A stretch of 64,000 nucleotides of DNA from NCBI RefSeq assembly GCF_010499265.1, contig NZ_JAAGSC010000043.1, positions 131,843 to 195,842 of the forward strand. The letters are read 5' to 3'. Of this stretch, positions 1 to 64,000 are shown one piece after another (within the stretch, counting starts at the first letter, position 1; every line of letters starts with the position of its first letter). The DNA comes from Wenzhouxiangella limi. Its GTDB lineage: Bacteria > Pseudomonadota > Gammaproteobacteria > Xanthomonadales > Wenzhouxiangellaceae. The translations under genes and the position numbers were made by a program. The notes under the pieces were generated by a model. It was given only the letters and a program-made list of their open reading frames with translations, was not told where the DNA came from and did not search any database.

Positions 1-2947
1 AGTAGATGTCGTGGTGCGGCGGTGGCGAAATCAGCCCCACCCCGGGCGAGGCATAGCGCAGCCGGGCGATCAGCTCGTTGACCTTGTGCCCGGGCAGTTG
101 CCCACCCTCGCCGGGCTTGGCACCCTGGGCGATCTTGATCTGGATGACCTCGGCGTTGACCAGGTATTCCGGCGTAACGCCGAATCGCCCCGAGGCGACC
201 TGCTTGATCTTCGAGGTCTTCTCGGTGCCGTAGCGCAGCGGATCCTCGCCGCCTTCGCCCGAGTTCGAGCGCCCGCCGAGACGGTTCATGGCGATCGCCA
301 GGGCCTCGTGGGCTTCCGGCGACAGCGCGCCCAGCGACATGCCGGCCGAGTCGAAGCGCTTGAAGAAGTTCTCTTCGGGCTCGACTTCGTCGATATCGAT
401 CGGCTCGTGCGGCGAGGTCAGCTGCAGCAGGTCGCGCAGGAAAGCCGGCTCGCGCTCGTTGACCAGGCGGGCGAAATCCTGATAGAGCGCGTAGCTGCCG
501 CGCTGGACCGCGGCCTGCAGGGTCTTGACGACGTCGGGGTTGTAGGCGTGGTATTCGCCGCCGTGGACGTAGCGATATAGACCGCCATGTTCGATCGGCA
601 CGCGCGGCTCCCAGGCCCAGCGGGCCAGGGCTTTCTGGTCGGCGTGCAGGTCGCCGAAGTCGGCGCCCTGGACGCGGCTGACTGCGGACGGGAAACACAG
701 ATCGATGACTTCATCGGCCAGCCCGACGATCTCGAACAGCTGCGCGCCGCGGTAGGCACCGATGGTGGAAATCCCCATCTTCGACAGGATCTTGAACAAG
801 CCCTTGCGGATGCCCCGGCGATAGGCCCGGCCCAGCTCCAGCGAGCGGTGACGAGTCTCGTCGAGTTCGCCCGTGTTCACCATGGCCAGCAGGGTCTGGT
901 AGACCAGGTAGGGGTAGACCGCCGTTGCACCGAAGCCGATCAGCGCGGCAAAGTGGTGCGGGTCGCGGGCCGTGCCGGTTTCCACGACGAGGCTGCACAG
1001 CGGTCGCTGGCCGGTCTCGACCAGGTGGTGGTGGATCGCGCTGGTGGCCAGCAGGGCGTGCACCGGCAGATGGTCCTCCTTGAGATAGCGATCCGAAATC
1101 AAAAGGATCAGCTTGCCGTCGGCGACTTCGCGCTCGGCCTGCTCGCACATTGCGCTGATGGCTTCGCTCAGCGGCTGATCGGCCGGCACGTTCAGGTCGA
1201 TAAAAGCCGACGGCATGCCCAGCTGGGGCGCGTGGATCAGCTGCCTGAGCTTGCGCTGGCTCAGCACCGGCGAGTTCAGTACCACCCGCTCGGCCAGTTC
1301 TGGGCCGGGCGTGAAAACGTTGCCCTTGCGGCCGATGCCGGTTTCCAGCGACATGACGATGCGCTCGCGCAAGGAATCGATGGGCGGATTGGTGACCTGG
1401 GCGAACTGCTGGCGGAAGCAGTCGTAGAGGGGGCGAACGCGCGTGGAGAGCACCGGCATCGGAGTGTCGTCGCCCATCGAGCCGACCGCTTCGGCCTGAG
1501 TCTGGGCCAGCACCTGGATGACCTCGCGGCGCTCCTCGCGCGAGAGGTTGAACATTTTCTGATAGGTCGCCAGGGTGTCGTCGTCGAACGGCTCGGCGGC
1601 CATGTGAACGTCGATCAGCTCCGAATCGAGGTACTGAATGCCGGAGTTCAGCCAGTCCTGCCAGGGCTGGGCGGATTTGAGCTCATCGTCGACGTCGCCG
1701 CTTTCCAGCAGCTTGCCCTCGTCAAGGTCGGCGACCAGGATCTGGCCGGGACCCAAACGTCCGCGGCGCAGCACGTGCTCGGGCTCGATGTCCACGACCC
1801 CGGTCTCGGACGCGACGATCAGCTTGTGGTCGTCGGTCAGCGTCCAGCGCGCTGGCCGCAGACCGTTGCGATCCAGAGCGCAGACGGCAAAGCGACCGTC
1901 GCACATGACCAGTCCGGCGGGGCCGTCCCAGGCCTCCTGGTGGAAGCTGAAGACCTCGTAGAAGGCGCGCAGGTCGGCGTCGAGGTTGTCGGCCGTCTGC
2001 CAGGCCGGCGGCACCAGGATGCGCACCGCCTGCGGCAGCGGCATGCCGCCGATCATCAGCAGTTCGAGCATGTTGTCCAGCGAGCTGGAGTCCGAGCCGT
2101 GCATGGCCACCGGCGGATCGATGTCGGCCAGTTCCGGCAGCAGCGGCGAGGCCAGCAGCGCCCGGCGGGCGCGGGTCCAGTTGCGGTTGCCGCGGATGGT
2201 GTTGATCTCGCCGTTGTGGGCCAGCAGGCGAAACGGCTGGGCCAGCTCCCAGCGCGGCAGGGTGTTGGTCGAGAAGCGCTGGTGGAACACCACCGCCGAG
2301 GCCTTCATCAGCGGATGTCGCAGGTCCGGGTAGAACGCCGAGAGGTACTCCGGCATCACCATGCCCTTGTACGACAGGGTCTGGCTTGACAGGCTGGCGA
2401 CGTAAAAGCGCTCGTTTTTCGGCGTGGCCAGCTCGCAGCGCCGTCGGGCCAGGTACAGGCGGCGCTCGAAATCGTCCGCTTCCATGTCCCTGGGCGCGTT
2501 GACGAAGATCTGCTCGATTCGTGGCAGGGTGCGCAGCGCTGGCTCGCCGCAGGCGTCCGGTTCGGTTGGTACAGGGCGCCAGCCTGCGGTCATGAGCCCC
2601 GTGGCGATGAGTTCTTCTTCGAGCCGCTGCCGCTGTCTGTCGGCGCCGTCGTCGGGGTCAAGAAAGAGGGTTCCGACGGCAAACCGCGAGCCGACTTCAA
2701 TCCCGGCCGCTTCGGCTGCGTGGGCCAGAAATTCGGCCGGCTTTCGGATCAGCACGCCGCAGCCGTCGCCGGTCTTGCCGTCGGGCGCGACCGCGCCGCG
2801 GTGGGTCAGGCGGTTCAGGGCCGCCAGGGCATCGTCGACGACCTCGCGGCTGGGCTGCCGATCGAGTCGTGCGACGAGGCCGAACCCGCAGGAATCCCGC
2901 TCGAAATCCGGGTGATGCAGTGTCCTTGGTGCAGTTTTCGAAGGCAT
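1..2947 (-). CDS. gltB: Glutamate synthase large subunit (5' part; 3' end outside the window)
   Basis: Catalyses, with GltD, NADPH-dependent transfer of the glutamine amide to 2-oxoglutarate to make two glutamates. About 982 codons are present of the roughly 1,480-1,500 usual for the family, and the gene runs off the left edge. The start is the ATG at 2947. Cys20, in the context DSCGFG, is the expected N-terminal nucleophile of the class II amidotransferase domain after a 19-residue propeptide. The central domain follows, and the FMN-barrel region begins near the edge (GGRSNSGEGGEDP, then SPPPHHDIY as the last residues). The 3Fe-4S cysteines lie beyond the window. It is divergent from the VKOR-family gene at 3081. 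The complementary strand carries long open frames here, which are GC-driven shadows. Confidence 0.96.
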   Translation of the reverse strand, partial: MPSKTAPRTLHHPDFERDSCGFGLVARLDRQPSREVVDDALAALNRLTHRGAVAPDGKTGDGCGVLIRKPAEFLAHAAEAAGIEVGSRFAVGTLFLDPDDGADRQRQRLEEELIATGLMTAGWRPVPTEPDACGEPALRTLPRIEQIFVNAPRDMEADDFERRLYLARRRCELATPKNERFYVASLSSQTLSYKGMVMPEYLSAFYPDLRHPLMKASAVVFHQRFSTNTLPRWELAQPFRLLAHNGEINTIRGNRNWTRARRALLASPLLPELADIDPPVAMHGSDSSSLDNMLELLMIGGMPLPQAVRILVPPAWQTADNLDADLRAFYEVFSFHQEAWDGPAGLVMCDGRFAVCALDRNGLRPARWTLTDDHKLIVASETGVVDIEPEHVLRRGRLGPGQILVADLDEGKLLESGDVDDELKSAQPWQDWLNSGIQYLDSELIDVHMAAEPFDDDTLATYQKMFNLSREERREVIQVLAQTQAEAVGSMGDDTPMPVLSTRVRPLYDCFRQQFAQVTNPPIDSLRERIVMSLETGIGRKGNVFTPGPELAERVVLNSPVLSQRKLRQLIHAPQLGMPSAFIDLNVPADQPLSEAISAMCEQAEREVADGKLILLISDRYLKEDHLPVHALLATSAIHHHLVETGQRPLCSLVVETGTARDPHHFAALIGFGATAVYPYLVYQTLLAMVNTGELDETRHRSLELGRAYRRGIRKGLFKILSKMGISTIGAYRGAQLFEIVGLADEVIDLCFPSAVSRVQGADFGDLHADQKALARWAWEPRVPIEHGGLYRYVHGGEYHAYNPDVVKTLQAAVQRGSYALYQDFARLVNEREPAFLRDLLQLTSPHEPIDIDEVEPEENFFKRFDSAGMSLGALSPEAHEALAIAMNRLGGRSNSGEGGEDPLRYGTEKTSKIKQVASGRFGVTPEYLVNAEVIQIKIAQGAKPGEGGQLPGHKVNELIARLRYASPGVGLISPPPHHDIY

Positions 2948-2989
2948 GGCCGGGTATGCTCGGGGACGGGCGAAAAAGTACTCTACTCT

Positions 2990-3002
2990 ATCAAGTCTTG
3001 AT
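2990..3002. promoter_or_regulatory. Perfect palindrome in the gltB/VKOR divergent intergenic region
   Basis: ATCAAG-T-CTTGAT is a perfect 6-1-6 inverted repeat. It lies 43 bp upstream of the gltB ATG and 79 bp upstream of the VKOR-family ATG. The position and symmetry fit an operator for a dimeric regulator, but no regulator is identified and a single site could arise by chance. Confidence 0.25.
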
Positions 3003-3080
3003 GCAGTGCGAAAAGCCGCCGGGCCGGTTGAGGTGTCCGGACAAATTCATGAGCCATGAACGTAGAACAGGATTTCCCCA

Positions 3081-3974
3081 ATGTCAAAACGCAAGAAACG
3101 GCCGGTAACGGCTTCGGAAACGCCTCGGAAGCGGGTGCGCTTCCAACCCGACTGGTCCCTCGTCGGCCTGGCTGCCGGCGGCATGCTGGTTACCGGCTAC
3201 CTCACGCTCGCACGCTCGATGAGCGCCTCGCCGCTGTTGTGCGGCGAGGGCAGCAGCTGTGAACTGGTTCAGCAAAGCCACTGGTCGGTGCTGCTGGGCC
3301 TGCCGGTATCGCTGTGGGGTTTTGGCCTGTACGCGCTGATCGCGCTCATCGCCGGGCTGGGCCGACCGCGCCTGAAGCGCTGGCGGCGGCTGTGGCTGCT
3401 GGCCTTTTTCGGCACCGTGTTCAGCGTTTACCTGACCCTGGCCGGCTGGCTTGCGCTACAGGCCTTTTGCTTGTGGTGTCTGGTCTCTCTGGGGATCATC
3501 GGCGCGATCTTCATGGTGCTGTCGCTGCGGCGGCCGGAATCGGCACCGGGCATGCCCTGGGCCGGGTTTCTGGCCGGGCAGGGCGCCATGGTAGGGGTGA
3601 TGCTGGTTCTGCTTCACGCGCTTTATGCCGGCTGGTTCCAGGCGCCCGAGGATCCGCGCCTGCGCGCCCTGGCCGAGCACCTTGAGCGCACCGGCGCGGT
3701 CTATTACGGCGCATCCTGGTGCCCCAGCTGCCAGCAGCAGAGTCAGCGCTTCGGCCAGTCTGCCGACCGTTTGCCGTACGTCGAGTGCTCGCCCCAGGGG
3801 CGCGGCGGCGGCGTGGCCTTCGAGTGCGTATCGAACGACATCACCAGCTACCCGACCTGGGTGATCGGCAACCGCCGCTTCGAGCAGCTGCTGGAGCCGG
3901 AGGAGCTGGCCCGGCGTTCGCGCTTTGACTGGGACGGGTGGCGTGAGGAGACACAAGCCGGCGGCGGCGGGTAA
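3081..3974 (+). CDS. VKOR-family disulfide-forming membrane protein fused to a thioredoxin-like domain
   Basis: 297 aa. The N-terminal half is a vitamin K epoxide reductase-type integral membrane domain: loop cysteines Cys54 and Cys60, then CLWC (Cys130/Cys133) as the quinone-linked redox pair, with hydrophobic segments near 26-45, 68-92, 104-128, 131-149 and 160-184. The C-terminal third is a thioredoxin-like domain with WCPSC (Cys214/Cys217) and a cis-Pro region YPTW (257-260). Bacterial VKOR-Trx fusions substitute for DsbB, re-oxidising a periplasmic thiol oxidase with quinone as the acceptor. The Trx domain probably faces the periplasm. The downstream M14 peptidase is probably secreted and the glutaredoxin-like gene follows it, so this looks like an envelope thiol/protein quality-control neighbourhood. 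The specific partner is not known. Confidence 0.88.
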   Translation: MSKRKKRPVTASETPRKRVRFQPDWSLVGLAAGGMLVTGYLTLARSMSASPLLCGEGSSCELVQQSHWSVLLGLPVSLWGFGLYALIALIAGLGRPRLKRWRRLWLLAFFGTVFSVYLTLAGWLALQAFCLWCLVSLGIIGAIFMVLSLRRPESAPGMPWAGFLAGQGAMVGVMLVLLHALYAGWFQAPEDPRLRALAEHLERTGAVYYGASWCPSCQQQSQRFGQSADRLPYVECSPQGRGGGVAFECVSNDITSYPTWVIGNRRFEQLLEPEELARRSRFDWDGWREETQAGGGG

Positions 3975-4023
3975 ACTGAGCCGCCTTTTTAGCGCCACCT
4001 TAAATATTTTCACGGAGATCGCA

Positions 4024-6912
4024 ATGATTCGATTCCTGCTGTTGAGCCTGCTGCCGCTTGCAGTGGTCGCCCAGACGCCCTACGAGCCGGTCGCCGAGGC
4101 CGAACTGCCCGGACTCAACTACGAGCCGTCGATCTACCCGCAGGAGGCCGATCATGATCCCGCCATTCCCGGACCGGCTGAGCGTCTTGGATTCCCGGTC
4201 GGCCAGCGCACGGCCACTTCGGCCCAGATCGAGGCCTACGCGCGCCGCCTGGCCGAGGCCTCCGAGCGCGTCGAGCTGGTCGAATACGGGCGCAGCTTCG
4301 AGGGCCGGCCGCTGGTGTACCTGGTCATTTCCAGCCCCGGTAACCTGGCGCGGACCGAGGCCATCCAGGACGGCATGGCCCGGCTGGCCGATCCGCGCGG
4401 TCTGGAATCTTCAGAGCGCGAGCGCCTGATCTCGGATCTGCCGGCCGTGGCCTGGCTGGGATATTCCATCCACGGCAACGAAAGCTCGGGCTCCGATTCG
4501 GCCGTGGCGGTGATGTACCACCTGGCCGCGGATCGATCCGATGCGACTGAAGCGCTGCTCGACGAGCTGGTCGTGATCGTTGATCCGAACATGAACCCGG
4601 ATGGGCGCGAGCGCTTCATGAACGCGCTCGACCAGCACCGCGGTCTGCACCCCGACGTCGACGACCAGTCGCTGCTCCACACCGGCTACTGGCCCTATGG
4701 CCGCGGCAACCATTACCTTTTCGACCTCAACCGCGACTGGATTTATGCCCGCCTGCCCGAAACCCGGGGTCGTATTCCGCACGTGCTGCGCTGGCGGCCG
4801 CTCTTGTTCGTCGACGCCCACGAAATGGGCGCCCAGGACACCTACATGTTCTCGCCGGCGCGCGAGCCGCACAACCCGCACCTGCCGCCGTATCGCCGCT
4901 CCATGGGCCAGGTCTTTGCCGACGGCAAGGCCCGGGCCTTCGATCGCTTCGCTTATCCGTACTACACCGGTGAATGGCACGAGGATTTCTACCCCGGCTA
5001 CACCGATGCCTGGGCGAGCCTGCGCGGTGCCCTGGGCGTGCTGTACGAGCAGGCGCGGCTGGCCGAAGACGGCGTTCAGCGCGATACCCACCTGATCAGC
5101 TACCGCCAGTCGGTCCACCACCAGGTCATGGCGAGCCTGGCCGACCTTGAGACCCTCCAGCGCGAGCGGGCCTCAATGTTTGGACAGTTCGTGAGCGACA
5201 GGACCCGCGTGGTGTCCCCGCGCGGGCCCTACGGCAACCGCAGCTTCGTCATCCTGCCGAGCGAGAACCGGGGCCGCATGAACGACCTGCTCGATCTGCT
5301 GGCCGTGCAGCAGTTCGAGGTCCACCGCCTGACCCGCGAGGTACGCGTGGCGCGGGCCAGCGATCAGCTGGGTCGTGAACTGAGTGGCCAGACCCTGCCG
5401 GAAGGCAGCCTGGTGCTGCGCAATCGTCAGCCCGACGGCCGCCTGCTGGCGGCCATGTTCGAGTTCGACCCGCAAATGTCGACCAGCGCCCTGACCACCG
5501 AGCGGGAGCGCGTTCTGCGCGAAGGTCGCAGCACCATCTACGACACCACCGGCTGGAATATCAGCATGATGTTCGGGCTCGAGGCGCTGACGGTGCCGCA
5601 ACATCTGGAGGCCCACCTGGAACGGGTGGATCCGGCGGCCGAGCGCTCGACGCCGGCGACACCGGACGCCGATAACGCGCTGGCCCTGGTCGCCTCGGGT
5701 GCCGACGATCGGGCCAACGCGCTCGCCGGCCGCCTGCTGCAGCGCGGACTGGCGGTGCGCGCGGCACGAACGGCCTCCGAACTCGACGGCATCGAGCTGC
5801 CGATCGGCTCGATCGCCGTCACCCGGAACGACAACCGCGATCGCGCTGACTGGGTCGGCGAGGTCACGGCGGTCGCCGCCGACCTGGGGCTGGAAGTCCA
5901 GGCTGTCGGCCACGGTCGGGCGCCGGGCGAGCTGGCCGACCTGGGCGGGCGCGAGTGGCGGGTACTGGAACAGCCGCGGGTGGCCCTGCTGGCGCGCGGC
6001 AGCAACAACATGCTCGATTTCGGCGCCGTCTGGTACCTGCTCGATCATCGTCTGGGTCTGCGCCACAGCCACCTGGACGAAGACCGCGCCGCGGTCATGG
6101 ACCTGCGCCGCTATAACGTCATCTACCTGCCCGAGCGCTGGACCTGGGGCGGCGGCGGCCCGCCCTCGCCGGCGCTGATCGAGCGCCTGGACGACTGGGT
6201 CCGAGCCGGCGGCACCCTGATCGCCTCGGGCAACGCCGCCCGCGCGCTGACCGCCGGCGACGAGCCCATGGTGCGGGTAAGAACCCTGGAGCAGGTCATC
6301 GGCGAGGACCTGGAACCTTATCAGGACGGCCTTTACCGCGAGTGGCTGGCCGACCACCAGCCGCTGCCGGAACAGGTTTGGGGCCATGCTGCGCAAACCC
6401 AGCCCATGCCCTGGGCCGACACGCCGGCCCTGCCGGCAGCCGAAGAGCGCGAGCGGCGCGATCAGTGGCTGCGTCAGTTCATGCCCTCCGGCGCGCTGGT
6501 CGCGAACCGGGCGGACACCGGCCACTGGCTCAACGCCGGCGGTCATGACTACCTGACCGCGCTGTTTTCCAGCTCGCCGGTGCTGATGGCGCATGCGCCG
6601 GTGGAAACGCCGCTGCGGGTCGGGGTCTACACCCCGGCCGAAGAAAGCGAAGCCGGACTGCTGGGCTGGGCGCCGGTGCCGGCGGGGCAGGAGCTGCGCG
6701 TGCGCGCCGGCGGCCTGCTGTGGCCGGAAGCGCGCGAGCGCATCGCCTCGGCCGCCTGGGTCACGCGCGAGAGCGTGGGCGCCGGCCAGGTGATCCTGTT
6801 CGCCCACGCGCCTGCGTTCCGCGGCGCCCAGCTGGGCGCGATGCGGGTGCTGGAAAACGCGATCATCCTGGGGCCCGGCATGGGCTCGAGTCAGCCGATC
6901 GAGTTGCCCTGA
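4024..6912 (+). CDS. M14-family zinc carboxypeptidase, secreted
   Basis: 962 aa. The start is the ATG at 4024, which gives a clean signal peptide (MIRFLLLSLLPLAVVA, cut near residue 16-17) and follows a CACGGAG-type ribosome site. An upstream in-frame start at 3925 would overlap the VKOR gene and bury the signal. The M14 zinc site is seen as HGNE (His150, Glu153), with DPNMNPDG (187-194) after it and a DAHEMG motif as the likely third ligand region. The catalytic Glu is probably in the GVLYEQ segment. The extra ~550 C-terminal residues are common in the large periplasmic M14 members of gammaproteobacteria and Bacteroidetes and have no recognised activity. Its stop overlaps the start of the next gene (ATGA-type), so the two are co-translated. 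Confidence 0.88.
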   Translation: MIRFLLLSLLPLAVVAQTPYEPVAEAELPGLNYEPSIYPQEADHDPAIPGPAERLGFPVGQRTATSAQIEAYARRLAEASERVELVEYGRSFEGRPLVYLVISSPGNLARTEAIQDGMARLADPRGLESSERERLISDLPAVAWLGYSIHGNESSGSDSAVAVMYHLAADRSDATEALLDELVVIVDPNMNPDGRERFMNALDQHRGLHPDVDDQSLLHTGYWPYGRGNHYLFDLNRDWIYARLPETRGRIPHVLRWRPLLFVDAHEMGAQDTYMFSPAREPHNPHLPPYRRSMGQVFADGKARAFDRFAYPYYTGEWHEDFYPGYTDAWASLRGALGVLYEQARLAEDGVQRDTHLISYRQSVHHQVMASLADLETLQRERASMFGQFVSDRTRVVSPRGPYGNRSFVILPSENRGRMNDLLDLLAVQQFEVHRLTREVRVARASDQLGRELSGQTLPEGSLVLRNRQPDGRLLAAMFEFDPQMSTSALTTERERVLREGRSTIYDTTGWNISMMFGLEALTVPQHLEAHLERVDPAAERSTPATPDADNALALVASGADDRANALAGRLLQRGLAVRAARTASELDGIELPIGSIAVTRNDNRDRADWVGEVTAVAADLGLEVQAVGHGRAPGELADLGGREWRVLEQPRVALLARGSNNMLDFGAVWYLLDHRLGLRHSHLDEDRAAVMDLRRYNVIYLPERWTWGGGGPPSPALIERLDDWVRAGGTLIASGNAARALTAGDEPMVRVRTLEQVIGEDLEPYQDGLYREWLADHQPLPEQVWGHAAQTQPMPWADTPALPAAEERERRDQWLRQFMPSGALVANRADTGHWLNAGGHDYLTALFSSSPVLMAHAPVETPLRVGVYTPAEESEAGLLGWAPVPAGQELRVRAGGLLWPEARERIASAAWVTRESVGAGQVILFAHAPAFRGAQLGAMRVLENAIILGPGMGSSQPIELP

Positions 6913-7253
6913 TGCGTTTCGGTACTTCTGTGTTGATGGTTGGTCTGCTGGCCCTGAGTGCCGTTGTGCTGTGGCGCAGTGGTCAGCAGGGGGTTACTGC
7001 GACCGACATCAGTCCCGAGCACGAGCTGGTGTTCTTCTCGGCGCCTTGGTGCGGGTACTGCGATCGGGCGCGAGCCTGGTTCGACGACCAGCGCATCGAC
7101 TACCTGGAAATCGACATCGAAAGCTCGACCGACGCCAACCGTTTGTGGCGCGATGCCGGCGGTCGCGGCGTGCCGCTGGTACTGGTGGGCGATGAACGTA
7201 TCGCCGGCTACTCCATCGACGCCTATCAACGCGCCTTGCAAAGCGGCCTTTGA
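6912..7253 (+). CDS. Membrane-anchored glutaredoxin-like protein
   Basis: 113 aa. The ATG at 6912 overlaps the stop of the peptidase gene, so a longer in-frame reading upstream is rejected. Residues 5-21 form one hydrophobic segment (signal anchor). The rest is a compact thioredoxin-fold domain with CGYC (Cys47/Cys50) and GVP (87-89) containing the conserved cis-proline. The length and the APWCGYC context match the glutaredoxin family rather than thioredoxin. An N-terminal anchor with the domain outside would make it an envelope thiol reductase or isomerase, in keeping with the VKOR-Trx gene two genes upstream; that role is inference. Confidence 0.8.
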   Translation: MRFGTSVLMVGLLALSAVVLWRSGQQGVTATDISPEHELVFFSAPWCGYCDRARAWFDDQRIDYLEIDIESSTDANRLWRDAGGRGVPLVLVGDERIAGYSIDAYQRALQSGL

Positions 7254-7272
7254 GTAGAAAAAGGGTGGGCGC

Positions 7273-8307
7273 TCAGGCGGTTTTTCCGTCCACACCGAGC
7301 CGCTTGTGCATGATCGGCGACGTCGTCGTGTACTGCAGGAACTGGCGCTGGTCCGGATGCAGGTGTTTCTGCACGGCGAACGCCGCCAGGGCGGCTTCGT
7401 GGAAGCCGGACAGGATGAGTTTTTTCTTGCCCGGATAGGTATTGATGTCGCCGATGGCGAACACCCCTTCGATCGAGGTCTGGAATTTCTCGGTGTCGAC
7501 CTGAATCTGCTTTTTCTCCAGATCCAGCGACCAGTCGGCGATGGGGCCGAGGTCCGGGGCCAGGCCCCAGAAAACCAGGATTTCCTCGCCCTTGATCACC
7601 TGCTTGTTTTTCTCCAGGTCCATGATTTCCAGGCCCTGGAGCGTACCCCCTTCGGAGGTGACCTGCATGATCAGGCCCTGGTGTTCGCGCACCTTGCCGG
7701 CCTCGGCCAAGGCCTTGACTTTGGCTACGGTGGCCGGTGCGCCGCGGTATTCGGGGCGGCGGTGGATCAGGTCGATCGACTCGGTGATGTCGGCCAGGTC
7801 CACGGTCCAGTCCAGGGCCGAGTCGCCGCCACCCAGGATCAACAGGCGCTTGCCGCGGAAACGCTCGCGATCGGTCACCTTGTAGTGCACCAGGCCCGGA
7901 TCGATGGCGTCCAGTCCCTTGGCCCTGAGTCGGCGCGGCAAAAACGAACCCAGGCCGGCGGCGATGATGACGGTGCCGGCATCGAACGCCGTGCCGGCCG
8001 TGGTGACCACGGTAAAGCGACCGTCATCGCGCTTTTCGAAGCGCTGCACCTGCTGCTTGAGGTGAATGCCGGGACTGAACGGTTCGATCTGCTCCATCAG
8101 CCGGTCGATCAGTTCCTGGGCGCCGACCACCGGATAGGCTGGAATGTCGTAGATCGGTTTTTCCGGATACAGCTCGGAGCACTGGCCCCCGACCTGTGGC
8201 AGGCTGTCGACCAGCTCGGCCTTGAGATCCAGCAAGCCCAGCTCGAAGACCTGGAACAGGCCGACGGGGCCTGCGCCGATGATCACGGCATCGGTTTGGA
8301 TTGGCAT
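7273..8307 (-). CDS. Ferredoxin/flavodoxin-NADP+ reductase, thioredoxin-reductase-like type
   Basis: 344 aa. The FAD-binding motif GAGPVG is at residues 11-16, the NADPH-binding GGGDSA lies mid-protein, and the FAD-contacting VFAIGDINTYPGKKK is near the C terminus. It lacks the CxxC of thioredoxin reductase, as expected for type 2 FNR (YumC/Cbb-type), which moves electrons between NADP(H) and ferredoxin or flavodoxin. The start at 8307 is set by an AAGG ribosome site about 9 nt upstream. A further upstream ATG at 8433 would run into the repeat-containing gap and is not supported. It is convergent with the glutaredoxin-like gene and divergent from ung. Confidence 0.9.
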   Translation of the reverse strand: MPIQTDAVIIGAGPVGLFQVFELGLLDLKAELVDSLPQVGGQCSELYPEKPIYDIPAYPVVGAQELIDRLMEQIEPFSPGIHLKQQVQRFEKRDDGRFTVVTTAGTAFDAGTVIIAAGLGSFLPRRLRAKGLDAIDPGLVHYKVTDRERFRGKRLLILGGGDSALDWTVDLADITESIDLIHRRPEYRGAPATVAKVKALAEAGKVREHQGLIMQVTSEGGTLQGLEIMDLEKNKQVIKGEEILVFWGLAPDLGPIADWSLDLEKKQIQVDTEKFQTSIEGVFAIGDINTYPGKKKLILSGFHEAALAAFAVQKHLHPDQRQFLQYTTTSPIMHKRLGVDGKTA

Positions 8308-8384
8308 TGACGTACCTTGTGGTTCATGCAGTGGGAAGCAGAAAAAGGTAGCACAGTCGTTGTTTTTTTGGGGTTTAAGGTTTC

Positions 8385-8497
8385 GGGGTTCAGGTTTCAG
8401 GTGATTCACTGCAAAATAGGGGTTCCGGCACAATTAGGTTCCCGCGATTCTGGCGCTGGCAGTGATCGTCATTCCTGAACCCTGAACCCTGAACCCC
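8385..8497. repeat. Imperfect inverted repeat upstream of ung with heptamer repeats
   Basis: The left arm at 8385-8401 (GGGGTTCAGGTTTCAGG) and the right arm at 8481-8497 are reverse complements at 16 of 17 positions, separated by 79 bp. The right arm sits in three tandem copies of CCTGAAC (8474-8494). It ends 9 bp before the ung ATG and leaves ung with no visible Shine-Dalgarno. It could be a small palindromic mobile repeat (REP/MITE-like) or a regulatory hairpin. No other copy was noticed in the window. Confidence 0.6.
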
Positions 8498-8506
8498 TAA
8501 AACTCA

Positions 8507-9193
8507 ATGTCCGATCGCCCAAAAATCAAGCTCCATCCCGAATGGCGGGACGCCCTGGCCGGCGAATTCGAGCAGGACTACATGCGCGATCTCAAGGCTT
8601 TTTTGCTGGCGCGCAAGCAGGCCGGGGCGGTGATCTATCCGCCGGGGCCCGAGATCTTCAACGCGCTGGACTCCACGCCGCTGTCCGAGGTCAAGGTGGT
8701 GATCCTGGGCCAGGACCCTTACCACGGCCCCGGCCAGGCCCACGGCCTGTGCTTTTCGGTGCGCGAGGGCGTGCCGCCGCCGCCGTCGCTGGTCAATATC
8801 TTTCGCGAGTTGCGCTCCGACCTTGGCCTGGCAATCCCGAATCACGGTCACCTGCAGTCCTGGGCGGAGCAGGGCGTGCTGTTGCTCAACGCCGTGCTGA
8901 GCGTCGAACGCGGTCAGGCCGGCGCCCACCAGGGCCAGGGCTGGGAGCGCTTCACCGATGCGGTCGTGGCCACGGTCAACCAGCGCTGCGAGCACGTCGT
9001 GTTTCTGCTCTGGGGCGCCCAGGCCCAGCGCAAGGGATCGGCCATCGACACCCGCCGGCACCTCGTGCTCAAAGCCCCGCATCCCTCGCCGCTGTCGGCC
9101 CACCGCGGTTTCCTGGGCTGCCGGCATTTTTCGCAGGCCAACGCCTGGCTGGCCGGGCACGGGATCGAGCCGGTGGACTGGGCCCTGCCGTGA
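8507..9193 (+). CDS. ung: Uracil-DNA glycosylase
   Basis: 228 aa, family 1 UDG. It removes uracil from DNA to start base-excision repair. The water-activating loop [13 protein letters not shown] is at 68-80 (Asp70, Tyr72), the uracil-binding segment [23 protein letters not shown] is present mid-protein, and the DNA-intercalation loop HPSPLSAH is at 192-199. The length is normal for the family. No ribosome-binding site is visible because the inverted repeat ends 9 bp upstream; the ATG at 8507 is still the natural start by family length. Next on the same strand are trmJ and an alkyltransferase-like gene. Confidence 0.96.
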
Positions 9194-9218
9194 CGAGTTC
9201 GCGGGCTACACTGGACTG

Positions 9219-9971
9219 ATGGACGAGTCGCTGCTCAAACGCATCCGGGTGGTGCTGGTCGGGACCACCCATCCCGGCAACATCGGCTCGACCGCGCGGG
9301 CGATGAAGGTCATGGGCCTGTCGCGCCTGGTGCTGGTCGAGCCGCGGACCTTTCCGTCCGGCGAGGCCACGGCGCTGGCCTCGAACGCCGACGATGTGCT
9401 GGCCGCAGCCACCGTCGTTAATACTTTCACCGACGCCATCGCCGGCTGCGCTCTGGTGCTGGGCTGCTCGGGCCGCCCGCGCGCCTTGCCGATGCCGACG
9501 CTGGATGCGCGCGCCGCCGCGGCCCGGGCGCTGGCCGAAGCCGGTCGCCACGAGGTGGCCGTGGTCTTCGGGCGCGAGAAGACCGGGCTGCACGACGTTG
9601 AAATCCGCGCCTGCCACTACCTGGTCTCGATCCCGACCAGTGCGACCTACGATTCGCTCAACCTGGCCCAGGCGGTGCAGGTGATCTGCTACGAGATCCG
9701 CCAGGCGATGCTCGGCGATCTGCCCGGCGAGGTCGCCCCAGCTGACTGGACGCCCGAGCCGCCCGAGCGCCTGGAGCTGTTCTTCCAGCGCCTCGAGCAG
9801 GCCCTGCTGGAGATCCAGTTCCTCAACCCGGCCCAGCCCAAGCGCCTGATGCAGCGCCTGCGCAGGCTTTATCTGCGCGCCCGACCGGACGAGAACGAGC
9901 TCAATATCCTGAACGGCATCGTGTCGGCCACCCTGGAGACCGCCCGTGGCGAGCGCAAGCCAAAGGGTTGA
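9219..9971 (+). CDS. trmJ: tRNA (cytidine/uridine-2'-O-)-methyltransferase, TrmJ family
   Basis: 250 aa SPOUT methyltransferase that 2'-O-methylates position 32 of several tRNAs using S-adenosylmethionine. The N-terminal TTHPGNIGSTARAMKVMG signature, the central VVFGREKTGL and the YDSLNLAQAVQ knot motif are all present in order. The start at ATG 9219 lies 25 bp after the ung stop and is preferred over in-frame extension inside ung. The 3' end overlaps the alkyltransferase-like gene by 26 nt. The usual TrmJ neighbour suhB lies elsewhere in this window. Confidence 0.93.
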   Translation: MDESLLKRIRVVLVGTTHPGNIGSTARAMKVMGLSRLVLVEPRTFPSGEATALASNADDVLAAATVVNTFTDAIAGCALVLGCSGRPRALPMPTLDARAAAARALAEAGRHEVAVVFGREKTGLHDVEIRACHYLVSIPTSATYDSLNLAQAVQVICYEIRQAMLGDLPGEVAPADWTPEPPERLELFFQRLEQALLEIQFLNPAQPKRLMQRLRRLYLRARPDENELNILNGIVSATLETARGERKPKG

Positions 9972-10314
9972 GGACCATTCCCAGGAAGAGCGCTTCCGGC
10001 GTATCTGGGAGGTCGTCGAAGGCATCCCCGAAGGCTGCGTGCTCAACTACGGCGAGGTCGCGCGCCTGGCCGGCCTGCCGGGGCGGGCGCGCCTGGTCGG
10101 TCGGGCGCTGGCGCGGGCGCCGAAGAAGCGCGCCTTGCCCTGGCACCGCGTGGTCAACGCGCAAGGCAGGATCAGCTTTGCGGCCGACAGCGTTCGCGGG
10201 CAGCGGCAGCGCCGGCTACTGGAAGATGAGGGGGTGGAGTTCGACGGTGAGGTCATCGACCTGGAGCGGTTCAGCCCGGAGCGCGCCATCGACCGGCTGC
10301 TGTGGGGGCCATGA
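9946..10314 (+). CDS. Alkyltransferase-like protein (ATL), MGMT fold without active cysteine
   Basis: 122 aa. It matches the C-terminal DNA-binding domain of O6-alkylguanine-DNA alkyltransferase. The helix-turn-helix region with the arginine finger (GRARLVGRAL, 46-55) is intact, but the alkyl-acceptor motif PCHRV is PWHRVV (65-70), so Trp66 replaces the reactive Cys. This is the defining change of ATL proteins, which bind O6-alkylguanine and hand the lesion to nucleotide excision repair instead of repairing it. It overlaps the trmJ 3' end by 26 nt and follows ung, giving a small DNA/RNA maintenance cluster. Confidence 0.88.
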   Translation: MASASQRVEDHSQEERFRRIWEVVEGIPEGCVLNYGEVARLAGLPGRARLVGRALARAPKKRALPWHRVVNAQGRISFAADSVRGQRQRRLLEDEGVEFDGEVIDLERFSPERAIDRLLWGP

Positions 10315-10334
10315 GGTCCGCTAGCGCTTAAGTC

Positions 10335-11132
10335 TCAGCAGTCGTCCTCGCCCAGGTCGATCGAGGTTCGGAGCAGGCGAATGTCGAGTTCCGGGTCACC
10401 GTCCTTGATCTGGACGATGCGCAAGGGCAGCCACTGGAAGTTCGCCGCGTGCCAGGAGTCGTAGTTGCGGCTGGAGCCTTCGCGCCGGAAGCGCTGCATG
10501 TGGATGGCGTCGAAGCAGCCGGCGGGGATGTCGACCGGCTCATGATCGAGGTAGAAAAAGTACTGATCCTCGATTTCGTCGCGCTCGATCACCCGGAACT
10601 TCAGATCCTGCCCGCGATTGGCCGGATCCTGCAGCGCCACCGCCAGCTGCAGGCGCAGGGTCAGGGAGTCGAGCAGATCTTCCTCCAGCTCAAGCTCAAA
10701 CTCGCCTTCATGGGTCTGGGTGGCGGTGGTGCCGCGCTGCCAGTCGATTTCGTGCTGCCAGTAGCGGGTCCGCATCGGCGCGCGCGCGACCTGGCGATAG
10801 GTCAGCGGCACCACGTGGGCGTCGCGCCAGACGAACTGCGCCGATTCCTCGGCCGAGACCCGCAGCAGTTTGGCCAGCCGCGAGGTGGCGACGGTTTCGG
10901 TTGCGTAGCGCCAGATGCCGCCCTCGTCCTGGGCGAGACTGACGTGGACCTCGCCGATCTTGTCGCCGCGACGCAGAACCTCGTAGACCGCCTCATGCGC
11001 CGGCAGCGGGGCGCTGCCGGCCTCGGCTTCAGCCGCCAGCGCGCCGGTCGAGCAGCCGACCATCGTCAGAAAGATCGCGGCCCAGTACCAGCGGCGCAGA
11101 AAGCGTTTTGCCCTGTATTGAAATTGACTCAT
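10335..11132 (-). CDS. DUF3108 domain-containing envelope protein
   Basis: 265 aa. An N-terminal hydrophobic segment (about residues 14-34) precedes a predicted export cleavage near ALA-AEA, or a lipobox-like MVGC at residues 24-27. The remainder is a soluble beta-rich domain of the DUF3108 type (Y-[EQ]-V-RRGDKIGEVHVSL opening), often encoded beside purN/purM in gammaproteobacteria. Its biochemical role is unknown. The start as called overlaps the purN 3' end by 104 nt, which is unusually long; the in-frame Met at 11063 would shorten the overlap to 35 nt but remove the positively charged region of the signal. Confidence 0.8.
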   Translation of the reverse strand: MSQFQYRAKRFLRRWYWAAIFLTMVGCSTGALAAEAEAGSAPLPAHEAVYEVLRRGDKIGEVHVSLAQDEGGIWRYATETVATSRLAKLLRVSAEESAQFVWRDAHVVPLTYRQVARAPMRTRYWQHEIDWQRGTTATQTHEGEFELELEEDLLDSLTLRLQLAVALQDPANRGQDLKFRVIERDEIEDQYFFYLDHEPVDIPAGCFDAIHMQRFRREGSSRNYDSWHAANFQWLPLRIVQIKDGDPELDIRLLRTSIDLGEDDC

Positions 11133-11727
11133 CGCGCGCTTCGACCGGATAGCGCAGCAATAGTGCCATGGTTGCCGGAAACAGGCGGTGCTCCAGCGGC
11201 AGCAGGCGCTCTGCCAGTTGGTCGGCGGTATCGCCGGGCTCCACCTTAAGGCGCACCTGGCTGATGACCGGGCCGCCGTCGAGCTCCGGGGTGACGAAAT
11301 GGACGCTGGCGCCGTGCTCGCTCTCGCCGGCCGCGAGCACGCGCTGGTGGGTGTTCAGGCCGCGATGGCGCGGCAGCAGGGAGGGGTGGATATTGACCAT
11401 GCGGCCGGCGTGGGCCTGAACAAAGCGCGCGCTGAGCACCCGCATGAACCCGGCCAGCACGATCCAGTGGGCGCCGCTTGCGGCGATGGCCTCGGCCAGG
11501 GCCTGCTCGAAAGTGGTCCGGTCCGGGTGTTGAGCGCGCGGCACGCAAAAGGTCTCGATGTCGTCATCGCGGGCCAGGCCCAGTCCGGCCGCGTCGGGCT
11601 GGTCGCTGACGACGGCGGCGATTTCTCCGTCCAGCCGCCCGTCGGCCTGGGCCTGTCTGAGGGCGCGGTAGTTGCTGCCGCGCCCGGACAACAGGACGAC
11701 GATGCGCTGCGCGGACTTCTCGGTCAT
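11029..11727 (-). CDS. purN: Phosphoribosylglycinamide formyltransferase
   Basis: 232 aa. Transfers the formyl group from 10-formyl-tetrahydrofolate to GAR, the third step of purine synthesis. GRGSNYRAL (substrate phosphate loop) is near the N terminus and the catalytic region [15 protein letters not shown] with the later DGGPVISQ is intact. The start at ATG 11727 overlaps the purM stop as ATGA, so the pair is coupled. The C-terminal tail is about 20 residues longer than in E. coli and overlaps the DUF3108 start. Confidence 0.95.
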
Positions 11728-12758
11728 GCGGTGAAAATCACCCGTTCGCGGTCGTCGCAGCGGCGAACCCACCCGATGACGGGGGCCGGTTCGCCCAGCA
11801 GTTCGCCGATCCGGGGCGCGTCGCTTTGGGGGCAGACCAGGACGAAGCCGATGCCCAGGTTGAAGGTGCGGCGCATTTCGGCCGGTTCGATGTTGCCCGC
11901 GCGGGCCAGCCAGTCGAAGACCGCCGGGGCCTGCCAGCGGCCGGGGTCGATTTCGATGCCGAAACCGTCGGGCACGACGCGGATGATGTTTTCGGTCAGG
12001 CCCCCGCCGGTGATGTGGGCCATGCCGCGCAGGTCGATCTGGCCGATCAGTCGCCGGACGGCATCGACGTAAATGCGGGTCGGGCTCAGCAGTGCTTCAC
12101 CCAGGCTTGAACCGTCGAACGGGGCATCGAGGCTTGCCTTGCTGCGCTCCAGCACGCGCCGGATCAGCGAGTAGCCGTTGCTGTGCGGCCCGCTGGCGGC
12201 CAGGCCGACGAGCACGCAGTCCTCGTCGATCAAGCGGCCGTCGATCAGCCCGTCGCGCTCGACGGCACCGACGGCGAAACCGGCCAGGTCGTATTCGCCC
12301 GCACCGTACATCCCCGGCATTTCGGCGGTCTCGCCGCCGATTAGGGCGCAGCCGGCCTGTCTGCAGCCTTCGGCCACGCCTGAGACCACCGCCGCTGCGG
12401 CATCGACCTCGAGCTTGCCGCAGGCGAAGTAGTCGAGGAAGAACAACGGCTCGGCGCCGCAGACCAGGATGTCGTTGACGCACATGGCGACCAGGTCGAT
12501 GCCGATGGTGTCGTGCTGTGCGGCCTGGCGGGCCAGCAGCAGCTTGGTGCCGACCCCGTCGGTGCCCGAGACCAGGACCGGATCGCGATAGCGCTGGCCG
12601 AGATGAAACAGGCCGCCGAAGCCGCCCAGCCCGGTCAGCACCTCGGCCCGGCGGGTGGCCGCGACCAGGGGCTTGATGCGTTCGACCAGGGCGTTGCCGG
12701 CATCGATGTCGACACCGGAATCGCGATAGCTCAAAGAGGTGTTGTTGTCGTCGCTCAC
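11724..12758 (-). CDS. purM: Phosphoribosylformylglycinamidine cyclo-ligase (AIR synthetase)
   Basis: 344 aa, normal length. ATP-dependent closure of FGAM to AIR, step five of purine synthesis. The sequence opens with [19 protein letters not shown] and has the GTDGVGTKL and [11 protein letters not shown] nucleotide/substrate motifs. It is first in a purM-purN-DUF3108 operon and divergent from the DUF2066 gene at 12847; this divergence is conserved in many gammaproteobacteria. Confidence 0.97.
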
Positions 12759-12846
12759 GAAGCGATCCTGCGGGATTCTGACCGCCTGCTATTGTGACCT
12801 ATCGCCCGGGCCGGGGTCGGGCCCCTGTGGTATCTTTTCCCGACCT

Positions 12847-13890
12847 ATGTCGATGCCCCGGTTCGTTGTGAATGTGCTGATTGTGCTGGTTGTGCTCCTC
12901 GCGACCGGCGCTGCTGGCGCGCGCGATCTCTACACCGGTGAGGCCCTTCTCGAGGATGCGCCGTCGGCCGAGCTTGATCCGCTGGCGCGGGCGCTGGAGC
13001 AGGTCCTGACCCGGCTCAGCGGCGTAACCGATGCGTCGCTGGTCGAACGCCTGGGTCTGAGCCGCGCCGACCTTCAGCTGCTGGTGCTCAGTCAGCAGCG
13101 GGTGCGGCGCGAGCGCCTGACAGCAGATGGTGCGGCCACCGTCGAGGAGTTGCGGCTGCAGGTGGACTTCGATCCCGATGCCGTCGACGCGCTGCTGGCC
13201 GAGCAGAATCTGCCTCGACTGGGCCGGGCGCGTCCATCCATCCTGCTCTGGCTCGCTCTGGAAGACGAGCAGGGCGTGCGTCTGGAGGCTGATGCCGTGC
13301 TGGAACAGAGCATTGCCCGTCAGGCCCGGCGACTGGGCCTGGACGTGCTTCGGCCGCTGGGCGATCTGCAGGACCTGTCCGAGATCGAGCCGATCGATAT
13401 TCGCGGCGGTTTCGTCGAAGCGGCCGAGCCCTCCGCCGAGCGCTATGGCGCCGGCATGATCGCGATGCTGGATCTGCGTCAGGCCGGACCGGATTGGAGC
13501 GGTCGCTGGTTCTGGCGTCTGGAAGGGCGGGATGCCGGTCTGCAGACTCGCGCCGGGCAGCCGGAAGCGGTCGTGGCGCAGGGTCTGGAGGCTGTGCTCG
13601 GTTTCCTGGTGGATCGTTTCGGGCGGGTCGCGGGGAGCGACGACGGCGGCGTTCTTCGGCTTGTGGTCGAAGGCATCGAGGACGAAATCCAGTACGCGGA
13701 AGTGCTGCGCCACCTCGGCTCCCTGGGCCAGGTGGATGACGTGCAGGTGTTGGCCGCCCGCGGCCGCAGCATCGATTTCGAGTTGAGTCTCCGCCGCGCC
13801 GGGCTGGAGGATGCCCTGATGATCGGCGGCGTGCTGGATGTGGTGGAGCGCAGCCGCGATGGATCGCTGCGGGTGCGCCTGAAGCAGTGA
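12847..13890 (+). CDS. DUF2066 domain-containing exported protein
   Basis: 347 aa. The start at ATG 12847 gives a good signal peptide (hydrophobic 7-20, cleavage near GAAGA-RD at about 25). The body is the DUF2066 family found next to purM and upstream of hda in many gammaproteobacteria. No catalytic motif is visible. A C-terminal segment (about 270-345, ending in a VRLKQ strand) looks like a small alpha/beta repeat. The function is unknown; conserved gene order and probable periplasmic location are the only clues. It overlaps the next gene by 4 nt. Confidence 0.82.
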   Translation: MSMPRFVVNVLIVLVVLLATGAAGARDLYTGEALLEDAPSAELDPLARALEQVLTRLSGVTDASLVERLGLSRADLQLLVLSQQRVRRERLTADGAATVEELRLQVDFDPDAVDALLAEQNLPRLGRARPSILLWLALEDEQGVRLEADAVLEQSIARQARRLGLDVLRPLGDLQDLSEIEPIDIRGGFVEAAEPSAERYGAGMIAMLDLRQAGPDWSGRWFWRLEGRDAGLQTRAGQPEAVVAQGLEAVLGFLVDRFGRVAGSDDGGVLRLVVEGIEDEIQYAEVLRHLGSLGQVDDVQVLAARGRSIDFELSLRRAGLEDALMIGGVLDVVERSRDGSLRVRLKQ

Positions 13891-14459
13891 ACCTGACCTG
13901 GTTGCCCAACGCGCTCACCGTCGGTCGAATCCTGGCGGTGCCGCCGCTGGTGTTTCTGTTGTTGACCGATGCCTACGCGGCAGCCCTGGCGGTTGCGGTG
14001 TTTGCCGGCCTTTCGGATCTGCTCGACGGCTGGCTGGCGCGCAGGTTTGGCTGGCAGTCGCGCTTTGGCGGCCTGGCTGATCCGGCCGCCGACAAGCTCT
14101 TGATGACGGCCAGCTACCTGACCCTGGCGTGGCTGAGCTACCTGCCCTGGTGGCTGGTGACGCTGGTCATTTTTCGCGATCTGGTGATCGTCCTTGGCGG
14201 CTGGGTTTACCACCGTTTCTTCGAGCCGCTGGAAGCCGAACCCACCCAGCTGTCGCGCTTCAACACGTTCTGCCAGGTCTTTTTGATGTGGTACGTGCTC
14301 ATTTACCTGGCCGGGTTTCCGCTCCCGCCCAACGGGCAGGTGGGTCTGGAATGGATGGTGGCGGTGATGGCCGGGGTCACGCTGGTGCAGTACGTCTGGC
14401 TCTGGAGCCTGAAGGCCGCCGCCGTCAGCCGCCGTCGTCGGGCAGACGGGTCGGAATGA
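13887..14459 (+). CDS. CDP-alcohol phosphatidyltransferase family protein
   Basis: 190 aa integral membrane enzyme with about five or six membrane segments. The family motif D-x2-D-G-x2-A-R-x8-G-x3-D-x3-D is complete (DLLDGWLARRF, then GGLADPAADK), so it should transfer a phosphatidyl group from CDP-diacylglycerol to an alcohol. It most resembles the PgsA/cardiolipin-synthase-like members that sit between purM/DUF2066 and hda. The start is GTG 13887, overlapping the upstream stop by 4 nt (GTGA). The acceptor alcohol (glycerol-3-phosphate or phosphatidylglycerol) cannot be told from sequence alone. Confidence 0.9.
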   Translation: MNLTWLPNALTVGRILAVPPLVFLLLTDAYAAALAVAVFAGLSDLLDGWLARRFGWQSRFGGLADPAADKLLMTASYLTLAWLSYLPWWLVTLVIFRDLVIVLGGWVYHRFFEPLEAEPTQLSRFNTFCQVFLMWYVLIYLAGFPLPPNGQVGLEWMVAVMAGVTLVQYVWLWSLKAAAVSRRRRADGSE

Positions 14460-14490
14460 TGCTCAAGCCAGAGGCGAAAACCGGCCGCGC

Positions 14491-15162
14491 ATGACCAGTG
14501 CTCAGATTCCGCTGGCCCTGAAGCCACCGCGCCGTCCGGGTTTCGAGAATTTCGTCGCCGGCCCCAACGCGGCGGTGGTCGATACGCTGGCGGCCGGGCT
14601 GGAGTCCGGCCAGTGGTACCTGCTCGCCGGGCCACCGGGTAGTGGCCGTACCCACCTGCTCTCGGCTTGTTTCGCCGGCCTGGTCCGGCGCGGCTTGGAC
14701 GCGAAATTCATGGCCCTGGGGGCGAGCGCGCACTGGCCGCTGCTGGACCAGACCGACGGCGATTTCGTGCTGCTCGACGACATCGACGCGCTGGCCGGCG
14801 ATCAAACCGGCGAGCGGCTGCTTTTTAACGCGCTCAACCGCTGGCGCGAACAGCGCAGCGGCGTGGTCATGAGCGGCGCCGGGCGTTCCGGCTTCGAGCT
14901 GCCCGACCTGGTCTCGCGCCTGGGTCAGGCCGTGCGCCTGACGCTCAAGCCGCTGGAGCAGGGCGATCTGCTCGCCCTGGTCCGACGCCTTGGCACCGAG
15001 CACGAGGTGGTGCTGGGGCGGGGTGCTGCCGACTACCTGATCACCCGCGGCCCGCGCAGCCCCGCCGGCTTGGTGCGGGTATTCGAGCAGCTGGTTGTTC
15101 GTGCCCTGAGCGAGCGAAGAACGCTTTCGGTTCCGCTGATCCGGGAGCAGCTGCAGCGCTGA
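14491..15162 (+). CDS. hda: DnaA regulatory inactivator Hda
   Basis: 223 aa AAA+ protein that, with the DNA-loaded beta clamp, stimulates ATP hydrolysis by DnaA and so limits re-initiation. The clamp-binding motif QIPLAL is at residues 5-10. The P-loop reads GPPGSGRTH (47-55), with Arg in place of Lys as is common in Hda, and Walker B is LLDDIDAL. The length is slightly under the E. coli protein. It ends directly against asnB on the other strand with no intergenic base. Confidence 0.94.
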   Translation: MTSAQIPLALKPPRRPGFENFVAGPNAAVVDTLAAGLESGQWYLLAGPPGSGRTHLLSACFAGLVRRGLDAKFMALGASAHWPLLDQTDGDFVLLDDIDALAGDQTGERLLFNALNRWREQRSGVVMSGAGRSGFELPDLVSRLGQAVRLTLKPLEQGDLLALVRRLGTEHEVVLGRGAADYLITRGPRSPAGLVRVFEQLVVRALSERRTLSVPLIREQLQR

Positions 15163-16821
15163 TCAATAGCTGTCCTGATGTACCCCGCGCATCGCACGGC
15201 CCGAGGGGTCGGCCATGTTGGCAAAGGCTTCGTCCCAGGCCAGGGCCTCGGGCGTGGAGCAGGCAATCGACGGTCCGGCGGGGACGGTCGCAGCGGCGGC
15301 CGATGAGGGGAAGTGGCGCTCGAAGATGCGCCGGTAGAGGTACTGTTCCTTGGTCAGCGGCGGGTTGAGCGGGAAGCGCTGGGGGGCCTCGGCGAGCTCG
15401 CGGTCGCTGACCTGTGACTCGGCGTGTTCCTTGAGCGCATCGATCCAGCCGTAGCCGACGCCGTCGGAGAACTGCTCTTTCTGGCGCCACAGGATCTCGT
15501 CGGGCAGCAGCCCCACACCGGCCTGGCGCAGGATGCCTTTTTCGGGCTTGCCGGGTCCGGCCATTTTGGCGGCCGGATCCATGCGCATCGCGGTTTCGAG
15601 AAATTCCAGGTCCAGGAATGGCACGCGCGCCTCCACGCCCCAGGCGGCCATGGACTTGTTGGCGCGCAGGCAGTCGTAGAGGTGCAGCTTGTCGATCTTG
15701 CGCACGGTTTCTGCGTGGAAGGCGCGCGCGTCGGGCGCCTTGTGGAAATACAAATAGCCGCCGAAGATCTCGTCGGCGCCTTCGCCCGACATCACCATCT
15801 TGATGCCCATGGCCTTGATCCGGCGGGCGAGCAGGAACATCGGCGTGGAGGCGCGGATGGTGGTGACGTCAAAGGTCTCGATATGACGAATGACGTCCTC
15901 GAGCGCGTCCAGGCCTTCCTGGATGGTGTAGTGGAATTCGTGGTGCAGGGTGCCGATGGCCCTGGCCGCCACGCGCGCCGCGGCCAGGTCGGGCGAGCCT
16001 GCCAGGCCGATGGCGAACGAGTGCAGGCGCGGCCACCAGGCCTGCTCGGTATCGTCGGACTCGATGCGCTTGTCGGCGTAGCGCTGGGCGATGGCGGCGA
16101 CCAGCGAGGAGTCCAGTCCGCCCGAGAGCAGCACGCCGTAGGGCACGTCGCACATCAGCTGGCGATGCACGGCCTGCTCCAGCGCCGTGCGCAGCCCGGA
16201 AGCTTTTGCCGGCTCGTCGGCTTTGTCGAAGTCGCGCCAGTCCGGCTGGTACCAGCGCCGGATCTCGCCTTGTTCGGAGTCGAGCAGGTGGCCGGGTGGA
16301 AAGGCCTGGACCTGACGACACCATGGCTCGATCGCCTTCATCTCAGAGGCGACCCACAGCATGCCCTGATCGTCGCGGCCGTAGTACAGCGGCATCACGC
16401 CGATCGGATCGCGTGCGATCAGGTAGCGGCCGCGCGCTTCGTCCCACAGCACGAAGGCGTAAATGCCGTTGAGCTGGTTGAGAAAATCGGCGCCGTCGCG
16501 CTGGTACAGGGCGAGGATGACCTCGCAGTCCGAGCCGGTCTGGAATTGGAAATCCGGGCAGGTCTGGCGCAGTTCGCGGTGGTTGTAGATCTCGCCGTTG
16601 ACGCCCAGGGCGACCTGACCATCGGGGCTGTAGAGAGGCTGGGCGCCGGAGTTGATGTCGACGATGGCCAGGCGCTCGTGGGCGATGATGGCCCGCGCAC
16701 TGACGTGCACGCCGCTCCAGTCCGGGCCGCGATGGCGCTGCAGGCGCGAGGCCTGCAGCGCGGTCTGGCGCAAATCGCCGTGACCGGGCGGAAGATCGAA
16801 CAGGCCGAGGATCGAGCACAT
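15163..16821 (-). CDS. asnB: Asparagine synthetase B (glutamine-hydrolysing)
   Basis: 552 aa. Cys2 (MCSILGLFD) is the glutaminase nucleophile. The synthetase half has the PP-loop SGGLDSS and later SGEGADEIFGGY. It makes asparagine from aspartate, glutamine and ATP. The C-terminal tail (DEAFANMADPSGRAMRGVH) is typical of the proteobacterial AsnB group. It is co-directional with the lipoprotein gene 22 bp upstream, so the two probably share a transcript, and it is convergent with hda at zero spacing with no obvious terminator between them. Confidence 0.96.
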   Translation of the reverse strand: MCSILGLFDLPPGHGDLRQTALQASRLQRHRGPDWSGVHVSARAIIAHERLAIVDINSGAQPLYSPDGQVALGVNGEIYNHRELRQTCPDFQFQTGSDCEVILALYQRDGADFLNQLNGIYAFVLWDEARGRYLIARDPIGVMPLYYGRDDQGMLWVASEMKAIEPWCRQVQAFPPGHLLDSEQGEIRRWYQPDWRDFDKADEPAKASGLRTALEQAVHRQLMCDVPYGVLLSGGLDSSLVAAIAQRYADKRIESDDTEQAWWPRLHSFAIGLAGSPDLAAARVAARAIGTLHHEFHYTIQEGLDALEDVIRHIETFDVTTIRASTPMFLLARRIKAMGIKMVMSGEGADEIFGGYLYFHKAPDARAFHAETVRKIDKLHLYDCLRANKSMAAWGVEARVPFLDLEFLETAMRMDPAAKMAGPGKPEKGILRQAGVGLLPDEILWRQKEQFSDGVGYGWIDALKEHAESQVSDRELAEAPQRFPLNPPLTKEQYLYRRIFERHFPSSAAAATVPAGPSIACSTPEALAWDEAFANMADPSGRAMRGVHQDSY

Positions 16822-16843
16822 GCGCCGGTTTTCCTTGTCGGGT

Positions 16844-18556
16844 TCAGTCCGCCAGCTCGAAGCGGAAGACCAGGTCGATGCCGGGCTCGCCGAGGTGAAC
16901 GGCCTTGTAGACGTACTGATAGATCGAGGCCATCAACGCCATGGCTTCATCGGTTTCGTCGGTGTCGAAGTCGTCGGCCTGGGCTGCCTGGTCGGCCGGC
17001 AGGGCCGACAGGCCCAGCGCCATCAGGTCGGAATAGGCGGCCAGATCGACCCCGGCGGCGAAGATGCGGCCATCGGCATCGCCGGCGACCAGGGATTCGC
17101 TCAAGCCTTCGCTTTCGCCGATGGCCAGGCCCAGGGCGCTGTCGCTCAGGCCCAGCCAGGCCGGAATGTCCTCCAGGTTGGGCAACAGCCCGGCCGGAAT
17201 TCGCTGCGGGTCTCCGCCGGGGCTAAGGTCCAGCGCCGCCAGTTCCGGCGAAAACATCTGGGCCATGCCGAGCATCATCTGCGGATTGCGCATGAACAGC
17301 GCAAGCTTGCCGACCACCGACTCGAGCGCGCCGTCTTCCATTTCCAGCGTGTCAAGGTGCATGCGCACGCCGTGCATGTTCGTCACCAGCGGCGGAATCG
17401 GCCGGTTCATGGCCAGCTGCCAGTCGGGTGCCTGTTCGGCCACGTCGCTGAACAGGTGGCACTGGGGCGGATTGTCGATCCAGCCGGCGACCAGCTCGCG
17501 GCCAAAATCGCGCGCGGCGATCAGGTTGAAGGCGATGCCGGCGCTGACCAGGCCGGCGCGCTCGAGGTCCAGCGACAGCGGACTGTCGGCCATGGGGGCC
17601 AGGCGCAGCCCGAAGCCCGGTTCGGTCTCCAGCCGCGTCAGAACCGTCATCGAGTTTGCGTCTGCGGCCGTGGTGCCGAAACTCTGGCGCGGAAAGGTGC
17701 GCGTGAGCGCGCCGAGTTCGGCGCGGCAGGCCTGGTCGTCGGCAACGGCGCCGAGCGGGCCTTCGGCGCGGGCTTGGACGAGAAGTTCGTCCTCGCCGTC
17801 GAGCAGCAGGTCAAGAACGCGCTGAAAGTCGATGTAGCCGGCGCTATCTGCGCGAAAGCCGCGGGCGGCGTTGAAGGCCTCGACCTGAGCCGATTCCAGC
17901 GCGGGTTCGGCCTGGTCGATATTGGCGACGCGCCGCAGCAGCTCGGGTCGGTCGGCGACCAGCCCAAGGGTCAGGAAGCTGGCGTCGTGGTGGATCGCCA
18001 GGCCGACTTCGCCGAGGTCGTGCCAGATCACGGTCTGATCGACGACCTGCCGGCGGCTAAATTCGGTCTCGGCTTCGGCCTCGATGCGCGCGACCGCGGC
18101 TTCGAAGGCATCCTGATCGCTGAGCTGCCAGTGCACGACAGGAAAGATTCCGACCGTATGCATGCCGGCAACGCCGGTGATTTCGATACCGCGCTCGGCC
18201 CAGGCTTCGGGAGAATCCAGTTCTCCGAGTTCATCGATCAGGGCACGGAGCAGCGGATCCTCCGTTTCTTCGGCCATTTCCTCATAGGCGTTTTCGTTGA
18301 GCTCGCTGGCCATGTCCATGCGCGCCCAGAGCTGTTCCAGCAGCGCCTGCGGCAGCGGCTCGAGGCTGAGCCAGAGCATGGCCGGCTCGGCGTCGATCCG
18401 GGCCAGCAGTTGATCGACCAGTCCGGGGGCGACCGGCGCGGCGGCGGTGGACTCGGTGGCCGGAGCAGAGGCGGCGTTTTCGACGCCAGCGTCCGTGGCA
18501 TCGTTACCGCAGGCGGCAAGAAGGAGAGCGGTCAAGCAGATGATGAGGCGGTTCAT
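16844..18556 (-). CDS. Uncharacterised lipoprotein, 570 aa
   Basis: I do not recognise the family. The ATG at 18556 follows a GGAG ribosome site and gives a lipoprotein signal: a short basic start, a hydrophobic run and LLAAC with Cys16 as the lipidation site. Gly at +2 suggests outer-membrane sorting. A low-complexity Ala/Thr/Glu linker follows, then a long soluble domain rich in Leu, Ala, Asp and Glu with no visible catalytic motif. It has its own strong promoter 31-57 bp upstream and probably co-transcribes with asnB. The acidic composition and repeated "LA.LG" type helices suggest a large all-helical or alpha/beta periplasmic domain; nothing more can be said. Confidence 0.75.
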   Translation of the reverse strand: MNRLIICLTALLLAACGNDATDAGVENAASAPATESTAAAPVAPGLVDQLLARIDAEPAMLWLSLEPLPQALLEQLWARMDMASELNENAYEEMAEETEDPLLRALIDELGELDSPEAWAERGIEITGVAGMHTVGIFPVVHWQLSDQDAFEAAVARIEAEAETEFSRRQVVDQTVIWHDLGEVGLAIHHDASFLTLGLVADRPELLRRVANIDQAEPALESAQVEAFNAARGFRADSAGYIDFQRVLDLLLDGEDELLVQARAEGPLGAVADDQACRAELGALTRTFPRQSFGTTAADANSMTVLTRLETEPGFGLRLAPMADSPLSLDLERAGLVSAGIAFNLIAARDFGRELVAGWIDNPPQCHLFSDVAEQAPDWQLAMNRPIPPLVTNMHGVRMHLDTLEMEDGALESVVGKLALFMRNPQMMLGMAQMFSPELAALDLSPGGDPQRIPAGLLPNLEDIPAWLGLSDSALGLAIGESEGLSESLVAGDADGRIFAAGVDLAAYSDLMALGLSALPADQAAQADDFDTDETDEAMALMASIYQYVYKAVHLGEPGIDLVFRFELAD

Positions 18557-18586
18557 GAGGCAGGCTCCGTGGGGTACGGATATAGT

Positions 18587-18613
18587 GTTATATAACAGTA
18601 ACACAGTTGTCAA
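18587..18613 (-). promoter_or_regulatory. Sigma-70 promoter for the lipoprotein-asnB unit
   Basis: On the minus strand, -35 TTGACA (18613-18608, perfect) and -10 TATAAC (18592-18587, five of six) are separated by 15 bp, slightly short of the optimum. The site lies in the 94-bp gap between the pntB stop and the lipoprotein ATG. Confidence 0.6.
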
Positions 18614-18650
18614 GCGTGGCCGGCCCTGTAAACCAGGCCGGCCGGGTCGC

Positions 18651-20048
18651 TTAACCCAGTGACTTGATCCCGGCAATCAGCTGTTGTGACACCTTTTGCG
18701 CATCGCCGTAGAGCATGCGGGTGTTGTCTTCGAAAAACAGCAAGTTCTCGATCCCGGAGAAACCCGTGCCCTGGCCGCGCTTGATCACGATGCAGTTGCG
18801 GGCCTTGTCGACATCGAGAATGGGCATGCCGAAGATCGGGCTGGACGGATCCTTGCGCGCGGCCGGATTGACCACGTCGTTGGCGCCGATCACCAGCGCG
18901 ACATCGGTGTTCGGGAACTGGGCGTTGACGTCTTCGAGGTCTTCGATCATTTCGTAGTCGACCCCGGCTTCGGCCAGCAGCACGTTCATGTGGCCGGGCA
19001 TGCGGCCTGCCACCGGGTGAATGGCGAAGATCACCTTGACCCCGCGGCTCATCAGCAGCTCGGTCATCTCCCAGATCTTGTGCTGGGCCTGGGCGACCGC
19101 CAAACCGTAGCCCGGCACGATGATCACTTTTTCGGCGTAGGCGAGCTGGATGGCGGCGTCGGTGGCGTCGATCGAGCGCATCTCGCCGGTGGCCTCGCCG
19201 CCGCCGGCGTCTTCGTCGGCCTTGCCAAAGCCGGCGAACAGCACGTTGGTCAGCGAGCGGTTCATCGCCTTGGCCATGAGCTGGGTCAGCATGGTGCCGG
19301 CCGCGCCGACCACGATGCCGGCAATCATGAGCGCGGGAATTTCGAGCACGAAGCCCTTGAAGCCTACCGCCAGGCCGGTCAGCGCGTTGTACAGCGAGAT
19401 GATCACCGGCATGTCGGCCCCGCCGATGGGGATGGTGATCAGAATGCCGGCGGCCAGCGCAAAGCCGAAGAACAGGACCAGCAGGAACGGACTGGGCCCA
19501 GCCACGAAAATGATCAGCGCGAGCAGGATGGTGATGCCAAAAACCACCAGGTTGATCAGCTGCTGTTTCGGGAAGCGCCAGGTTTTGCGCAGCCACCCCT
19601 GCAGCTTGGCAAAGGCCACCAGCGATCCGGAAAACGCGATCGAGCCGATGATGGCGCCGAAACTGGCCACCAGCAGCGTGGTCGTTGCCATGTCGGACTG
19701 GCCGGAGTGCATTTTCAAAAGCTCCACCCCGGCAATGGCCGCCGCCGAGCCGCCGCCCATGCCGTTGTACAGGGCAATCATCTGCGGCATGTCGGTCATG
19801 GCCACGATCCGCGCCCACCACCAGGCCAGCCCCGAGGCCGAGACCAGCGCGATCAGCATCAGGCCGTAGTTGCCCTCGACCTTGGGATGAATGAAGGTCA
19901 CCAGCACGGCCAGCAGCATGGCGATGCCCGCCCAGATCATGCCCTGGCGGGCGGTGACCGGCGAGCTCATGCCCTTGAGGCCGTAGATGAACATGACCGC
20001 GGCGGCAAAGTAGGCCGCGGGGACGATGAATTCGGCGCCTGGAATCAT
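18651..20048 (-). CDS. pntB: NAD(P) transhydrogenase subunit beta
   Basis: 465 aa. Eight to nine membrane segments occupy the first ~260 residues (proton channel part of domain II), followed by the soluble NADP(H)-binding domain III with GYGLAVAQAQ, the pyridine-nucleotide fold and the GANDVVNPAA motif. Couples hydride transfer between NADH and NADP+ to proton flow, mainly to make NADPH. It is the last of three pnt genes, separated from the middle one by 5 bp. Confidence 0.97.
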   Translation of the reverse strand: MIPGAEFIVPAAYFAAAVMFIYGLKGMSSPVTARQGMIWAGIAMLLAVLVTFIHPKVEGNYGLMLIALVSASGLAWWWARIVAMTDMPQMIALYNGMGGGSAAAIAGVELLKMHSGQSDMATTTLLVASFGAIIGSIAFSGSLVAFAKLQGWLRKTWRFPKQQLINLVVFGITILLALIIFVAGPSPFLLVLFFGFALAAGILITIPIGGADMPVIISLYNALTGLAVGFKGFVLEIPALMIAGIVVGAAGTMLTQLMAKAMNRSLTNVLFAGFGKADEDAGGGEATGEMRSIDATDAAIQLAYAEKVIIVPGYGLAVAQAQHKIWEMTELLMSRGVKVIFAIHPVAGRMPGHMNVLLAEAGVDYEMIEDLEDVNAQFPNTDVALVIGANDVVNPAARKDPSSPIFGMPILDVDKARNCIVIKRGQGTGFSGIENLLFFEDNTRMLYGDAQKVSQQLIAGIKSLG

Positions 20049-20053
20049 GGATT

Positions 20054-20350
20054 TCAGCCCTTGTCCTTGGTCTTGTCGGAAGACTTGAACATCTCCAGCA
20101 TGCGATCGGTGACCACGTAGCCGCCAACGGCGTTGCCGGCGCCGAGAAAGACGGCAATGAAGCCGACCACGATCTCAGCGGTGGTGTCGGCCATGCCGAG
20201 CACGACCATGCCCCCGACCACGACGATGCCGTGGATGAAGTTCGAGCCCGACATCAGCGGGGTGTGGAGGATGGCCGGCACCCGGCGAATCACCTCGATC
20301 CCGGTGAACGCCGCCAGCATGAAGATATACAGTGCAATCCAGCCTTCCAT
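20054..20350 (-). CDS. pntAB: NAD(P) transhydrogenase subunit alpha, membrane part
   Basis: 98 aa. Three hydrophobic helices (about 2-20, 35-52, 57-80) correspond to the membrane segment that in E. coli forms the C terminus of PntA. Here it is a separate gene, as in the three-subunit Rhodospirillum-type enzyme. Its ATG overlaps the stop of the upstream gene by one base (TAATG), which favours translational coupling and equal subunit supply. Confidence 0.94.
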   Translation of the reverse strand: MEGWIALYIFMLAAFTGIEVIRRVPAILHTPLMSGSNFIHGIVVVGGMVVLGMADTTAEIVVGFIAVFLGAGNAVGGYVVTDRMLEMFKSSDKTKDKG

Positions 20351-21474
20351 TATTGGTCTCCTGACGACTTGAATTTCTCATGCACGACCTTGCCGCCGTG
20401 GGCGAGCAGGCAGCCGGCGATGACTTCGTCTTCGGCATCAACCACCAGCTCGCCGTCCTTGATCATCAGCGCCAGCAGGTTGTTGATGTTCTTGGCGTAC
20501 ATCTCCGAGGCATGCAGCGGCGCCTTGCTGGGCAGGTTGGTCGGCCCGACGATCAGCACGCCGCTGGCATCAACGGTCTCGCCGGCCTGGGTCAGTTCGC
20601 AGTTGCCGCCGGTCTCGGCGGCGATGTCGACGATGACGCTGCCGGGCTGCATGCCGCTGACCATGGCCTCGGTGATAATTTTCGGCGCCGGCCGGCCGGG
20701 AATGGCCGCCGTCGATATGACCACGTCGGCGCGGGCCAGGTGGCGCGCCAGGGCCTCGGCCTGCTGGGCGCGCTCATCGTCGGTCAGCTCGCGCGCGTAG
20801 CCGCCCTCGGTCTCGGCGTCGACGCCGGTGTCGATCATCTTCGCGCCCAGCGATTCGACCTGCTCGCGGGCGGCGGCGCGGATGTCGTAGGCCTCGACCT
20901 GGGCACCCAGGCGGCGGGCGGTGGCGATGGCCTGCAGGCCGGCCACGCCGGCCCCGATGACCACGGCCTTGGCCGGTCGCAAGGTGCCGGCAGCGGTGGT
21001 CAGCATCGGGAACAGTCGGGGGGCGACGTCGGCGGCGATGATCACCGCCTTGTAGCCAGCCACCGTGGCCTGCGAGGACAAAACATCCATGGCCTGGGCG
21101 CGAGTGATGCGCGGCACCAACTCCATGCTGACCAGCGAGACACCGGCTTTGGCGGCCTTTTCGAGCTGGTCGAAATCAGCGTAAGGTGACAGGCTGCCGA
21201 TCACCAGCGCGCCCTCGGGCAGGGCGTCGAGCACTTCGGCCGGCGGCCGGCGCACGCTCAGCAACACCTGGCAGCCCGCCGCAACCTTGGCGGCGCTGTC
21301 GACAATCTCGACGTCCTTCCAGACCTCGTCCGGGTGACCGGCCTGCGCGCCGGCGCCGCTTTCCAGCAGCACCTTGTGTCCGGCCTGGGTCAGCTTGCCG
21401 ACCGTCGGCGGATCCAGCGCAACACGCCGCTCGCCGTCAGCCGACTCCTTGATGATCCCGATGCTGATGCTCAT
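20350..21474 (-). CDS. pntAA: NAD(P) transhydrogenase subunit alpha, soluble NAD(H)-binding part
   Basis: 374 aa. Soluble domain I with the alanine-dehydrogenase/PNT fold: IGIIKESADGERRVALDP at the N terminus, the NAD-binding GAGVAGLQAIATA, and the RQD-loop region. The start at ATG 21474 has an AAGGTG ribosome site 6 nt upstream. It binds NADH and passes hydride to NADP+ in PntB. It is first in the pntAA-pntAB-pntB operon, and its upstream neighbour murU ends 56 bp away on the same strand. Confidence 0.96.
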   Translation of the reverse strand: MSISIGIIKESADGERRVALDPPTVGKLTQAGHKVLLESGAGAQAGHPDEVWKDVEIVDSAAKVAAGCQVLLSVRRPPAEVLDALPEGALVIGSLSPYADFDQLEKAAKAGVSLVSMELVPRITRAQAMDVLSSQATVAGYKAVIIAADVAPRLFPMLTTAAGTLRPAKAVVIGAGVAGLQAIATARRLGAQVEAYDIRAAAREQVESLGAKMIDTGVDAETEGGYARELTDDERAQQAEALARHLARADVVISTAAIPGRPAPKIITEAMVSGMQPGSVIVDIAAETGGNCELTQAGETVDASGVLIVGPTNLPSKAPLHASEMYAKNINNLLALMIKDGELVVDAEDEVIAGCLLAHGGKVVHEKFKSSGDQ

Positions 21475-21530
21475 GACACACACCTTGAAAGTCAGCGCTG
21501 AGTGTAGCCGGTGGCCGTGGCCATCGCAAT

Positions 21531-22196
21531 TCAAGTTGCGATTTGGCGGCGAATCGCGGCCAGTCTGTCGGCGGTACCGACGTCCGACCAGATGCCCTGG
21601 TAAAGCTCGCCGGTCAGGGATTCGTTTTCCATGGCCTGCTCAAAGACCGGGCGCAGCGCCAGTCGACCCGGCGCCAGGCCATGAAACAAGGCCGGATGCA
21701 GTAGCGCGAGGCCGGAGAAGGTGAATGCCGGCGCCCCGTTGACCAGCCGGCTTTGAGCGTCGAGCGCGAAATCTCCCTGCTCATGATGAGCGGGATTTTC
21801 GACCAGCACCAGGTGGCCCAGGCCCTGCAGTGGTCGGCTGCGCAGCCGGTCTAGCGGGTAGTCGCAGAATACGTCCGCGCTGATCATCAAAAACGGCTGA
21901 TTGCCCAGCAGCGGCAGAGCGTGGATGATGCCGCCGGCGGTTTCCAGCGCGCCGGCCGGCTCGCGCGAGTAGGCGATGTCCACGCCAAACGACGATCCGT
22001 CGCCCAGCGCCTGTTCGATCTGCTCCCCGAGCCAGGCGAGGTTGACCACGACCTGGTCGAAACCGGCGCCTGCCAGGCGTTCGAGATGGTGCGCGATCAG
22101 CGGCTTGCCGCCGACCTCGATCAGGGGCTTCGGGGTGCGGTCGGTCAGCGGGCGCAGGCGCTCGCCGCGCCCGGCAGCCAGAATCATGGCCTTCAT
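21531..22196 (-). CDS. murU: N-acetylmuramate-1-phosphate uridylyltransferase
   Basis: 221 aa nucleotidyltransferase. The N terminus MILAAGRGERLRPLT (4-18) is the signature nucleotide-binding loop, and DVFCDYPL carries the metal-binding Asp. In the Pseudomonas/Caulobacter recycling route, MurU turns MurNAc-1-phosphate into UDP-MurNAc, bypassing de novo synthesis and its fosfomycin-sensitive step. The ATG at 22196 overlaps the amgK stop (ATGA); a longer upstream reading is rejected because it lies inside amgK. Confidence 0.92.
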   Translation of the reverse strand: MKAMILAAGRGERLRPLTDRTPKPLIEVGGKPLIAHHLERLAGAGFDQVVVNLAWLGEQIEQALGDGSSFGVDIAYSREPAGALETAGGIIHALPLLGNQPFLMISADVFCDYPLDRLRSRPLQGLGHLVLVENPAHHEQGDFALDAQSRLVNGAPAFTFSGLALLHPALFHGLAPGRLALRPVFEQAMENESLTGELYQGIWSDVGTADRLAAIRRQIAT

Positions 22197-23185
22197 TGGC
22201 GCAGGCGTCTTCGCGCCCGCCAGGCCGAGAGCAGGCTTTGCAGCGGCGCCAACTCCGGGTTGCGGGCGATGGCCTGGTCCAGATAGGTGAAAAAGCGCGG
22301 GGTATCTTCCAGGTAGGCCGGTTTGCCGTCGCGGTAGCGAATGCGGGCGAAGATGCCGATGACCTTGAGGTGGCGCTGGACGCCCATGAAGTCGCAGGTC
22401 CGGCGCCACAGCTCGGCCGACTCGGGCAGCGCCAGGCCGTCTTTGCGACCGGCCACGCGGTAGTCCTCCAGCCAGGCGTCGACCCGCGCCTGCGGCCAGC
22501 TCAAGAAAGCGTCGCGAAACAGGCACACCGGGTCGTAGCTGATCGGGCCGAGCACGGCGTCCTGGAAATCGATGATGCCGGGGTTGGGGTCGCTTACCAG
22601 CAGGTTGCGCGGCATGAAGTCGCGATGGCAGAACACCTGCGGCTGGTCCTGGGCCCAGCGGATCAGCAGGGCGCAAACGTGGTCCCAGGCGTCGAGTTCG
22701 TCGTCGGTCGGTTCGATCTGCCAGTGATGGGCCAGAAACCAGTCCGGGAACAGGGCCAGTTCCTGCAGCAGCCGGGCCGGATCGTAGAGGGGCAGGCCCG
22801 CGCTTGCGACCCGGGTCTGCATGGATCGCAGGGCGGCCAGCGCATCGCCGAACAGGCTGTCGGCGTTGTCGCTTTTGAGCACCTGATGGTAGGGCCGCGG
22901 CCCCAGGTCTTCGAGCAAGACGAACCCCTGCTCGACGTCGGCAGCGTGGATGTCCGGGGCATGCAGGTCTTCGGCGTGCAGGCGAGCGGCAACGTCGAGA
23001 AAGGCCGTGACCGGCTCTTTTTCCGGCGGTGCGTCCATCACCACCACGGAACGGTCCTCCGAGACGAGCCGGTAGTAGCGGCGGAAGCTGGCGTCGGACG
23101 AGATGGCCGCCGACTGCCAGGCGGTCCAGCCAAGCACGTCAGCGGCCCACGACTCGGCGCTTTGACGTCGCGAGGGCACGGTCAC
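22193..23185 (-). CDS. amgK: Anomeric MurNAc/GlcNAc kinase
   Basis: 330 aa, aminoglycoside-phosphotransferase fold. The catalytic loop FCHRDFMPRNLL and the metal-binding IIDFQDAVLGPISYD are intact. AmgK phosphorylates the anomeric carbon of MurNAc and GlcNAc, supplying MurU. The GTG at 23185 overlaps the upstream stop as GTGA and is the preferred start. A second GTG six bases further in is possible, and an upstream ATG would lie inside the glycosyltransferase-like gene. It is coupled on both sides. Confidence 0.9.
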   Translation of the reverse strand: MTVPSRRQSAESWAADVLGWTAWQSAAISSDASFRRYYRLVSEDRSVVVMDAPPEKEPVTAFLDVAARLHAEDLHAPDIHAADVEQGFVLLEDLGPRPYHQVLKSDNADSLFGDALAALRSMQTRVASAGLPLYDPARLLQELALFPDWFLAHHWQIEPTDDELDAWDHVCALLIRWAQDQPQVFCHRDFMPRNLLVSDPNPGIIDFQDAVLGPISYDPVCLFRDAFLSWPQARVDAWLEDYRVAGRKDGLALPESAELWRRTCDFMGVQRHLKVIGIFARIRYRDGKPAYLEDTPRFFTYLDQAIARNPELAPLQSLLSAWRARRRLRQ

Positions 23186-25020
23186 CGTTTGAACCCCGTG
23201 CGCTCGGAAAACTCGGTGCCGGCGGCCCATTGCCACGCGGTCATCCAGGCCGGCAAGGTCTTGCCCATCTGCGCGGCGAAATGCCGGACCTTCGGAACCA
23301 GCTTGGCGAGACTTTCTTCCTCGTCTTCTGCCAGGCCTTTCTGTCTGTCGATCATGCGTGTGAAGTCCTCGCGCAGCCAGGCCGGAAGCTGATCCTGTTC
23401 GAGATCATTCAGGGTCGCGCCAATATTGCGCGCGGCATCGGCGCGTCTTTGCACGACGTAACGGCGGAGGTCGTTGAGCAGAGCCGGGTGCTGCATTTCT
23501 GCCAGCCCCTGGAGCCATTCGGCCAACACGCGGGTTCTGGCCAGCGAGTCATCGGGCATTTTCACGTCGGCCAGATCTTCGATTCCGGCGCTGACATAGC
23601 CGACAACGCTGGCGCCCTGCCGCTGCGACAGGTTGTCGGTGGTCCACTGTCTCGGCGAATCGAGCCGATGGGGAAGCATCCAGGGGAGAGCGCAGCAAGG
23701 CGTGCCCGGATAGAGGTATCGAATGCCGACGCCGAAGAGCAGGTCTTCTCCTCTGCCCTTGGCCGGCACCGGCAGAAGCATCTCGCGATTATCGACGCCG
23801 GTCAGCGTTGTGGTCATCAGCGAGACGCTGGAAGCAATCTGTGTTTCCGATGTGCTTCGCGCGACCCGCCGGCCGAGCGCAAGCTGGTGATAACGCTCTC
23901 GGGAGGCAAACCAGGGTTTGAGCTGCCGGGCGGGCAGGGTATAGAGCCACATCATGCCGCCCGTCCCCGAATCGCCCAGCGTGCCGTTGGTGGTCAGACG
24001 GATGCGCGGCCGCAGGGTGAAGTCATGGATCATCTGCGGGGACAAATCAGCCAGGAGATGACCATTCTGCAGGCCGTGGCGTGCGGCGATCGCGGCCACG
24101 GGGTGTCCCAGCATGCCGTCATGCGCCATGATCGGGTTGAGATCAAGCCGGGGATATTGTTCGGTCTCGGGTTTGTTCGGGTCCGGAAAACGCACCTCGA
24201 ACTCGTGAGCGACGCGCAAGCTGAGCTTGTCCTCGGGCGTCTGCAGCGCATAGGGGTCCAGGGTTGCGTCATCATCGATCATGAGAAAGCGTTCGCCGGC
24301 GGTCAGCAAAAGCGCGAGATTGAGGTTGGCCCCGTAACTCGCCTCGGGGTCATCCTCGTCACCTTCAATGATCCACTGCAGATGCCGTGTCTCCACCCCG
24401 GCACGCGCGGCAAAGCTTGTTGTCAGTTGGCGGCGGGTTTGCCGGTCTATGTGAAAAATCTCTGCATCGAGGCGAGTTTCAAATTTCCGTAGAACGTCTG
24501 CCGTCGCTGCCATTGACTCTTTGCTGCGAGCATCATCCAGTACCAGGATGCGCCGGAGGCCGGTTCCTTCTGTCTTTCCGGCGAGGCTGGCCAGCAGGCG
24601 TTCAAGATCCCGCGGACGGTTACAGGTGCGAATGCACAGGGACTCAATCGGAGCCGGCGCGACATCTTCGGCGGTCTGCTTTGAGCCCAGGCCCTGGTAA
24701 ACGCTTTGCTCATCCTGCAACAGGCCACGCTCGACCAGGCCTTCGAGCCCCTGGCGGACTGCGGGCTGCTGCTCGGCGGGCAAGCCAAAGGTGCGCATCA
24801 CTGAAGCAGCGTGCTCGTCGAGGCTCTTGAACTCGCTGCAGTGGGCAAGCATCTGCGCGTAGAACAGCGGGGCTTGAACCGTGGATCGCGCGCCGGCCGC
24901 CAGGATGATTGTTTCCTCTCCGAGCGGCTGGGCTTCAAAGGGTCTGGCGATGTAGCGAGACCTCGTCCCGGCGCCATGTCCGGGAATGGTAAAGCTGAAT
25001 GAAAAGTTGTCGCTGTTCAT
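23182..25020 (-). CDS. Glycosyltransferase-like protein with small N-terminal PqqD-like segment
   Basis: 612 aa; I cannot name the family. Residues 125-260 look like a GT-A nucleotide-sugar domain: LCIRTCNRPRDLERLL as the first strand and helix, RILVLDD (157-163), and a MIDDDATLD segment whose DDD (249-251) fits the metal-binding DXD motif. Residues ~50-105 (LDEHAASVMRTFGLPAEQ, then a helix ending VERGLLQDE) resemble the short winged-helix PqqD/RRE-type domain in pattern only. The C-terminal 150 residues are charged and probably helical. There is no signal peptide or membrane segment. It is the first gene of the coupled GT-amgK-murU set, which suggests a role with amino-sugar or cell-wall metabolism. 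An alternative is modification of a peptide or surface glycan. Confidence 0.6.
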   Translation of the reverse strand: MNSDNFSFSFTIPGHGAGTRSRYIARPFEAQPLGEETIILAAGARSTVQAPLFYAQMLAHCSEFKSLDEHAASVMRTFGLPAEQQPAVRQGLEGLVERGLLQDEQSVYQGLGSKQTAEDVAPAPIESLCIRTCNRPRDLERLLASLAGKTEGTGLRRILVLDDARSKESMAATADVLRKFETRLDAEIFHIDRQTRRQLTTSFAARAGVETRHLQWIIEGDEDDPEASYGANLNLALLLTAGERFLMIDDDATLDPYALQTPEDKLSLRVAHEFEVRFPDPNKPETEQYPRLDLNPIMAHDGMLGHPVAAIAARHGLQNGHLLADLSPQMIHDFTLRPRIRLTTNGTLGDSGTGGMMWLYTLPARQLKPWFASRERYHQLALGRRVARSTSETQIASSVSLMTTTLTGVDNREMLLPVPAKGRGEDLLFGVGIRYLYPGTPCCALPWMLPHRLDSPRQWTTDNLSQRQGASVVGYVSAGIEDLADVKMPDDSLARTRVLAEWLQGLAEMQHPALLNDLRRYVVQRRADAARNIGATLNDLEQDQLPAWLREDFTRMIDRQKGLAEDEEESLAKLVPKVRHFAAQMGKTLPAWMTAWQWAAGTEFSERTGFKR

Positions 25021-25112
25021 GGTCTGACTGTCAACGGGCCCTGACGGCCATTTTCACACGACTGTCGTGCCGGTATCAGACCAGAATGTCCAGGGTTTCT
25101 CGTGCCGCTGGA

Positions 25113-26378
25113 TCAGTTTTGGGAAGAGCGCAGGCGCGCCCAGTAGGCGAGCCGGCGCGAGATCTCGCGCTCAAAGCCGCGTTCGACCGGCTGATAGTAG
25201 TGCTGGCGCGGCAGTTCATCGGGGAAATAGTCCTGGCCGGAAAAACCGCTGTCGGTGTCGTGGTCGTAGGCGTACCCCTGGCCGTATCCCAGCTCCGCCA
25301 TCAGGCGCGTGGGGGCATTCAGGATATGGGCCGGCGGCATCAGCGAGCCGTGCTGCTCGGCGCTCCTGCGCGCCTGCTTCCAGGCACGATAGGCGGCGTT
25401 GGACTTGGGCGCGGTGGCCAGGTAGATCACGGCCTGGACCAGTGCCAGTTCGCCTTCCGGGGCCCCCAGCAGGTGCCAGGCATCGCGCGCGGCCAGGGCG
25501 TGGCGCAGCGCGTCGGGGTCGGCCAGGCCGATGTCTTCGCTGGCAAACCGGATCAACCGTCGGGCGATGTAGAGCGGGTCTTCGCCGCCGGCGACCATAC
25601 GCGCCAGCCAGTAGAGCGCGGCATCGGCGTCCGAGCCGCGCAGCGATTTGTGCAGGGCCGAGATCAGGTTGTAGTGGCCCTCGCGATCCTTGTCGTGGGC
25701 TGGCGCGCGCCGCTGCACCAGACGCAGCAACGCCGTTGGATCGATGACTTCGGCGGGGCTGGAAGCGATCTGCTCGATCATGTTGAACAGGTAGCGTCCG
25801 TCGCCGTCGGCCAGGGTGATCAGCATCTCGCGTGCTTCTGCGGTCAGAGGCAGGGGATGGCCCAGCGCGGTTTCGGCTCGCCCCAGCAGGGTTTCCAGGG
25901 CGGCCGCATCCAGTCGGCGCAGCACCAGGACGCGCAGGCGCGACAGCAGCGCGCCGTTGAGTTCGAAGGACGGATTTTCGGTGGTCGCGCCCACCAGGAT
26001 GACCGTGCCGTCTTCGACGTAAGGCAGGAACCCGTCCTGCTGGGCCCGATTGAAGCGGTGAATTTCGTCGACGAACAGCAGCGTACCCTGGCCGGCCGCG
26101 CGCCGCTCGCGCGCACGGGCAAACAGCTTGCGCAGGTCGGCCACGCCGGAAAAGATCGCCGAGATGGGCTCGAAGTGGAGATCACCGACGCCGGCGAGCA
26201 GCCGGGCCAGGGTGGTCTTGCCGGTGCCCGGTGGTCCCCAGAACACCAGCGACTGCAGGCGGCCGGTCTCCAGCATGCCGTGCAAGGGGCCCTCTTCGCC
26301 GAGCAGGTGAGACTGTCCGACCACCTCGTCAAGATGGCTGGGTCGAAGCAGGTCGGCCATTGGCTGGGTCGTGCTCAT
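25113..26378 (-). CDS. rarA: Replication-associated recombination protein A (RarA/MgsA)
   Basis: 421 aa AAA+ ATPase related to clamp-loader subunits and eukaryotic WRNIP1, acting at stalled forks. Walker A is GPPGTGKTT (48-56), Walker B is FVDEIHRFNRAQQDGFLP, and sensor 1 is GATTEN. The C-terminal tetramerisation domain (VIYLATAPKSNAAY, then PPAHILNAPTRLM) is complete. It is divergent from the suf regulator across a 126-bp gap. Confidence 0.96.
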   Translation of the reverse strand: MSTTQPMADLLRPSHLDEVVGQSHLLGEEGPLHGMLETGRLQSLVFWGPPGTGKTTLARLLAGVGDLHFEPISAIFSGVADLRKLFARARERRAAGQGTLLFVDEIHRFNRAQQDGFLPYVEDGTVILVGATTENPSFELNGALLSRLRVLVLRRLDAAALETLLGRAETALGHPLPLTAEAREMLITLADGDGRYLFNMIEQIASSPAEVIDPTALLRLVQRRAPAHDKDREGHYNLISALHKSLRGSDADAALYWLARMVAGGEDPLYIARRLIRFASEDIGLADPDALRHALAARDAWHLLGAPEGELALVQAVIYLATAPKSNAAYRAWKQARRSAEQHGSLMPPAHILNAPTRLMAELGYGQGYAYDHDTDSGFSGQDYFPDELPRQHYYQPVERGFEREISRRLAYWARLRSSQN

Positions 26379-26389
26379 GCTGAATTCAT

Positions 26390-26400
26390 ACCAATTTGGT
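26390..26400. promoter_or_regulatory. Palindrome between rarA and the suf regulator
   Basis: ACCAA-T-TTGGT is a perfect 5-1-5 inverted repeat, 12 bp upstream of the rarA ATG and just before the putative suf promoter. It could be an operator for the Rrf2-type regulator, but it does not match the known IscR type 1 or type 2 consensus closely. Confidence 0.25.
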
Positions 26401-26401
26401 C

Positions 26402-26430
26402 TTGTTTCGTTGACGCCTCGAACGCATAAT
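26402..26430 (+). promoter_or_regulatory. Candidate promoter of the suf operon
   Basis: -35 TTGTTT (26402-26407) and -10 CATAAT (26425-26430) at 17-bp spacing. An alternative pair, TTGACG (26410-26415) with TATAAA (26430-26435), has only 14-bp spacing. The AT-rich patch stands out in a GC-rich background, and the suf regulator ATG is 75 bp downstream with AGGAGG at 26486-26491. Confidence 0.4.
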
Positions 26431-26504
26431 ATAAATGCGCTGCAGCGGGCCCGAACGGCCCGACCACAAATTCGCGGCGCGATTGAGGAGGCAACCGTTT
26501 TGCC

Positions 26505-26954
26505 ATGCTGAGAATCAGCAAACTGACCGACTACGCCACCGTGCTGCTGGCGGCGCTCGCCCAGCGCGAGGAAAACTGCGTGCCGGCCAGCCAGCTTGCC
26601 GAAGAGACGCGGCTGGAGCTGCCAACGGCGGCCAAGGTGCTCAAGACGCTGGCCAAGTCAGGTCTGGTGCGCTCGGTACGCGGCGTCAACGGTGGCTATC
26701 AGCTGGTTCGGTCCCCGGACCAGACCTCGGTGGCGGCCATCGTGCGCGCCATGGAAGGCCCGATCGCGTTGACCGAGTGCAGCCTGGAGCCGGGGTTGTG
26801 CGCGCACGAGTCGCAGTGCACGTTGCGAGGCAACTGGCAGCGCATCGGCCAGGCGGTGGAACAGGCGCTGGAGCGGTTGACGCTGCGCGATCTGTACCAG
26901 CCGCTCGGCAGCGATCCGGCAGTGACGCCGGTTGCGACATTCAAGATCATGTAA
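26505..26954 (+). CDS. Rrf2-family regulator of the SUF operon
   Basis: 149 aa. An N-terminal winged helix ([18 protein letters not shown]) is followed by three cysteines at 92, 99 and 105, closely matching the [2Fe-2S]-binding Cys92/98/104 of IscR. It belongs to the SUF-associated Rrf2 subgroup that sits first in the suf operon of Xanthomonas-like bacteria, and it probably represses suf in its cluster-bound form. An AGGAGG site lies 13 nt before the ATG. It is followed by sufB after 26 bp. Confidence 0.9.
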
Positions 26955-26980
26955 GCCCGAATTTCCGGAAGGTCTTTTTT

Positions 26981-28426
26981 ATGAACCAGACAGCACAGCA
27001 AGTCGAGCAGGTCATCCAGCAACGCTACAAGGCCGGCTTTTACACCGACATCGATTCCGACCGCATCCGCGCCGGACTGGACGAGGAAATCGTCGCCATG
27101 ATTTCGGCCAAGAAAAATGAGCCGGAATGGTTGCTGGAATGGCGTCTGAAAGCGTTTCACCACTGGCAGACCATGGTCGGCCCGAACTGGGCTCATCTGA
27201 ATCTGCCGCCGATCGACTTCCAGAACATCCATTATTACGCCGCGCCCAAGCAGAAGGACCGGCCGAAAAGCCTGGACGAGGTCGATCCGAAGCTGCTCGA
27301 GACGTTCGACAAGCTGGGCGTGCCGCTGCACGAGCGCGCGCGCCTGGCCGGCGTGGCGGTGGATGCCGTGTTCGATTCGGTCTCGGTCGGCACGACCTTC
27401 CAGAAGGAGCTCAAGGAAGCCGGCGTCATCTTCTGCAGCTTCTCCGAGGCGGTTCAGGATCACCCCGACCTGGTGCGCGAGTACCTGGGCTCGGTCGTGC
27501 CCTACACCGATAATTACTTCGCCGCGCTGAATTCGGCCGTGTTCTCGGACGGCTCGTTCGTCTATATCCCGAAAGACACGCGCTGCCCGATGGAGTTGTC
27601 GACTTATTTCCGAATCAATGCCCGCGACACGGGGCAGTTCGAGCGCACCCTCATCGTGGCGGAGCCGGGCAGCCATGTCAGCTATCTCGAGGGCTGTACT
27701 GCGCCGATGCGCGACGAGAATCAGCTGCACGCCGCGGTTGTTGAACTGGTCGCGCTGGAAAAGGCACAGATCAAGTACTCGACGGTCCAGAACTGGTACC
27801 CGGGCGACGAGAACGGCAAGGGTGGCATCTACAACTTTGTGACCAAGCGGGGCGATTGCCGGGAAGACGATTCGCGTATTTCCTGGACCCAGGTCGAGAC
27901 CGGGTCGGCGATTACCTGGAAATATCCCTCCTGCGTGCTGCGGGGCGATCGCTCGGCCGGGGAGTTCTACTCGGTGGCTCTGACCCACAACCACCAGCAG
28001 GCCGATACCGGGACCAAGATGATCCACCTGGGGAAAAACACCACCTCCAAGGTCATCTCCAAGGGCATCTCGGCCGGAAAAAGCAACAACAGCTATCGCG
28101 GCCTGGTGCGCATGGCCAAGCGGGCGCACGACGCGCGCAACTACACCCAGTGCGATTCCCTGCTGATCGGCAAGACGTGTGGGGCGCATACCTTCCCCTA
28201 CATCGAGTCGGCCAATGCGTCGGCGAAAATCGAGCACGAAGCCACGACTTCGCGCATCGGCGAAGACCAGCTGTTCTACTGCCGCTCGCGCGGGCTGGAC
28301 GAGGAAGACGCCGTGGCGATGATCGTCGACGGCTTCTGCAAGGAAGTCTTCAAGGAGCTGCCGATGGAGTTTGCCGTCGAGGCCAAGGCGCTGCTGGAAA
28401 TCTCGCTCGAAGGAGCGGTGGGTTAA
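26981..28426 (+). CDS. sufB: Fe-S cluster scaffold SufB
   Basis: 481 aa. It forms the SufBC2D scaffold complex on which Fe-S clusters are built. The start at ATG 26981 follows GGAAGG; in-frame extension upstream overlaps the regulator gene and is rejected. The C-terminal beta-helix core has the conserved [18 protein letters not shown] segment and the [20 protein letters not shown] tail. The length agrees with family members of 470-495 aa. Confidence 0.96.
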
Positions 28427-28432
28427 GGACAT

Positions 28433-28569
28433 GAAACCGCAGAGGAACGCCGATGATCGCGGATTTGAGTCCGCGGTCACGGCTGCTGACTCTGCGGTGT
28501 TGGCACTGCGGCGCGAACGGCTGCCGTTAGAAAACTTTATCTGCGTTAATCCGCGTTTATCTGTGGTTG
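28433..28569. repeat. Non-coding inverted repeat between sufB and sufC
   Basis: The 152-bp gap is the only long gap in the suf operon. The left arm at about 28433-28465 and the right arm at about 28536-28569 are imperfect reverse complements (AACGC/GATTAACGC-type units such as ATCTGCGTTAATCCGCG). Inside the left arm, CGCGGA (28458-28463) and TCCGCG (28470-28475) form a 6-bp hairpin. The right arm is a string of GCGTT/ATCTG units of a kind seen between genes in many bacteria. The element ends 9 bp before sufC and removes any recognisable Shine-Dalgarno. Confidence 0.55.
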
Positions 28570-28578
28570 AATTAAAAA

Positions 28579-29331
<753 letters not shown>

Positions 29332-29333
29332 TC

Positions 29334-30538
29334 ATGTCGGCGATCCTGGAACAACTGGCACCGGAATCGACACTGGCCGATGACCGCTATGCAGACATCC
29401 GCCGGCGCGCCCATCAGCGCCTGATGCAGCATGGTTTTCCCGATCTCAAGACCGAGGCCTGGAAGTACACCTCGCTCAAGCTGCTGGAAAAGCGTGAGCT
29501 GTCCACGGCCAGTGGCGATGTCGTTGCCTCGCCCGAAGCGCTGCCTTTTTCCGCCGATGTCATTCGTTTCGACGGTGGCCTGGTCGACGAAGCGCCCACC
29601 AATCTGCCGGCCGGCGTGCGCCTGGAGCCGATCGATCCGGTCGAGCTGGTCAACCTCGACTACGGCGACCGGGCCGGGGCCATGGCATGGCTCAACCTGG
29701 CGCGCTTCGAACAGGCCTGGAAACTGGTGATCGAATCCGTGCTCGACCGGCCACTGGTGCTGGCCATGACCCTGCCGGAAGGGTTTTCCGCCAGCGTCCA
29801 TCCGCGGCTGAAGATCGAGGTGGCGAGCGGCGCCGAGGCGGTCCTGATCGAGCAGCAGCGCGATCACGGCGAGGGTCTTGTCAACATCGTTCAGGACATC
29901 GAGCTGCAGCGCGGCGCCCGGCTCCGGCACGTCATCAGCCGTCGCAACGCGGGGTCGGTCTGGGTACAGCGCACGCGTGTGTCGGTGGCCGCCGACGCTG
30001 ACTACCGCTGCTGCGCGCTGGAACTGGCGGGCCGCCTCGTCCGCCAGGACCTGGCCGTGCACCTGCTCGAGGATGGCGCCAACGGTGAAATCGACGGGGT
30101 TGCTTTCGTTGATTCTCGCCAGCACGTGGACTGGCACACGGCCATCGACCACGAAGTCGGTCACACCAACAGCCGCGAGTCTTTCCGCATCCTGGCTGAC
30201 GGCAGCGGCGTGGGCGTCTTCAACGGCCGCATTCACATCCAGCGGGGCGCCGACGACAGCCACTCCGATCTCAACACCGCCAACCTGCTGCTGAGCGAGA
30301 ACGCACGGATCAACACCAAGCCGGAGCTTGAGATCTACGCCGAGGAGGTCACCGCAAGCCATGGTGCAACGATCGGTCAGCTCGAGGATTCGGCCCTGTT
30401 CTACCTGCGCTCGCGCGGTCTGCCGGTCGACCAGGCGATGGCCTTGCTGAAATTCGGTTTTGCCGCCGCGCCGCTGGAGCAGGCCCAGCCTGCAGCGGTG
30501 CGTGAGTGGCTTAACGCGGACCTCCACTCGGTGCTGTG

Positions 30539-30539
<1 letters not shown>
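29334..30539 (+). CDS. sufD: Fe-S assembly protein SufD
   Basis: 401 aa, a paralogue of SufB and its partner in the scaffold. FPDLKTEAWKYTSL near the N terminus and the C-terminal NTKPELEIYAEEVTASHGATIGQL with the following LRSRGLPVDQA are the conserved core. The conserved His of the ASHGAT motif is present. The stop overlaps the sufS start. Confidence 0.96.
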
Positions 30540-31804
<1,265 letters not shown>

Positions 31805-31831
31805 GCGAGGCACGGCGTAGAATATCGAGCC

Positions 31832-32257
31832 ATGGCGCTCGATCGGCTTTACCAGCAGGTCATTCTCGACCACAATCGCTGCCCTCGGCACTTCGGTCGT
31901 CTGGCTGGCGCCACCCACAGCGCCCGGGGCCGAGACGGGTTATGCGGAGACGACATCCTGGTTGAACTCCGGGTTTCTGAAGGCCGGGTCAAGGAGGCGA
32001 TGTTCTCCGGCACGGCATGCGCCATCACCACCGCCAGTGCCTCGATGCTGATGGAGTGGCTGGCGGGCCGAAGCGCCGTCGCCGTCGAGGAAGCCGGCGA
32101 GCGCTTCCGTCAGCTGCTCGGCAATGCCAGCCTGCCCGACGACCCGGTACTGGGCGAGATCAATTGTCTGCGCGCCGTTGGCCAATTCCCGGCGCGCGTG
32201 CGCAACGCGCGCCTGCCCTGGCAAACCGTTGTCAAGGCACTGTCGAGCAAGGCCTGA
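31832..32257 (+). CDS. sufU: SufU/NifU-type sulfur-transfer or scaffold protein
   Basis: 141 aa. The U-type fold is clear: LYQQVILDH at the N terminus, CGDD (Cys38, Asp40), TACAITTASAS (Cys63) and FPARVR. In Bacillus SufU the third metal ligand is Cys in KCATLSW; here the segment reads RNARLPW, so Asn125 (codon AAC) replaces it. Cys112, in INCLRAV, is the only nearby cysteine. Possible readings are an altered metal site, use of Cys112, or a partly lost function. It is the last gene of the suf operon. Confidence 0.85.
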   Translation: MALDRLYQQVILDHNRCPRHFGRLAGATHSARGRDGLCGDDILVELRVSEGRVKEAMFSGTACAITTASASMLMEWLAGRSAVAVEEAGERFRQLLGNASLPDDPVLGEINCLRAVGQFPARVRNARLPWQTVVKALSSKA

Positions 32258-32283
32258 GCGACCCGGGCAAGATCGCTTCCGGA

Positions 32284-33273
32284 TCAGCCGGCGCTGCTGG
32301 CCTGGGGCGGTTCTTCGCTGGTGACCGCACCCTGGTCAGCTTCCCATTCCCGGGCCTTCTTCCCGAACTCTCCGAACTTGCTCGAGACGCCCTCGAGCTT
32401 GGCCTCCCATTCCGGATTGGGTTGCTGCCCTTCGGTGACCTTGAAGTAGACCTGCATCAGCGCGGTCATGCCGATCGGCTCGATGACCGACTGCTTCACG
32501 CCCCAGGCAAAGACCAGGGCAAAGATCAGGGTCAGCGGTCCGGCCACGGCCGGGATGACCGAGACCAGCGCCAGTAGTGGTCCGAGGATGACAAGAAAGA
32601 CCAGCAAGGTCAGGCCCCAGATGATGAAAGCCAGAAAGAAGGCGTTCTTGAGGAAGGCCTTGTAGTTCTGGGCGTAGAGCACCAGCGCCGTGCGGCTGGC
32701 CTCCCAGGGATTGTCGGCCCGGGTGCGCAGGTTGTACGAAAGGATGACCTCGTCGAGATAGGTCAACGACAGGTTGACGATGGTGTTGATGAAGCCGACG
32801 ATGCTCTTCAGGCCCGGAATGGGGATGAAGGCGGTAACGGTGAAGAACAGCCGGTTGAAGGCTTTGAGCACGCCCTTGATCAGCTGATCGATGCCGAACA
32901 GGATCGAAGACTGGGCGAAGCGTTCGCGAACGATCTGCTGGGCGTAATCGATCTGGCCGCGACCCTGCGGCAGTTCCTTGCCCTCCATCAGCTCCACCAG
33001 CACCGCGATGTGGCCGGCCTTGACCATGTAGAGCAGGTATTCGCGCAACATGTAGGCGATCGCCGACATGATCCCGAAACCGACCAGCCCGCCGAAGAAG
33101 CTGAAGCCGCCCGGCTCCCCGCCGATCATGCCGATCCCGTAGCCGACCCCGGCGCCAACCCCGGTCAGCACGATATAGGCGAATGTGATGGCAAAGTAGA
33201 TCAAAAAGCGGAAGACCAGAAACGGCATGGTCTTGCCCATCAGGCTGAGAATCTCTCCAATCTTGAAGTCCAT
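32284..33273 (-). CDS. Multi-pass membrane protein of unknown function
   Basis: 329 aa. Hydrophobic stretches near 16-40, 48-72, 75-100, 140-165, 205-240 and 240-270 suggest five or six membrane helices. A charged, glutamate- and lysine-rich C-terminal tail (about 285-329) is probably cytoplasmic. No catalytic motif is visible; the even spacing of hydrophobic segments and a TRADNPWEASRTALV loop are the only landmarks. It is convergent with sufU and downstream of the SDR gene (79-bp gap) on the same strand. Confidence 0.72.
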   Translation of the reverse strand: MDFKIGEILSLMGKTMPFLVFRFLIYFAITFAYIVLTGVGAGVGYGIGMIGGEPGGFSFFGGLVGFGIMSAIAYMLREYLLYMVKAGHIAVLVELMEGKELPQGRGQIDYAQQIVRERFAQSSILFGIDQLIKGVLKAFNRLFFTVTAFIPIPGLKSIVGFINTIVNLSLTYLDEVILSYNLRTRADNPWEASRTALVLYAQNYKAFLKNAFFLAFIIWGLTLLVFLVILGPLLALVSVIPAVAGPLTLIFALVFAWGVKQSVIEPIGMTALMQVYFKVTEGQQPNPEWEAKLEGVSSKFGEFGKKAREWEADQGAVTSEEPPQASSAG

Positions 33274-33351
33274 TGCTTGTGATCCCTGGTTTTTCAGCGG
33301 TTCCAGTCTTGTTTAACGAAAACCGTCAAAAAACCCTGCCAATCATTTTGC

Positions 33352-34065
33352 TCAGAGCTTGCGGATGTCGACGAAGGCGCCCGATGGCCGGGTTTCTCTC
33401 AGCTCACCCAGCAGGTCAAGAATGGTTTCCGCGGCCTGACGCGCATCGGGCATGTGGTCGGTGCCGCGCGCATCCTTGAGTTTCTGTACGGACGGAAATT
33501 CCTCGCTATCGACCTCACCGCACAGGTAGTCCTGCATGGCCGTGTCGACCAGCCCCGGGGCCAGGGCGGTCAGGTGGGTGTCCGGCATCTCATGGGCGTA
33601 GAGCTGGATCAGGTTGTTGAGCGCGGCCTTGGACAGGGAATAGCCACCCCAGCCATAGTTCATGTTGACCGCTGCACCAGAGGAAATGGCGACGACCTGG
33701 TCGACCGGAATCTGGCGCTCGATCAGCCAGTCCAGGATCAGCTTGTTGGCCCAGACGTTGACCCGCATCAAGTGTTCCAGGTCGTGCACGTCGGTCATGT
33801 GGATGTCCTGGATCCGTCCGAGTAACCCGGCATTGAGGATGACCAGGTCCAGCCGCAGGCAGTCTGACAGCAGCCGGTCCAGACCTTCGCTGAGGGTCGA
33901 GAGCTGGCCCAGGTCCTGTTGACGGTCGCGGATGACGTCGTCGAAGCGGGGTTTGAGCGAGCAGCCGCGCCGGCTCATGCCCCAAACGATGGCCTCGCGC
34001 TCCATTAGAGCTTCGGTCAGGCCCAGACCCAGGCCGCTGCTGTTTCCGGTAATGAATACATTCAT
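33352..34065 (-). CDS. Short-chain dehydrogenase/reductase
   Basis: 237 aa classical SDR. The cofactor motif TGNSSGLG is at 6-13, the NAG motif follows strand 4 (ILNAGLLG), and the catalytic set Ser (SSGAAV), Tyr-x3-Lys (YSLSK) is present. The start at ATG 34065 is the family start; open sequence further upstream reads antisense through the tRNA and is not real. The substrate is unknown. Confidence 0.88.
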   Translation of the reverse strand: MNVFITGNSSGLGLGLTEALMEREAIVWGMSRRGCSLKPRFDDVIRDRQQDLGQLSTLSEGLDRLLSDCLRLDLVILNAGLLGRIQDIHMTDVHDLEHLMRVNVWANKLILDWLIERQIPVDQVVAISSGAAVNMNYGWGGYSLSKAALNNLIQLYAHEMPDTHLTALAPGLVDTAMQDYLCGEVDSEEFPSVQKLKDARGTDHMPDARQAAETILDLLGELRETRPSGAFVDIRKL

Positions 34066-34266
34066 GATCTTACTGAGTCTCCCCGATAGTGCGTTCGAAA
34101 AGCTTGAGGATACGCCGGTACTGATCAAGCCAGCTTGATGGACGCTGAAATCCATGGCCTTGCGCGGCGGCCACGGTAGAAGATCTCTGAACCGTTTGAG
34201 ACAGCCCGGAGTATAGCCGGGTCGGCCGGGACATCGGAAGCGGAGCGGAAAATTGTCGGATGGCGG

Positions 34267-34295
34267 TTGCCAGAATCCATCACTCTGGTTATAAT
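34267..34295 (+). promoter_or_regulatory. Promoter of tRNA-fMet and the nusA operon
   Basis: -35 TTGCCA (34267-34272, five of six) and a perfect -10 TATAAT (34290-34295) at 17-bp spacing. Initiation would fall near 34302, about 6 bp before the mature tRNA. Confidence 0.75.
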
Positions 34296-34307
34296 CTCTA
34301 GCTCGAT

Positions 34308-34384
34308 TGCGGGGTGGAGCAGTCTGGCAGCTCGTCGGGCTCATAACCCGAAGGTCGCAGGTTCGAATCCTGCCCCCGCTACCA
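34308..34384 (+). tRNA. Initiator tRNA-fMet (CAU anticodon)
   Basis: 77 nt including encoded CCA. The anticodon CAT is at 34342-34344, within CTCATAA. The anticodon stem has the three G-C pairs (GGG/CCC) typical of initiators. Base 1 is T and base 72 is T, so the 1:72 position is unpaired, as required to escape elongation; E. coli uses C1-A72. The sequence is otherwise very close to E. coli metY. It sits directly before rimP-nusA, matching the metY-nusA operon of E. coli. Confidence 0.97.
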
Positions 34385-34403
34385 GGTTTTTTGAGAAACT
34401 CGG

Positions 34404-34433
34404 AAAAAGCCCCTGGTTCAAAGGGGCTTTTTT
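34404..34433 (+). terminator. Intrinsic terminator between tRNA-fMet and rimP
   Basis: AAAAAGCCCC (34404-34413) pairs with GGGGCTTTTT (34423-34432) around a 9-nt loop, with the T run forming the tail. In E. coli a terminator at the same place attenuates transcription from metY into the nusA operon; partial read-through is the expected behaviour. Confidence 0.8.
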
Positions 34434-34492
34434 CGTATTGGCCCCGGCGCGATGGCCGGGGCCAAGGATTGCAAGGAGGCAAGAACGCATCC

Positions 34493-34996
34493 ATGGCAAT
34501 TTCCGATCGCTTGCAGGCGCTGCTGGAGCCGATCATCGACGATCTGGGCTACGAGCTGGTCGGGGTCGAGTATCTGCCGAACCCGAAGAATCGGGTGGTG
34601 CGGGTGTTCATTGATCACGAACCCGATGGTATCGGGGTGGAAGACTGCGAGCGCGTTAGCCGGGAGGTGTCGGCGCTGATGGATGTCGAGGAGCCTGTGC
34701 CAGGGCAATACACCCTGGAAGTCTCCTCACCGGGCGTGGAGCGACCGCTGTTTACCGGCGCGCATTTCGCCCGCTTCGTTGGTGAGACAGCCTCGGTGCA
34801 GATGGCGGTACCGATTGACAATCGCCGACGTTTCAAGGGCGTCATCGTCGCGGCCGATGATCGGACCGTGACCCTGGAGGTCGACGGTCAGGCCGTCGAG
34901 CTGGCCGTCGCTGACATGGTCCGTGCGCACCTGGCGCCGGACCTGGAAGCACTATTTGCCGCAAGGCATGAGGATAATCGAGCGGACATGTCGTGA
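34493..34996 (+). CDS. rimP: Ribosome maturation factor RimP
   Basis: 167 aa. It assists 30S subunit assembly. GYELVGVEY and the EVSSPGVERPL motif, both diagnostic, are present. The start at ATG 34493 has AAGGAGG at 34473-34479, a rather long 13-nt spacing. In-frame extension through the tRNA is rejected. It is first protein gene of the operon and its stop overlaps nusA. Confidence 0.96.
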   Translation: MAISDRLQALLEPIIDDLGYELVGVEYLPNPKNRVVRVFIDHEPDGIGVEDCERVSREVSALMDVEEPVPGQYTLEVSSPGVERPLFTGAHFARFVGETASVQMAVPIDNRRRFKGVIVAADDRTVTLEVDGQAVELAVADMVRAHLAPDLEALFAARHEDNRADMS

Positions 34997-36501
34997 TGAA
35001 CAAGGGCAAGGAAATACTGCAGGTCGTCGACGTTGTATCCAACGAAAAAGGTCTTGCCAAGGAGACTATTTTCGAGGCGATCGAAGCGGCGCTGGCTTCG
35101 GCCGCCAAGCGGCGCCATCCCGAGGATATCGAGGTCCGGGTGGAGATCGATCGCGGCACCGGTGACTACGATGCCTTCCGCCGCTGGGAAGTGCTGTCGG
35201 ACGACGAAGAGGAAGCGGAACTCGAGTCGACCGATCGCCAGATCCGGCTGGCGGAAGCGCGCGAGCACGATGCCGAACTCGAGGTCGGAGACTTTATCGA
35301 AGAGCCGATGGAACCGCCGGAGTTCGGGCGCATCGCGGCCCAGGCCGCCAAGCAGGTCATCGTTCAGCGAGTGCGCCAGGCCGAGCGCGAACAGGTGGTC
35401 GAAGCCTATTCCGACCGGGTCGGTGAACTGATCCACGGCCAGATCGAGCGCATGGAGCGCGGCGGCGTGGTGCTCGATCTGGGCGAAAACGCAAAGGCGT
35501 TTATCCCCTCTCGGCATACCATCCCCGGCGAAACCGCGCGACCCAAGGATCGGTTGCGCGGTTACCTGTACGAAGTTCGACCCGATCAGCGCGGACCGCA
35601 GCTGTTCGTCAGCCGCACCATGAGCGAGTTTCTGATCGAGCTGTTCAGGCTCGAGGTGCCTGAAATCAATCAGGGTCTGATAGAAATCAAGGGTGCGGCA
35701 CGCGATCCCGGTCGACGCGCCAAGATTGCCGTCAACGCCCTCGACGAGCGCACCGATCCCATTGGGGCTTGCGTCGGCATGCGCGGCTCGCGCGTCCAGG
35801 CCGTTTCCAACGAACTGGCCGGCGAGCGCATCGACATCATCCTGTGGAACGACAACCCGGCGCAATTTGTGATCAACGCGATGGCGCCGGCGGAAGTGCA
35901 TTCCATCGTGGTCGACGAGGACTCCAGGAGCATGGACATCGCGGTCGAGGAGGACAACCTCTCCCAGGCCATCGGACGCGGCGGACAGAACGTGCGCCTG
36001 GCCTCCGAGCTGACCGGCTGGCAACTCAACGTCATGACCGTTGAGGAGGCCGAGCAGAAAAGCGAAACCGAATCGCGCAGCGTGCTCGAAATGTTCATGA
36101 CCAAGCTCGACGTCGACGAAGAACTGGCCTCCATTCTGGTCGCGGAGGGCTTCACCAACGTCGAGGAGGTTGCCTACGTGCCGGAGTCTGAGTTGTTGGC
36201 CATTGAGGAGTTTGACGAGAACATCGTGGCTGAACTGCGGCAGCGCGCTCGCGATGCCTTGCTGACCCAGATGATCGTGTCCGAAGAACAGCTTGAAGAG
36301 CATCGTCCCGAACAGGACTTGCTGGAACTGGATGGCATGACCGAGGCCCTGGCCTTTCGCCTCGCCGAGCACGGAATCTGCACTCGGGACGATCTGGCCG
36401 AGTGCGCCGTGGATGAACTCGAGGAGGTCGAGGATCTCGATCCCGAACTGGCTGCCGAGCTGATCATGAAAGCCCGGGCGCACTGGTTCGCCGAAGAATA
36501 A
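34996..36501 (+). CDS. nusA: Transcription termination/antitermination factor NusA
   Basis: 501 aa. In order: the RNA-polymerase-binding N-terminal domain (1-~130), S1 domain (~135-200), two KH domains with AIGRGGQNVRLASELTG, and two acidic C-terminal repeats (~365-500) as in E. coli, though not in all bacteria. The start is taken as ATG 34996, overlapping the rimP stop; GTG 34993 is an alternative. Confidence 0.97.
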   Translation: MNKGKEILQVVDVVSNEKGLAKETIFEAIEAALASAAKRRHPEDIEVRVEIDRGTGDYDAFRRWEVLSDDEEEAELESTDRQIRLAEAREHDAELEVGDFIEEPMEPPEFGRIAAQAAKQVIVQRVRQAEREQVVEAYSDRVGELIHGQIERMERGGVVLDLGENAKAFIPSRHTIPGETARPKDRLRGYLYEVRPDQRGPQLFVSRTMSEFLIELFRLEVPEINQGLIEIKGAARDPGRRAKIAVNALDERTDPIGACVGMRGSRVQAVSNELAGERIDIILWNDNPAQFVINAMAPAEVHSIVVDEDSRSMDIAVEEDNLSQAIGRGGQNVRLASELTGWQLNVMTVEEAEQKSETESRSVLEMFMTKLDVDEELASILVAEGFTNVEEVAYVPESELLAIEEFDENIVAELRQRARDALLTQMIVSEEQLEEHRPEQDLLELDGMTEALAFRLAEHGICTRDDLAECAVDELEEVEDLDPELAAELIMKARAHWFAEE

Positions 36502-36528
36502 GTTTTAGACGAAATCAAGGAACATTGA

Positions 36529-39096
36529 ATGTCTCAGGTCACCGTTACGCAACTGGCTGAAGTATTGGGCGTCGCCGTCGATCGCCTGATCGCCCAGCTC
36601 AATGAAGCCGGGATCGAGGTCGATGATCCTTCGGCAGCGGTGACCAATGAGGACAAGAAGAAGCTGTTGACTCATTTACGCACGGCCCACGGCAAGGATG
36701 ATGCGGGCGAAGACACCGGTCCGCGCAAGGTCACACTCAAGCGCAAGACGCTCAGCGAGCTCAAGGTGCCCACCGCCGGGGCCGGCCGGACGCGGGGAAG
36801 GGGCGCGGCGCCTTCGCGCACGGTCAATGTCGAAGTCCGCAAGAAAAGAACCTATGTCAAGCGCGGCGCGATCGCTGAGCAGGAGCAGACCGACCCCGAG
36901 CGTGAGGCTGCGGCCAGGGCGCTGGAAGACGCCCGCCAGGAACGCGAGGAAGCCGAACGCATAGAGCGCGAGGAGGCCGAGCGCCGGCAGCGGGAGCAGG
37001 AAGAACAGGCCAAGCAGGAAGAAGAAGCCCGCAAGCAGCGCGAGGCCGAAGAGGAAGCGCGCCGGGTGGAAGCGGAGAAGGAACGTGCCCTGGCCGAGGC
37101 TCAGGCCCGGGTCGAGGCCAAGGTGGCCCGCCAGGCGGCCGAGCGCGAAGCCGAGCGCAAGCGGCGCACGGCGACCCCGAAGGGGCCGGAAGACAGCCGC
37201 ACCCGCTACGGTCGCGAAGAACTCCATGTCACGCCCAAGTCCAAGCGCCGCAAGCCCAAGCGCAAGGGTCGTTCAGCCACGACTTCGGTCGGCACCGAAC
37301 ACGGCTTCCAGAAGCCGGTGGCGCCCGTCAAGCGCGAAGTCGAGATTCCGGAAACCATCACCGTCGGTGACCTGGCCCGTTTGATGGCGGTCAAGGCCGG
37401 TGAGGTGATCAAGACCCTGATGGGCATGGGCAGCATGGTGACCATTAACCAGAGCCTGGATCAGGACACGGCCATCCTGGTGGCCGAAGAAATGGGCCAC
37501 GATGCCCGGCCGGCGGAGGCTCGAGATATCGAACAGGAACTGGTGGCCGAAGAGGAAGATGACGGCATGGCCAAGGCGGGTCGTCCGCCGGTGGTGACCG
37601 TGATGGGTCACGTTGACCACGGCAAGACCTCGCTGCTGGACTACATTCGCCGGGCCAAGGTGGCGGCCGGTGAACAGGGTGGTATCACGCAGCATATCGG
37701 CGCTTACCACGTTAAGACCGACAACGGGGTGGTGACTTTCCTGGATACTCCGGGTCACGCCGCCTTTACCGCCATGCGCGCTCGCGGCGCTCAGGCGACG
37801 GATATCGTCGTGCTGGTCGTGGCCGCCGACGATGGCGTCATGCCGCAGACGAAGGAAGCCATCCAGCATGCCCGCGCCGCTGGCGTACCGCTGATCATAG
37901 CCGTCAACAAGATCGACAAGCCCGAAGCCGACCAGGACCGGGTCAAGTCCGAACTGTCGGCCGAGGAAGTGGTGCCGGAAGAATGGGGCGGGGAAGAAAT
38001 CTTCGTGCCTGTCTCGGCGATTACCGGAGAAGGCATCGATGCTCTGCTCGACGCCATCCTGGTACAGTCGGAAGTCCTGGAACTCAAGGCCGCGCCCGAG
38101 CGCCGCTGTCGCGGTGTGGTAGTCGAATCCGCGCTCGACAAGGGCCGTGGACCGGTCGCCACCATTCTGGTCCAGGACGGCACCTTGCATCGCGGCGACA
38201 TGATCCTCGCCGGCGAGGAATACGGTCGGGTGCGCGCCATGTTCGACGAGACAGGTCAGCCCATCGAGCAGGCCGGGCCCTCGATTCCGGCGGAGGTGCT
38301 GGGACTGTCCGGCGTGCCGAATGCCGGTGACGACGTGCTCGCCGTGGCCGATGAGCGCAAGGCGCGGGATGCGGCCGAGCAGCGCAAGCAGTCAGCCCGC
38401 GAAGGCCGTCTGGCCGAAAAGCAGGCCGCCAAGCTGCAGAATCTGTTCGACCAGATGAGCGAAGGCGCGACTGGCGAAGTGCAGAACGTCAACCTCGTCA
38501 TAAAGGCCGATGTCCAGGGCTCGGTGGAAGCGCTGCGCGACGCGCTGACCCGACTGTCGACCGACGAAATCAAGGTCAACGTGGTGTCTTCCGGCGTGGG
38601 CGGGATCACCGAGTCCGACGCCAGCCTGGCCCAGGCCTCGAGCGCGGTGATCATCGGCTTCAACGTTCGCGCCGATGCTTCGGCCCGCAAGATCATCCAG
38701 GAAGCCGATCTGGACCTGAACTATTACAGCGTCATCTACGATGCGATCGACGACGTCAAGAAGGCGATCAGCGGTCTGCTGGGTACCGAGACGAAGGAGC
38801 AGATCCTCGGCCTGGCCGAGGTCAGGGATGTGTTCCGCTCCTCCAAGCTGGGCGCGATCGCCGGCTGCCTGGTGGTCGAAGGCGTGGTCAAGCGGGCCAA
38901 CCCGATCCGCGTCCTGCGCGACAACGTGGTGGTGTTCGAGGGCGAACTGGAATCGCTGCGTCGGTTCAAAGACGATGTCTCTGAAGTCCAGGCCGGCACC
39001 GAGTGCGGCATCGGCGTCAAGCAGTACAACGACGTCAAGGTCGGCGACCAGATCGAGTGCTTCGAGCGCGTTGAAGTGCAGCGGACCCTGGACTGA
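36529..39096 (+). CDS. infB: Translation initiation factor IF-2
   Basis: 855 aa. An N-terminal IF2N domain ([17 protein letters not shown]), then a highly charged Glu/Arg-rich coiled-coil-like linker (~120-220), a second IF2N-type segment (~270-330), then the G domain with GHVDHGKTS (360-368), DTPGH and NKID, and domains II-IV. It delivers fMet-tRNA to the 30S subunit; its tRNA gene lies at the head of the same operon. Confidence 0.98.
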
Positions 39097-39446
39097 TGTC
39101 GGGTCCGCGTTCCGAACGCGTCGCCGGACTGCTGCGGCGCGAACTGGCCGATATTCTTCAGCGCTCGTTCGAGTATGAACTCCCGACCGGTCTGATCAGC
39201 CTGACCGATGTGGAAGTCGCCCGCGACCTGAGCCACGCCAAGGTCTATGTCGCCGTGCTCGAGATCGAACAGGCGCCGGAAATCATCGCCTTCCTCAATG
39301 AACACGCCGGCCAGGTCCGGCACGAGCTGGGCCAGCGGATTCGCCTTCGCCTGACTCCGGCGCTGAAGTTCATTCACGACACCTCCTCGGAGTCGGGCCA
39401 GCGCATCGAACAGCTGCTGGCCGCCGCGCGCAAGCCCCGCAGCTAA
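39096..39446 (+). CDS. rbfA: Ribosome-binding factor A
   Basis: 116 aa cold-shock 30S maturation factor. RVAGLLRRELADIL opens the KH-like fold and DLSHAKVYVAVLE follows. The ATG at 39096 overlaps the infB stop (TGATG). Confidence 0.95.
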   Translation: MSGPRSERVAGLLRRELADILQRSFEYELPTGLISLTDVEVARDLSHAKVYVAVLEIEQAPEIIAFLNEHAGQVRHELGQRIRLRLTPALKFIHDTSSESGQRIEQLLAAARKPRS

Positions 39447-39458
39447 GAGATCCTTCCC

Positions 39459-40343
39459 CTGGTTTCCGGCATCCTGCTCCTCGACAAGCCGGTGGGCTTG
39501 AGTTCCAACGCGGCCCTGGGTCGGGCCAAGCACGCCCTTGGCATGCGCAAGGCGGGCCATACTGGCACGCTCGATCCGCTGGCCTCGGGCCTGCTGGTGC
39601 TGTGCTTCGGCGAGGCGACCAAGGTGGCCGGTTATCTGCTCGACGGCGACAAGACCTACCGGGCCGAAGTGCGCCTCGGCGTGACCACCGAGACCGATGA
39701 TGCCGAGGGCGCGGTGGTCGAAAGCCGCCCCGTACCGGTGCTCGACGAAGAGGCCGTGGAGCGCGCCCTGGCCGGCTTCCGGGGCGCCATCGAGCAGGTG
39801 CCGCCGATGTATTCAGCGCTCAAGCGCGACGGTGAACGCCTGTATCAGCTCGCCCGGCGTGGCGAGACCGTCGAGCGACCGGCGCGCGCGGTCACCGTTC
39901 ACGACCTGGTCTTGCTGTCCCGCAAAGACGATCGGATTGAACTGCGGGTGCGCTGCTCCAAGGGCACTTACATCCGCTCCCTGGCCCGTGATCTGGGCGA
40001 GCAGCTGGGCTGCGGCGCCCATTTGAGCGCGCTGCGCCGCACCCACAGCGAGCCGTTTGATATCGCCGATGCCGTAGATCTCGAAGCGCTGCTGGCCATG
40101 GACAGCGCTGACGCGCGCGCCCGGCTAAAGCCGCCGGACCAGGCGTTGTTGCAACTGCCGGCGATCGAGCTCGACCCCGACCAGGCTGCGCGAGTGCTCA
40201 ATGGCCAGCGGTTGGCGGGCCTGGCGACGGCGGCCGAGGGCCTGGTGCGTCTTTACGCGCCGCAGGGATTCATCGGCATCGGCCAGAGCGACGGGCGCGG
40301 GGCGCTGCAGCCGAAACGCCTGTTCCGGGTTGCGCTCGACTGA
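39459..40343 (+). CDS. truB: tRNA pseudouridine(55) synthase, non-canonical start
   Basis: Makes pseudouridine 55 in the T-loop of most tRNAs. The conserved N terminus SGILLLDKPVGLSSN is in frame with the rbfA stop. Between that stop (39444-39446) and the motif the only codons are GAG ATC CTT CCC CTG GTT, with no ATG, GTG or TTG. CTG 39459, preceded at about 9 nt by AAGAGA, is the best candidate; ATC 39450 is another. The first ordinary start (GTG 39492) would delete SGILLLDKP. With the CTG start the protein is 294 aa with catalytic Asp39 in GHTGTLDPLASG. Sequencing error is also possible. Confidence 0.88.
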   Translation: MVSGILLLDKPVGLSSNAALGRAKHALGMRKAGHTGTLDPLASGLLVLCFGEATKVAGYLLDGDKTYRAEVRLGVTTETDDAEGAVVESRPVPVLDEEAVERALAGFRGAIEQVPPMYSALKRDGERLYQLARRGETVERPARAVTVHDLVLLSRKDDRIELRVRCSKGTYIRSLARDLGEQLGCGAHLSALRRTHSEPFDIADAVDLEALLAMDSADARARLKPPDQALLQLPAIELDPDQAARVLNGQRLAGLATAAEGLVRLYAPQGFIGIGQSDGRGALQPKRLFRVALD

Positions 40344-40352
40344 GCAAAACCC

Positions 40353-41174
40353 TCAGGCGTCGGCCCGCCCCAGCCGCGCCCGAATGCCCTCGGTCAGGTG
40401 TGGCTCGACGGCGTGGCGGATCGGGGTGACCAGCTTGAACGGCGCGGCAATGATGTGGCCGCTGTCGAGCCAGCGCTCGCCACCGGCGATGTCCATGACC
40501 ACGCCGCCGGATTCCTGGACCAGCAGCGCGCCGGCCGCCACGTCCCAGGGTTTGAGGTTGAGCTCCCAGTAGCCGTCCAGGCGCCCGCAGGCCACGTAGG
40601 CCAGGTCCAGCGACGCCGCGCCGGCGCGGCGCACGTCCTCGATCTTTTCAAACAGGGCGTCGAACATGCCCTGGTACGGCGTCATCAAACGCCGCGCCCG
40701 GAACGGAAAGGCGGTACCCAGAACGGCGCCGGCCAGCTCGCGGCGGCCCGAAACCCGGATGCGCTGATCGTTCAAGAACGCGCCTTCGCCGCGACTGGCG
40801 GTGAACATCTCGTCCCGAACCGGATCGTAGATCACGCCGTGCTCGATGCGGCCCTTGATCTTCAAGGCAATGGAGACGGCGTAGTGGGGAATCCCGCGCA
40901 GGTAGTTGCTGGTGCCATCCAGCGGATCGATGATCCAGAGGTGGTCGCTGTCGCCGGTCTGCCCGCTTTCTTCGCCGAGGATGGCGTGATCGCGGTGCAG
41001 GCGCAGTATGTGCTCGCGGATGACCTGCTCGCAGGCCCGGTCGACGTCGCTGACGTAATCGTGCCGCGCCTTGCGCTCGACCGGAATGCTGTCGAGCCGG
41101 TCGCGGTACTTGCGCATCAGGCCGCCGGCCTTGCGCGCGGCTTCCGAGGCGATATTGATGAAGGGATTGGACAA
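40353..41174 (-). CDS. suhB: Inositol monophosphatase family protein (SuhB type)
   Basis: 273 aa. Metal-binding motifs GEES (67-70), DPLDGTSNY (83-91) and the C-terminal WDVAAGALLVQESGG are complete. The start is taken as TTG 41174, giving SNPFINIASEAARKAG aligned with the SuhB N terminus and an AAGAG site 8 nt upstream; the ATG at 41255 would add 27 residues without family support. SuhB also binds NusA-containing antitermination complexes, and this gene lies convergent to and 9 bp from the nusA operon. Confidence 0.9.
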   Translation of the reverse strand: MSNPFINIASEAARKAGGLMRKYRDRLDSIPVERKARHDYVSDVDRACEQVIREHILRLHRDHAILGEESGQTGDSDHLWIIDPLDGTSNYLRGIPHYAVSIALKIKGRIEHGVIYDPVRDEMFTASRGEGAFLNDQRIRVSGRRELAGAVLGTAFPFRARRLMTPYQGMFDALFEKIEDVRRAGAASLDLAYVACGRLDGYWELNLKPWDVAAGALLVQESGGVVMDIAGGERWLDSGHIIAAPFKLVTPIRHAVEPHLTEGIRARLGRADA

Positions 41175-41313
41175 GGCGGTCGCTCTTGCTGGTCTGGGAT
41201 AGTCCGCTATGCTAGCAGAACCCCCGTTTTTTGCTTCGGCCGCGGGCAGACCCATCGCGACGAATACCGCGGAATCGCCGACCGTGATTCGGGGCGTGCG
41301 TTAGCATCTTTTT

Positions 41314-42765
41314 ATGGTTCGGAAGCGGTGGGTCCAAATTCCATTGCGCTGGCTCGACAGCGCCCGGGGCGACGGCAGTTCGCCAGGTTTCAAGCTGACG
41401 CGACCTGGGCGCCGCATGGTGGCGGCGGGGCTGGCCTGTCTTGTGCTGGCGAGTTCGTCGCCGATCCTCGCTGGCGAGGATGGAGCGGGCCATGCGCGGC
41501 CTTTGTCGCTGCAGCAGGCGCTCGAGCGCGCCCGGACAGAGAACAGCCAGCTGGCCGCGCAGCGAGCCCGGCGGGCGCAGGCCGACGCGGTCAAGAGTCA
41601 GACCCGCCAGGGATTTCTGCCCACGGTGTCTGCCGATGCCAGCTACCTTCGCTTCGACGCCTCGCTGCTCGACGATATCCCGACGCTGGATTCGCTCTTT
41701 CCGCCGGTGCTCAGCCGGCGTGACCTGGGGCCGGGGGATGGTCACGTCTTCGGCGTGCAAGTCGTCCAGCCGCTGGTCAATGTCGGCGCCTGGAACGCCC
41801 GACGGCAGGCCGATGCAAAGGTCGACGCCGCCCGGCGAGTGCTCAGCAGAGCCGAGGACGAGCTTGCCCTGGGCGTGGTCGAAGCCTATTTCGGAGCGCG
41901 CACCGCAGGGCGCCAGGTCGCGGCCGAACAACGCGGACTGGCCACCGCGCAACAGGCGCTGGAGCAGGCCGAAGGCGCGTTCCAGGAAGGCCTGGTGTCG
42001 CCGGTCGATGTCCTCAGCGCGCGCAGCCGCGTTTCGGAAATGAAGGCCCGGATTGCCCTGGCCGAAAGCCGCGTGATTACCGCCGAGGCCCGACTGGGCC
42101 AGCTGATCGGCCTGGACGGCGAGCCGGATTTCGAACTGGTCGACCCGGTTCCTGAACCGCGCCGCCGCCTCCGCGAGCGCCCCGATGTTCCCGAATCTCA
42201 GCTGATGGAAGATCGCGCCGACCTCAGGGCGCTGGAAGCGCAGCTGCAGGCCACGGAGTATGCGGTCCGCCGCGCCCGCGCGGCCTTTATCCCCGATGTC
42301 AGCCTGCTTGGACGCTATCAGCGCGTCGACGGTGATCAGCCGTTGAGCTTCAGTGAAACCGGCTGGCTGGTCGGTCTTACCCTGCGCTGGACGCCGTTTG
42401 CCGGATTTGGCCAGGCCGGCAAGCTGGATGAAGCCCGGGCCCGAGAACAGGAAGCGCGGGCCGAGTTGACGGACCTGCGCCGAGAAGCCGGGGTGGAAGC
42501 GCGCAGCGCGCACGCGCAATGGCAGGCGCAGGTGGCCGGCTGGGACCAGGCCGAGGCCGCCGTCGCCGACGCTGCCGAGGCGCTGGATCAGACCTTTGGC
42601 CGCTACGCCGAAGGGCTGGACGACATCACCGATCTGCTGCGCGCGCAGGCCGAGGACCTGGCCGCGCGAACGCGCGAGATCAACGCCCGTTTCAATGCCC
42701 TGATCGCCGCCGAGCGCTATCGCCTGGCCATCGGCGCGGGCTCGGCGACGGAGATACAGCCATGA
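41314..42765 (+). CDS. TolC-family outer-membrane efflux protein
   Basis: Up to 483 aa. Two repeats of the coiled-coil/beta-strand unit typical of outer-membrane efflux channels (LSLQQALERARTENSQ; SPVDVLSARSRV; DITDLLRAQAED). The signal sequence is the hydrophobic VAAGLACLVLASSSPILA. Start uncertain: ATG 41314 leaves 34 residues before the hydrophobic core, TTG 41344 fewer, and ATG 41416 none of the basic residues. It is first of a three-gene RND set, and its stop overlaps the adaptor start (ATGA). Confidence 0.87.
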   Translation: MVRKRWVQIPLRWLDSARGDGSSPGFKLTRPGRRMVAAGLACLVLASSSPILAGEDGAGHARPLSLQQALERARTENSQLAAQRARRAQADAVKSQTRQGFLPTVSADASYLRFDASLLDDIPTLDSLFPPVLSRRDLGPGDGHVFGVQVVQPLVNVGAWNARRQADAKVDAARRVLSRAEDELALGVVEAYFGARTAGRQVAAEQRGLATAQQALEQAEGAFQEGLVSPVDVLSARSRVSEMKARIALAESRVITAEARLGQLIGLDGEPDFELVDPVPEPRRRLRERPDVPESQLMEDRADLRALEAQLQATEYAVRRARAAFIPDVSLLGRYQRVDGDQPLSFSETGWLVGLTLRWTPFAGFGQAGKLDEARAREQEARAELTDLRREAGVEARSAHAQWQAQVAGWDQAEAAVADAAEALDQTFGRYAEGLDDITDLLRAQAEDLAARTREINARFNALIAAERYRLAIGAGSATEIQP

Positions 42766-43892
42766 ACACCGCTGCTTTCCGAGCCGGCTGGGCGAGCGGC
42801 TTGCTGGGCGCTGTCTGCCTTCTGGCCGGCTGCGAAGATCGTTCGCCGGCGCAACCGTCGCCTGCCCCCGTCGAAGTTGAATTCGCCGTGGCCGAGCGCG
42901 TCGAACAGGCCGCCATGGTCCAGGTCGCAGGCGTTGTCCGTCCCGCCCGCCGGGCCGCGCTGGGCACGCGCCAGGCTGGCGCGGTGCGCGCTGTTCTGGT
43001 CGAAGCCGGCGACCGTGTGCAGGCCGGCCAGCGCATTCTTGAGGTCGACGCCCGCGACCTCGAAGCGGTCGTGAGCGCGGCCCGCGAGCAGCGCGCGGCC
43101 GCCGCCGCCGCGTGGCAGCAGGCCCAGCGCAACCGGAAACGCTTCGAGCGGCTGTACGAGGACGAGCTGGTCGCGAAAATCCGGCTGGAAGAAGCCGAGC
43201 TGGCCGAAGAGCGCGCGCAGGGCGCCAAAGAACGCGCCGCGGCGGAACTGGCCGCGGCACAAGTGAACCTGGACTACAGCGTGCTGCGAGCCCCGTTCGA
43301 CGGCGTCGTCTCAGAGATCATCGCCGAAACCGGCAGCTTCGTGGCGCCGGGCCCGCCCCTGGTGGTGTTCGAGGACCGCGACCAGCTCGAAGTCGAGGCC
43401 GGTATCGACCAGGCCAGCGGCACCCGGCTGACGCCGGATCAGATGCTTGAGCTGGAGATCGACGGTTTCGACCGGGTGATCGCCGCCCGCGTCCAGGCCC
43501 TGCTCCCGGCCCTGACAAGCGAGCAGGGTGAGGCTGCCACCGGCACGCGCCTGCGCCTGTCGATCGATGATCCGCCGCCGGGGCTTGCCCCGGGGATGGT
43601 GGTGACGGTCAGGGTACCGGACGATGAGCAGGTGCAGGCGCTGGTGGCGGTGCCAGGCGCGGCGCTGATCCAGCGCGGCCAGCTCGAGGGCGTATTCGTC
43701 ATCGAGGCCGACGCCGAGGGTCAGGATCGTGCCCACCTGCGCTGGGTGACCCGGACCACTGCAGCCAGCGACGGATCTCGGGCTCGCATCCTGCGCGGAC
43801 TGGCGGGGGGTGAGCGGGTGGTTGTCGGCGATGTTGTCAACGAACTCCAGGACAACCAGCGCGTCGTCAGCCGGCGCCGGGCAGCGGATTGA
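42762..43892 (+). CDS. RND efflux periplasmic adaptor lipoprotein
   Basis: 376 aa. The ATG at 42762 gives a lipoprotein signal with LLAGC (Cys24). The lipoyl half-motif (GAVRAVLVEAGDRVQAGQ), a coiled-coil hairpin (~100-165), the second lipoyl half (LDYSVLRAPFDGVVSE) and the beta-barrel domain follow in order, as in MFP/HlyD-type adaptors. It bridges the permease and the TolC-like channel. Confidence 0.92.
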   Translation: MNTAAFRAGWASGLLGAVCLLAGCEDRSPAQPSPAPVEVEFAVAERVEQAAMVQVAGVVRPARRAALGTRQAGAVRAVLVEAGDRVQAGQRILEVDARDLEAVVSAAREQRAAAAAAWQQAQRNRKRFERLYEDELVAKIRLEEAELAEERAQGAKERAAAELAAAQVNLDYSVLRAPFDGVVSEIIAETGSFVAPGPPLVVFEDRDQLEVEAGIDQASGTRLTPDQMLELEIDGFDRVIAARVQALLPALTSEQGEAATGTRLRLSIDDPPPGLAPGMVVTVRVPDDEQVQALVAVPGAALIQRGQLEGVFVIEADAEGQDRAHLRWVTRTTAASDGSRARILRGLAGGERVVVGDVVNELQDNQRVVSRRRAAD

Positions 43893-46800
43893 TGGCAAAG
43901 ACGGGTGTTGCCGGGACCCTGGCCGATCGACTCATCGATTCGCCGCTGGTCCCTTTGATCATTGTCGCCGCCCTGCTGGTGGGGGCCTACGGCCTGGTCA
44001 TGACCCCGCGCCAGGATCGCCCCGACATCGAAGTTCCGACGGCGCTGATCCTGCTTCCTTTCCCGGGCGCCGGCGCCGACCGGACCGATGAACTCGTTGC
44101 CCGGCCGGTGGGCAGCTGGGCTGGCCAGCTCGAGCCGGTGGTCGAAGTCGAGACGGTGGCATCGGCCGATGGGGCCTTGATCCAGGTCGAGTTTTCGCCG
44201 GGCATCAGCGACGCCGAAGCCTATGGTGAGCTCAAGCAGCTGATCGAGCGCAACCGCGATCAGCTGCCGGCCGGCGTCGGGCCTGAAACCATTCAGCTCA
44301 TCGGCGAGGAATTTCTCGCCGGCCTGATGATCACGCTGTTCAGCAAGCAGGCCGATGCGCCGCAGCTTAGACGACTTGGCGAGGAGCTGGCCGTCGAGCT
44401 CGAAACGGTCGCGGGGGTGCGCGCCGTCGACGTTCACGGAGGATTTCGCCGGCAGATCCAGGTCCTGCCGCGGGTTCGGGAAATGGCCGCCGAAGGGTTC
44501 GACCTGGTGCGACTGGCCGAGGCCGTCGAAGCAGCGAGTCTGCGCTTGCCGGCCGAGCCGCTGCGCGGCGAACAAACCCAACGGGTGCGCGCCGGCTCGC
44601 TGCCCGCGTCGGTCAACGACATCGAGCGCATCCCGGTCGCGTCCGGAGACGCCGGGGTGATCTACTTGGGCGACGTCGCCGAGGTAGTGGACGGGCCCGA
44701 ACCGCTGGAGTCGGCCACGCTTTACTGGCAGCATGGCCTGGATACCGAGGTCGCCGCCGTCAGCCTTGCGGTCAGCAGTATCCCGCACCACAACATCAGC
44801 ACGGTCACCGAGCAGGTCCTGAAGCGGCTTGAGAAGCTGGCGCCCAGCCTGCTGCCGGCCGGGGTCGACTACCACATCGGTTACGACGCCGGCAGAGCGG
44901 CGACCGAAACCGTCATGAGCGTGCTGGAAAACCTGGTCGTGGCCACGGTCGTGGTCGTGGTCATCATCCTGGCCGGTCTGGGCTGGCGGGCGGCGGCCGG
45001 CGTGTCGATCATGATTCCGACCATTCTCTCCATCGTCCCGTTTGCGTACCTGTGGCTCGGCTTCACGCTCAATCCCGTCTCCATCGCAGCCATGATTCTC
45101 GCCATCGGTTTGATCGCCGACGATACCGTGATCATGATGGAAAACATCGGCCGGCACTTTCGCGAAGCCGGCAAAAAGACCCGCGAAATCACCGTCCAGG
45201 CGGTGGACGAAGTCGGCAATCCGACGATCCTGGCGGTGCTGCTGATCGTCGCCACGCTGCTGCCGACGGCCTTCATCACCGGCGAGATGGGTCAGTACAC
45301 GCGCGCCATTCCCACCGGCGCGTCTCTGGCGATCCTGTTTTCTCTGTTGATCGCGCTGACCGTGACGCCGTACTTTGCCCATCGCCTGCTCAAAGTCCCC
45401 GCTGCCGGGCGTCGGGCGCAGACAGGCAACGAGGACGACGAGGACGCGGCCGGCCGTCGGCAGCGGTCAAGCGGGTCGCTGGCGCGCGCCTACCGCGGGC
45501 TGCTGACGCCATTTTTTCGTCAGCCCTGGCTGCGCTGGCTGTTCTACGCGATCTTGCTGGCGCTGCTGCTGGCCAGCCTGGCGATGGTGTTTGTGCGCGC
45601 CGTCCAGCTGACCCTGGTGCCCATCCTCGATCGCGAGGTGTTCGTCGTCGAGCTGGAGCTGCCGCCCGACAGTTCGCTGCAGCAAACGCTTGCAGCCGGC
45701 GCTGCCGTCGGGCGCAAGCTGCGCGACTTGCCGGAAGTCGAGGCGTATACCCTGTTTGCCGGCCTCGAGGGGCCGCTGCTGATGCCCGCCCCGGGTCCGC
45801 CCGATCTGTCGACCACCGATGATCACCGCGCCAGCCTGTACGTGCAGCTGCCGCCTGAAGAGCGCCGCGAGCGCCTGAGCTTCGAGCTCGGGCGCGTGCT
45901 GATGCTCGATCTGCCCGCGGTTCTCGAGCCTTACCGGGCCAAGGCGTGGATTCGGCGCATTCCATCCGGCCCGTCGAGCGACAACGGGATCGAGGCTGAA
46001 ATTCGCGGCCCCGACGCCGAGGCCCGACGGGCACTGGCCGACCGGCTTGCCGCCTTGCTCCAGGACCACCCGGCCACCGCCGCCATCGAGCGCTTTCCCA
46101 AACCGGCCGGGCCCGAACTGGACCTGAGAGTCGATTCCGTTCGCGCCTCGGCGCGCGCTGTCGTGCCGGCCCGCGTCGCGGCCAACGTGCGAACGGCCCT
46201 GAGCGGTCGCACCGCGACCACCCTGGATCTGCCCGGTGAACGCCGGCCGGTACCGGTCGTGGTGCGTCTGGCGGCTGATCAGCGCATCGATCGAACCGAC
46301 CTGGCCGGGCTGTACGTGGCCAGCGCCGGAGACGAAGCCGTTCCTCTGCTTGATGTCGTCGACATCCGCTCTACGCGCTGGGCGCGCAACCGCCATCGCA
46401 AGGATCAGCTGCCGCTGGAATATGTCGCCGCGACGGTCAACCGCGACCGCAGCCAGCCGATATCGGTCCAGCGCGACATCGCCGGTCAGCTCGACGAGCA
46501 GGGCTTTGATCCCGAGAACATCCACTGGATCGACGCCCCCGACAACGATGGCCAGCTCAGCCTGTTCTGGAGCGGCGAGTGGCAGATGACGCGCCAGGTC
46601 TACCGGGACCTGGCCCTGGCCGGTCTTGCGGTCATCCTGCTGATTTATTTCATCCTGGCCGGCCGCTTTGGCTCCTACCTGGTGCCGCTGCTGATCATGA
46701 TGCCGATCCCCCTGGTCTTCATTGGCGTCATCCCGGGTCACTGGCTGATGGATCTCAACATCGCCGGTCTGGGTGTGCTGGGCATCATCGCGCTGGCCGG

Positions 46801-47119
46801 CATCGTTGTCCGCAACGCCCTGCTGCTGGTCGATTTCACCGAAAGACATCTGGCCGAGGGCATGGCCACCGATGATGCGCTGATCGAGGCCGGTGTGTTG
46901 AGAACGCGCCCGATTCTGCTGACCGCCGGCACGGTGATGTTCGGCAGCGGGGCGCTGATATTCGAGCCGGCGCTCAAACCGCTCGGCCTGACCCTGCTCA
47001 GCGGCGTCCTGGTCTCGACCTTGCTGACGCTGGTGCTGATTCCGATCCTGTATTTCCATTGCTTTGCAGAAAATGAGCAACGTCAAACGGATCGCGGGTC
47101 CGATTCCGGCGCGCGCTGA
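43892..47119 (+). CDS. RND-family efflux permease
   Basis: 1,075 aa with the usual two sets of one plus five membrane helices separated by periplasmic domains. TM4 has the paired acidic residues of the proton relay (GLIADDTVIMMEN). TM10 carries LAGIVVRNALLLVDF, where Arg takes the place of the AcrB Lys, as in several HAE/CzcA-like subgroups. The substrate (organic compound or metal) is not deducible. ATG 43892 overlaps the adaptor stop; a TTG three bases earlier is also in frame. No local regulator gene accompanies the set. Confidence 0.93.
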   Translation: MAKTGVAGTLADRLIDSPLVPLIIVAALLVGAYGLVMTPRQDRPDIEVPTALILLPFPGAGADRTDELVARPVGSWAGQLEPVVEVETVASADGALIQVEFSPGISDAEAYGELKQLIERNRDQLPAGVGPETIQLIGEEFLAGLMITLFSKQADAPQLRRLGEELAVELETVAGVRAVDVHGGFRRQIQVLPRVREMAAEGFDLVRLAEAVEAASLRLPAEPLRGEQTQRVRAGSLPASVNDIERIPVASGDAGVIYLGDVAEVVDGPEPLESATLYWQHGLDTEVAAVSLAVSSIPHHNISTVTEQVLKRLEKLAPSLLPAGVDYHIGYDAGRAATETVMSVLENLVVATVVVVVIILAGLGWRAAAGVSIMIPTILSIVPFAYLWLGFTLNPVSIAAMILAIGLIADDTVIMMENIGRHFREAGKKTREITVQAVDEVGNPTILAVLLIVATLLPTAFITGEMGQYTRAIPTGASLAILFSLLIALTVTPYFAHRLLKVPAAGRRAQTGNEDDEDAAGRRQRSSGSLARAYRGLLTPFFRQPWLRWLFYAILLALLLASLAMVFVRAVQLTLVPILDREVFVVELELPPDSSLQQTLAAGAAVGRKLRDLPEVEAYTLFAGLEGPLLMPAPGPPDLSTTDDHRASLYVQLPPEERRERLSFELGRVLMLDLPAVLEPYRAKAWIRRIPSGPSSDNGIEAEIRGPDAEARRALADRLAALLQDHPATAAIERFPKPAGPELDLRVDSVRASARAVVPARVAANVRTALSGRTATTLDLPGERRPVPVVVRLAADQRIDRTDLAGLYVASAGDEAVPLLDVVDIRSTRWARNRHRKDQLPLEYVAATVNRDRSQPISVQRDIAGQLDEQGFDPENIHWIDAPDNDGQLSLFWSGEWQMTRQVYRDLALAGLAVILLIYFILAGRFGSYLVPLLIMMPIPLVFIGVIPGHWLMDLNIAGLGVLGIIALAGIVVRNALLLVDFTERHLAEGMATDDALIEAGVLRTRPILLTAGTVMFGSGALIFEPALKPLGLTLLSGVLVSTLLTLVLIPILYFHCFAENEQRQTDRGSDSGAR

Positions 47120-47213
47120 CGCGGTCAGCGCCCCGGACTCGTCAACCGATGGATCACGGCGCGGCTGCTGAGCGCGACTTTCACTGTCATTCCGAGACCG
47201 CCTTGCGCAACGT

Positions 47214-48056
47214 TTACTGCGCGTCCAGACCCAGATCGAGGCTGGGAGCAGAATGGGTAATCGCGCCCACCGAAATTATGTCCACCCCGGTTTCGGCGAT
47301 CGCGCGCACGCTGTCCAGGGCGACGCCGCCGGAGGCTTCGAGGATTACGCTCAAGCCGGTGGTGCGCGCCACGGCCGCGCCCAGGTCGGAGAGCGAGAAA
47401 TTGTCCAGCAGGATGACTTCGGCGCCACCGTCCAGGGCCTCGTCGAGCTGGCCGAGGTGGTCGATTTCGACCGAAATCCGGGTCATGTGCCCGGCCGATT
47501 GGCGCGCACGCTCCAGCGCCGCGGCCACGCCGCCGCACACGGCCACGTGGTTGTCCTTGATCAGTACCGCGTCGTCGAGCCCGAAGCGGTGCGCTGCACC
47601 GCCGCCGGCGGCCACCGCCGCCAGTTCCAGCGCGCGCAGGCCGGGCGAGGTCTTGCGGGTGTGGGCGATGCGCGCCGAGGTGCCGGCGACCGCGTCGACG
47701 AAGGCGCGGGTCAGAGTGGCAATGCCGCTCAGGCGACCGAGAAAATTCAGCGCCGTGCGCTCCGCGGTCAGGATGGCGCGCGCCGGGCCGGACAAGCTGG
47801 CGATAGGCGTTCCGGCCGCAAGCCTGGCGCCGTCGTCCAGGTGCCACCGGGCCTCGATCCGGGAATCGACCTGGGCCAGGGTCGCGGCCGCGGCGGCGCG
47901 GCCTGCCAGCACGCCGGGGCTGCGCGCGCGCAGCTCGAAGCGCGCGCGCACGTGGTCCGGGATGGTGGCCTGGCCGGTGACGTCGCCGCGCCCACCCAGA
48001 TCCTCGGCCAGGGCCAGCGCCACGATGCGGCGCAGCGCCGGATCGGCAATGTTCAT
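47214..48056 (-). CDS. nadC: Nicotinate-nucleotide diphosphorylase (carboxylating)
   Basis: 280 aa. Converts quinolinate and PRPP to nicotinate mononucleotide with loss of CO2, joining the NadA/NadB pathway to NAD. The conserved LNFLGRLSGIATLT, HTRKTSPGLR and IKDNH motifs are present. The start at 48056 has GGGAG 9 nt upstream; in-frame extension lies in nadB. It is last of nadA-nadB-nadC and convergent with the RND genes. Confidence 0.95.
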   Translation of the reverse strand: MNIADPALRRIVALALAEDLGGRGDVTGQATIPDHVRARFELRARSPGVLAGRAAAAATLAQVDSRIEARWHLDDGARLAAGTPIASLSGPARAILTAERTALNFLGRLSGIATLTRAFVDAVAGTSARIAHTRKTSPGLRALELAAVAAGGGAAHRFGLDDAVLIKDNHVAVCGGVAAALERARQSAGHMTRISVEIDHLGQLDEALDGGAEVILLDNFSLSDLGAAVARTTGLSVILEASGGVALDSVRAIAETGVDIISVGAITHSAPSLDLGLDAQ

Positions 48057-48102
48057 GGGTGGGTCTCCCTTAAGTTCTGGTCCGGACGAAATCGGTTGAC
48101 GC

Positions 48103-49638
48103 TCACGCCGCGCCGCGCCTGCGCGTTTTCTGCGGCAGGACCTGGCGGAGCTGCTCGAGACCGAGCTCGGTGTGAGCGACGGGCTTGCGCTGGTCCGGAA
48201 AGTCGGACCGGGCATGGGCACCGCGGCTTTCTTCCCGCATCAGCGCGCCCGCGGCGACGAAGCGCGCGGCGACCAGCGCGTCGGCGGGGCCGCGCTCGGC
48301 CGTCATGTCGTCGATGAGTTCGAGCAGCGACTGCAGGCCCGCGGCGCTGCGCTCGACGCCGGCGTGGCGGCTCATCGCCTGGCGCAGCCGGCGCAGCGGC
48401 TGCCCGGACAGATCTGGTCCGGGCTTTTCGGTGCCGCCGCGGGACAGATGCAGGCCTGAATCGGTGCGCTTAATCCTGAGCCCCGCTCGTCGGCCGATGA
48501 CCAGCGCGTCGAGCAGCGAGTTCGATGCCAGGCGGTTGGCGCCGTGGACCCCGGTACAGCCGGCTTCTCCGACCACGTACAGGCCGGGTACCCCGCTGAA
48601 GCCGTCGCTGTCGGTGGCCACGCCGCCCATGTGGTAATGCGCGGCCGGTGCGATCGGGATCGGCTGGGTGCGCGGGTCGATGCCGGCGGCCGTGCAGGCG
48701 CGATACACGGTTGGAAAGCGTTCCGGAAACGCGCGGCCGACCGCGTCCACCGCGTCCAGCCAAGCACCCCGCCCGGCCACGATCTGGCGGTGTACCGCCT
48801 GCGCCACGACGTCGCGCGGCGCCAGTTCGGCGTCCGCATGCAGCGCCGGCATGAAGCGCTGCCCGCGATCATCGATCAGCCGCGCGCCCTCGCCGCGCAG
48901 CGCCTCGGTCGCCAGCGGCGCCGGGTCGCGGTCGATGTCGATCGCGGTCGGGTGGAACTGCACGAATTCGGGGTCGCGAATGCGCGCGCCCAGGCGCGCT
49001 GCCCAGGCCAGCGCCTGACCGCGATTGCCGGGCGGGTTGGTGGTGGTGGCGTACAGGCCACCCAGGCCGCCGGTGGCGATGACGGTGGCGCGCGCGCTGA
49101 TCGCATGCCAGGCGCCCGTCCGGTCCTGCGCCAGCACGCCGCGGCAGCCGTGCGCGCCGCGCGCCAGCAGGCCGCGTCCAAACCAGCCCTCGCGGATTTC
49201 GATGTGCGCCGCCGACCGGGCGGCCCGCGTCAGCGCCGCGACGATGGCCTGGCCGGCCTGGTCGCCGTTGACCCGCGCCACGCGCGCCCCGCTGTGGGCC
49301 GCTTCGGTGGACAGCGCCCAGCTGCCGTCGCCACGGCGGTCGAAGGGCACGCCGAGATCGGCCAGCGCCCGCACTTCGCCGGGGGCGGCCTCGGCCAGCT
49401 GCCGGGCCGCGCTCGCGTCGGCGAGCCCGGCACCGGCGGCCACGGTGTCTTCGGCGTGCCGCGCCGGGCTGTCGTCCTCACCCAGCGCCGCGGCAATGCC
49501 GCCCTGGGCCCAACCCGTGGACGAGTCCGCGCCCAGCGAATTGCCGGCCAGGAGAATGACCGGCAGCGGCGCGGCGTGCAGCGCGGTCCAGAGACCGGCA
49601 ATGCCCGAGCCGATGATTACCACGGGTGGCTGGTGCAT
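48103..49638 (-). CDS. nadB: L-aspartate oxidase
   Basis: 511 aa FAD enzyme oxidising aspartate to iminoaspartate. The GSGIAG dinucleotide-binding motif is at 10-15, followed by STGWAQGGIAAALG and, mid-protein, HYHMGGVATDSDG (substrate/FAD region). The C-terminal three-helix domain is complete, though short. It is 15 bp downstream of nadA. Confidence 0.94.
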   Translation of the reverse strand: MHQPPVVIIGSGIAGLWTALHAAPLPVILLAGNSLGADSSTGWAQGGIAAALGEDDSPARHAEDTVAAGAGLADASAARQLAEAAPGEVRALADLGVPFDRRGDGSWALSTEAAHSGARVARVNGDQAGQAIVAALTRAARSAAHIEIREGWFGRGLLARGAHGCRGVLAQDRTGAWHAISARATVIATGGLGGLYATTTNPPGNRGQALAWAARLGARIRDPEFVQFHPTAIDIDRDPAPLATEALRGEGARLIDDRGQRFMPALHADAELAPRDVVAQAVHRQIVAGRGAWLDAVDAVGRAFPERFPTVYRACTAAGIDPRTQPIPIAPAAHYHMGGVATDSDGFSGVPGLYVVGEAGCTGVHGANRLASNSLLDALVIGRRAGLRIKRTDSGLHLSRGGTEKPGPDLSGQPLRRLRQAMSRHAGVERSAAGLQSLLELIDDMTAERGPADALVAARFVAAGALMREESRGAHARSDFPDQRKPVAHTELGLEQLRQVLPQKTRRRGAA

Positions 49639-49653
49639 CGAAAATTCTTCGGC

Positions 49654-50802
<1,149 letters not shown>

Positions 50803-50972
50803 GTCTTTGATAAGGGTTCGCTGCTTTGAAAAAAGATCGTGCCAACCCCGTTATCTCGGGGCGGGGGAGACAGTGTTCAAATCTTGGGTCCAGTCAAGCG
50901 CGCGATCGAGGGCTGCAATTGCAACGGGCGCGGGGCCGGACTCCGGAGAACGGGACCACCACCGCTCGCCGT

Positions 50973-51671
50973 TTACGCCGTCGGGAAAACCTGCAGTTCG
51001 TTGCGAACTTCGTGAACGCCCGGCAAGCACCAGCAGTCGGCGCTTGCGCGCTGCTTCTGTGCCTCGCTGGCGACCCGACCACCGAGGTGGACCTGGCGAT
51101 CGCGAACCAGGGCGTTGATCTCATGGTTGCGCAGGGCCGGATCTTTGCTGAAGACCATCTCCAGGGCTTCGGCGAGCTCGCCATCGTTCTCTTCCTGAGC
51201 CGGCTTGACGCGCAAACGGTTGTCGACCTCGGTGATGCCGGGCGTCCACCAGGCCAGGACCTCGGCCAGCCGACGGTGGCTCAGGCTTTCCACCACTCCG
51301 TCCAGGCGAACGACGCCGTCGTCTACCGAATACATGATGCACTGTCCATCGGGTTCTTCCGCTAGCGCATCGGCCGTGTCGATGGTAATGCCCTGGAACT
51401 CGACCTCGCCGCGCAATGCCTGGTCAAGCGTAGCGGCGATTTGATCATCGCCCCGCTGCTGTTGTGGCCGCAACCGCAACCCGTCGGCGACGAGGCCGTG
51501 TTCGGTCGTTTCCATCGCCACCCTCAGGGCACGTCTTTTCGCGCCGAGCGTTGTAACGACGCCTTGCAGCCGGATGACGTCGTTCTCGACAACATTGATC
51601 TCGTCGACGTCGCTTTTCACCTCCGGCTCGCGCTCCAGTGCGGCTTTGATCTTGCTGGAAACGTCACTCAT
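50973..51671 (-). CDS. Triple BON-domain protein without signal peptide
   Basis: 232 aa. Three BON modules are recognisable (about 4-65, 75-155 and 163-230) from the repeated pattern of a short helix, then VxLxGxV and an x-V-x-NxL-V ending (for example VVRLDGVVESLS and TEVDNRLRV; VHLGGRVAS and HEVRNELQV). Unlike OsmY-type BON proteins it has no export signal, so it is probably cytosolic. BON domains bind phospholipid surfaces or other proteins. It is divergent from the split ligD genes, which share its intergenic region. Confidence 0.85.
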   Translation of the reverse strand: MSDVSSKIKAALEREPEVKSDVDEINVVENDVIRLQGVVTTLGAKRRALRVAMETTEHGLVADGLRLRPQQQRGDDQIAATLDQALRGEVEFQGITIDTADALAEEPDGQCIMYSVDDGVVRLDGVVESLSHRRLAEVLAWWTPGITEVDNRLRVKPAQEENDGELAEALEMVFSKDPALRNHEINALVRDRQVHLGGRVASEAQKQRASADCWCLPGVHEVRNELQVFPTA

Positions 51672-51739
51672 CAGATAACTCCTGTGTGGCGGGTTGCTTG
51701 ACGGGGTGACCCAGACTGTTGATCACACACTCCACGATA

Positions 51740-51758
51740 GCGCGAATGAAATTCGCGC
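51740..51758. repeat. Perfect hairpin in the BON/ligD divergent region
   Basis: GCGCGAAT (51740-51747) and ATTCGCGC (51751-51758) are perfect reverse complements around a GAA loop. It lies midway between the two divergent start codons, which fits an operator for both genes; a chance or structural hairpin is possible. Confidence 0.35.
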
Positions 51759-51844
51759 GCAGCGTCAAGCACGAAATCGCAAAATCCTGTCGGCCATTTG
51801 ACCCTATTCAGCGTTTCCAAAAGAGTGGCTTTGATAAGGTGATG

Positions 51845-52489
51845 ATGAGTCGGCCCATCAAGCGTATATCGATGTCAACAAAACATTATCGCCAGAAAAG
51901 AGATTTCCGCCGCACCGACGAACCTTCGGGAAAAGGGGGTGACAGCAGCCGCAATGGTGCCGAGCAACCGGTGTTTGTCGTCCAGAAGCATGATGCTTCA
52001 ACGCAGCACTACGATTTTCGTCTCGAAGTCGATGGCGTCCTCAAATCCTGGGCGATTCCCAAAGGGCCATCCGTTGATCCGAAAGAAAAGCGCCTGGCGA
52101 TCCCGACCGAAGATCACCCCCTGGACTATGCCGGCTTTGAAGGCGTCATACCGAAGGATGAATACGGCGGCGGAACGGTGCTGATCTGGGATCGGGGCAC
52201 GTACGAAAACATCACCGACAAGGATGACGGCAAACGATCAATGGCCGATGCGATCGATGATGGCCACGTGCTCGTGAAACTGCAAGGGGAAAAGATTTCC
52301 GGCGGCTATGCGCTGCATCGCACCGGTAGCGGCGAGGACGCGCGCTGGCTTCTGATCAAGATGGACGACGATCACGCCGATGCGCGACGCAACCCGGTGT
52401 CGACCGAAACCGAGTCTGTCGTCAGCCACCGGACGCTGGACGAAATCGCCGATGAGGAGAGCGGCGGTGAGGGCCGCGGCGATGGGTGA
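51845..52489 (+). CDS. LigD 3'-phosphoesterase (PE) domain as a separate protein
   Basis: 214 aa. Matches the stand-alone PE module of bacterial LigD: the KRDF N-terminal motif, QKHDASTQHYDFRLE (His49, His55, Asp57 metal site), His91 in DHPLDYAGFEGVIPKDEYGGG, and the C-terminal WLLIKMDD strand. It trims 3'-phosphate and ribonucleotide ends of breaks. The start at ATG 51845 is chosen from an AAGG site 5 nt away; ATG 51872 (STKHYRQKRDF) is a shorter alternative. The 3' end overlaps the ligase gene by 23 nt. Confidence 0.9.
   Translation: MSRPIKRISMSTKHYRQKRDFRRTDEPSGKGGDSSRNGAEQPVFVVQKHDASTQHYDFRLEVDGVLKSWAIPKGPSVDPKEKRLAIPTEDHPLDYAGFEGVIPKDEYGGGTVLIWDRGTYENITDKDDGKRSMADAIDDGHVLVKLQGEKISGGYALHRTGSGEDARWLLIKMDDDHADARRNPVSTETESVVSHRTLDEIADEESGGEGRGDG
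52454..52459 (+). promoter_or_regulatory. Ribosome-binding site that decides the ligase start
   Basis: GAGGAG lies 7 nt before GTG 52467, whereas the next ATG (52482) would have a 22-nt gap. This favours the GTG start, inside the end of the PE gene. Confidence 0.6.
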
Positions 52490-53504
52490 CTGGCGACAGG
52501 CGCTGGATAAGAGCGAACGCGAGGCGCTGGAGCGTTCGCCGCATCCCGACTGGCTTGCGCCCATGCTGGCGACCCTGACCCATGATCACTTTTCGGACCC
52601 GGACTGGCTCTTCGAGCCCAAGTTCGACGGTGAGCGAGCGCTTGCTTTTCGCGATGGCGATCGTGTCCGCTTGATGAGTCGCAACCAGAAAAACCTCAAC
52701 GACACCTATCCCGAACTTGAACAGGCGCTGAAAGACATGGCGATCGAAGATTTCGTGATCGACGGCGAAATCGTGACCTTTGAAGACGGTATCAGCAATT
52801 TTTCTCGTCTGCAGGAACGCATGCAGATCAGCGACCGGGAGGAGGCCGCAGCGAGTGATGTCGAGGTGCATTTCTACGTTTTTGATCTGCCTTATCTTCA
52901 GGGTTATCGACTTGATGGATTGACACTGCGTCGTCGCAAGGCGCTGCTGAAGAAAATGTTTGATTTCGGTCACCGCATCCGCTACACCCCGCACCGCAAT
53001 GAGGCGGGCGAAGATTACCACCAGTATGCCTGTCAGCAAGGCTGGGAGGGCGTCATTGCCAAGCGCGCCGACTCGGCTTACCGGCACAGCCGCTCGACGG
53101 ACTGGCTCAAGTTCAAGTGCAGCAATGGTCAGGAACTTGTGATCGGAGGCTTTACCGAGCCGCACGGCGAGCGCCCGGGTTTCGGCGCCCTGCTGGTCGG
53201 CTATTACGACGATGACAAGCTTCGTTACGCCGGTAAGGTCGGGACCGGTTACGACAATGATTTCCTGGAAAGCTTTCGCCGCCGCCTCGACAAGCTCGAG
53301 CGCAAGACCTGTCCATTTGCCGAGGAGGTTGACGAGGACGGTGTCCATTGGGTCAGCCCCAAACTGGTTGGCGAGTTCGGTTTTACCGAGTGGACCAGCG
53401 ACGGCAAGCTGCGTCATCCGCGCTTTATCGGTTTGCGGCGTGACAAGGAGCCCAGGCAGGTCGTGCGCGAAGTGCCTGCCGATAAAAGCCAGGAGAAGAC
53501 ATGA
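52467..53504 (+). CDS. LigD ATP-dependent DNA ligase (LIG) domain as a separate protein
   Basis: 345 aa from GTG 52467. Catalytic lysine in EPKFDGER (Lys52, KxDG), motif III-IV segment FVIDGEIVTF and EGVIAKRADS, and motif V WLKFKC; the C-terminal OB fold ends in ...RFIGLRRDK. It seals nicks using ATP. It has no PE or POL fused. It overlaps the PE gene by 23 nt and the POL gene by 4 nt (ATGA). Confidence 0.93.
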   Translation: MRAAAMGDWRQALDKSEREALERSPHPDWLAPMLATLTHDHFSDPDWLFEPKFDGERALAFRDGDRVRLMSRNQKNLNDTYPELEQALKDMAIEDFVIDGEIVTFEDGISNFSRLQERMQISDREEAAASDVEVHFYVFDLPYLQGYRLDGLTLRRRKALLKKMFDFGHRIRYTPHRNEAGEDYHQYACQQGWEGVIAKRADSAYRHSRSTDWLKFKCSNGQELVIGGFTEPHGERPGFGALLVGYYDDDKLRYAGKVGTGYDNDFLESFRRRLDKLERKTCPFAEEVDEDGVHWVSPKLVGEFGFTEWTSDGKLRHPRFIGLRRDKEPRQVVREVPADKSQEKT

Positions 53505-54415
53505 CCGATAAAAGTGTACGGATCAACGGTCACGATATCGAGGTTAGCAGCCTGGACAAGGTGCTGTTTCCCGACGACGGTATTACCAAGGCCGATCTAA
53601 TCGATTACTACCTGCGCATCGCCAAAGTAGCCCTAACGTATTACCGTGATCGACCGTTGAGCATGCACCGATACCCGGACGGTATCGATACCAAAGGGTT
53701 CTTCCAGAAAAATGCGCCCGACTATTTCCCGGACTGGATCGACCGCGTTCGGCTGTCCAAGGAAGGCGGTGAGGTCGACTACGTGCTGGCCAACAATACC
53801 GCTACTCTGGTCTACCTCTCCAACCAGGCCTGCATCACGCCGCATCTGGCGCTGGCGCGGGCAGATCGGCCGCATCATCCCGATCGGTTGATCTTCGATC
53901 TCGATCCCTCCGATGAGGACTTTTCAAAAGTCCAGAAAGCGGCCAGTCAATTGAAGGGATTGCTCGACAAACTTCAGCTACCGGTCTTCGTTCAGACCAC
54001 CGGCTCGAGGGGTCTGCATCTTGTTGTGCCGCTTGATCGAAGAGAGGACTTCGATACGGTGCGTGAATTCAGTGATCGACTAGCCCGTTATGTGGCCGAT
54101 CATGATCCTGAACTGATGACCATCAAGAAGACCAAAAATCAGCGCGGCGACCGGGTTTATCTGGACGTTCAGCGCAACGCCTATGGACAGACCGCGGTAG
54201 CCCCGTATGCCGTGCGTGCTCGCCCGGGTGCCCCGGTCGCGACGCCGCTGCGCTGGAGTGAAGCGCAGGCCGGCGACCTGGGCCCGCGTCAATACCATGT
54301 CGGCAATCTTTTTCAGCGGCTTGGGCAGATCGATGATCCCTGGGCGGATATCGCCCAACATGCCTGCTCGTTGAAGAACGCGCGCAAACGATTTGACGCC
54401 ATGAAAACCAACTGA
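53501..54415 (+). CDS. LigD polymerase/primase (POL) domain as a separate protein
   Basis: 304 aa archaeo-eukaryotic primase-type polymerase module. The catalytic DLD is at 133-135 and the nucleotide-binding GSRGLHLVVPL at 168-178, with the HRYPDGIDTKGFFQKN N-terminal signature. It adds ribonucleotides or fills gaps at break ends. It is last of the three LigD parts, in the PE-LIG-POL order found in Pseudomonas LigD. No Ku gene lies within the window. Confidence 0.94.
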   Translation: MTDKSVRINGHDIEVSSLDKVLFPDDGITKADLIDYYLRIAKVALTYYRDRPLSMHRYPDGIDTKGFFQKNAPDYFPDWIDRVRLSKEGGEVDYVLANNTATLVYLSNQACITPHLALARADRPHHPDRLIFDLDPSDEDFSKVQKAASQLKGLLDKLQLPVFVQTTGSRGLHLVVPLDRREDFDTVREFSDRLARYVADHDPELMTIKKTKNQRGDRVYLDVQRNAYGQTAVAPYAVRARPGAPVATPLRWSEAQAGDLGPRQYHVGNLFQRLGQIDDPWADIAQHACSLKNARKRFDAMKTN

Positions 54416-54441
54416 GAACAAAACGGAGACCGGAGAGAGCA

Positions 54442-55740
54442 ATGAGCGACAGACGCGAAAGTGGCACCAGCGAACGCAGGGTTCACGATCATTTGGCCGC
54501 GGCTCTTTTGCCGACCCTGGCGGATGCCCAGGACGGCCAGGAAGCGGCTGAGCGCACCATCGCCGAGGCGACGATGAGAGACGCGGTTGACGCGCGCGCC
54601 AGCGACATTCACCTCGACGCCTTTCGCGGCCGGTATCGGGTGCGTTTCCGAATCGATGGCGTCATGGTGGATGTCGCCGAGGTCGATCATGACGACGGAG
54701 CCCAGCTGGTCAACCAGTTCCGGGCGCTCGCCCGGATCGATCCAGTGGCCAGCCACGGGCCGGAGGACGGCCGGTTCAGCTATACCCTTGACGACCTTGA
54801 TCTGGATGTCAGGGTGACGGGCGCGCCCTGCGTTGCCGGCGAAAAACTGGCGATTCGCCTGCTGGCGCCGGACCGAGTCCGTCAGGACATTGGCGAACTG
54901 GGTCTGGAAGCGCAGGAGTTGCAATATCTTCAGGCCTGGCTGCAAGGCGTGGGCGGCATGCTGCTGGTGGCCGGCCCAACGGGCAGCGGTAAAACCACGA
55001 CCTTGTATTCACTGTTGCACCAGCTGTCGTTGACCGACCATCAGGTCCTCACCCTGGAAGATCCGGTTGAATATGGCATTTCCGGCATCAATCAGATGCC
55101 GGTCGATCCGGAGCGCGGCTGGGACTTTGCCGAGGGTGCTCAGGCCATGCTGCGCCTTGATCCCGATTACCTGGTCATTGGTGAACTGACGCAGAAGGAA
55201 TCAGCGCGGGCTGCCGCCAACGCGGCCGCCGGGGGTAAGGCGACGATGGCGACTATTCACAGCCGCGATGCGGCCGACACGGTGACCGTTTTACGGAACT
55301 ACGGACTGGACGATTTCGAGGTCGCTGCGAATCTTCAGCTGGTCGTGGCCCAACGGCTGGTTCGCAGGCTGTGCCCGGATTGCCGCCAAGAGCGCGCGCC
55401 CGAAGAGCAGGACCGGCGCTGGATGAAGGCGTTGGCGCTTTCAGTGCCCGAACGGGTCTGGGCTGCGTGCGGCTGCGAACAATGCCAGGGCATGGGCTTT
55501 AAGGGTCGAATCGGGGTGTTCGAGGTCTGGCGGCCCAGCGACGAGGAGTACAGCATGATTCTCGAGCATGTCGGCGCGCACGAGATTCGCCGCAGCCTGG
55601 CCGAGAGAGAACATCGCTTTTTGCTCGACGATGGCCTGGAAAAGGCCCGGGTTGGCGTGACCAGCCTGAGCGAACTGCGCAGCCTTGGCGCGCTCAGCGC
55701 AACCGCCGCCCGCGGACGAGCTTCGCTGGTGGCCGGCTAG
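54442..55740 (+). CDS. Orphan GspE/PilB-family ATPase
   Basis: 432 aa. The N-terminal ASDIHLD segment (53-59), Walker A GPTGSGKTT (178-186), the Asp box LEDPVEY, the His box ATIHSRDA and a C-terminal cysteine pair set (CPDC, then CGCEQC) match type II secretion/type IV pilus assembly ATPases. The Walker B region reads YLVIGELTQKESA, where the usual IGE(I/L)RDxET is altered at Arg and Asp. The N-terminal N1E domain is missing. No other secretion or pilus gene lies nearby; it follows ligD by 26 bp in the same direction. Confidence 0.88.
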   Translation: MSDRRESGTSERRVHDHLAAALLPTLADAQDGQEAAERTIAEATMRDAVDARASDIHLDAFRGRYRVRFRIDGVMVDVAEVDHDDGAQLVNQFRALARIDPVASHGPEDGRFSYTLDDLDLDVRVTGAPCVAGEKLAIRLLAPDRVRQDIGELGLEAQELQYLQAWLQGVGGMLLVAGPTGSGKTTTLYSLLHQLSLTDHQVLTLEDPVEYGISGINQMPVDPERGWDFAEGAQAMLRLDPDYLVIGELTQKESARAAANAAAGGKATMATIHSRDAADTVTVLRNYGLDDFEVAANLQLVVAQRLVRRLCPDCRQERAPEEQDRRWMKALALSVPERVWAACGCEQCQGMGFKGRIGVFEVWRPSDEEYSMILEHVGAHEIRRSLAEREHRFLLDDGLEKARVGVTSLSELRSLGALSATAARGRASLVAG

Positions 55741-55764
55741 GCGGAGCCGTGGCCGGCGCTGTCG

Positions 55765-56970
55765 TCATGCAGCGCATCCGCTCCGGGCCAGGCGCGGGCT
55801 GTCGCTGTCGATGCCGCAGGCGCGCTGGACGAACGCTTCGCGCAGAGGCCAAAGGCGCGTGGCTATGCCGAACCCCGCGCCGAGAGCGTGACGGCCCAGT
55901 CCGCCGGGGGCGCGAACCAGCTCGTTGATGGCATGAATGCCGCCGCCGATCAGCGTGCCGTTGCTTTGTCGCCAGCGCTGGTAGCGCTCCAGTTCCTGTG
56001 CCGGGCTGCCCGATTTCCACGCCTCCAGCACCTCGACCAGGGTTGCAGCATCCATCAGCCCGAGATTGAGCCCCTGGCCGGCGAGCGGGTGCACCGTGCG
56101 CGCGGCGTCGCCCAGCAGCACCAGGCGGTCGCGGAACAGGCGCCGGGCGCGCCGCCGAACAAGCGGCAGTGCATGGCGCTGGCCGACGCCGATGATTGCG
56201 CCGAGCGGGGCGTCCTGGTGATTGTTGATGTCGGCGAGGAAATCTCCCTCGGACGCGGTCTGCAGCGCCAGAGCACGATCGGATGGCTGCGACCAGACGA
56301 TGGAAGAGCGCCCGTCCGGCAGCGGTAGCAGGGCCAGTGGCCCGTGCTCGGTAAAGCGCTGCCAGGCCAGCCCGGTGTTCGCCTGTTCGGTGCGAACCGG
56401 TGCGATGAGCGCGCGCTGGTTGTAGTGCCATTCGTCGGTGGCCACTCCGGCCAAGCGGCGCAGCCGGCTGCGCGCACCGTCCGCGGCAACGAGCAGGGCG
56501 CTGCGCAGGGTCTGGCCGTCTGTCAGGCTGAGGCGAACGGTTTCGGCACCCAGATCGACCCGTTCCCAGGCGGCTGGCGCAAAGATGGTGACCCGCTCCA
56601 GCCCATCGAGGCTCTGCCAGAGGGCGTCTTCCATGGCCGGGATTTCGACAATCCAGCCCAGCTCCAACAGGCCATGATCGGCGGCGTTGAAGTGCACGCT
56701 CAGCGCTGCGGCGTGCACGGCCATGCGTCGATAGGACGCCAGTCGCTCTGCGGAAAGCAGCTGCCACCCTCCAGCTGCCGCCAGTACTCGACGCGAACCG
56801 GGGCTGATCGCCACGACCCGGGGGTCAAACCGGCCCTCGGCCGGTCGGAAGCTCGGACGCCGCGCATCGACCAGGGCAACGCGCCGCTGCTGTTGCGCCA
56901 GCAGGGCAGCGCAGGCGGCGCCGGCGACCCCGCCGCCGACCACAATGACGTCGAAATCCAGCGTTGCCAT
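55765..56970 (-). CDS. UbiI/UbiH-type FAD-dependent ubiquinone hydroxylase
   Basis: 401 aa. The Rossmann GGGVAG at 12-17, then DG at the middle NADPH/FAD motif (VAADGARS) and GDAARTVHPLAGQGLNLGLMDA near the C terminus are diagnostic of the ubiquinone hydroxylase group. By position it corresponds to ubiI (ring C5 hydroxylation), but UbiF or UbiM cannot be excluded. It is last gene of ygfB-pepP-ubiH-ubiI. Confidence 0.88.
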   Translation of the reverse strand: MATLDFDVIVVGGGVAGAACAALLAQQQRRVALVDARRPSFRPAEGRFDPRVVAISPGSRRVLAAAGGWQLLSAERLASYRRMAVHAAALSVHFNAADHGLLELGWIVEIPAMEDALWQSLDGLERVTIFAPAAWERVDLGAETVRLSLTDGQTLRSALLVAADGARSRLRRLAGVATDEWHYNQRALIAPVRTEQANTGLAWQRFTEHGPLALLPLPDGRSSIVWSQPSDRALALQTASEGDFLADINNHQDAPLGAIIGVGQRHALPLVRRRARRLFRDRLVLLGDAARTVHPLAGQGLNLGLMDAATLVEVLEAWKSGSPAQELERYQRWRQSNGTLIGGGIHAINELVRAPGGLGRHALGAGFGIATRLWPLREAFVQRACGIDSDSPRLARSGCAA

Positions 56971-56972
56971 CT

Positions 56973-58175
56973 TCAGGGGTTGCCGCGAGCCAGGCGGGTG
57001 ACCGGATCACGAAAGCCCATCGCGGCCTGCACCAGGCGGCGGCTCAGACCTGGAATGGCGGCATGGGCGGCCAAGCCCAGCCCCGCGCCGGCGCGGGCGA
57101 GCAGGGAGGGATTGGTGAACGCCCGCGCCAGGGTGTCGGTATAGCGCACGGTCGCGTCCTGGTCGGCGAAGCGCGCGGCGGCATAAGCGGCCAGCGCTTC
57201 AACACTGCCCGGGTCGTCCTGGCCGGCCAGTATTTCGATCATGGCCGCCGCATCGCGCAGGCCCAGATTGAAGCCCTGGGCGGAGACCGGATGGACGCTG
57301 TTGGCGGCGTTGCCGACCAGAGCGATCCGATCGGCCACCGGGTGCCGGCTGCGGAGGCGAACCAGCGGATAGCGGGCGCGCTTGCCCGGCCGCGAAAACC
57401 CGCCCAGTCCGGAGCCAAAGCGAGCGGTGAGTCGACGGATCAGGGTTTCGTCATCCCAGTGCATCGCCGCGTCGATACGTTCGCTGCGGTCGATCCAGAC
57501 CGTGCCCAGGCGCCCCTGCGGTTGAGGTAGCAGGGCCAGCGGGCCTTGTGGCGTGAAGCGCTCCCAGGCGGTATCGCGGGGTGCCCGCCCGGGTTGGACA
57601 TTGAAGATCATGGCCGACTGGCCATAGTCATGGCGCTCGGCGTCAATGCCGGCGATCTGGCGGACCATGGAGTTGGTTCCGTCCGAACCAACCAGCAGGC
57701 GCGTCGTCGCCAAGGATCCGTCGCCCAGGCGAACGCGAACGTGGTCAGACTCGACCGCGAACGTTTCCAGCCGGGCGGGACAAAGCTGGGTGATGGCCTC
57801 GTGCTGGTCGAGCGCGGCCAGCATCACCTGGCCCAGTTCCCGGGCGACGATAACGGCACCGAAGAAATCGCGCTGATGGTCGGTTGCGCGCAACTGCAGG
57901 TGGCCGAAGCCCCCGGCACGCGTGATGTGGATTTCCCGTACCGGCATGCGCGTCAGCGTGTCGGGCAGCAGTCCCAGTCCGGCAAGAATGTTGAGCGAGG
58001 CCGCGTTGATGACAAGCGTACGGTCATCATAGCTGGGCCGTTGATTCGCCTGAGGCCCGGTCTTGCGCGCCGTCTCCTCGATCACGGCCACGCGCCGACC
58101 GCCACGAGCCAGGCCAACAGCCAAAGCCGCGCCGACCAGGCCGCCCCCGGCCAGCATGATGTCGTAATCGGTCAT
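56973..58175 (-). CDS. ubiH: 2-octaprenyl-6-methoxyphenol hydroxylase
   Basis: 400 aa FAD mono-oxygenase of the same family as the next gene. GGGLVGAALA near the N terminus, VGSDGTNS mid-protein and GNAANSVHPVSAQGFNLGLRD near the C terminus are conserved. It hydroxylates C1 of the ubiquinone ring precursor. Starts 4 nt inside the pepP end and precedes the ubiI-like gene by 2 bp. Confidence 0.92.
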   Translation of the reverse strand: MTDYDIMLAGGGLVGAALAVGLARGGRRVAVIEETARKTGPQANQRPSYDDRTLVINAASLNILAGLGLLPDTLTRMPVREIHITRAGGFGHLQLRATDHQRDFFGAVIVARELGQVMLAALDQHEAITQLCPARLETFAVESDHVRVRLGDGSLATTRLLVGSDGTNSMVRQIAGIDAERHDYGQSAMIFNVQPGRAPRDTAWERFTPQGPLALLPQPQGRLGTVWIDRSERIDAAMHWDDETLIRRLTARFGSGLGGFSRPGKRARYPLVRLRSRHPVADRIALVGNAANSVHPVSAQGFNLGLRDAAAMIEILAGQDDPGSVEALAAYAAARFADQDATVRYTDTLARAFTNPSLLARAGAGLGLAAHAAIPGLSRRLVQAAMGFRDPVTRLARGNP

Positions 58176-59473
58176 GGCCGCATGACCTGCTCAATCTCGT
58201 CGACCGTTGCGGGTACCGCGCGGTTGAGCACCTCGGGTTCCTCAGCGGTGACGCGAACATCGTCTTCAATCCGGATGCCGATATTGTGCAAAGCCTCGGG
58301 AATGTCGTCCTCGTCGCCAATGTAGAGGGCGGGCTCGACGGTGACGACCATGTTGCGCTCCAGCAGCCGCGACTGGCCGGCGATGCGATAATCGCCCACG
58401 TCGTGCACATCCAGGCCCAGCCAGTGGCCGGTCTTGTGCATGTAAAAGCGGCGGTAGTGCTCCTGCTCGATGTTGTCCTCGACGCTGCCCGACAGCAGGC
58501 CGAGGTCGACCAGCCCCTGGGTAAGAACCCTGACAGCCGCATCGTGAAAGGCTTCAAACGGTCGCCCGGCGCGTACCTGCTCGATCGCGGTCTGCTGAGC
58601 GGCCAGGACGATCTCATAGACCTCGCGCTGGGCCGAACTGAAACGGCCGCCGACCGGAAACGTGCGCGAGATGTCGGCGGCATAATTTTCAAACTCGCAG
58701 CCTGCGTCGATCAGCAACAAGCCGTCGTCGGGTAGGGGCTGGTTGTTGGCGATGTAATGCAGTACCAGGGCGTTGGCGCCGCCGGCCACGATCGGCAGGT
58801 ACGAGGGTGCACAGTCATGGCGCTGGTACTCGTGAATCAATTCGGCCTGGATTTCGGCCTCGTTCATGCCGGGCCGGCATGCGCGCATGGCCCGCGTCAT
58901 GCCCTGCGCAGCAATCGCGCCAGCCCGACGCATGCACCGGATTTCGTCAGCCGACTTGATCAGTCTCTGTTCGTGCAGGAGATGCTCCAGCGAGACGATT
59001 TCACCTGGTCCTTTCAGGCCCTTGGAGCGCGCCCGCAACTGGTTGCGCCAACCCAGGACACGCTGATCGAAAGAGGGGTCCTTTCCGACCAGGTGGAACA
59101 GGCGTTCGCAGCCCTCCATCAGGCCCGGCAGGATGTCGTCCAGGTCGTGAATCGGGAACGAGTCGTCCATGCCCAGAGATTCGCGGGCGCCGTCCAGCCC
59201 CAGTCTCGGCCCGTCCCAGCGCTCGCGGTCAGGATCGCGCTCGCGCAGAAACAGAAGCTGTTCCCCCGCATCACGCCCGGAAATCAGCACCAGGACGGCC
59301 TCCGGTTCATCCAGCCCGGTCAGATACCAGAAGTCGCTGTCCTGGCGAAACGGGTAGGCACTGTCGCCGTTGCGAAGCACTTCTCGGCCGCTGGCCACCA
59401 CCACCATGCTGTCCGGACCGGTTTCCGCCAGCAGCCGGTTTCGGCGGGTGCGGAACTCTTCGGGACGGATCAT
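58172..59473 (-). CDS. pepP: Xaa-Pro aminopeptidase P
   Basis: 433 aa M24 metallopeptidase. Removes the first residue from peptides with proline second. The metal-site pieces DAGCEFENYAADISR and TGHWLGLDVHDVG are present, and VTVEPALYI follows. The stop overlaps ubiH by 4 nt and its start overlaps ygfB by 4 nt; the order matches E. coli. Confidence 0.95.
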   Translation of the reverse strand: MIRPEEFRTRRNRLLAETGPDSMVVVASGREVLRNGDSAYPFRQDSDFWYLTGLDEPEAVLVLISGRDAGEQLLFLRERDPDRERWDGPRLGLDGARESLGMDDSFPIHDLDDILPGLMEGCERLFHLVGKDPSFDQRVLGWRNQLRARSKGLKGPGEIVSLEHLLHEQRLIKSADEIRCMRRAGAIAAQGMTRAMRACRPGMNEAEIQAELIHEYQRHDCAPSYLPIVAGGANALVLHYIANNQPLPDDGLLLIDAGCEFENYAADISRTFPVGGRFSSAQREVYEIVLAAQQTAIEQVRAGRPFEAFHDAAVRVLTQGLVDLGLLSGSVEDNIEQEHYRRFYMHKTGHWLGLDVHDVGDYRIAGQSRLLERNMVVTVEPALYIGDEDDIPEALHNIGIRIEDDVRVTAEEPEVLNRAVPATVDEIEQVMRP

Positions 59474-60000
59474 GCGCTTGCCCTCCGATTGTCTTCACGC
59501 AAGAGGAGCACGGCCACCCGAACAAACTCCACCAGTTCGGCGTAGGCGCCTTCCTCGGCTTCAGCGTCGGCGTCCGGGTCGGTAGCCGCCCGAGCGATCT
59601 GTTCGATCAGCCGCAGCGCCTCGGTGCTCTCCCCGGGTGCGATAACCGGTTCACCGGCACCGAAGCCTGACAGGAAACCCGAGCACCAGTAAGCGAGGCA
59701 GCGGGTGCGTTCGTCCAGCGGCCGATCGTCGGTGGGCAGCAAAGGCCGGAAGCGCATGTCAGCGGCATCGAGCTCGTCGCGCAGGCTTTTTAACGCGGGT
59801 TCGACCTGGCCCTGGAGCGATTCCGAGCTCCAGTCACCGACCTGAAGAGCGGCAAGCTGAACAGTGAGTTCGGAGGCTGACAGCTTGGGTCGCGCGCTGA
59901 GCAGCCCGACGACCAGCCCGTGGGTTTCCGCCACCACAGCCGGTTCGGCCTCGGCGGCAAGAGCGAGTATCCAGGCCAGTTTTGCGTCCTGATCCGGCAT
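59470..60000 (-). CDS. ygfB: UPF0149 family protein (YgfB-like)
   Basis: 176 aa. The UPF0149 fold is recognised from ETHGLVVGLLSARPK at the N terminus and CLAYWCSGFLSGFG mid-protein, followed by an acidic, Ala/Glu-rich segment. The ATG at 60000 is chosen over a GTG 48 nt upstream. It is first gene of the ygfB-pepP-ubiH-ubiI operon and divergent from the zapB-like gene. The molecular role is unclear in any organism. Confidence 0.88.
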   Translation of the reverse strand: MPDQDAKLAWILALAAEAEPAVVAETHGLVVGLLSARPKLSASELTVQLAALQVGDWSSESLQGQVEPALKSLRDELDAADMRFRPLLPTDDRPLDERTRCLAYWCSGFLSGFGAGEPVIAPGESTEALRLIEQIARAATDPDADAEAEEGAYAELVEFVRVAVLLLREDNRRASA

Positions 60001-60087
60001 TGGAGAAGGGCCCTGAAGTCCGTTGCGAAAGGAGCCGAAGTGTATCACCGGCCACCTCAGGCAGCCGTCGATTGTTGTTGCCCGCGC

Positions 60088-60116
60088 TTGTTACGGCGCG
60101 CTTTAGGTTCTATGAT
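60088..60116 (+). promoter_or_regulatory. Promoter of the zapB-like/zapA genes
   Basis: -35 TTGTTA (60088-60093, four of six) and -10 TATGAT (60111-60116, five of six) at 17-bp spacing; the first ATG is 36 bp downstream. Confidence 0.5.
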
Positions 60117-60151
60117 TAAGCCCTTGTAACGTGTGGTTTTGAGTTTTGCCC

Positions 60152-60376
60152 ATGAATTCGCTGGCGCGGACGGAGACGGATCTGGATCGCCTGCAGGTCG
60201 GCCTGCAGGAAATGGTCAGTCGCCTGCGTGCGCTCGAAGAGGAGAACCGCTCGCTCAAAGCCCGCCAGGAAACGCTGGTGTCGGAACGCGCGAACCTGGT
60301 CCAGCGCAACGAAGAGGCCAGGTCCCGGGTCGAGGCAATGATCGAGCGTCTCAAGGCCCTGGAATCGGCTGGCTGA
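60152..60376 (+). CDS. Small coiled-coil cell-division protein (ZapB-like)
   Basis: 74 aa. Almost the whole chain (about 5-70) is a single heptad-rich coiled coil (LQVGLQEMVSRLRALEEENR). Small ZapB-like proteins of this size sit beside zapA in many gammaproteobacteria and link the Z ring via ZapA to the chromosome. It is preceded by no strong ribosome site. The next gene, zapA, is 9 bp away. Confidence 0.75.
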   Translation: MNSLARTETDLDRLQVGLQEMVSRLRALEEENRSLKARQETLVSERANLVQRNEEARSRVEAMIERLKALESAG

Positions 60377-60385
60377 GGAGGATAC

Positions 60386-60682
60386 ATGGCTGCTGCGGAA
60401 CCGGTGACCGTCCGTATTCTTGAGCGCGAGTACCGCGTCATGTGTTCACCGCCAGAGCGCCGGGCGCTGATGGAATCGGCCCTGTTCCTGGACGGGCAGA
60501 TGCGTGAGATCCGGGATTCCGGTCGGGTCAGCTCAATGGACAAGATCGCCGTGATGTGCGCGCTCAACCTGGCCGAGGAAATTCTCAAGCTGCGCCAGGA
60601 ACTGGCCGCACGCGAAGAGAAAATCGATCGTCGCATCAGCGATTTGGCGAGTCAGCTTGACCAGTTCACGGGAACGGAATAG
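60386..60682 (+). CDS. zapA: Cell division protein ZapA
   Basis: 98 aa. It bundles FtsZ filaments at the division site. VTVRILEREYRVMCSPPERRAL is the globular head and the C-terminal half is the dimerising coiled coil. GAGGAGG is 5-6 nt before the ATG. The following 6S RNA promoter lies inside its last codons. Confidence 0.94.
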   Translation: MAAAEPVTVRILEREYRVMCSPPERRALMESALFLDGQMREIRDSGRVSSMDKIAVMCALNLAEEILKLRQELAAREEKIDRRISDLASQLDQFTGTE

Positions 60683-60685
60683 AGT
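60657..60685 (+). promoter_or_regulatory. Promoter of 6S RNA, inside the zapA 3' end
   Basis: -35 TTGACC (60657-60662, five of six) and -10 TAGAGT (60680-60685, four of six) at 17 bp. Predicted initiation at about 60692-60694 coincides with the start of the RNA closing stem. Confidence 0.55.
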
Positions 60686-60693
60686 GGGGTTCA

Positions 60694-60883
60694 GGCGCTC
60701 TCTGCGGTGTTCGCCAGCAGGAAAGTAATATGCCTTGTCCCTACTTATCGACCTAGGGATGGCGGCTTCCGGTACTTGTGTGCAGCTTGTTTCAACGCGA
60801 GTTGCCTGATGGTCCGGAGAGCCAACCCACCTGAACCATTGGTTCAAGGTCACCGACCTGCAGCGGCACAGGTGGAGAGCGCC
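60694..60883 (+). ncRNA. ssrS: 6S RNA
   Basis: About 190 nt. 5' GGCGCTCTC (60694-60702) pairs with 3' GAGAGCGCC (60875-60883) as the closing stem. The conserved 3' segment with TGAACCATTGGTTCAAGGT, followed by the CCGACCTGCAGCGGC stretch, strongly matches E. coli ssrS. Placement between zapA and the folate cyclo-ligase gene is conserved in gammaproteobacteria. 6S RNA mimics an open promoter and holds sigma-70 polymerase in stationary phase. Confidence 0.92.
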
Positions 60884-60893
60884 ACTCTCTTTT
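60875..60893 (+). terminator. Short hairpin with T tail at the 6S RNA end
   Basis: GAGAG-CGCCA-CTCTC followed by TTTT (60890-60893). The 5' half of this hairpin is the same sequence that closes the 6S stem, so the two pairings exclude each other. A 5-bp stem is weak for a terminator. Confidence 0.35.
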
Positions 60894-60943
60894 AGTCGCT
60901 GAAGTCTCGGCCGGCAGGCCGGAAAGATCCCGCCGGATCCGCC

Positions 60944-61567
60944 ATGTCCGAAGATACATCCACCCAGCCGGCCAAGCGCGCCCTGCGCGAGATGCTTCTC
61001 GCCCAGCGCCTGGCGCTGCCCGAGGCGCGCCGGCGGGTGCTGGATCGGCAGCTATGCGCGCAGGTACTCGGCTTCATGGCCGAGCGTCCCGGTGTGCGGG
61101 TGGCGGCATTCCTGCCATTTCGCGGCGAACCGGATCTCAGGCCTGCCCTGCATGTTCTCCAGGAAGCCGGCCGCGACATCCATCTGCCGGTTCTGGTGGA
61201 TGCCGCCATGGAGTTCCGGCGCTGGGAGTCCGGCGAAGCGCTGGTCGCCAATCGATTCGGTATTCCCGAGCCGGCGCACGGCCGGTTGTGCGCGCCCGAG
61301 CAGCTGGACTGGGTGCTGATGCCGCTGGTGGCCTTTTCGACGACCGGCACACGCCTCGGTATGGGCGGGGGTTTCTACGACCGCAGCTTTGCGTTTCGAC
61401 TTCAGCCGGGACGCCCCCCCGGGCCGACGCTGGTCGGCGTGGCCTATGGTCTGCAGGAAGTCAACAGCCTGCCGGCCCAGCACTGGGATGTGCCCCTGGA
61501 TGCGATCATCACCGACTACGGTGTGCGCGAGTTTCGCACGCAGCGGGGTCTTCCGCCGGCTTCCTGA
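60944..61567 (+). CDS. 5-formyltetrahydrofolate cyclo-ligase
   Basis: 207 aa. Converts 5-formyl-THF to 5,10-methenyl-THF with ATP. The phosphate/metal-binding GMGGGFYDR is present near the C terminus, preceded by LMPLVAFSTTGTRL, and AKRALREMLLAQR opens the N-terminal domain. It is the ygfA orthologue of the conserved zapA-ssrS-ygfA group. Confidence 0.94.
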   Translation: MSEDTSTQPAKRALREMLLAQRLALPEARRRVLDRQLCAQVLGFMAERPGVRVAAFLPFRGEPDLRPALHVLQEAGRDIHLPVLVDAAMEFRRWESGEALVANRFGIPEPAHGRLCAPEQLDWVLMPLVAFSTTGTRLGMGGGFYDRSFAFRLQPGRPPGPTLVGVAYGLQEVNSLPAQHWDVPLDAIITDYGVREFRTQRGLPPAS

Positions 61568-61579
61568 TAGACTTAAGCA

Positions 61580-62047
61580 ATGAACTACTGGTTGATGAAA
61601 TCCGAGCCTGATGCCTTCGGTATCGAAGACCTGAAGTCGCGCCCGGAGCAGACCGAACCCTGGGACGGGGTGCGCAACTATCAGGCGCGCAATTTCATGC
61701 GCGATGCGATGAAGGTCGGCGATGGCGTGTTTTTCTACCACTCCAACTGCAAGGTACCCGGCATTGTCGGTATCGCCGAGGTCGCCAGCAAGCCGTATCC
61801 CGACCCGACCCAGTTCGATCCGGACTCGAAGTATTACGACCCCAAAAGCGATCCGGACGATCCGCGCTGGATCCTGGTCGACGTCAAGTTCAAGCGCGAC
61901 CTGGACCGCGTGCTGTCGCTGGCCGAGATCAAGGAGCATGCCGACGCGCTGGGCGATTTCGCCCTGGTGCGCAAGGGCAACCGCTTGTCCATCATGCCGC
62001 TGACCGAACAACAGTGGAACTATCTGCTGGAACTGGAGACATCATGA
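61580..62047 (+). CDS. EVE-domain protein
   Basis: 155 aa. [18 protein letters not shown] with [14 protein letters not shown] and GVFFYHSNC is the EVE/PUA-like fold, a YTH-related domain that binds modified bases in RNA or DNA. The human member is THYN1. Bacterial EVE proteins occur both with housekeeping genes and with defence genes; here the context is housekeeping. The stop overlaps rpiA (ATGA). Confidence 0.92.
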
Positions 62048-62700
62048 GCCAGAGCCGATTGAAAATCGAGGTCGCCCGGGCGGCATTGTCCGAAGTCGAT
62101 AGCGGCATGGTGCTGGGCGTTGGAACCGGCAGCACCGTCAACGCTTTTCTCGACGAACTGGCCGGCAGCGATATCCAGCTTAAAGGTGCTGTTTCATCCT
62201 CCAGGGCCACGACCGAAAAGCTTGCCGAGACCGGGATCGAGGTCATGGACCTCAACCACGTCGGCGAACTGGAGCTCTACATCGACGGCGCCGATGAGGT
62301 CGACGAGCATCGCCGCCTGATCAAGGGCGGCGGCGGGGCGCTGACCCGGGAAAAAATCATTGCCTCAGCCAGCCGTCGCTTTGTCTGCATCGTCGATGAA
62401 TCCAAGTGCGTCAAGGTGCTCGGCGATTTCGCGCTGCCGGTCGAGGTGGTGCCCATGGCGCGCGCTTTTGTCGGCCGCAAGCTGGTCGGTCTGGGGGGGC
62501 GCCCGGAGCTCAGAGACGGATTCGAAACCGACAACGGCAACCTGATCCTCGACGTGCGCAACCTCGATCTGCTCGATCCGCTCAAGATCGAGTCCGAGAT
62601 CAACCAGATTCCCGGCGTGGTCACCTGCGGGCTGTTTGCGCGTCGACCCGCCGACCGGGTGCTGATCGCCGGCGAGGCCGGCATCCGGCGCCTGGGCTGA
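62044..62700 (+). CDS. rpiA: Ribose-5-phosphate isomerase A
   Basis: 218 aa, the normal length. [15 protein letters not shown] forms the phosphate-binding loop, and IDGADEVDE and [13 protein letters not shown] hold the catalytic Asp and Glu/Lys. It interconverts ribose-5-P and ribulose-5-P. Start overlaps the EVE stop by 4 nt. Confidence 0.96.
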
Positions 62701-62717
62701 AAAACCGGGGTTTGCGA

Positions 62718-63689
62718 GTGAGTGCAGCGCCCGTGGCCCGGTTGAGCGTTGCGCCGATGATGGACTGGACCGATCGGCACTGCCGCTACTTTCATCGCCA
62801 GCTCAATGGCGCGGCCTTGCTGTATACCGAAATGGTCACCACCGGCGCGGTCATCCACGGCGACCGAGACCACTTGCTCGGCTTTGACCCGGCCGAGCAT
62901 CCGGTGGCCCTGCAGGTGGGCGGCAGTGAGCCGGACGAGCTGGCGCAGGCGGGCCGGATCGGTGCCGGTTACGGCTATGACGAGATCAATCTCAACGTCG
63001 GCTGTCCCTCGGAGCGGGTCCAGAAGGGGAGCTTTGGCGCCTGTTTGATGAAAGAGCCTGAACTGGTTCGCGACTGCATGGCGGCCCTGCGCGAAGCCGT
63101 GGATGTGCCGGTTACGGTCAAGACGCGCATTGGGGTCGACGAGCAGGACAGTTTTCATTTCCTGCAGGATTTCGTCGCCACGGTCGCCGAAAGCGGCGTG
63201 CGCACCTTCATCATTCACGCCCGCAAGGCATGGCTGAAGGGTCTGAGCCCGAAACAGAACCGCGAGATTCCGCCGCTCGCCTATGCCCGTGTCCACCAGC
63301 TGCGCGAAGCTTTCCCCGGCCTGCGTTTCATCCTCAATGGTGGCTTGAGGGAGGTCGATTCGGCATTGGCCGAACTGGCGCATGTCGACGGCATCATGCT
63401 GGGCCGCGCGGCCTATCAACATCCCTGGATTCTGGTTGAGCTGGGCGACCGCCTCGGTCAGCCGGTCGCCGATTCGCGCTCTTCCGTGATCGAGGCCATG
63501 GCCGACTACGCCGCCGACCATATCGCCCGAGGCGGCCGCTTGCAGCAGGTGGCCCGCCACATGCTCGGCCTGTTCCACGGCTGCCCGGGCGCCAGGCGCT
63601 GGCGCCAGATCCTGAGTCAGAACATGCATCGGCCCGGTGTCGGTCCGGAACTGTTTTTCCACGCCTGCCCTGAGCGGGCAGCGGCCTGA
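62718..63689 (+). CDS. dusA: tRNA-dihydrouridine(20/20a) synthase
   Basis: 323 aa FMN enzyme of the DUS family. RLSVAPMMDWTDRHCR opens the TIM barrel, NLNVGCPSERVQKGSFGACLM holds the catalytic Cys, and RKAWLKGLSPKQNREIPPL is characteristic of DusA. The start is best set at GTG 62718, 17 bp after the rpiA stop; GTG 62733 and ATG 62757 are less likely, the latter inside the conserved core. Confidence 0.94.
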   Translation: MSAAPVARLSVAPMMDWTDRHCRYFHRQLNGAALLYTEMVTTGAVIHGDRDHLLGFDPAEHPVALQVGGSEPDELAQAGRIGAGYGYDEINLNVGCPSERVQKGSFGACLMKEPELVRDCMAALREAVDVPVTVKTRIGVDEQDSFHFLQDFVATVAESGVRTFIIHARKAWLKGLSPKQNREIPPLAYARVHQLREAFPGLRFILNGGLREVDSALAELAHVDGIMLGRAAYQHPWILVELGDRLGQPVADSRSSVIEAMADYAADHIARGGRLQQVARHMLGLFHGCPGARRWRQILSQNMHRPGVGPELFFHACPERAAA

Positions 63690-63702
63690 AGCGAGCCGTT
63701 TG

Positions 63703-64000
63703 ATGATTGTCGATACCCCCGCAGCCTTCCGTCAGCAGATTCAGGCCGGCTGGCTGAAAAGCGACGCGCCGGCCGTACCGCGCGCCTGTTTTTTGGTCGA
63801 GCCCAGCGGGTTCCGACTGTCGAAACAGACGGCGAAAGACAATATCTACATGGACCTGAGCGTGCCCGTGGATCCCGACCGGGCGCTCGATCAGCACCGC
63901 CGTTTGAGCGAGCGAATCACCGCCTGCGGGATCCCGGCGGTTCGTTTCCCCGGTCACGCCACGACCCCGGACGAACTGTTTCCGAACAACGTGTTCGCAA
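63703..64000 (+). CDS. Amidinotransferase/arginine deiminase-like protein (5' part)
   Basis: The first 99 codons are in the window, with no stop before the right edge. The segment ITACGIPAVRFPGHATTPDELFPNNVFA resembles the PDxVFxNNVF region of the guanidino-group-modifying superfamily (amidinotransferases, dimethylarginine hydrolases). The ATG at 63703 lies 13 bp after the dusA stop. The catalytic Cys and His would lie beyond the window, so the exact activity is open. Confidence 0.7.
   Translation, partial: MIVDTPAAFRQQIQAGWLKSDAPAVPRACFLVEPSGFRLSKQTAKDNIYMDLSVPVDPDRALDQHRRLSERITACGIPAVRFPGHATTPDELFPNNVFA

Follow-up and report, generated by a model that had tools for sequence, protein, structure and literature searches.

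Separate operonic genes for the domains of LigD are described for many species in excerpts of four papers (PMC4797286, PMC5663958, PMC4538821, PMC1378119), and this layout is thus already known. The statement of the first-pass annotation that LigD is normally a single polypeptide was too strong in this respect. The Ku-less state of such separate sets is less described in the literature than the layout itself. Among the described systems, mycobacterial LigC and Prim-PolC take part in excision repair, where they insert ribonucleotides into short gaps, according to portions of PMC5663958 and PMC7442782, and the latter portion identifies Loop 3 as a C-terminal extension of Prim-PolC. Here we analyzed a stretch of 64,000 nucleotides from Wenzhouxiangella limi (hereafter the window), in which three genes of this kind lie together (Table 1). 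The locus belongs to an old separate-gene form that occurs in many microbes. As no Ku was found in the genome, its enzymes probably repair gaps and ends in DNA independently of the protein on which end joining normally depends.

Table 1. Position and family matches of the three genes in the window.
Gene	Product	Coordinates	Strand	Family matches
PE	LigD-type 3'-phosphoesterase, separate protein	51845..52489	+	PF13298, TIGR02777
LIG	LigD-type ATP-dependent DNA ligase, separate protein, 340 aa	52482..53504	+	PF01068, PF04679, TIGR02779
POL	LigD-type primase-polymerase, separate protein, 304 aa	53501..54415	+	PF21686, TIGR02778

PE, LIG and POL are three open frames with their own starts and stops, in the relatives as in the window. 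The reading of three complete and separate proteins was supported by near full-length family matches for PE (PF13298 1-107/107, 1.5e-43; TIGR02777 2-155/156, 5.8e-64), LIG (TIGR02779 1-301/302, 1.4e-90) and POL (PF21686 1-254/254, 1.5e-87; TIGR02778 1-243/245, 1.6e-75). Together with the active-site residues, these matches indicate that the catalytic modules of all three LigD kinds are complete. The coordinates confirmed the order PE-LIG-POL and the 4-nt ATGA overlap that places the POL start over the LIG stop; PE and LIG overlap by 8 nt. PE may start at 51845 (214 aa) or 51872 (205 aa), both frames ending at 52489, and the second start (MSTK...) matches those of the relatives in the alignment. 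LIG had been given a GTG start inside the end of PE. A GTG at 52467 is possible by frame but not required, and LIG most likely starts at the ATG at 52482, 8 nt ahead of the PE end, which lines up with the ATG starts of four aligned relatives.

Based on these overlapping same-strand genes, the locus is most likely a translationally coupled three-gene operon. Of 27 loci with PE-LIG-POL, 24 have a potential start of LIG no more than 30 nt from the end of PE, and 22 have one of POL equally close to the end of LIG; these counts are biased toward closeness as the start nearest to the stop was chosen. The promoter scan gave 0 matches, and the terminator scan found 5 where 3.6 were expected.

As initially proposed, the catalytic motifs are intact. 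In PE, residues Q38, H40, H46, D48, R50, S59, E80, H82 and Y86 were invariant in 7/7 aligned sequences; they correspond to Gln40, His42, His48, Asp50, Arg52, Ser61, Glu82, His84 and Tyr88 of the P. aeruginosa enzyme. The adenylation motif K47-x-D49-G50 of LIG was invariant in 5/5 sequences. POL residues D133, D135, D222, H115, F67, F68, R57, K20 and K30 were invariant in 6/6. Part of their roles is given in excerpts of PMC4797286 and PMC8656161, and the excerpt of PMC8656161 also supplied part of the P. aeruginosa PE numbers.

The closest solved chain of LIG was the M. tuberculosis LigD ligase (1vs0, 1.8e-56), and no chain named as a Methanocella ligase occurred among its solved matches. A profile of six separate POLs gave its best score with the Methanocella NHEJ polymerase (5dmu, 387.9 bits), against 178.5 bits for the mycobacterial Prim-PolC, 168.6 for M. 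tuberculosis LigD and 160.9 for P. aeruginosa LigD. The alignment with the Methanocella polymerase was almost full-length, interrupted by just two gaps of one residue each, and the Phe pair for base stacking was conserved, as was the wedge Arg. The best solved match of PE was also a Methanocella protein, the separate PE; the margin was wide for POL. The POL profile (305 positions) aligned to Prim-PolC up to residue 298 of 350, so that about 50 Prim-PolC residues, the site of Loop 3, have no counterpart. POL looks like the end-joining polymerase type, because it has no Loop 3 extension and because its base-stacking pair is F67-F68 where the gap-specialized Prim-PolC (6sa0) has Ile-Tyr. Membership of POL in the Prim-PolC group was rejected on these same two features.

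Phylogenetic analyses placed POL and LIG with separate-gene enzymes of many phyla, and fused LigDs on other branches. In the quick POL tree, the separate branch comprised 90 rows, including the Methanocella reference (SH-aLRT 99); in the careful tree, 37 rows were set against 27 with support of 93/89, which is below the star level. In the quick LIG tree, 33 of 34 separate rows formed one branch (SH-aLRT 98), the LIG of L089 falling outside. The PE tree gives no single branch of separate PEs: standalone PEs need 5 changes, at least 3 of them forced by starred branches. Fused LigDs are not one branch in the POL tree either. These trees omit L029, whose POL is truncated (its PE is in the PE tree), and L023-L026 and L028, which duplicate loci of the named set. 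True secondary splits do occur in other members of the class (groups f29 and f38), within a fused branch and with Ku adjacent. POL and LIG of the window have an ancestry separate from fused LigD and do not derive from a LigD split here. The locus had been described as a stable split rather than decay: stability and intactness stood, but the idea of a split LigD did not, as POL and LIG group apart from fused LigDs.

A genome-wide profile search for Ku gave no match in this genome (99.6% complete, draft of 44 contigs). The same profile matched only Bacillus subtilis among 14 control genomes, and found Ku in 22 of 32 genomes (31 PE-bearing members of the class plus G039). The genome search returned one POL and one PE only and no second, fused ligD, and the candidate explanation that such a gene would make PE, LIG and POL pseudogenes was rejected. 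Two ATP-dependent ligases were matched in the genome. One is the LIG of the locus; the other, of 545 aa, is encoded some 4 kb ahead of the window, belongs to the TIGR04120 'cisplatin damage response' family and is not LigD.

PE was detected in 9 of 43 Wenzhouxiangellaceae genomes. In eight of these the PE is a protein of its own and Ku gave no match, three of the seven beside the host being incomplete (G039 75%, G001 and G034 85%), whereas G005, the remaining one, encodes a fused LigD of 851 aa and two Ku. In the survey of the Gammaproteobacteria, PE was present in 32 of 276 genomes, and Ku occurred in 17/18 genomes with fused LigD and in 0/7 with separate sets only (Fisher p 1.7e-5). This test takes no account of kinship, G183 and G281 being congeneric, counts as fused G068, whose POL changes frame, and omits four partial splits, all with Ku (G206, G070, G199, G292), two genomes with PE only and no Ku (G124, G190) and one with both kinds and Ku (G195).

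Among genomes with PE and POL only, 15 of 23 tested had no match to any ATP-dependent ligase, and none of these 15 had a Ku match; seven come from isolates or have a completeness of 98% or more, and eight are metagenome bins. The test leaves out 4 of 27 PE+POL rows (G342, G356, G365, G206) and includes G034, G039 and G381 in addition. The PE+POL pair of these 15 genomes therefore cannot rely on LigD/Ku end joining. Wenzhouxiangella sediminis and Halomonas are examples of such loss of LIG.

No Ku match was found in 54 of 74 genomes with separate-type POL from many phyla; many of these genomes are incomplete metagenome bins. Twelve of the 20 Ku-positive genomes have no POL frame of at least 800 aa and hence separate sets only; in these twelve, PE, LIG and POL may work in Ku-dependent end joining, as is described for Methanocella. 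In Salinisphaera loci L080 and L083, the separate set adjoins a Ku-Ku-fused LigD group. The 74 genomes leave out six of 80 named loci (five Wenzhouxiangellaceae covered separately, and L085, from the same bin as L073). As the named set consists of 80 kept from 176 relatives, found with separate-type POLs as query, it gives no ratio of separate to fused genes, which only the class survey can. The PE, LIG and POL of relatives are under purifying selection: dN/dS for all three genes was 0.10-0.17 in a Wenzhouxiangellaceae pair and 0.07-0.12 in three Salinisphaera pairs, values that describe the relatives' genes, as the nearest relatives of the window's genes are too distant.

No conserved neighborhood naming a pathway was found among 38 frame clusters common to at least four of 89 loci. 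Eleven clusters consist largely of shadow frames of the three genes, and the four widest clusters (27-72 loci) are among these eleven. Most of the others occur only in Salinisphaera or Halomonas loci, and the wider ones resemble, by eye, sensor kinases, response regulators and transporters. No repair gene was a regular neighbor across distant loci, with the exception of a UvrD-like helicase flanking five Salinisphaera-group loci and one Bacillota bin (L077, L080, L083, L138, L162, L098; domain scan on the L098 frame only). Also, a Pfam search of 18 neighbors in five relatives detected an ImuB-like frame and an M90 peptidase upstream of the locus, but confined to three members of a single sister genus; for L059, the IMS match is below the cut-off. 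The PE C-terminal pattern SVxSGRTxxxIA was considered as a possible docking tail peculiar to PEs encoded separately and rejected, as its loose form is present in fused frames too (8/23, against 31/64 separate frames, or 26/59 without five loci counted twice). Plasmid searches matched 611 records, all below 60% identity; two Streptomyces plasmids lead the 15 matches listed (53%), the others being at 35-41%. Phage matches were two short fecal contigs at 31-32% identity.

We favor, with some reserve, the reading of PE-LIG-POL as an archaeo-prokaryotic separate-gene type that would clean 3' ends, fill short gaps and seal them independently of Ku. Behind this proposal stand the gene structure, the intact active sites, the lack of a Ku match, the separate ancestry of POL and LIG, the purifying selection in relatives and the existence of ligase-less PE-POL relatives, and mycobacterial LigC/Prim-PolC provides a precedent. 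Against it speak the Ku-positive genomes with separate sets only, the Salinisphaera loci beside a Ku-Ku-fused LigD group, the resemblance of POL to the end-joining polymerase type and the lack of a repair gene as regular neighbor. PE would trim blocked 3' ends (3'-phosphate, extra ribonucleotide), POL would then add the one or few bases missing in a gap, with a preference for ribonucleotides, and LIG would seal the nick, the three proteins possibly being physically assembled. The substrates may be single-strand gaps and nicks that excision repair or oxidative damage leaves behind. They may also be broken ends, which POL would by itself keep together through microhomology. Where LIG is lost, as in W. 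sediminis and Halomonas, we assume that the NAD+-dependent replicative ligase seals.

A Ku-independent, microhomology-mediated joining of double-strand breaks, in which POL loops would bridge the ends before PE trims and LIG seals them, seems rather unlikely to us. Such joining is proposed for these polymerases in the excerpt of PMC4797286, all three enzyme types are present, and POL resembles the Methanocella polymerase over nearly its full length, Phe pair and wedge Arg included. However, the ligase-less PE-POL relatives (15 of 23 tested) lack a LigD-type ligase for double-strand ends, and the PE-POL pair suits gaps better. The conserved catalytic residues, the low dN/dS in relatives (although those nearest to the window's genes are too distant) and the Ku-less state of most separate-type POL genomes, many of them incomplete bins, all speak against a remnant of Ku-dependent end joining that decays after a recent loss of Ku. 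We consider this improbable, even though fused LigD is nearly always accompanied by Ku in the class survey, few family members have kept PE, and in the relative G034 the POL ends after ~85 of 305 positions and the locus lacks LIG.

Ku-dependent end joining is impossible if Ku is truly absent. That a diverged or unassembled Ku supports it here is very improbable: neither the host nor the seven other family members with standalone PE gave a match, three of them at 75-85% completeness, with a profile that finds Ku in 22 of 32 other searched genomes of the class and G039, against which can be set the draft state of the assembly and the co-occurrence of some separate sets with Ku in other genomes. 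A frameshift or sequencing error dividing a fused LigD, which the first-pass annotation had considered, has a negligible probability. Nothing further than the overlapping frames would suggest it, the same layout in independent species and phyla makes a sequencing error untenable, and POL and LIG lie on a branch apart from fused LigD.

To return to Ku-independent gap and end repair, the locus may, as a tentative extension, represent a widespread pathway distinct from NHEJ: an old PE-POL core, with or without a ligase, for ribonucleotide repair of short gaps and blocked 3' ends, whose ligase-less members (Halomonas, W. sediminis) would pass the nick to the replicative NAD+ ligase. Ku-less genomes with exactly these three genes are natural systems for studying the enzymes outside end joining, and the two-gene relatives without an ATP-dependent ligase match are likewise natural Ku-independent systems. 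In genomes without Ku, any activity must be Ku-independent, and a role outside end joining is thus directly testable.

Compared with known systems, the locus has the same three enzyme types as bacterial LigD of the kind known from P. aeruginosa and M. tuberculosis, and the P. aeruginosa order PE-LIG-POL, as given in the excerpt of PMC1378119. Unlike these, which combine one polypeptide with Ku, it encodes three polypeptides, without a Ku match and on another POL/LIG branch. It shares separate ligase and polymerase genes with mycobacterial LigC/Prim-PolC, which acts in excision repair and not in Ku end joining (portions of PMC5663958 and PMC7442782); the complex described in those portions has no PE, and Loop 3 and Ile-Tyr are Prim-PolC features absent from the window's POL. 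Streptomyces coelicolor also has stand-alone nuclease, polymerase and ligase genes, with Ku linked to the polymerase gene (excerpt of PMC1378119), whereas no Ku was matched here; our POL shares its large separate branch with L107 and L130, two POLs from Streptomyces. The archaeal NHEJ enzymes of Methanocella paludicola (excerpt of PMC4797286; PDB 5dmu, 5dmp) are likewise separate operonic Pol, PE and Lig, they include the closest solved relatives of our POL and PE, and their POL lies on the same branch. In that excerpt they are described within a Ku-based pathway, unlike the Ku-less genome studied here. Given this lack of a Ku match, we file the locus not with the NHEJ pathway but with the separate enzymes of the Methanocella type.

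The three genes of the window, which encode a LigD-type 3'-phosphoesterase (PE), an ATP-dependent ligase (LIG) and a primase-polymerase (POL), overlap by 8 nt between PE and LIG (ATGGGTGA) and by 4 nt between LIG and POL (ATGA). The PE has two start candidates, the upstream one with AAGG just before it and the downstream one (MSTK...) in line with aligned relatives. The LIG most likely starts at the ATG at 52482, which matches the ATG starts of four aligned relatives; the GTG start (52467) of the first-pass annotation is unnecessary. That annotation had also described the catalytic motifs as intact, and indeed no active-site residue of PE, LIG or POL is missing, and none varies across the aligned Wenzhouxiangellaceae. 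The model-enzyme residue numbers used for this matching follow in part PMC8656161 and PMC4797286.

Coordinates of the operon, its neighbours and other loci discussed (window positions unless a locus is named)
Feature	Position	Strand	Remark
BON-domain frame	50973-51671	-	divergent neighbour, three BON domains
PE	start 51845 or 51872, stop 52489	+	open frame, family model covered almost completely
LIG	52482-53504	+	open frame, family model covered almost completely
POL	53501-54415	+	open frame, family model covered almost completely
T2SSE-family ATPase	54442-55740	+	432 aa
TIGR04121 helicase, TIGR04120 ligase, TIGR04122 exonuclease in a row	L022 3397-8454		own genome, before window
PE and cut POL	L029 5364-6403		G034, Wenzhouxiangellaceae
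Second, separate PE-POL set	L147 3134-4746		G206, class survey

Read in the same direction as POL, the ATPase frame begins 27 bases past the stop of POL and possibly shares its transcript. On the other side, the BON-domain neighbour, for which tblastn gave no match in the loci of seven relatives checked, shows weak kinship to OsmY, a stationary-phase protein in E. coli; this would agree with an operon controlled by stationary phase.

The first-pass annotation had regarded the genes as a LigD split in three, and the POL and LIG trees, unrooted like that of PE, point elsewhere. In a quick POL tree (118 rows), separate POLs and the reference from Methanocella, whose Pol and PE are solved separate enzymes of archaeal NHEJ, formed a 90-row branch (SH-aLRT 99) containing no three-domain fused row; the 23 fused rows did not make one branch. 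A careful POL tree (64 rows) gave the same division with support of 93/89, under the support mark. Also, 33 of 34 separate ligases fell into one branch of a quick LIG tree (support 98), and the PE tree showed no clean division. The best solved relatives of both POL (387.9 bits, next 178.5) and PE (217.6 bits, next 187.0) were the Methanocella enzymes. Taken together, the POL and LIG branches and these matches show that the window set was not produced here by splitting of LigD. Two groups of partially split LigD, f29 and f38, were placed among the fused rows. The f29 loci (L150, L156, L159), from small genomes of 1.4-1.6 Mb, have Ku adjoining PE-LIG and a separate POL, and in L156 the PE is separate and LIG lies in two frames; they are secondary splits inside a fused branch.

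No Ku had been in view around the operon, and the genome (3.35 Mb, 44 contigs, 99.59% complete) gave no Ku match. A second ligD was not found either: the genome has one POL, one PE and two ATP-dependent ligase matches, the window LIG and a 545-aa ligase located about 4 kb before the window and about 56 kb from the operon. The latter scores above the cut-off of TIGR04120, the model for the cisplatin damage response ligase, and the genes beside it score above those for a ligase-associated helicase (TIGR04121) and a ligase-associated exonuclease (TIGR04122); this is a known repair cluster different from PE-LIG-POL. The closest named relatives are Wenzhouxiangella and Wenzhouxiangellaceae.

Among 43 Wenzhouxiangellaceae genomes, PE was detected in 9, POL in 8 and Ku in only one. 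This genome, G005, alone carries a fused LigD (851 aa), with a pair of Ku genes beside it. Its fused proteins share 34-44% identity with those of the window, versus 56-70% for separate ones. Five of the eight other PE-bearing genomes carry PE-LIG-POL (G000, the own genome, G001, G002, G003, G016). In W. sediminis XDB06, PE overlaps POL directly with no LIG between, and the genome gave no ATP-dependent ligase match. In G034, PE is intact and POL breaks off after about 85 of its 305 positions, which indicates one-sided decay; in G039 (75% complete), PE is present and POL had no match. Three sister-genus members (L059, L062, L063) have an IMS-family (ImuB-like) frame, below cut-off in L059, and an M90 peptidase upstream of the set.

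Gene spacing was measurable in 27 of 29 PE-LIG-POL loci. Taking the nearest possible start, the distance between the PE stop and a LIG start is at most 30 nt in 24 loci, and that between the LIG stop and a POL start in 22. The dN/dS values, obtained from relatives of the window genes, were 0.10 (PE), 0.16 (LIG) and 0.17 (POL) for the Wenzhouxiangellaceae pair L062-L063, and 0.07-0.12 for three Salinisphaera pairs.

In an even draw of 276 gammaproteobacterial genomes, 32 had PE, G000 included, and were classed by frames, neighbours and Ku. Nineteen had a fused LigD (counting G068, though its POL changes frame), 18 of them with Ku. The lone exception, G133 (L151), is listed as 100% complete and encodes a fused LigD of 930 aa. 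Four had partial splits with adjoining Ku (G070, G199, G292, and G206, where PE is separate from a LIG-POL fusion). G206 also holds a second, separate PE-POL set whose PE is broken by a stop. Seven had separate sets only, with LIG (G000, G093, G256, G289) or without LIG in the locus (G260, G183, G281), and none of them gave a Ku match. Two had PE alone, without POL or Ku (G124, G190). Thus, Ku accompanied 17 of 18 fused versus 0 of 7 separate-only sets (Fisher p = 1.7e-5, kinship ignored; G195, with both kinds and Ku, omitted).

Using aligned separate POLs to scan named genomes, we kept 80 loci of 176 relatives, spanning Wenzhouxiangella, Alphaproteobacteria, Salinisphaera, Halomonas, Gemmatimonadetes, Dehalococcoidia, Anaerolineae, Dependentiae, Nitrospirae, Maribacter, Streptomyces, an Odinarchaeia bin, and more. 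The Ku search took 74 of them (five Wenzhouxiangellaceae were covered in the family search, and L085 shares its bin with L073). In two batches of 49 and 25 genomes, Ku was present in 14 and 6, respectively, its absence being inflated by the many bins of unknown completeness. Eight of the 20 Ku-bearing genomes also have a POL frame of at least 800 aa, taken as fused LigD by length, and 12 do not; in the latter, Ku end joining may therefore use the separate enzymes. In Salinisphaera (L080, and L143, the same locus as L083), a fused LigD together with two Ku genes lies a few kb from the separate set in opposite orientation, so that these genomes carry both systems. A UvrD-like helicase frame flanks the set in the Salinisphaera group (L077, L080, L083, L138, L162) and in a Bacillota bin (L098, the only frame given a profile scan).

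Twenty-seven PE-POL rows lack LIG in the locus, and a search for ATP-dependent ligases covered 23 of their genomes. Eight had one somewhere (an 820-aa frame in G364); 15 gave no match, nor any match to Ku. Isolates, or genomes at least 98% complete, account for seven of these 15 (W. sediminis, four Halomonas, G260, G183), and metagenome bins for the other eight. The strongest indication that PE and POL act outside LigD/Ku end joining comes from these ligase-less genomes. In L093, L100 and L101 (the last from Dependentiae), metagenome bins of 0.9-1.1 Mb, PE and POL are joined in a single frame of 510-538 aa that has no LIG.

That these enzymes can be encoded by separate operonic genes is reported in PMC4797286, PMC5663958, PMC4538821 and PMC1378119, the last describing stand-alone genes in S. 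coelicolor and raising action in trans as a question; PMC7719229 counts 619 genomes as 'LigD only'. In a literature search, mostly at title and abstract level and covering few subscription journals, we found no paper that treats as a class either the three-gene set without Ku or the PE-POL pair without a ligase.

In a cell without Ku, PE-LIG-POL would probably act on short gaps, as LigC/Prim-PolC, the mycobacterial gap-filling pair, has been shown to do (PMC5663958). Ku-free microhomology joining seems to us rather unlikely, and yet it draws some strength from the window POL: unlike LigC/Prim-PolC, this enzyme is without Loop 3 and keeps the Phe-Phe pair, end-joining-type features which speak against a plain transfer of the mycobacterial gap-filling model.
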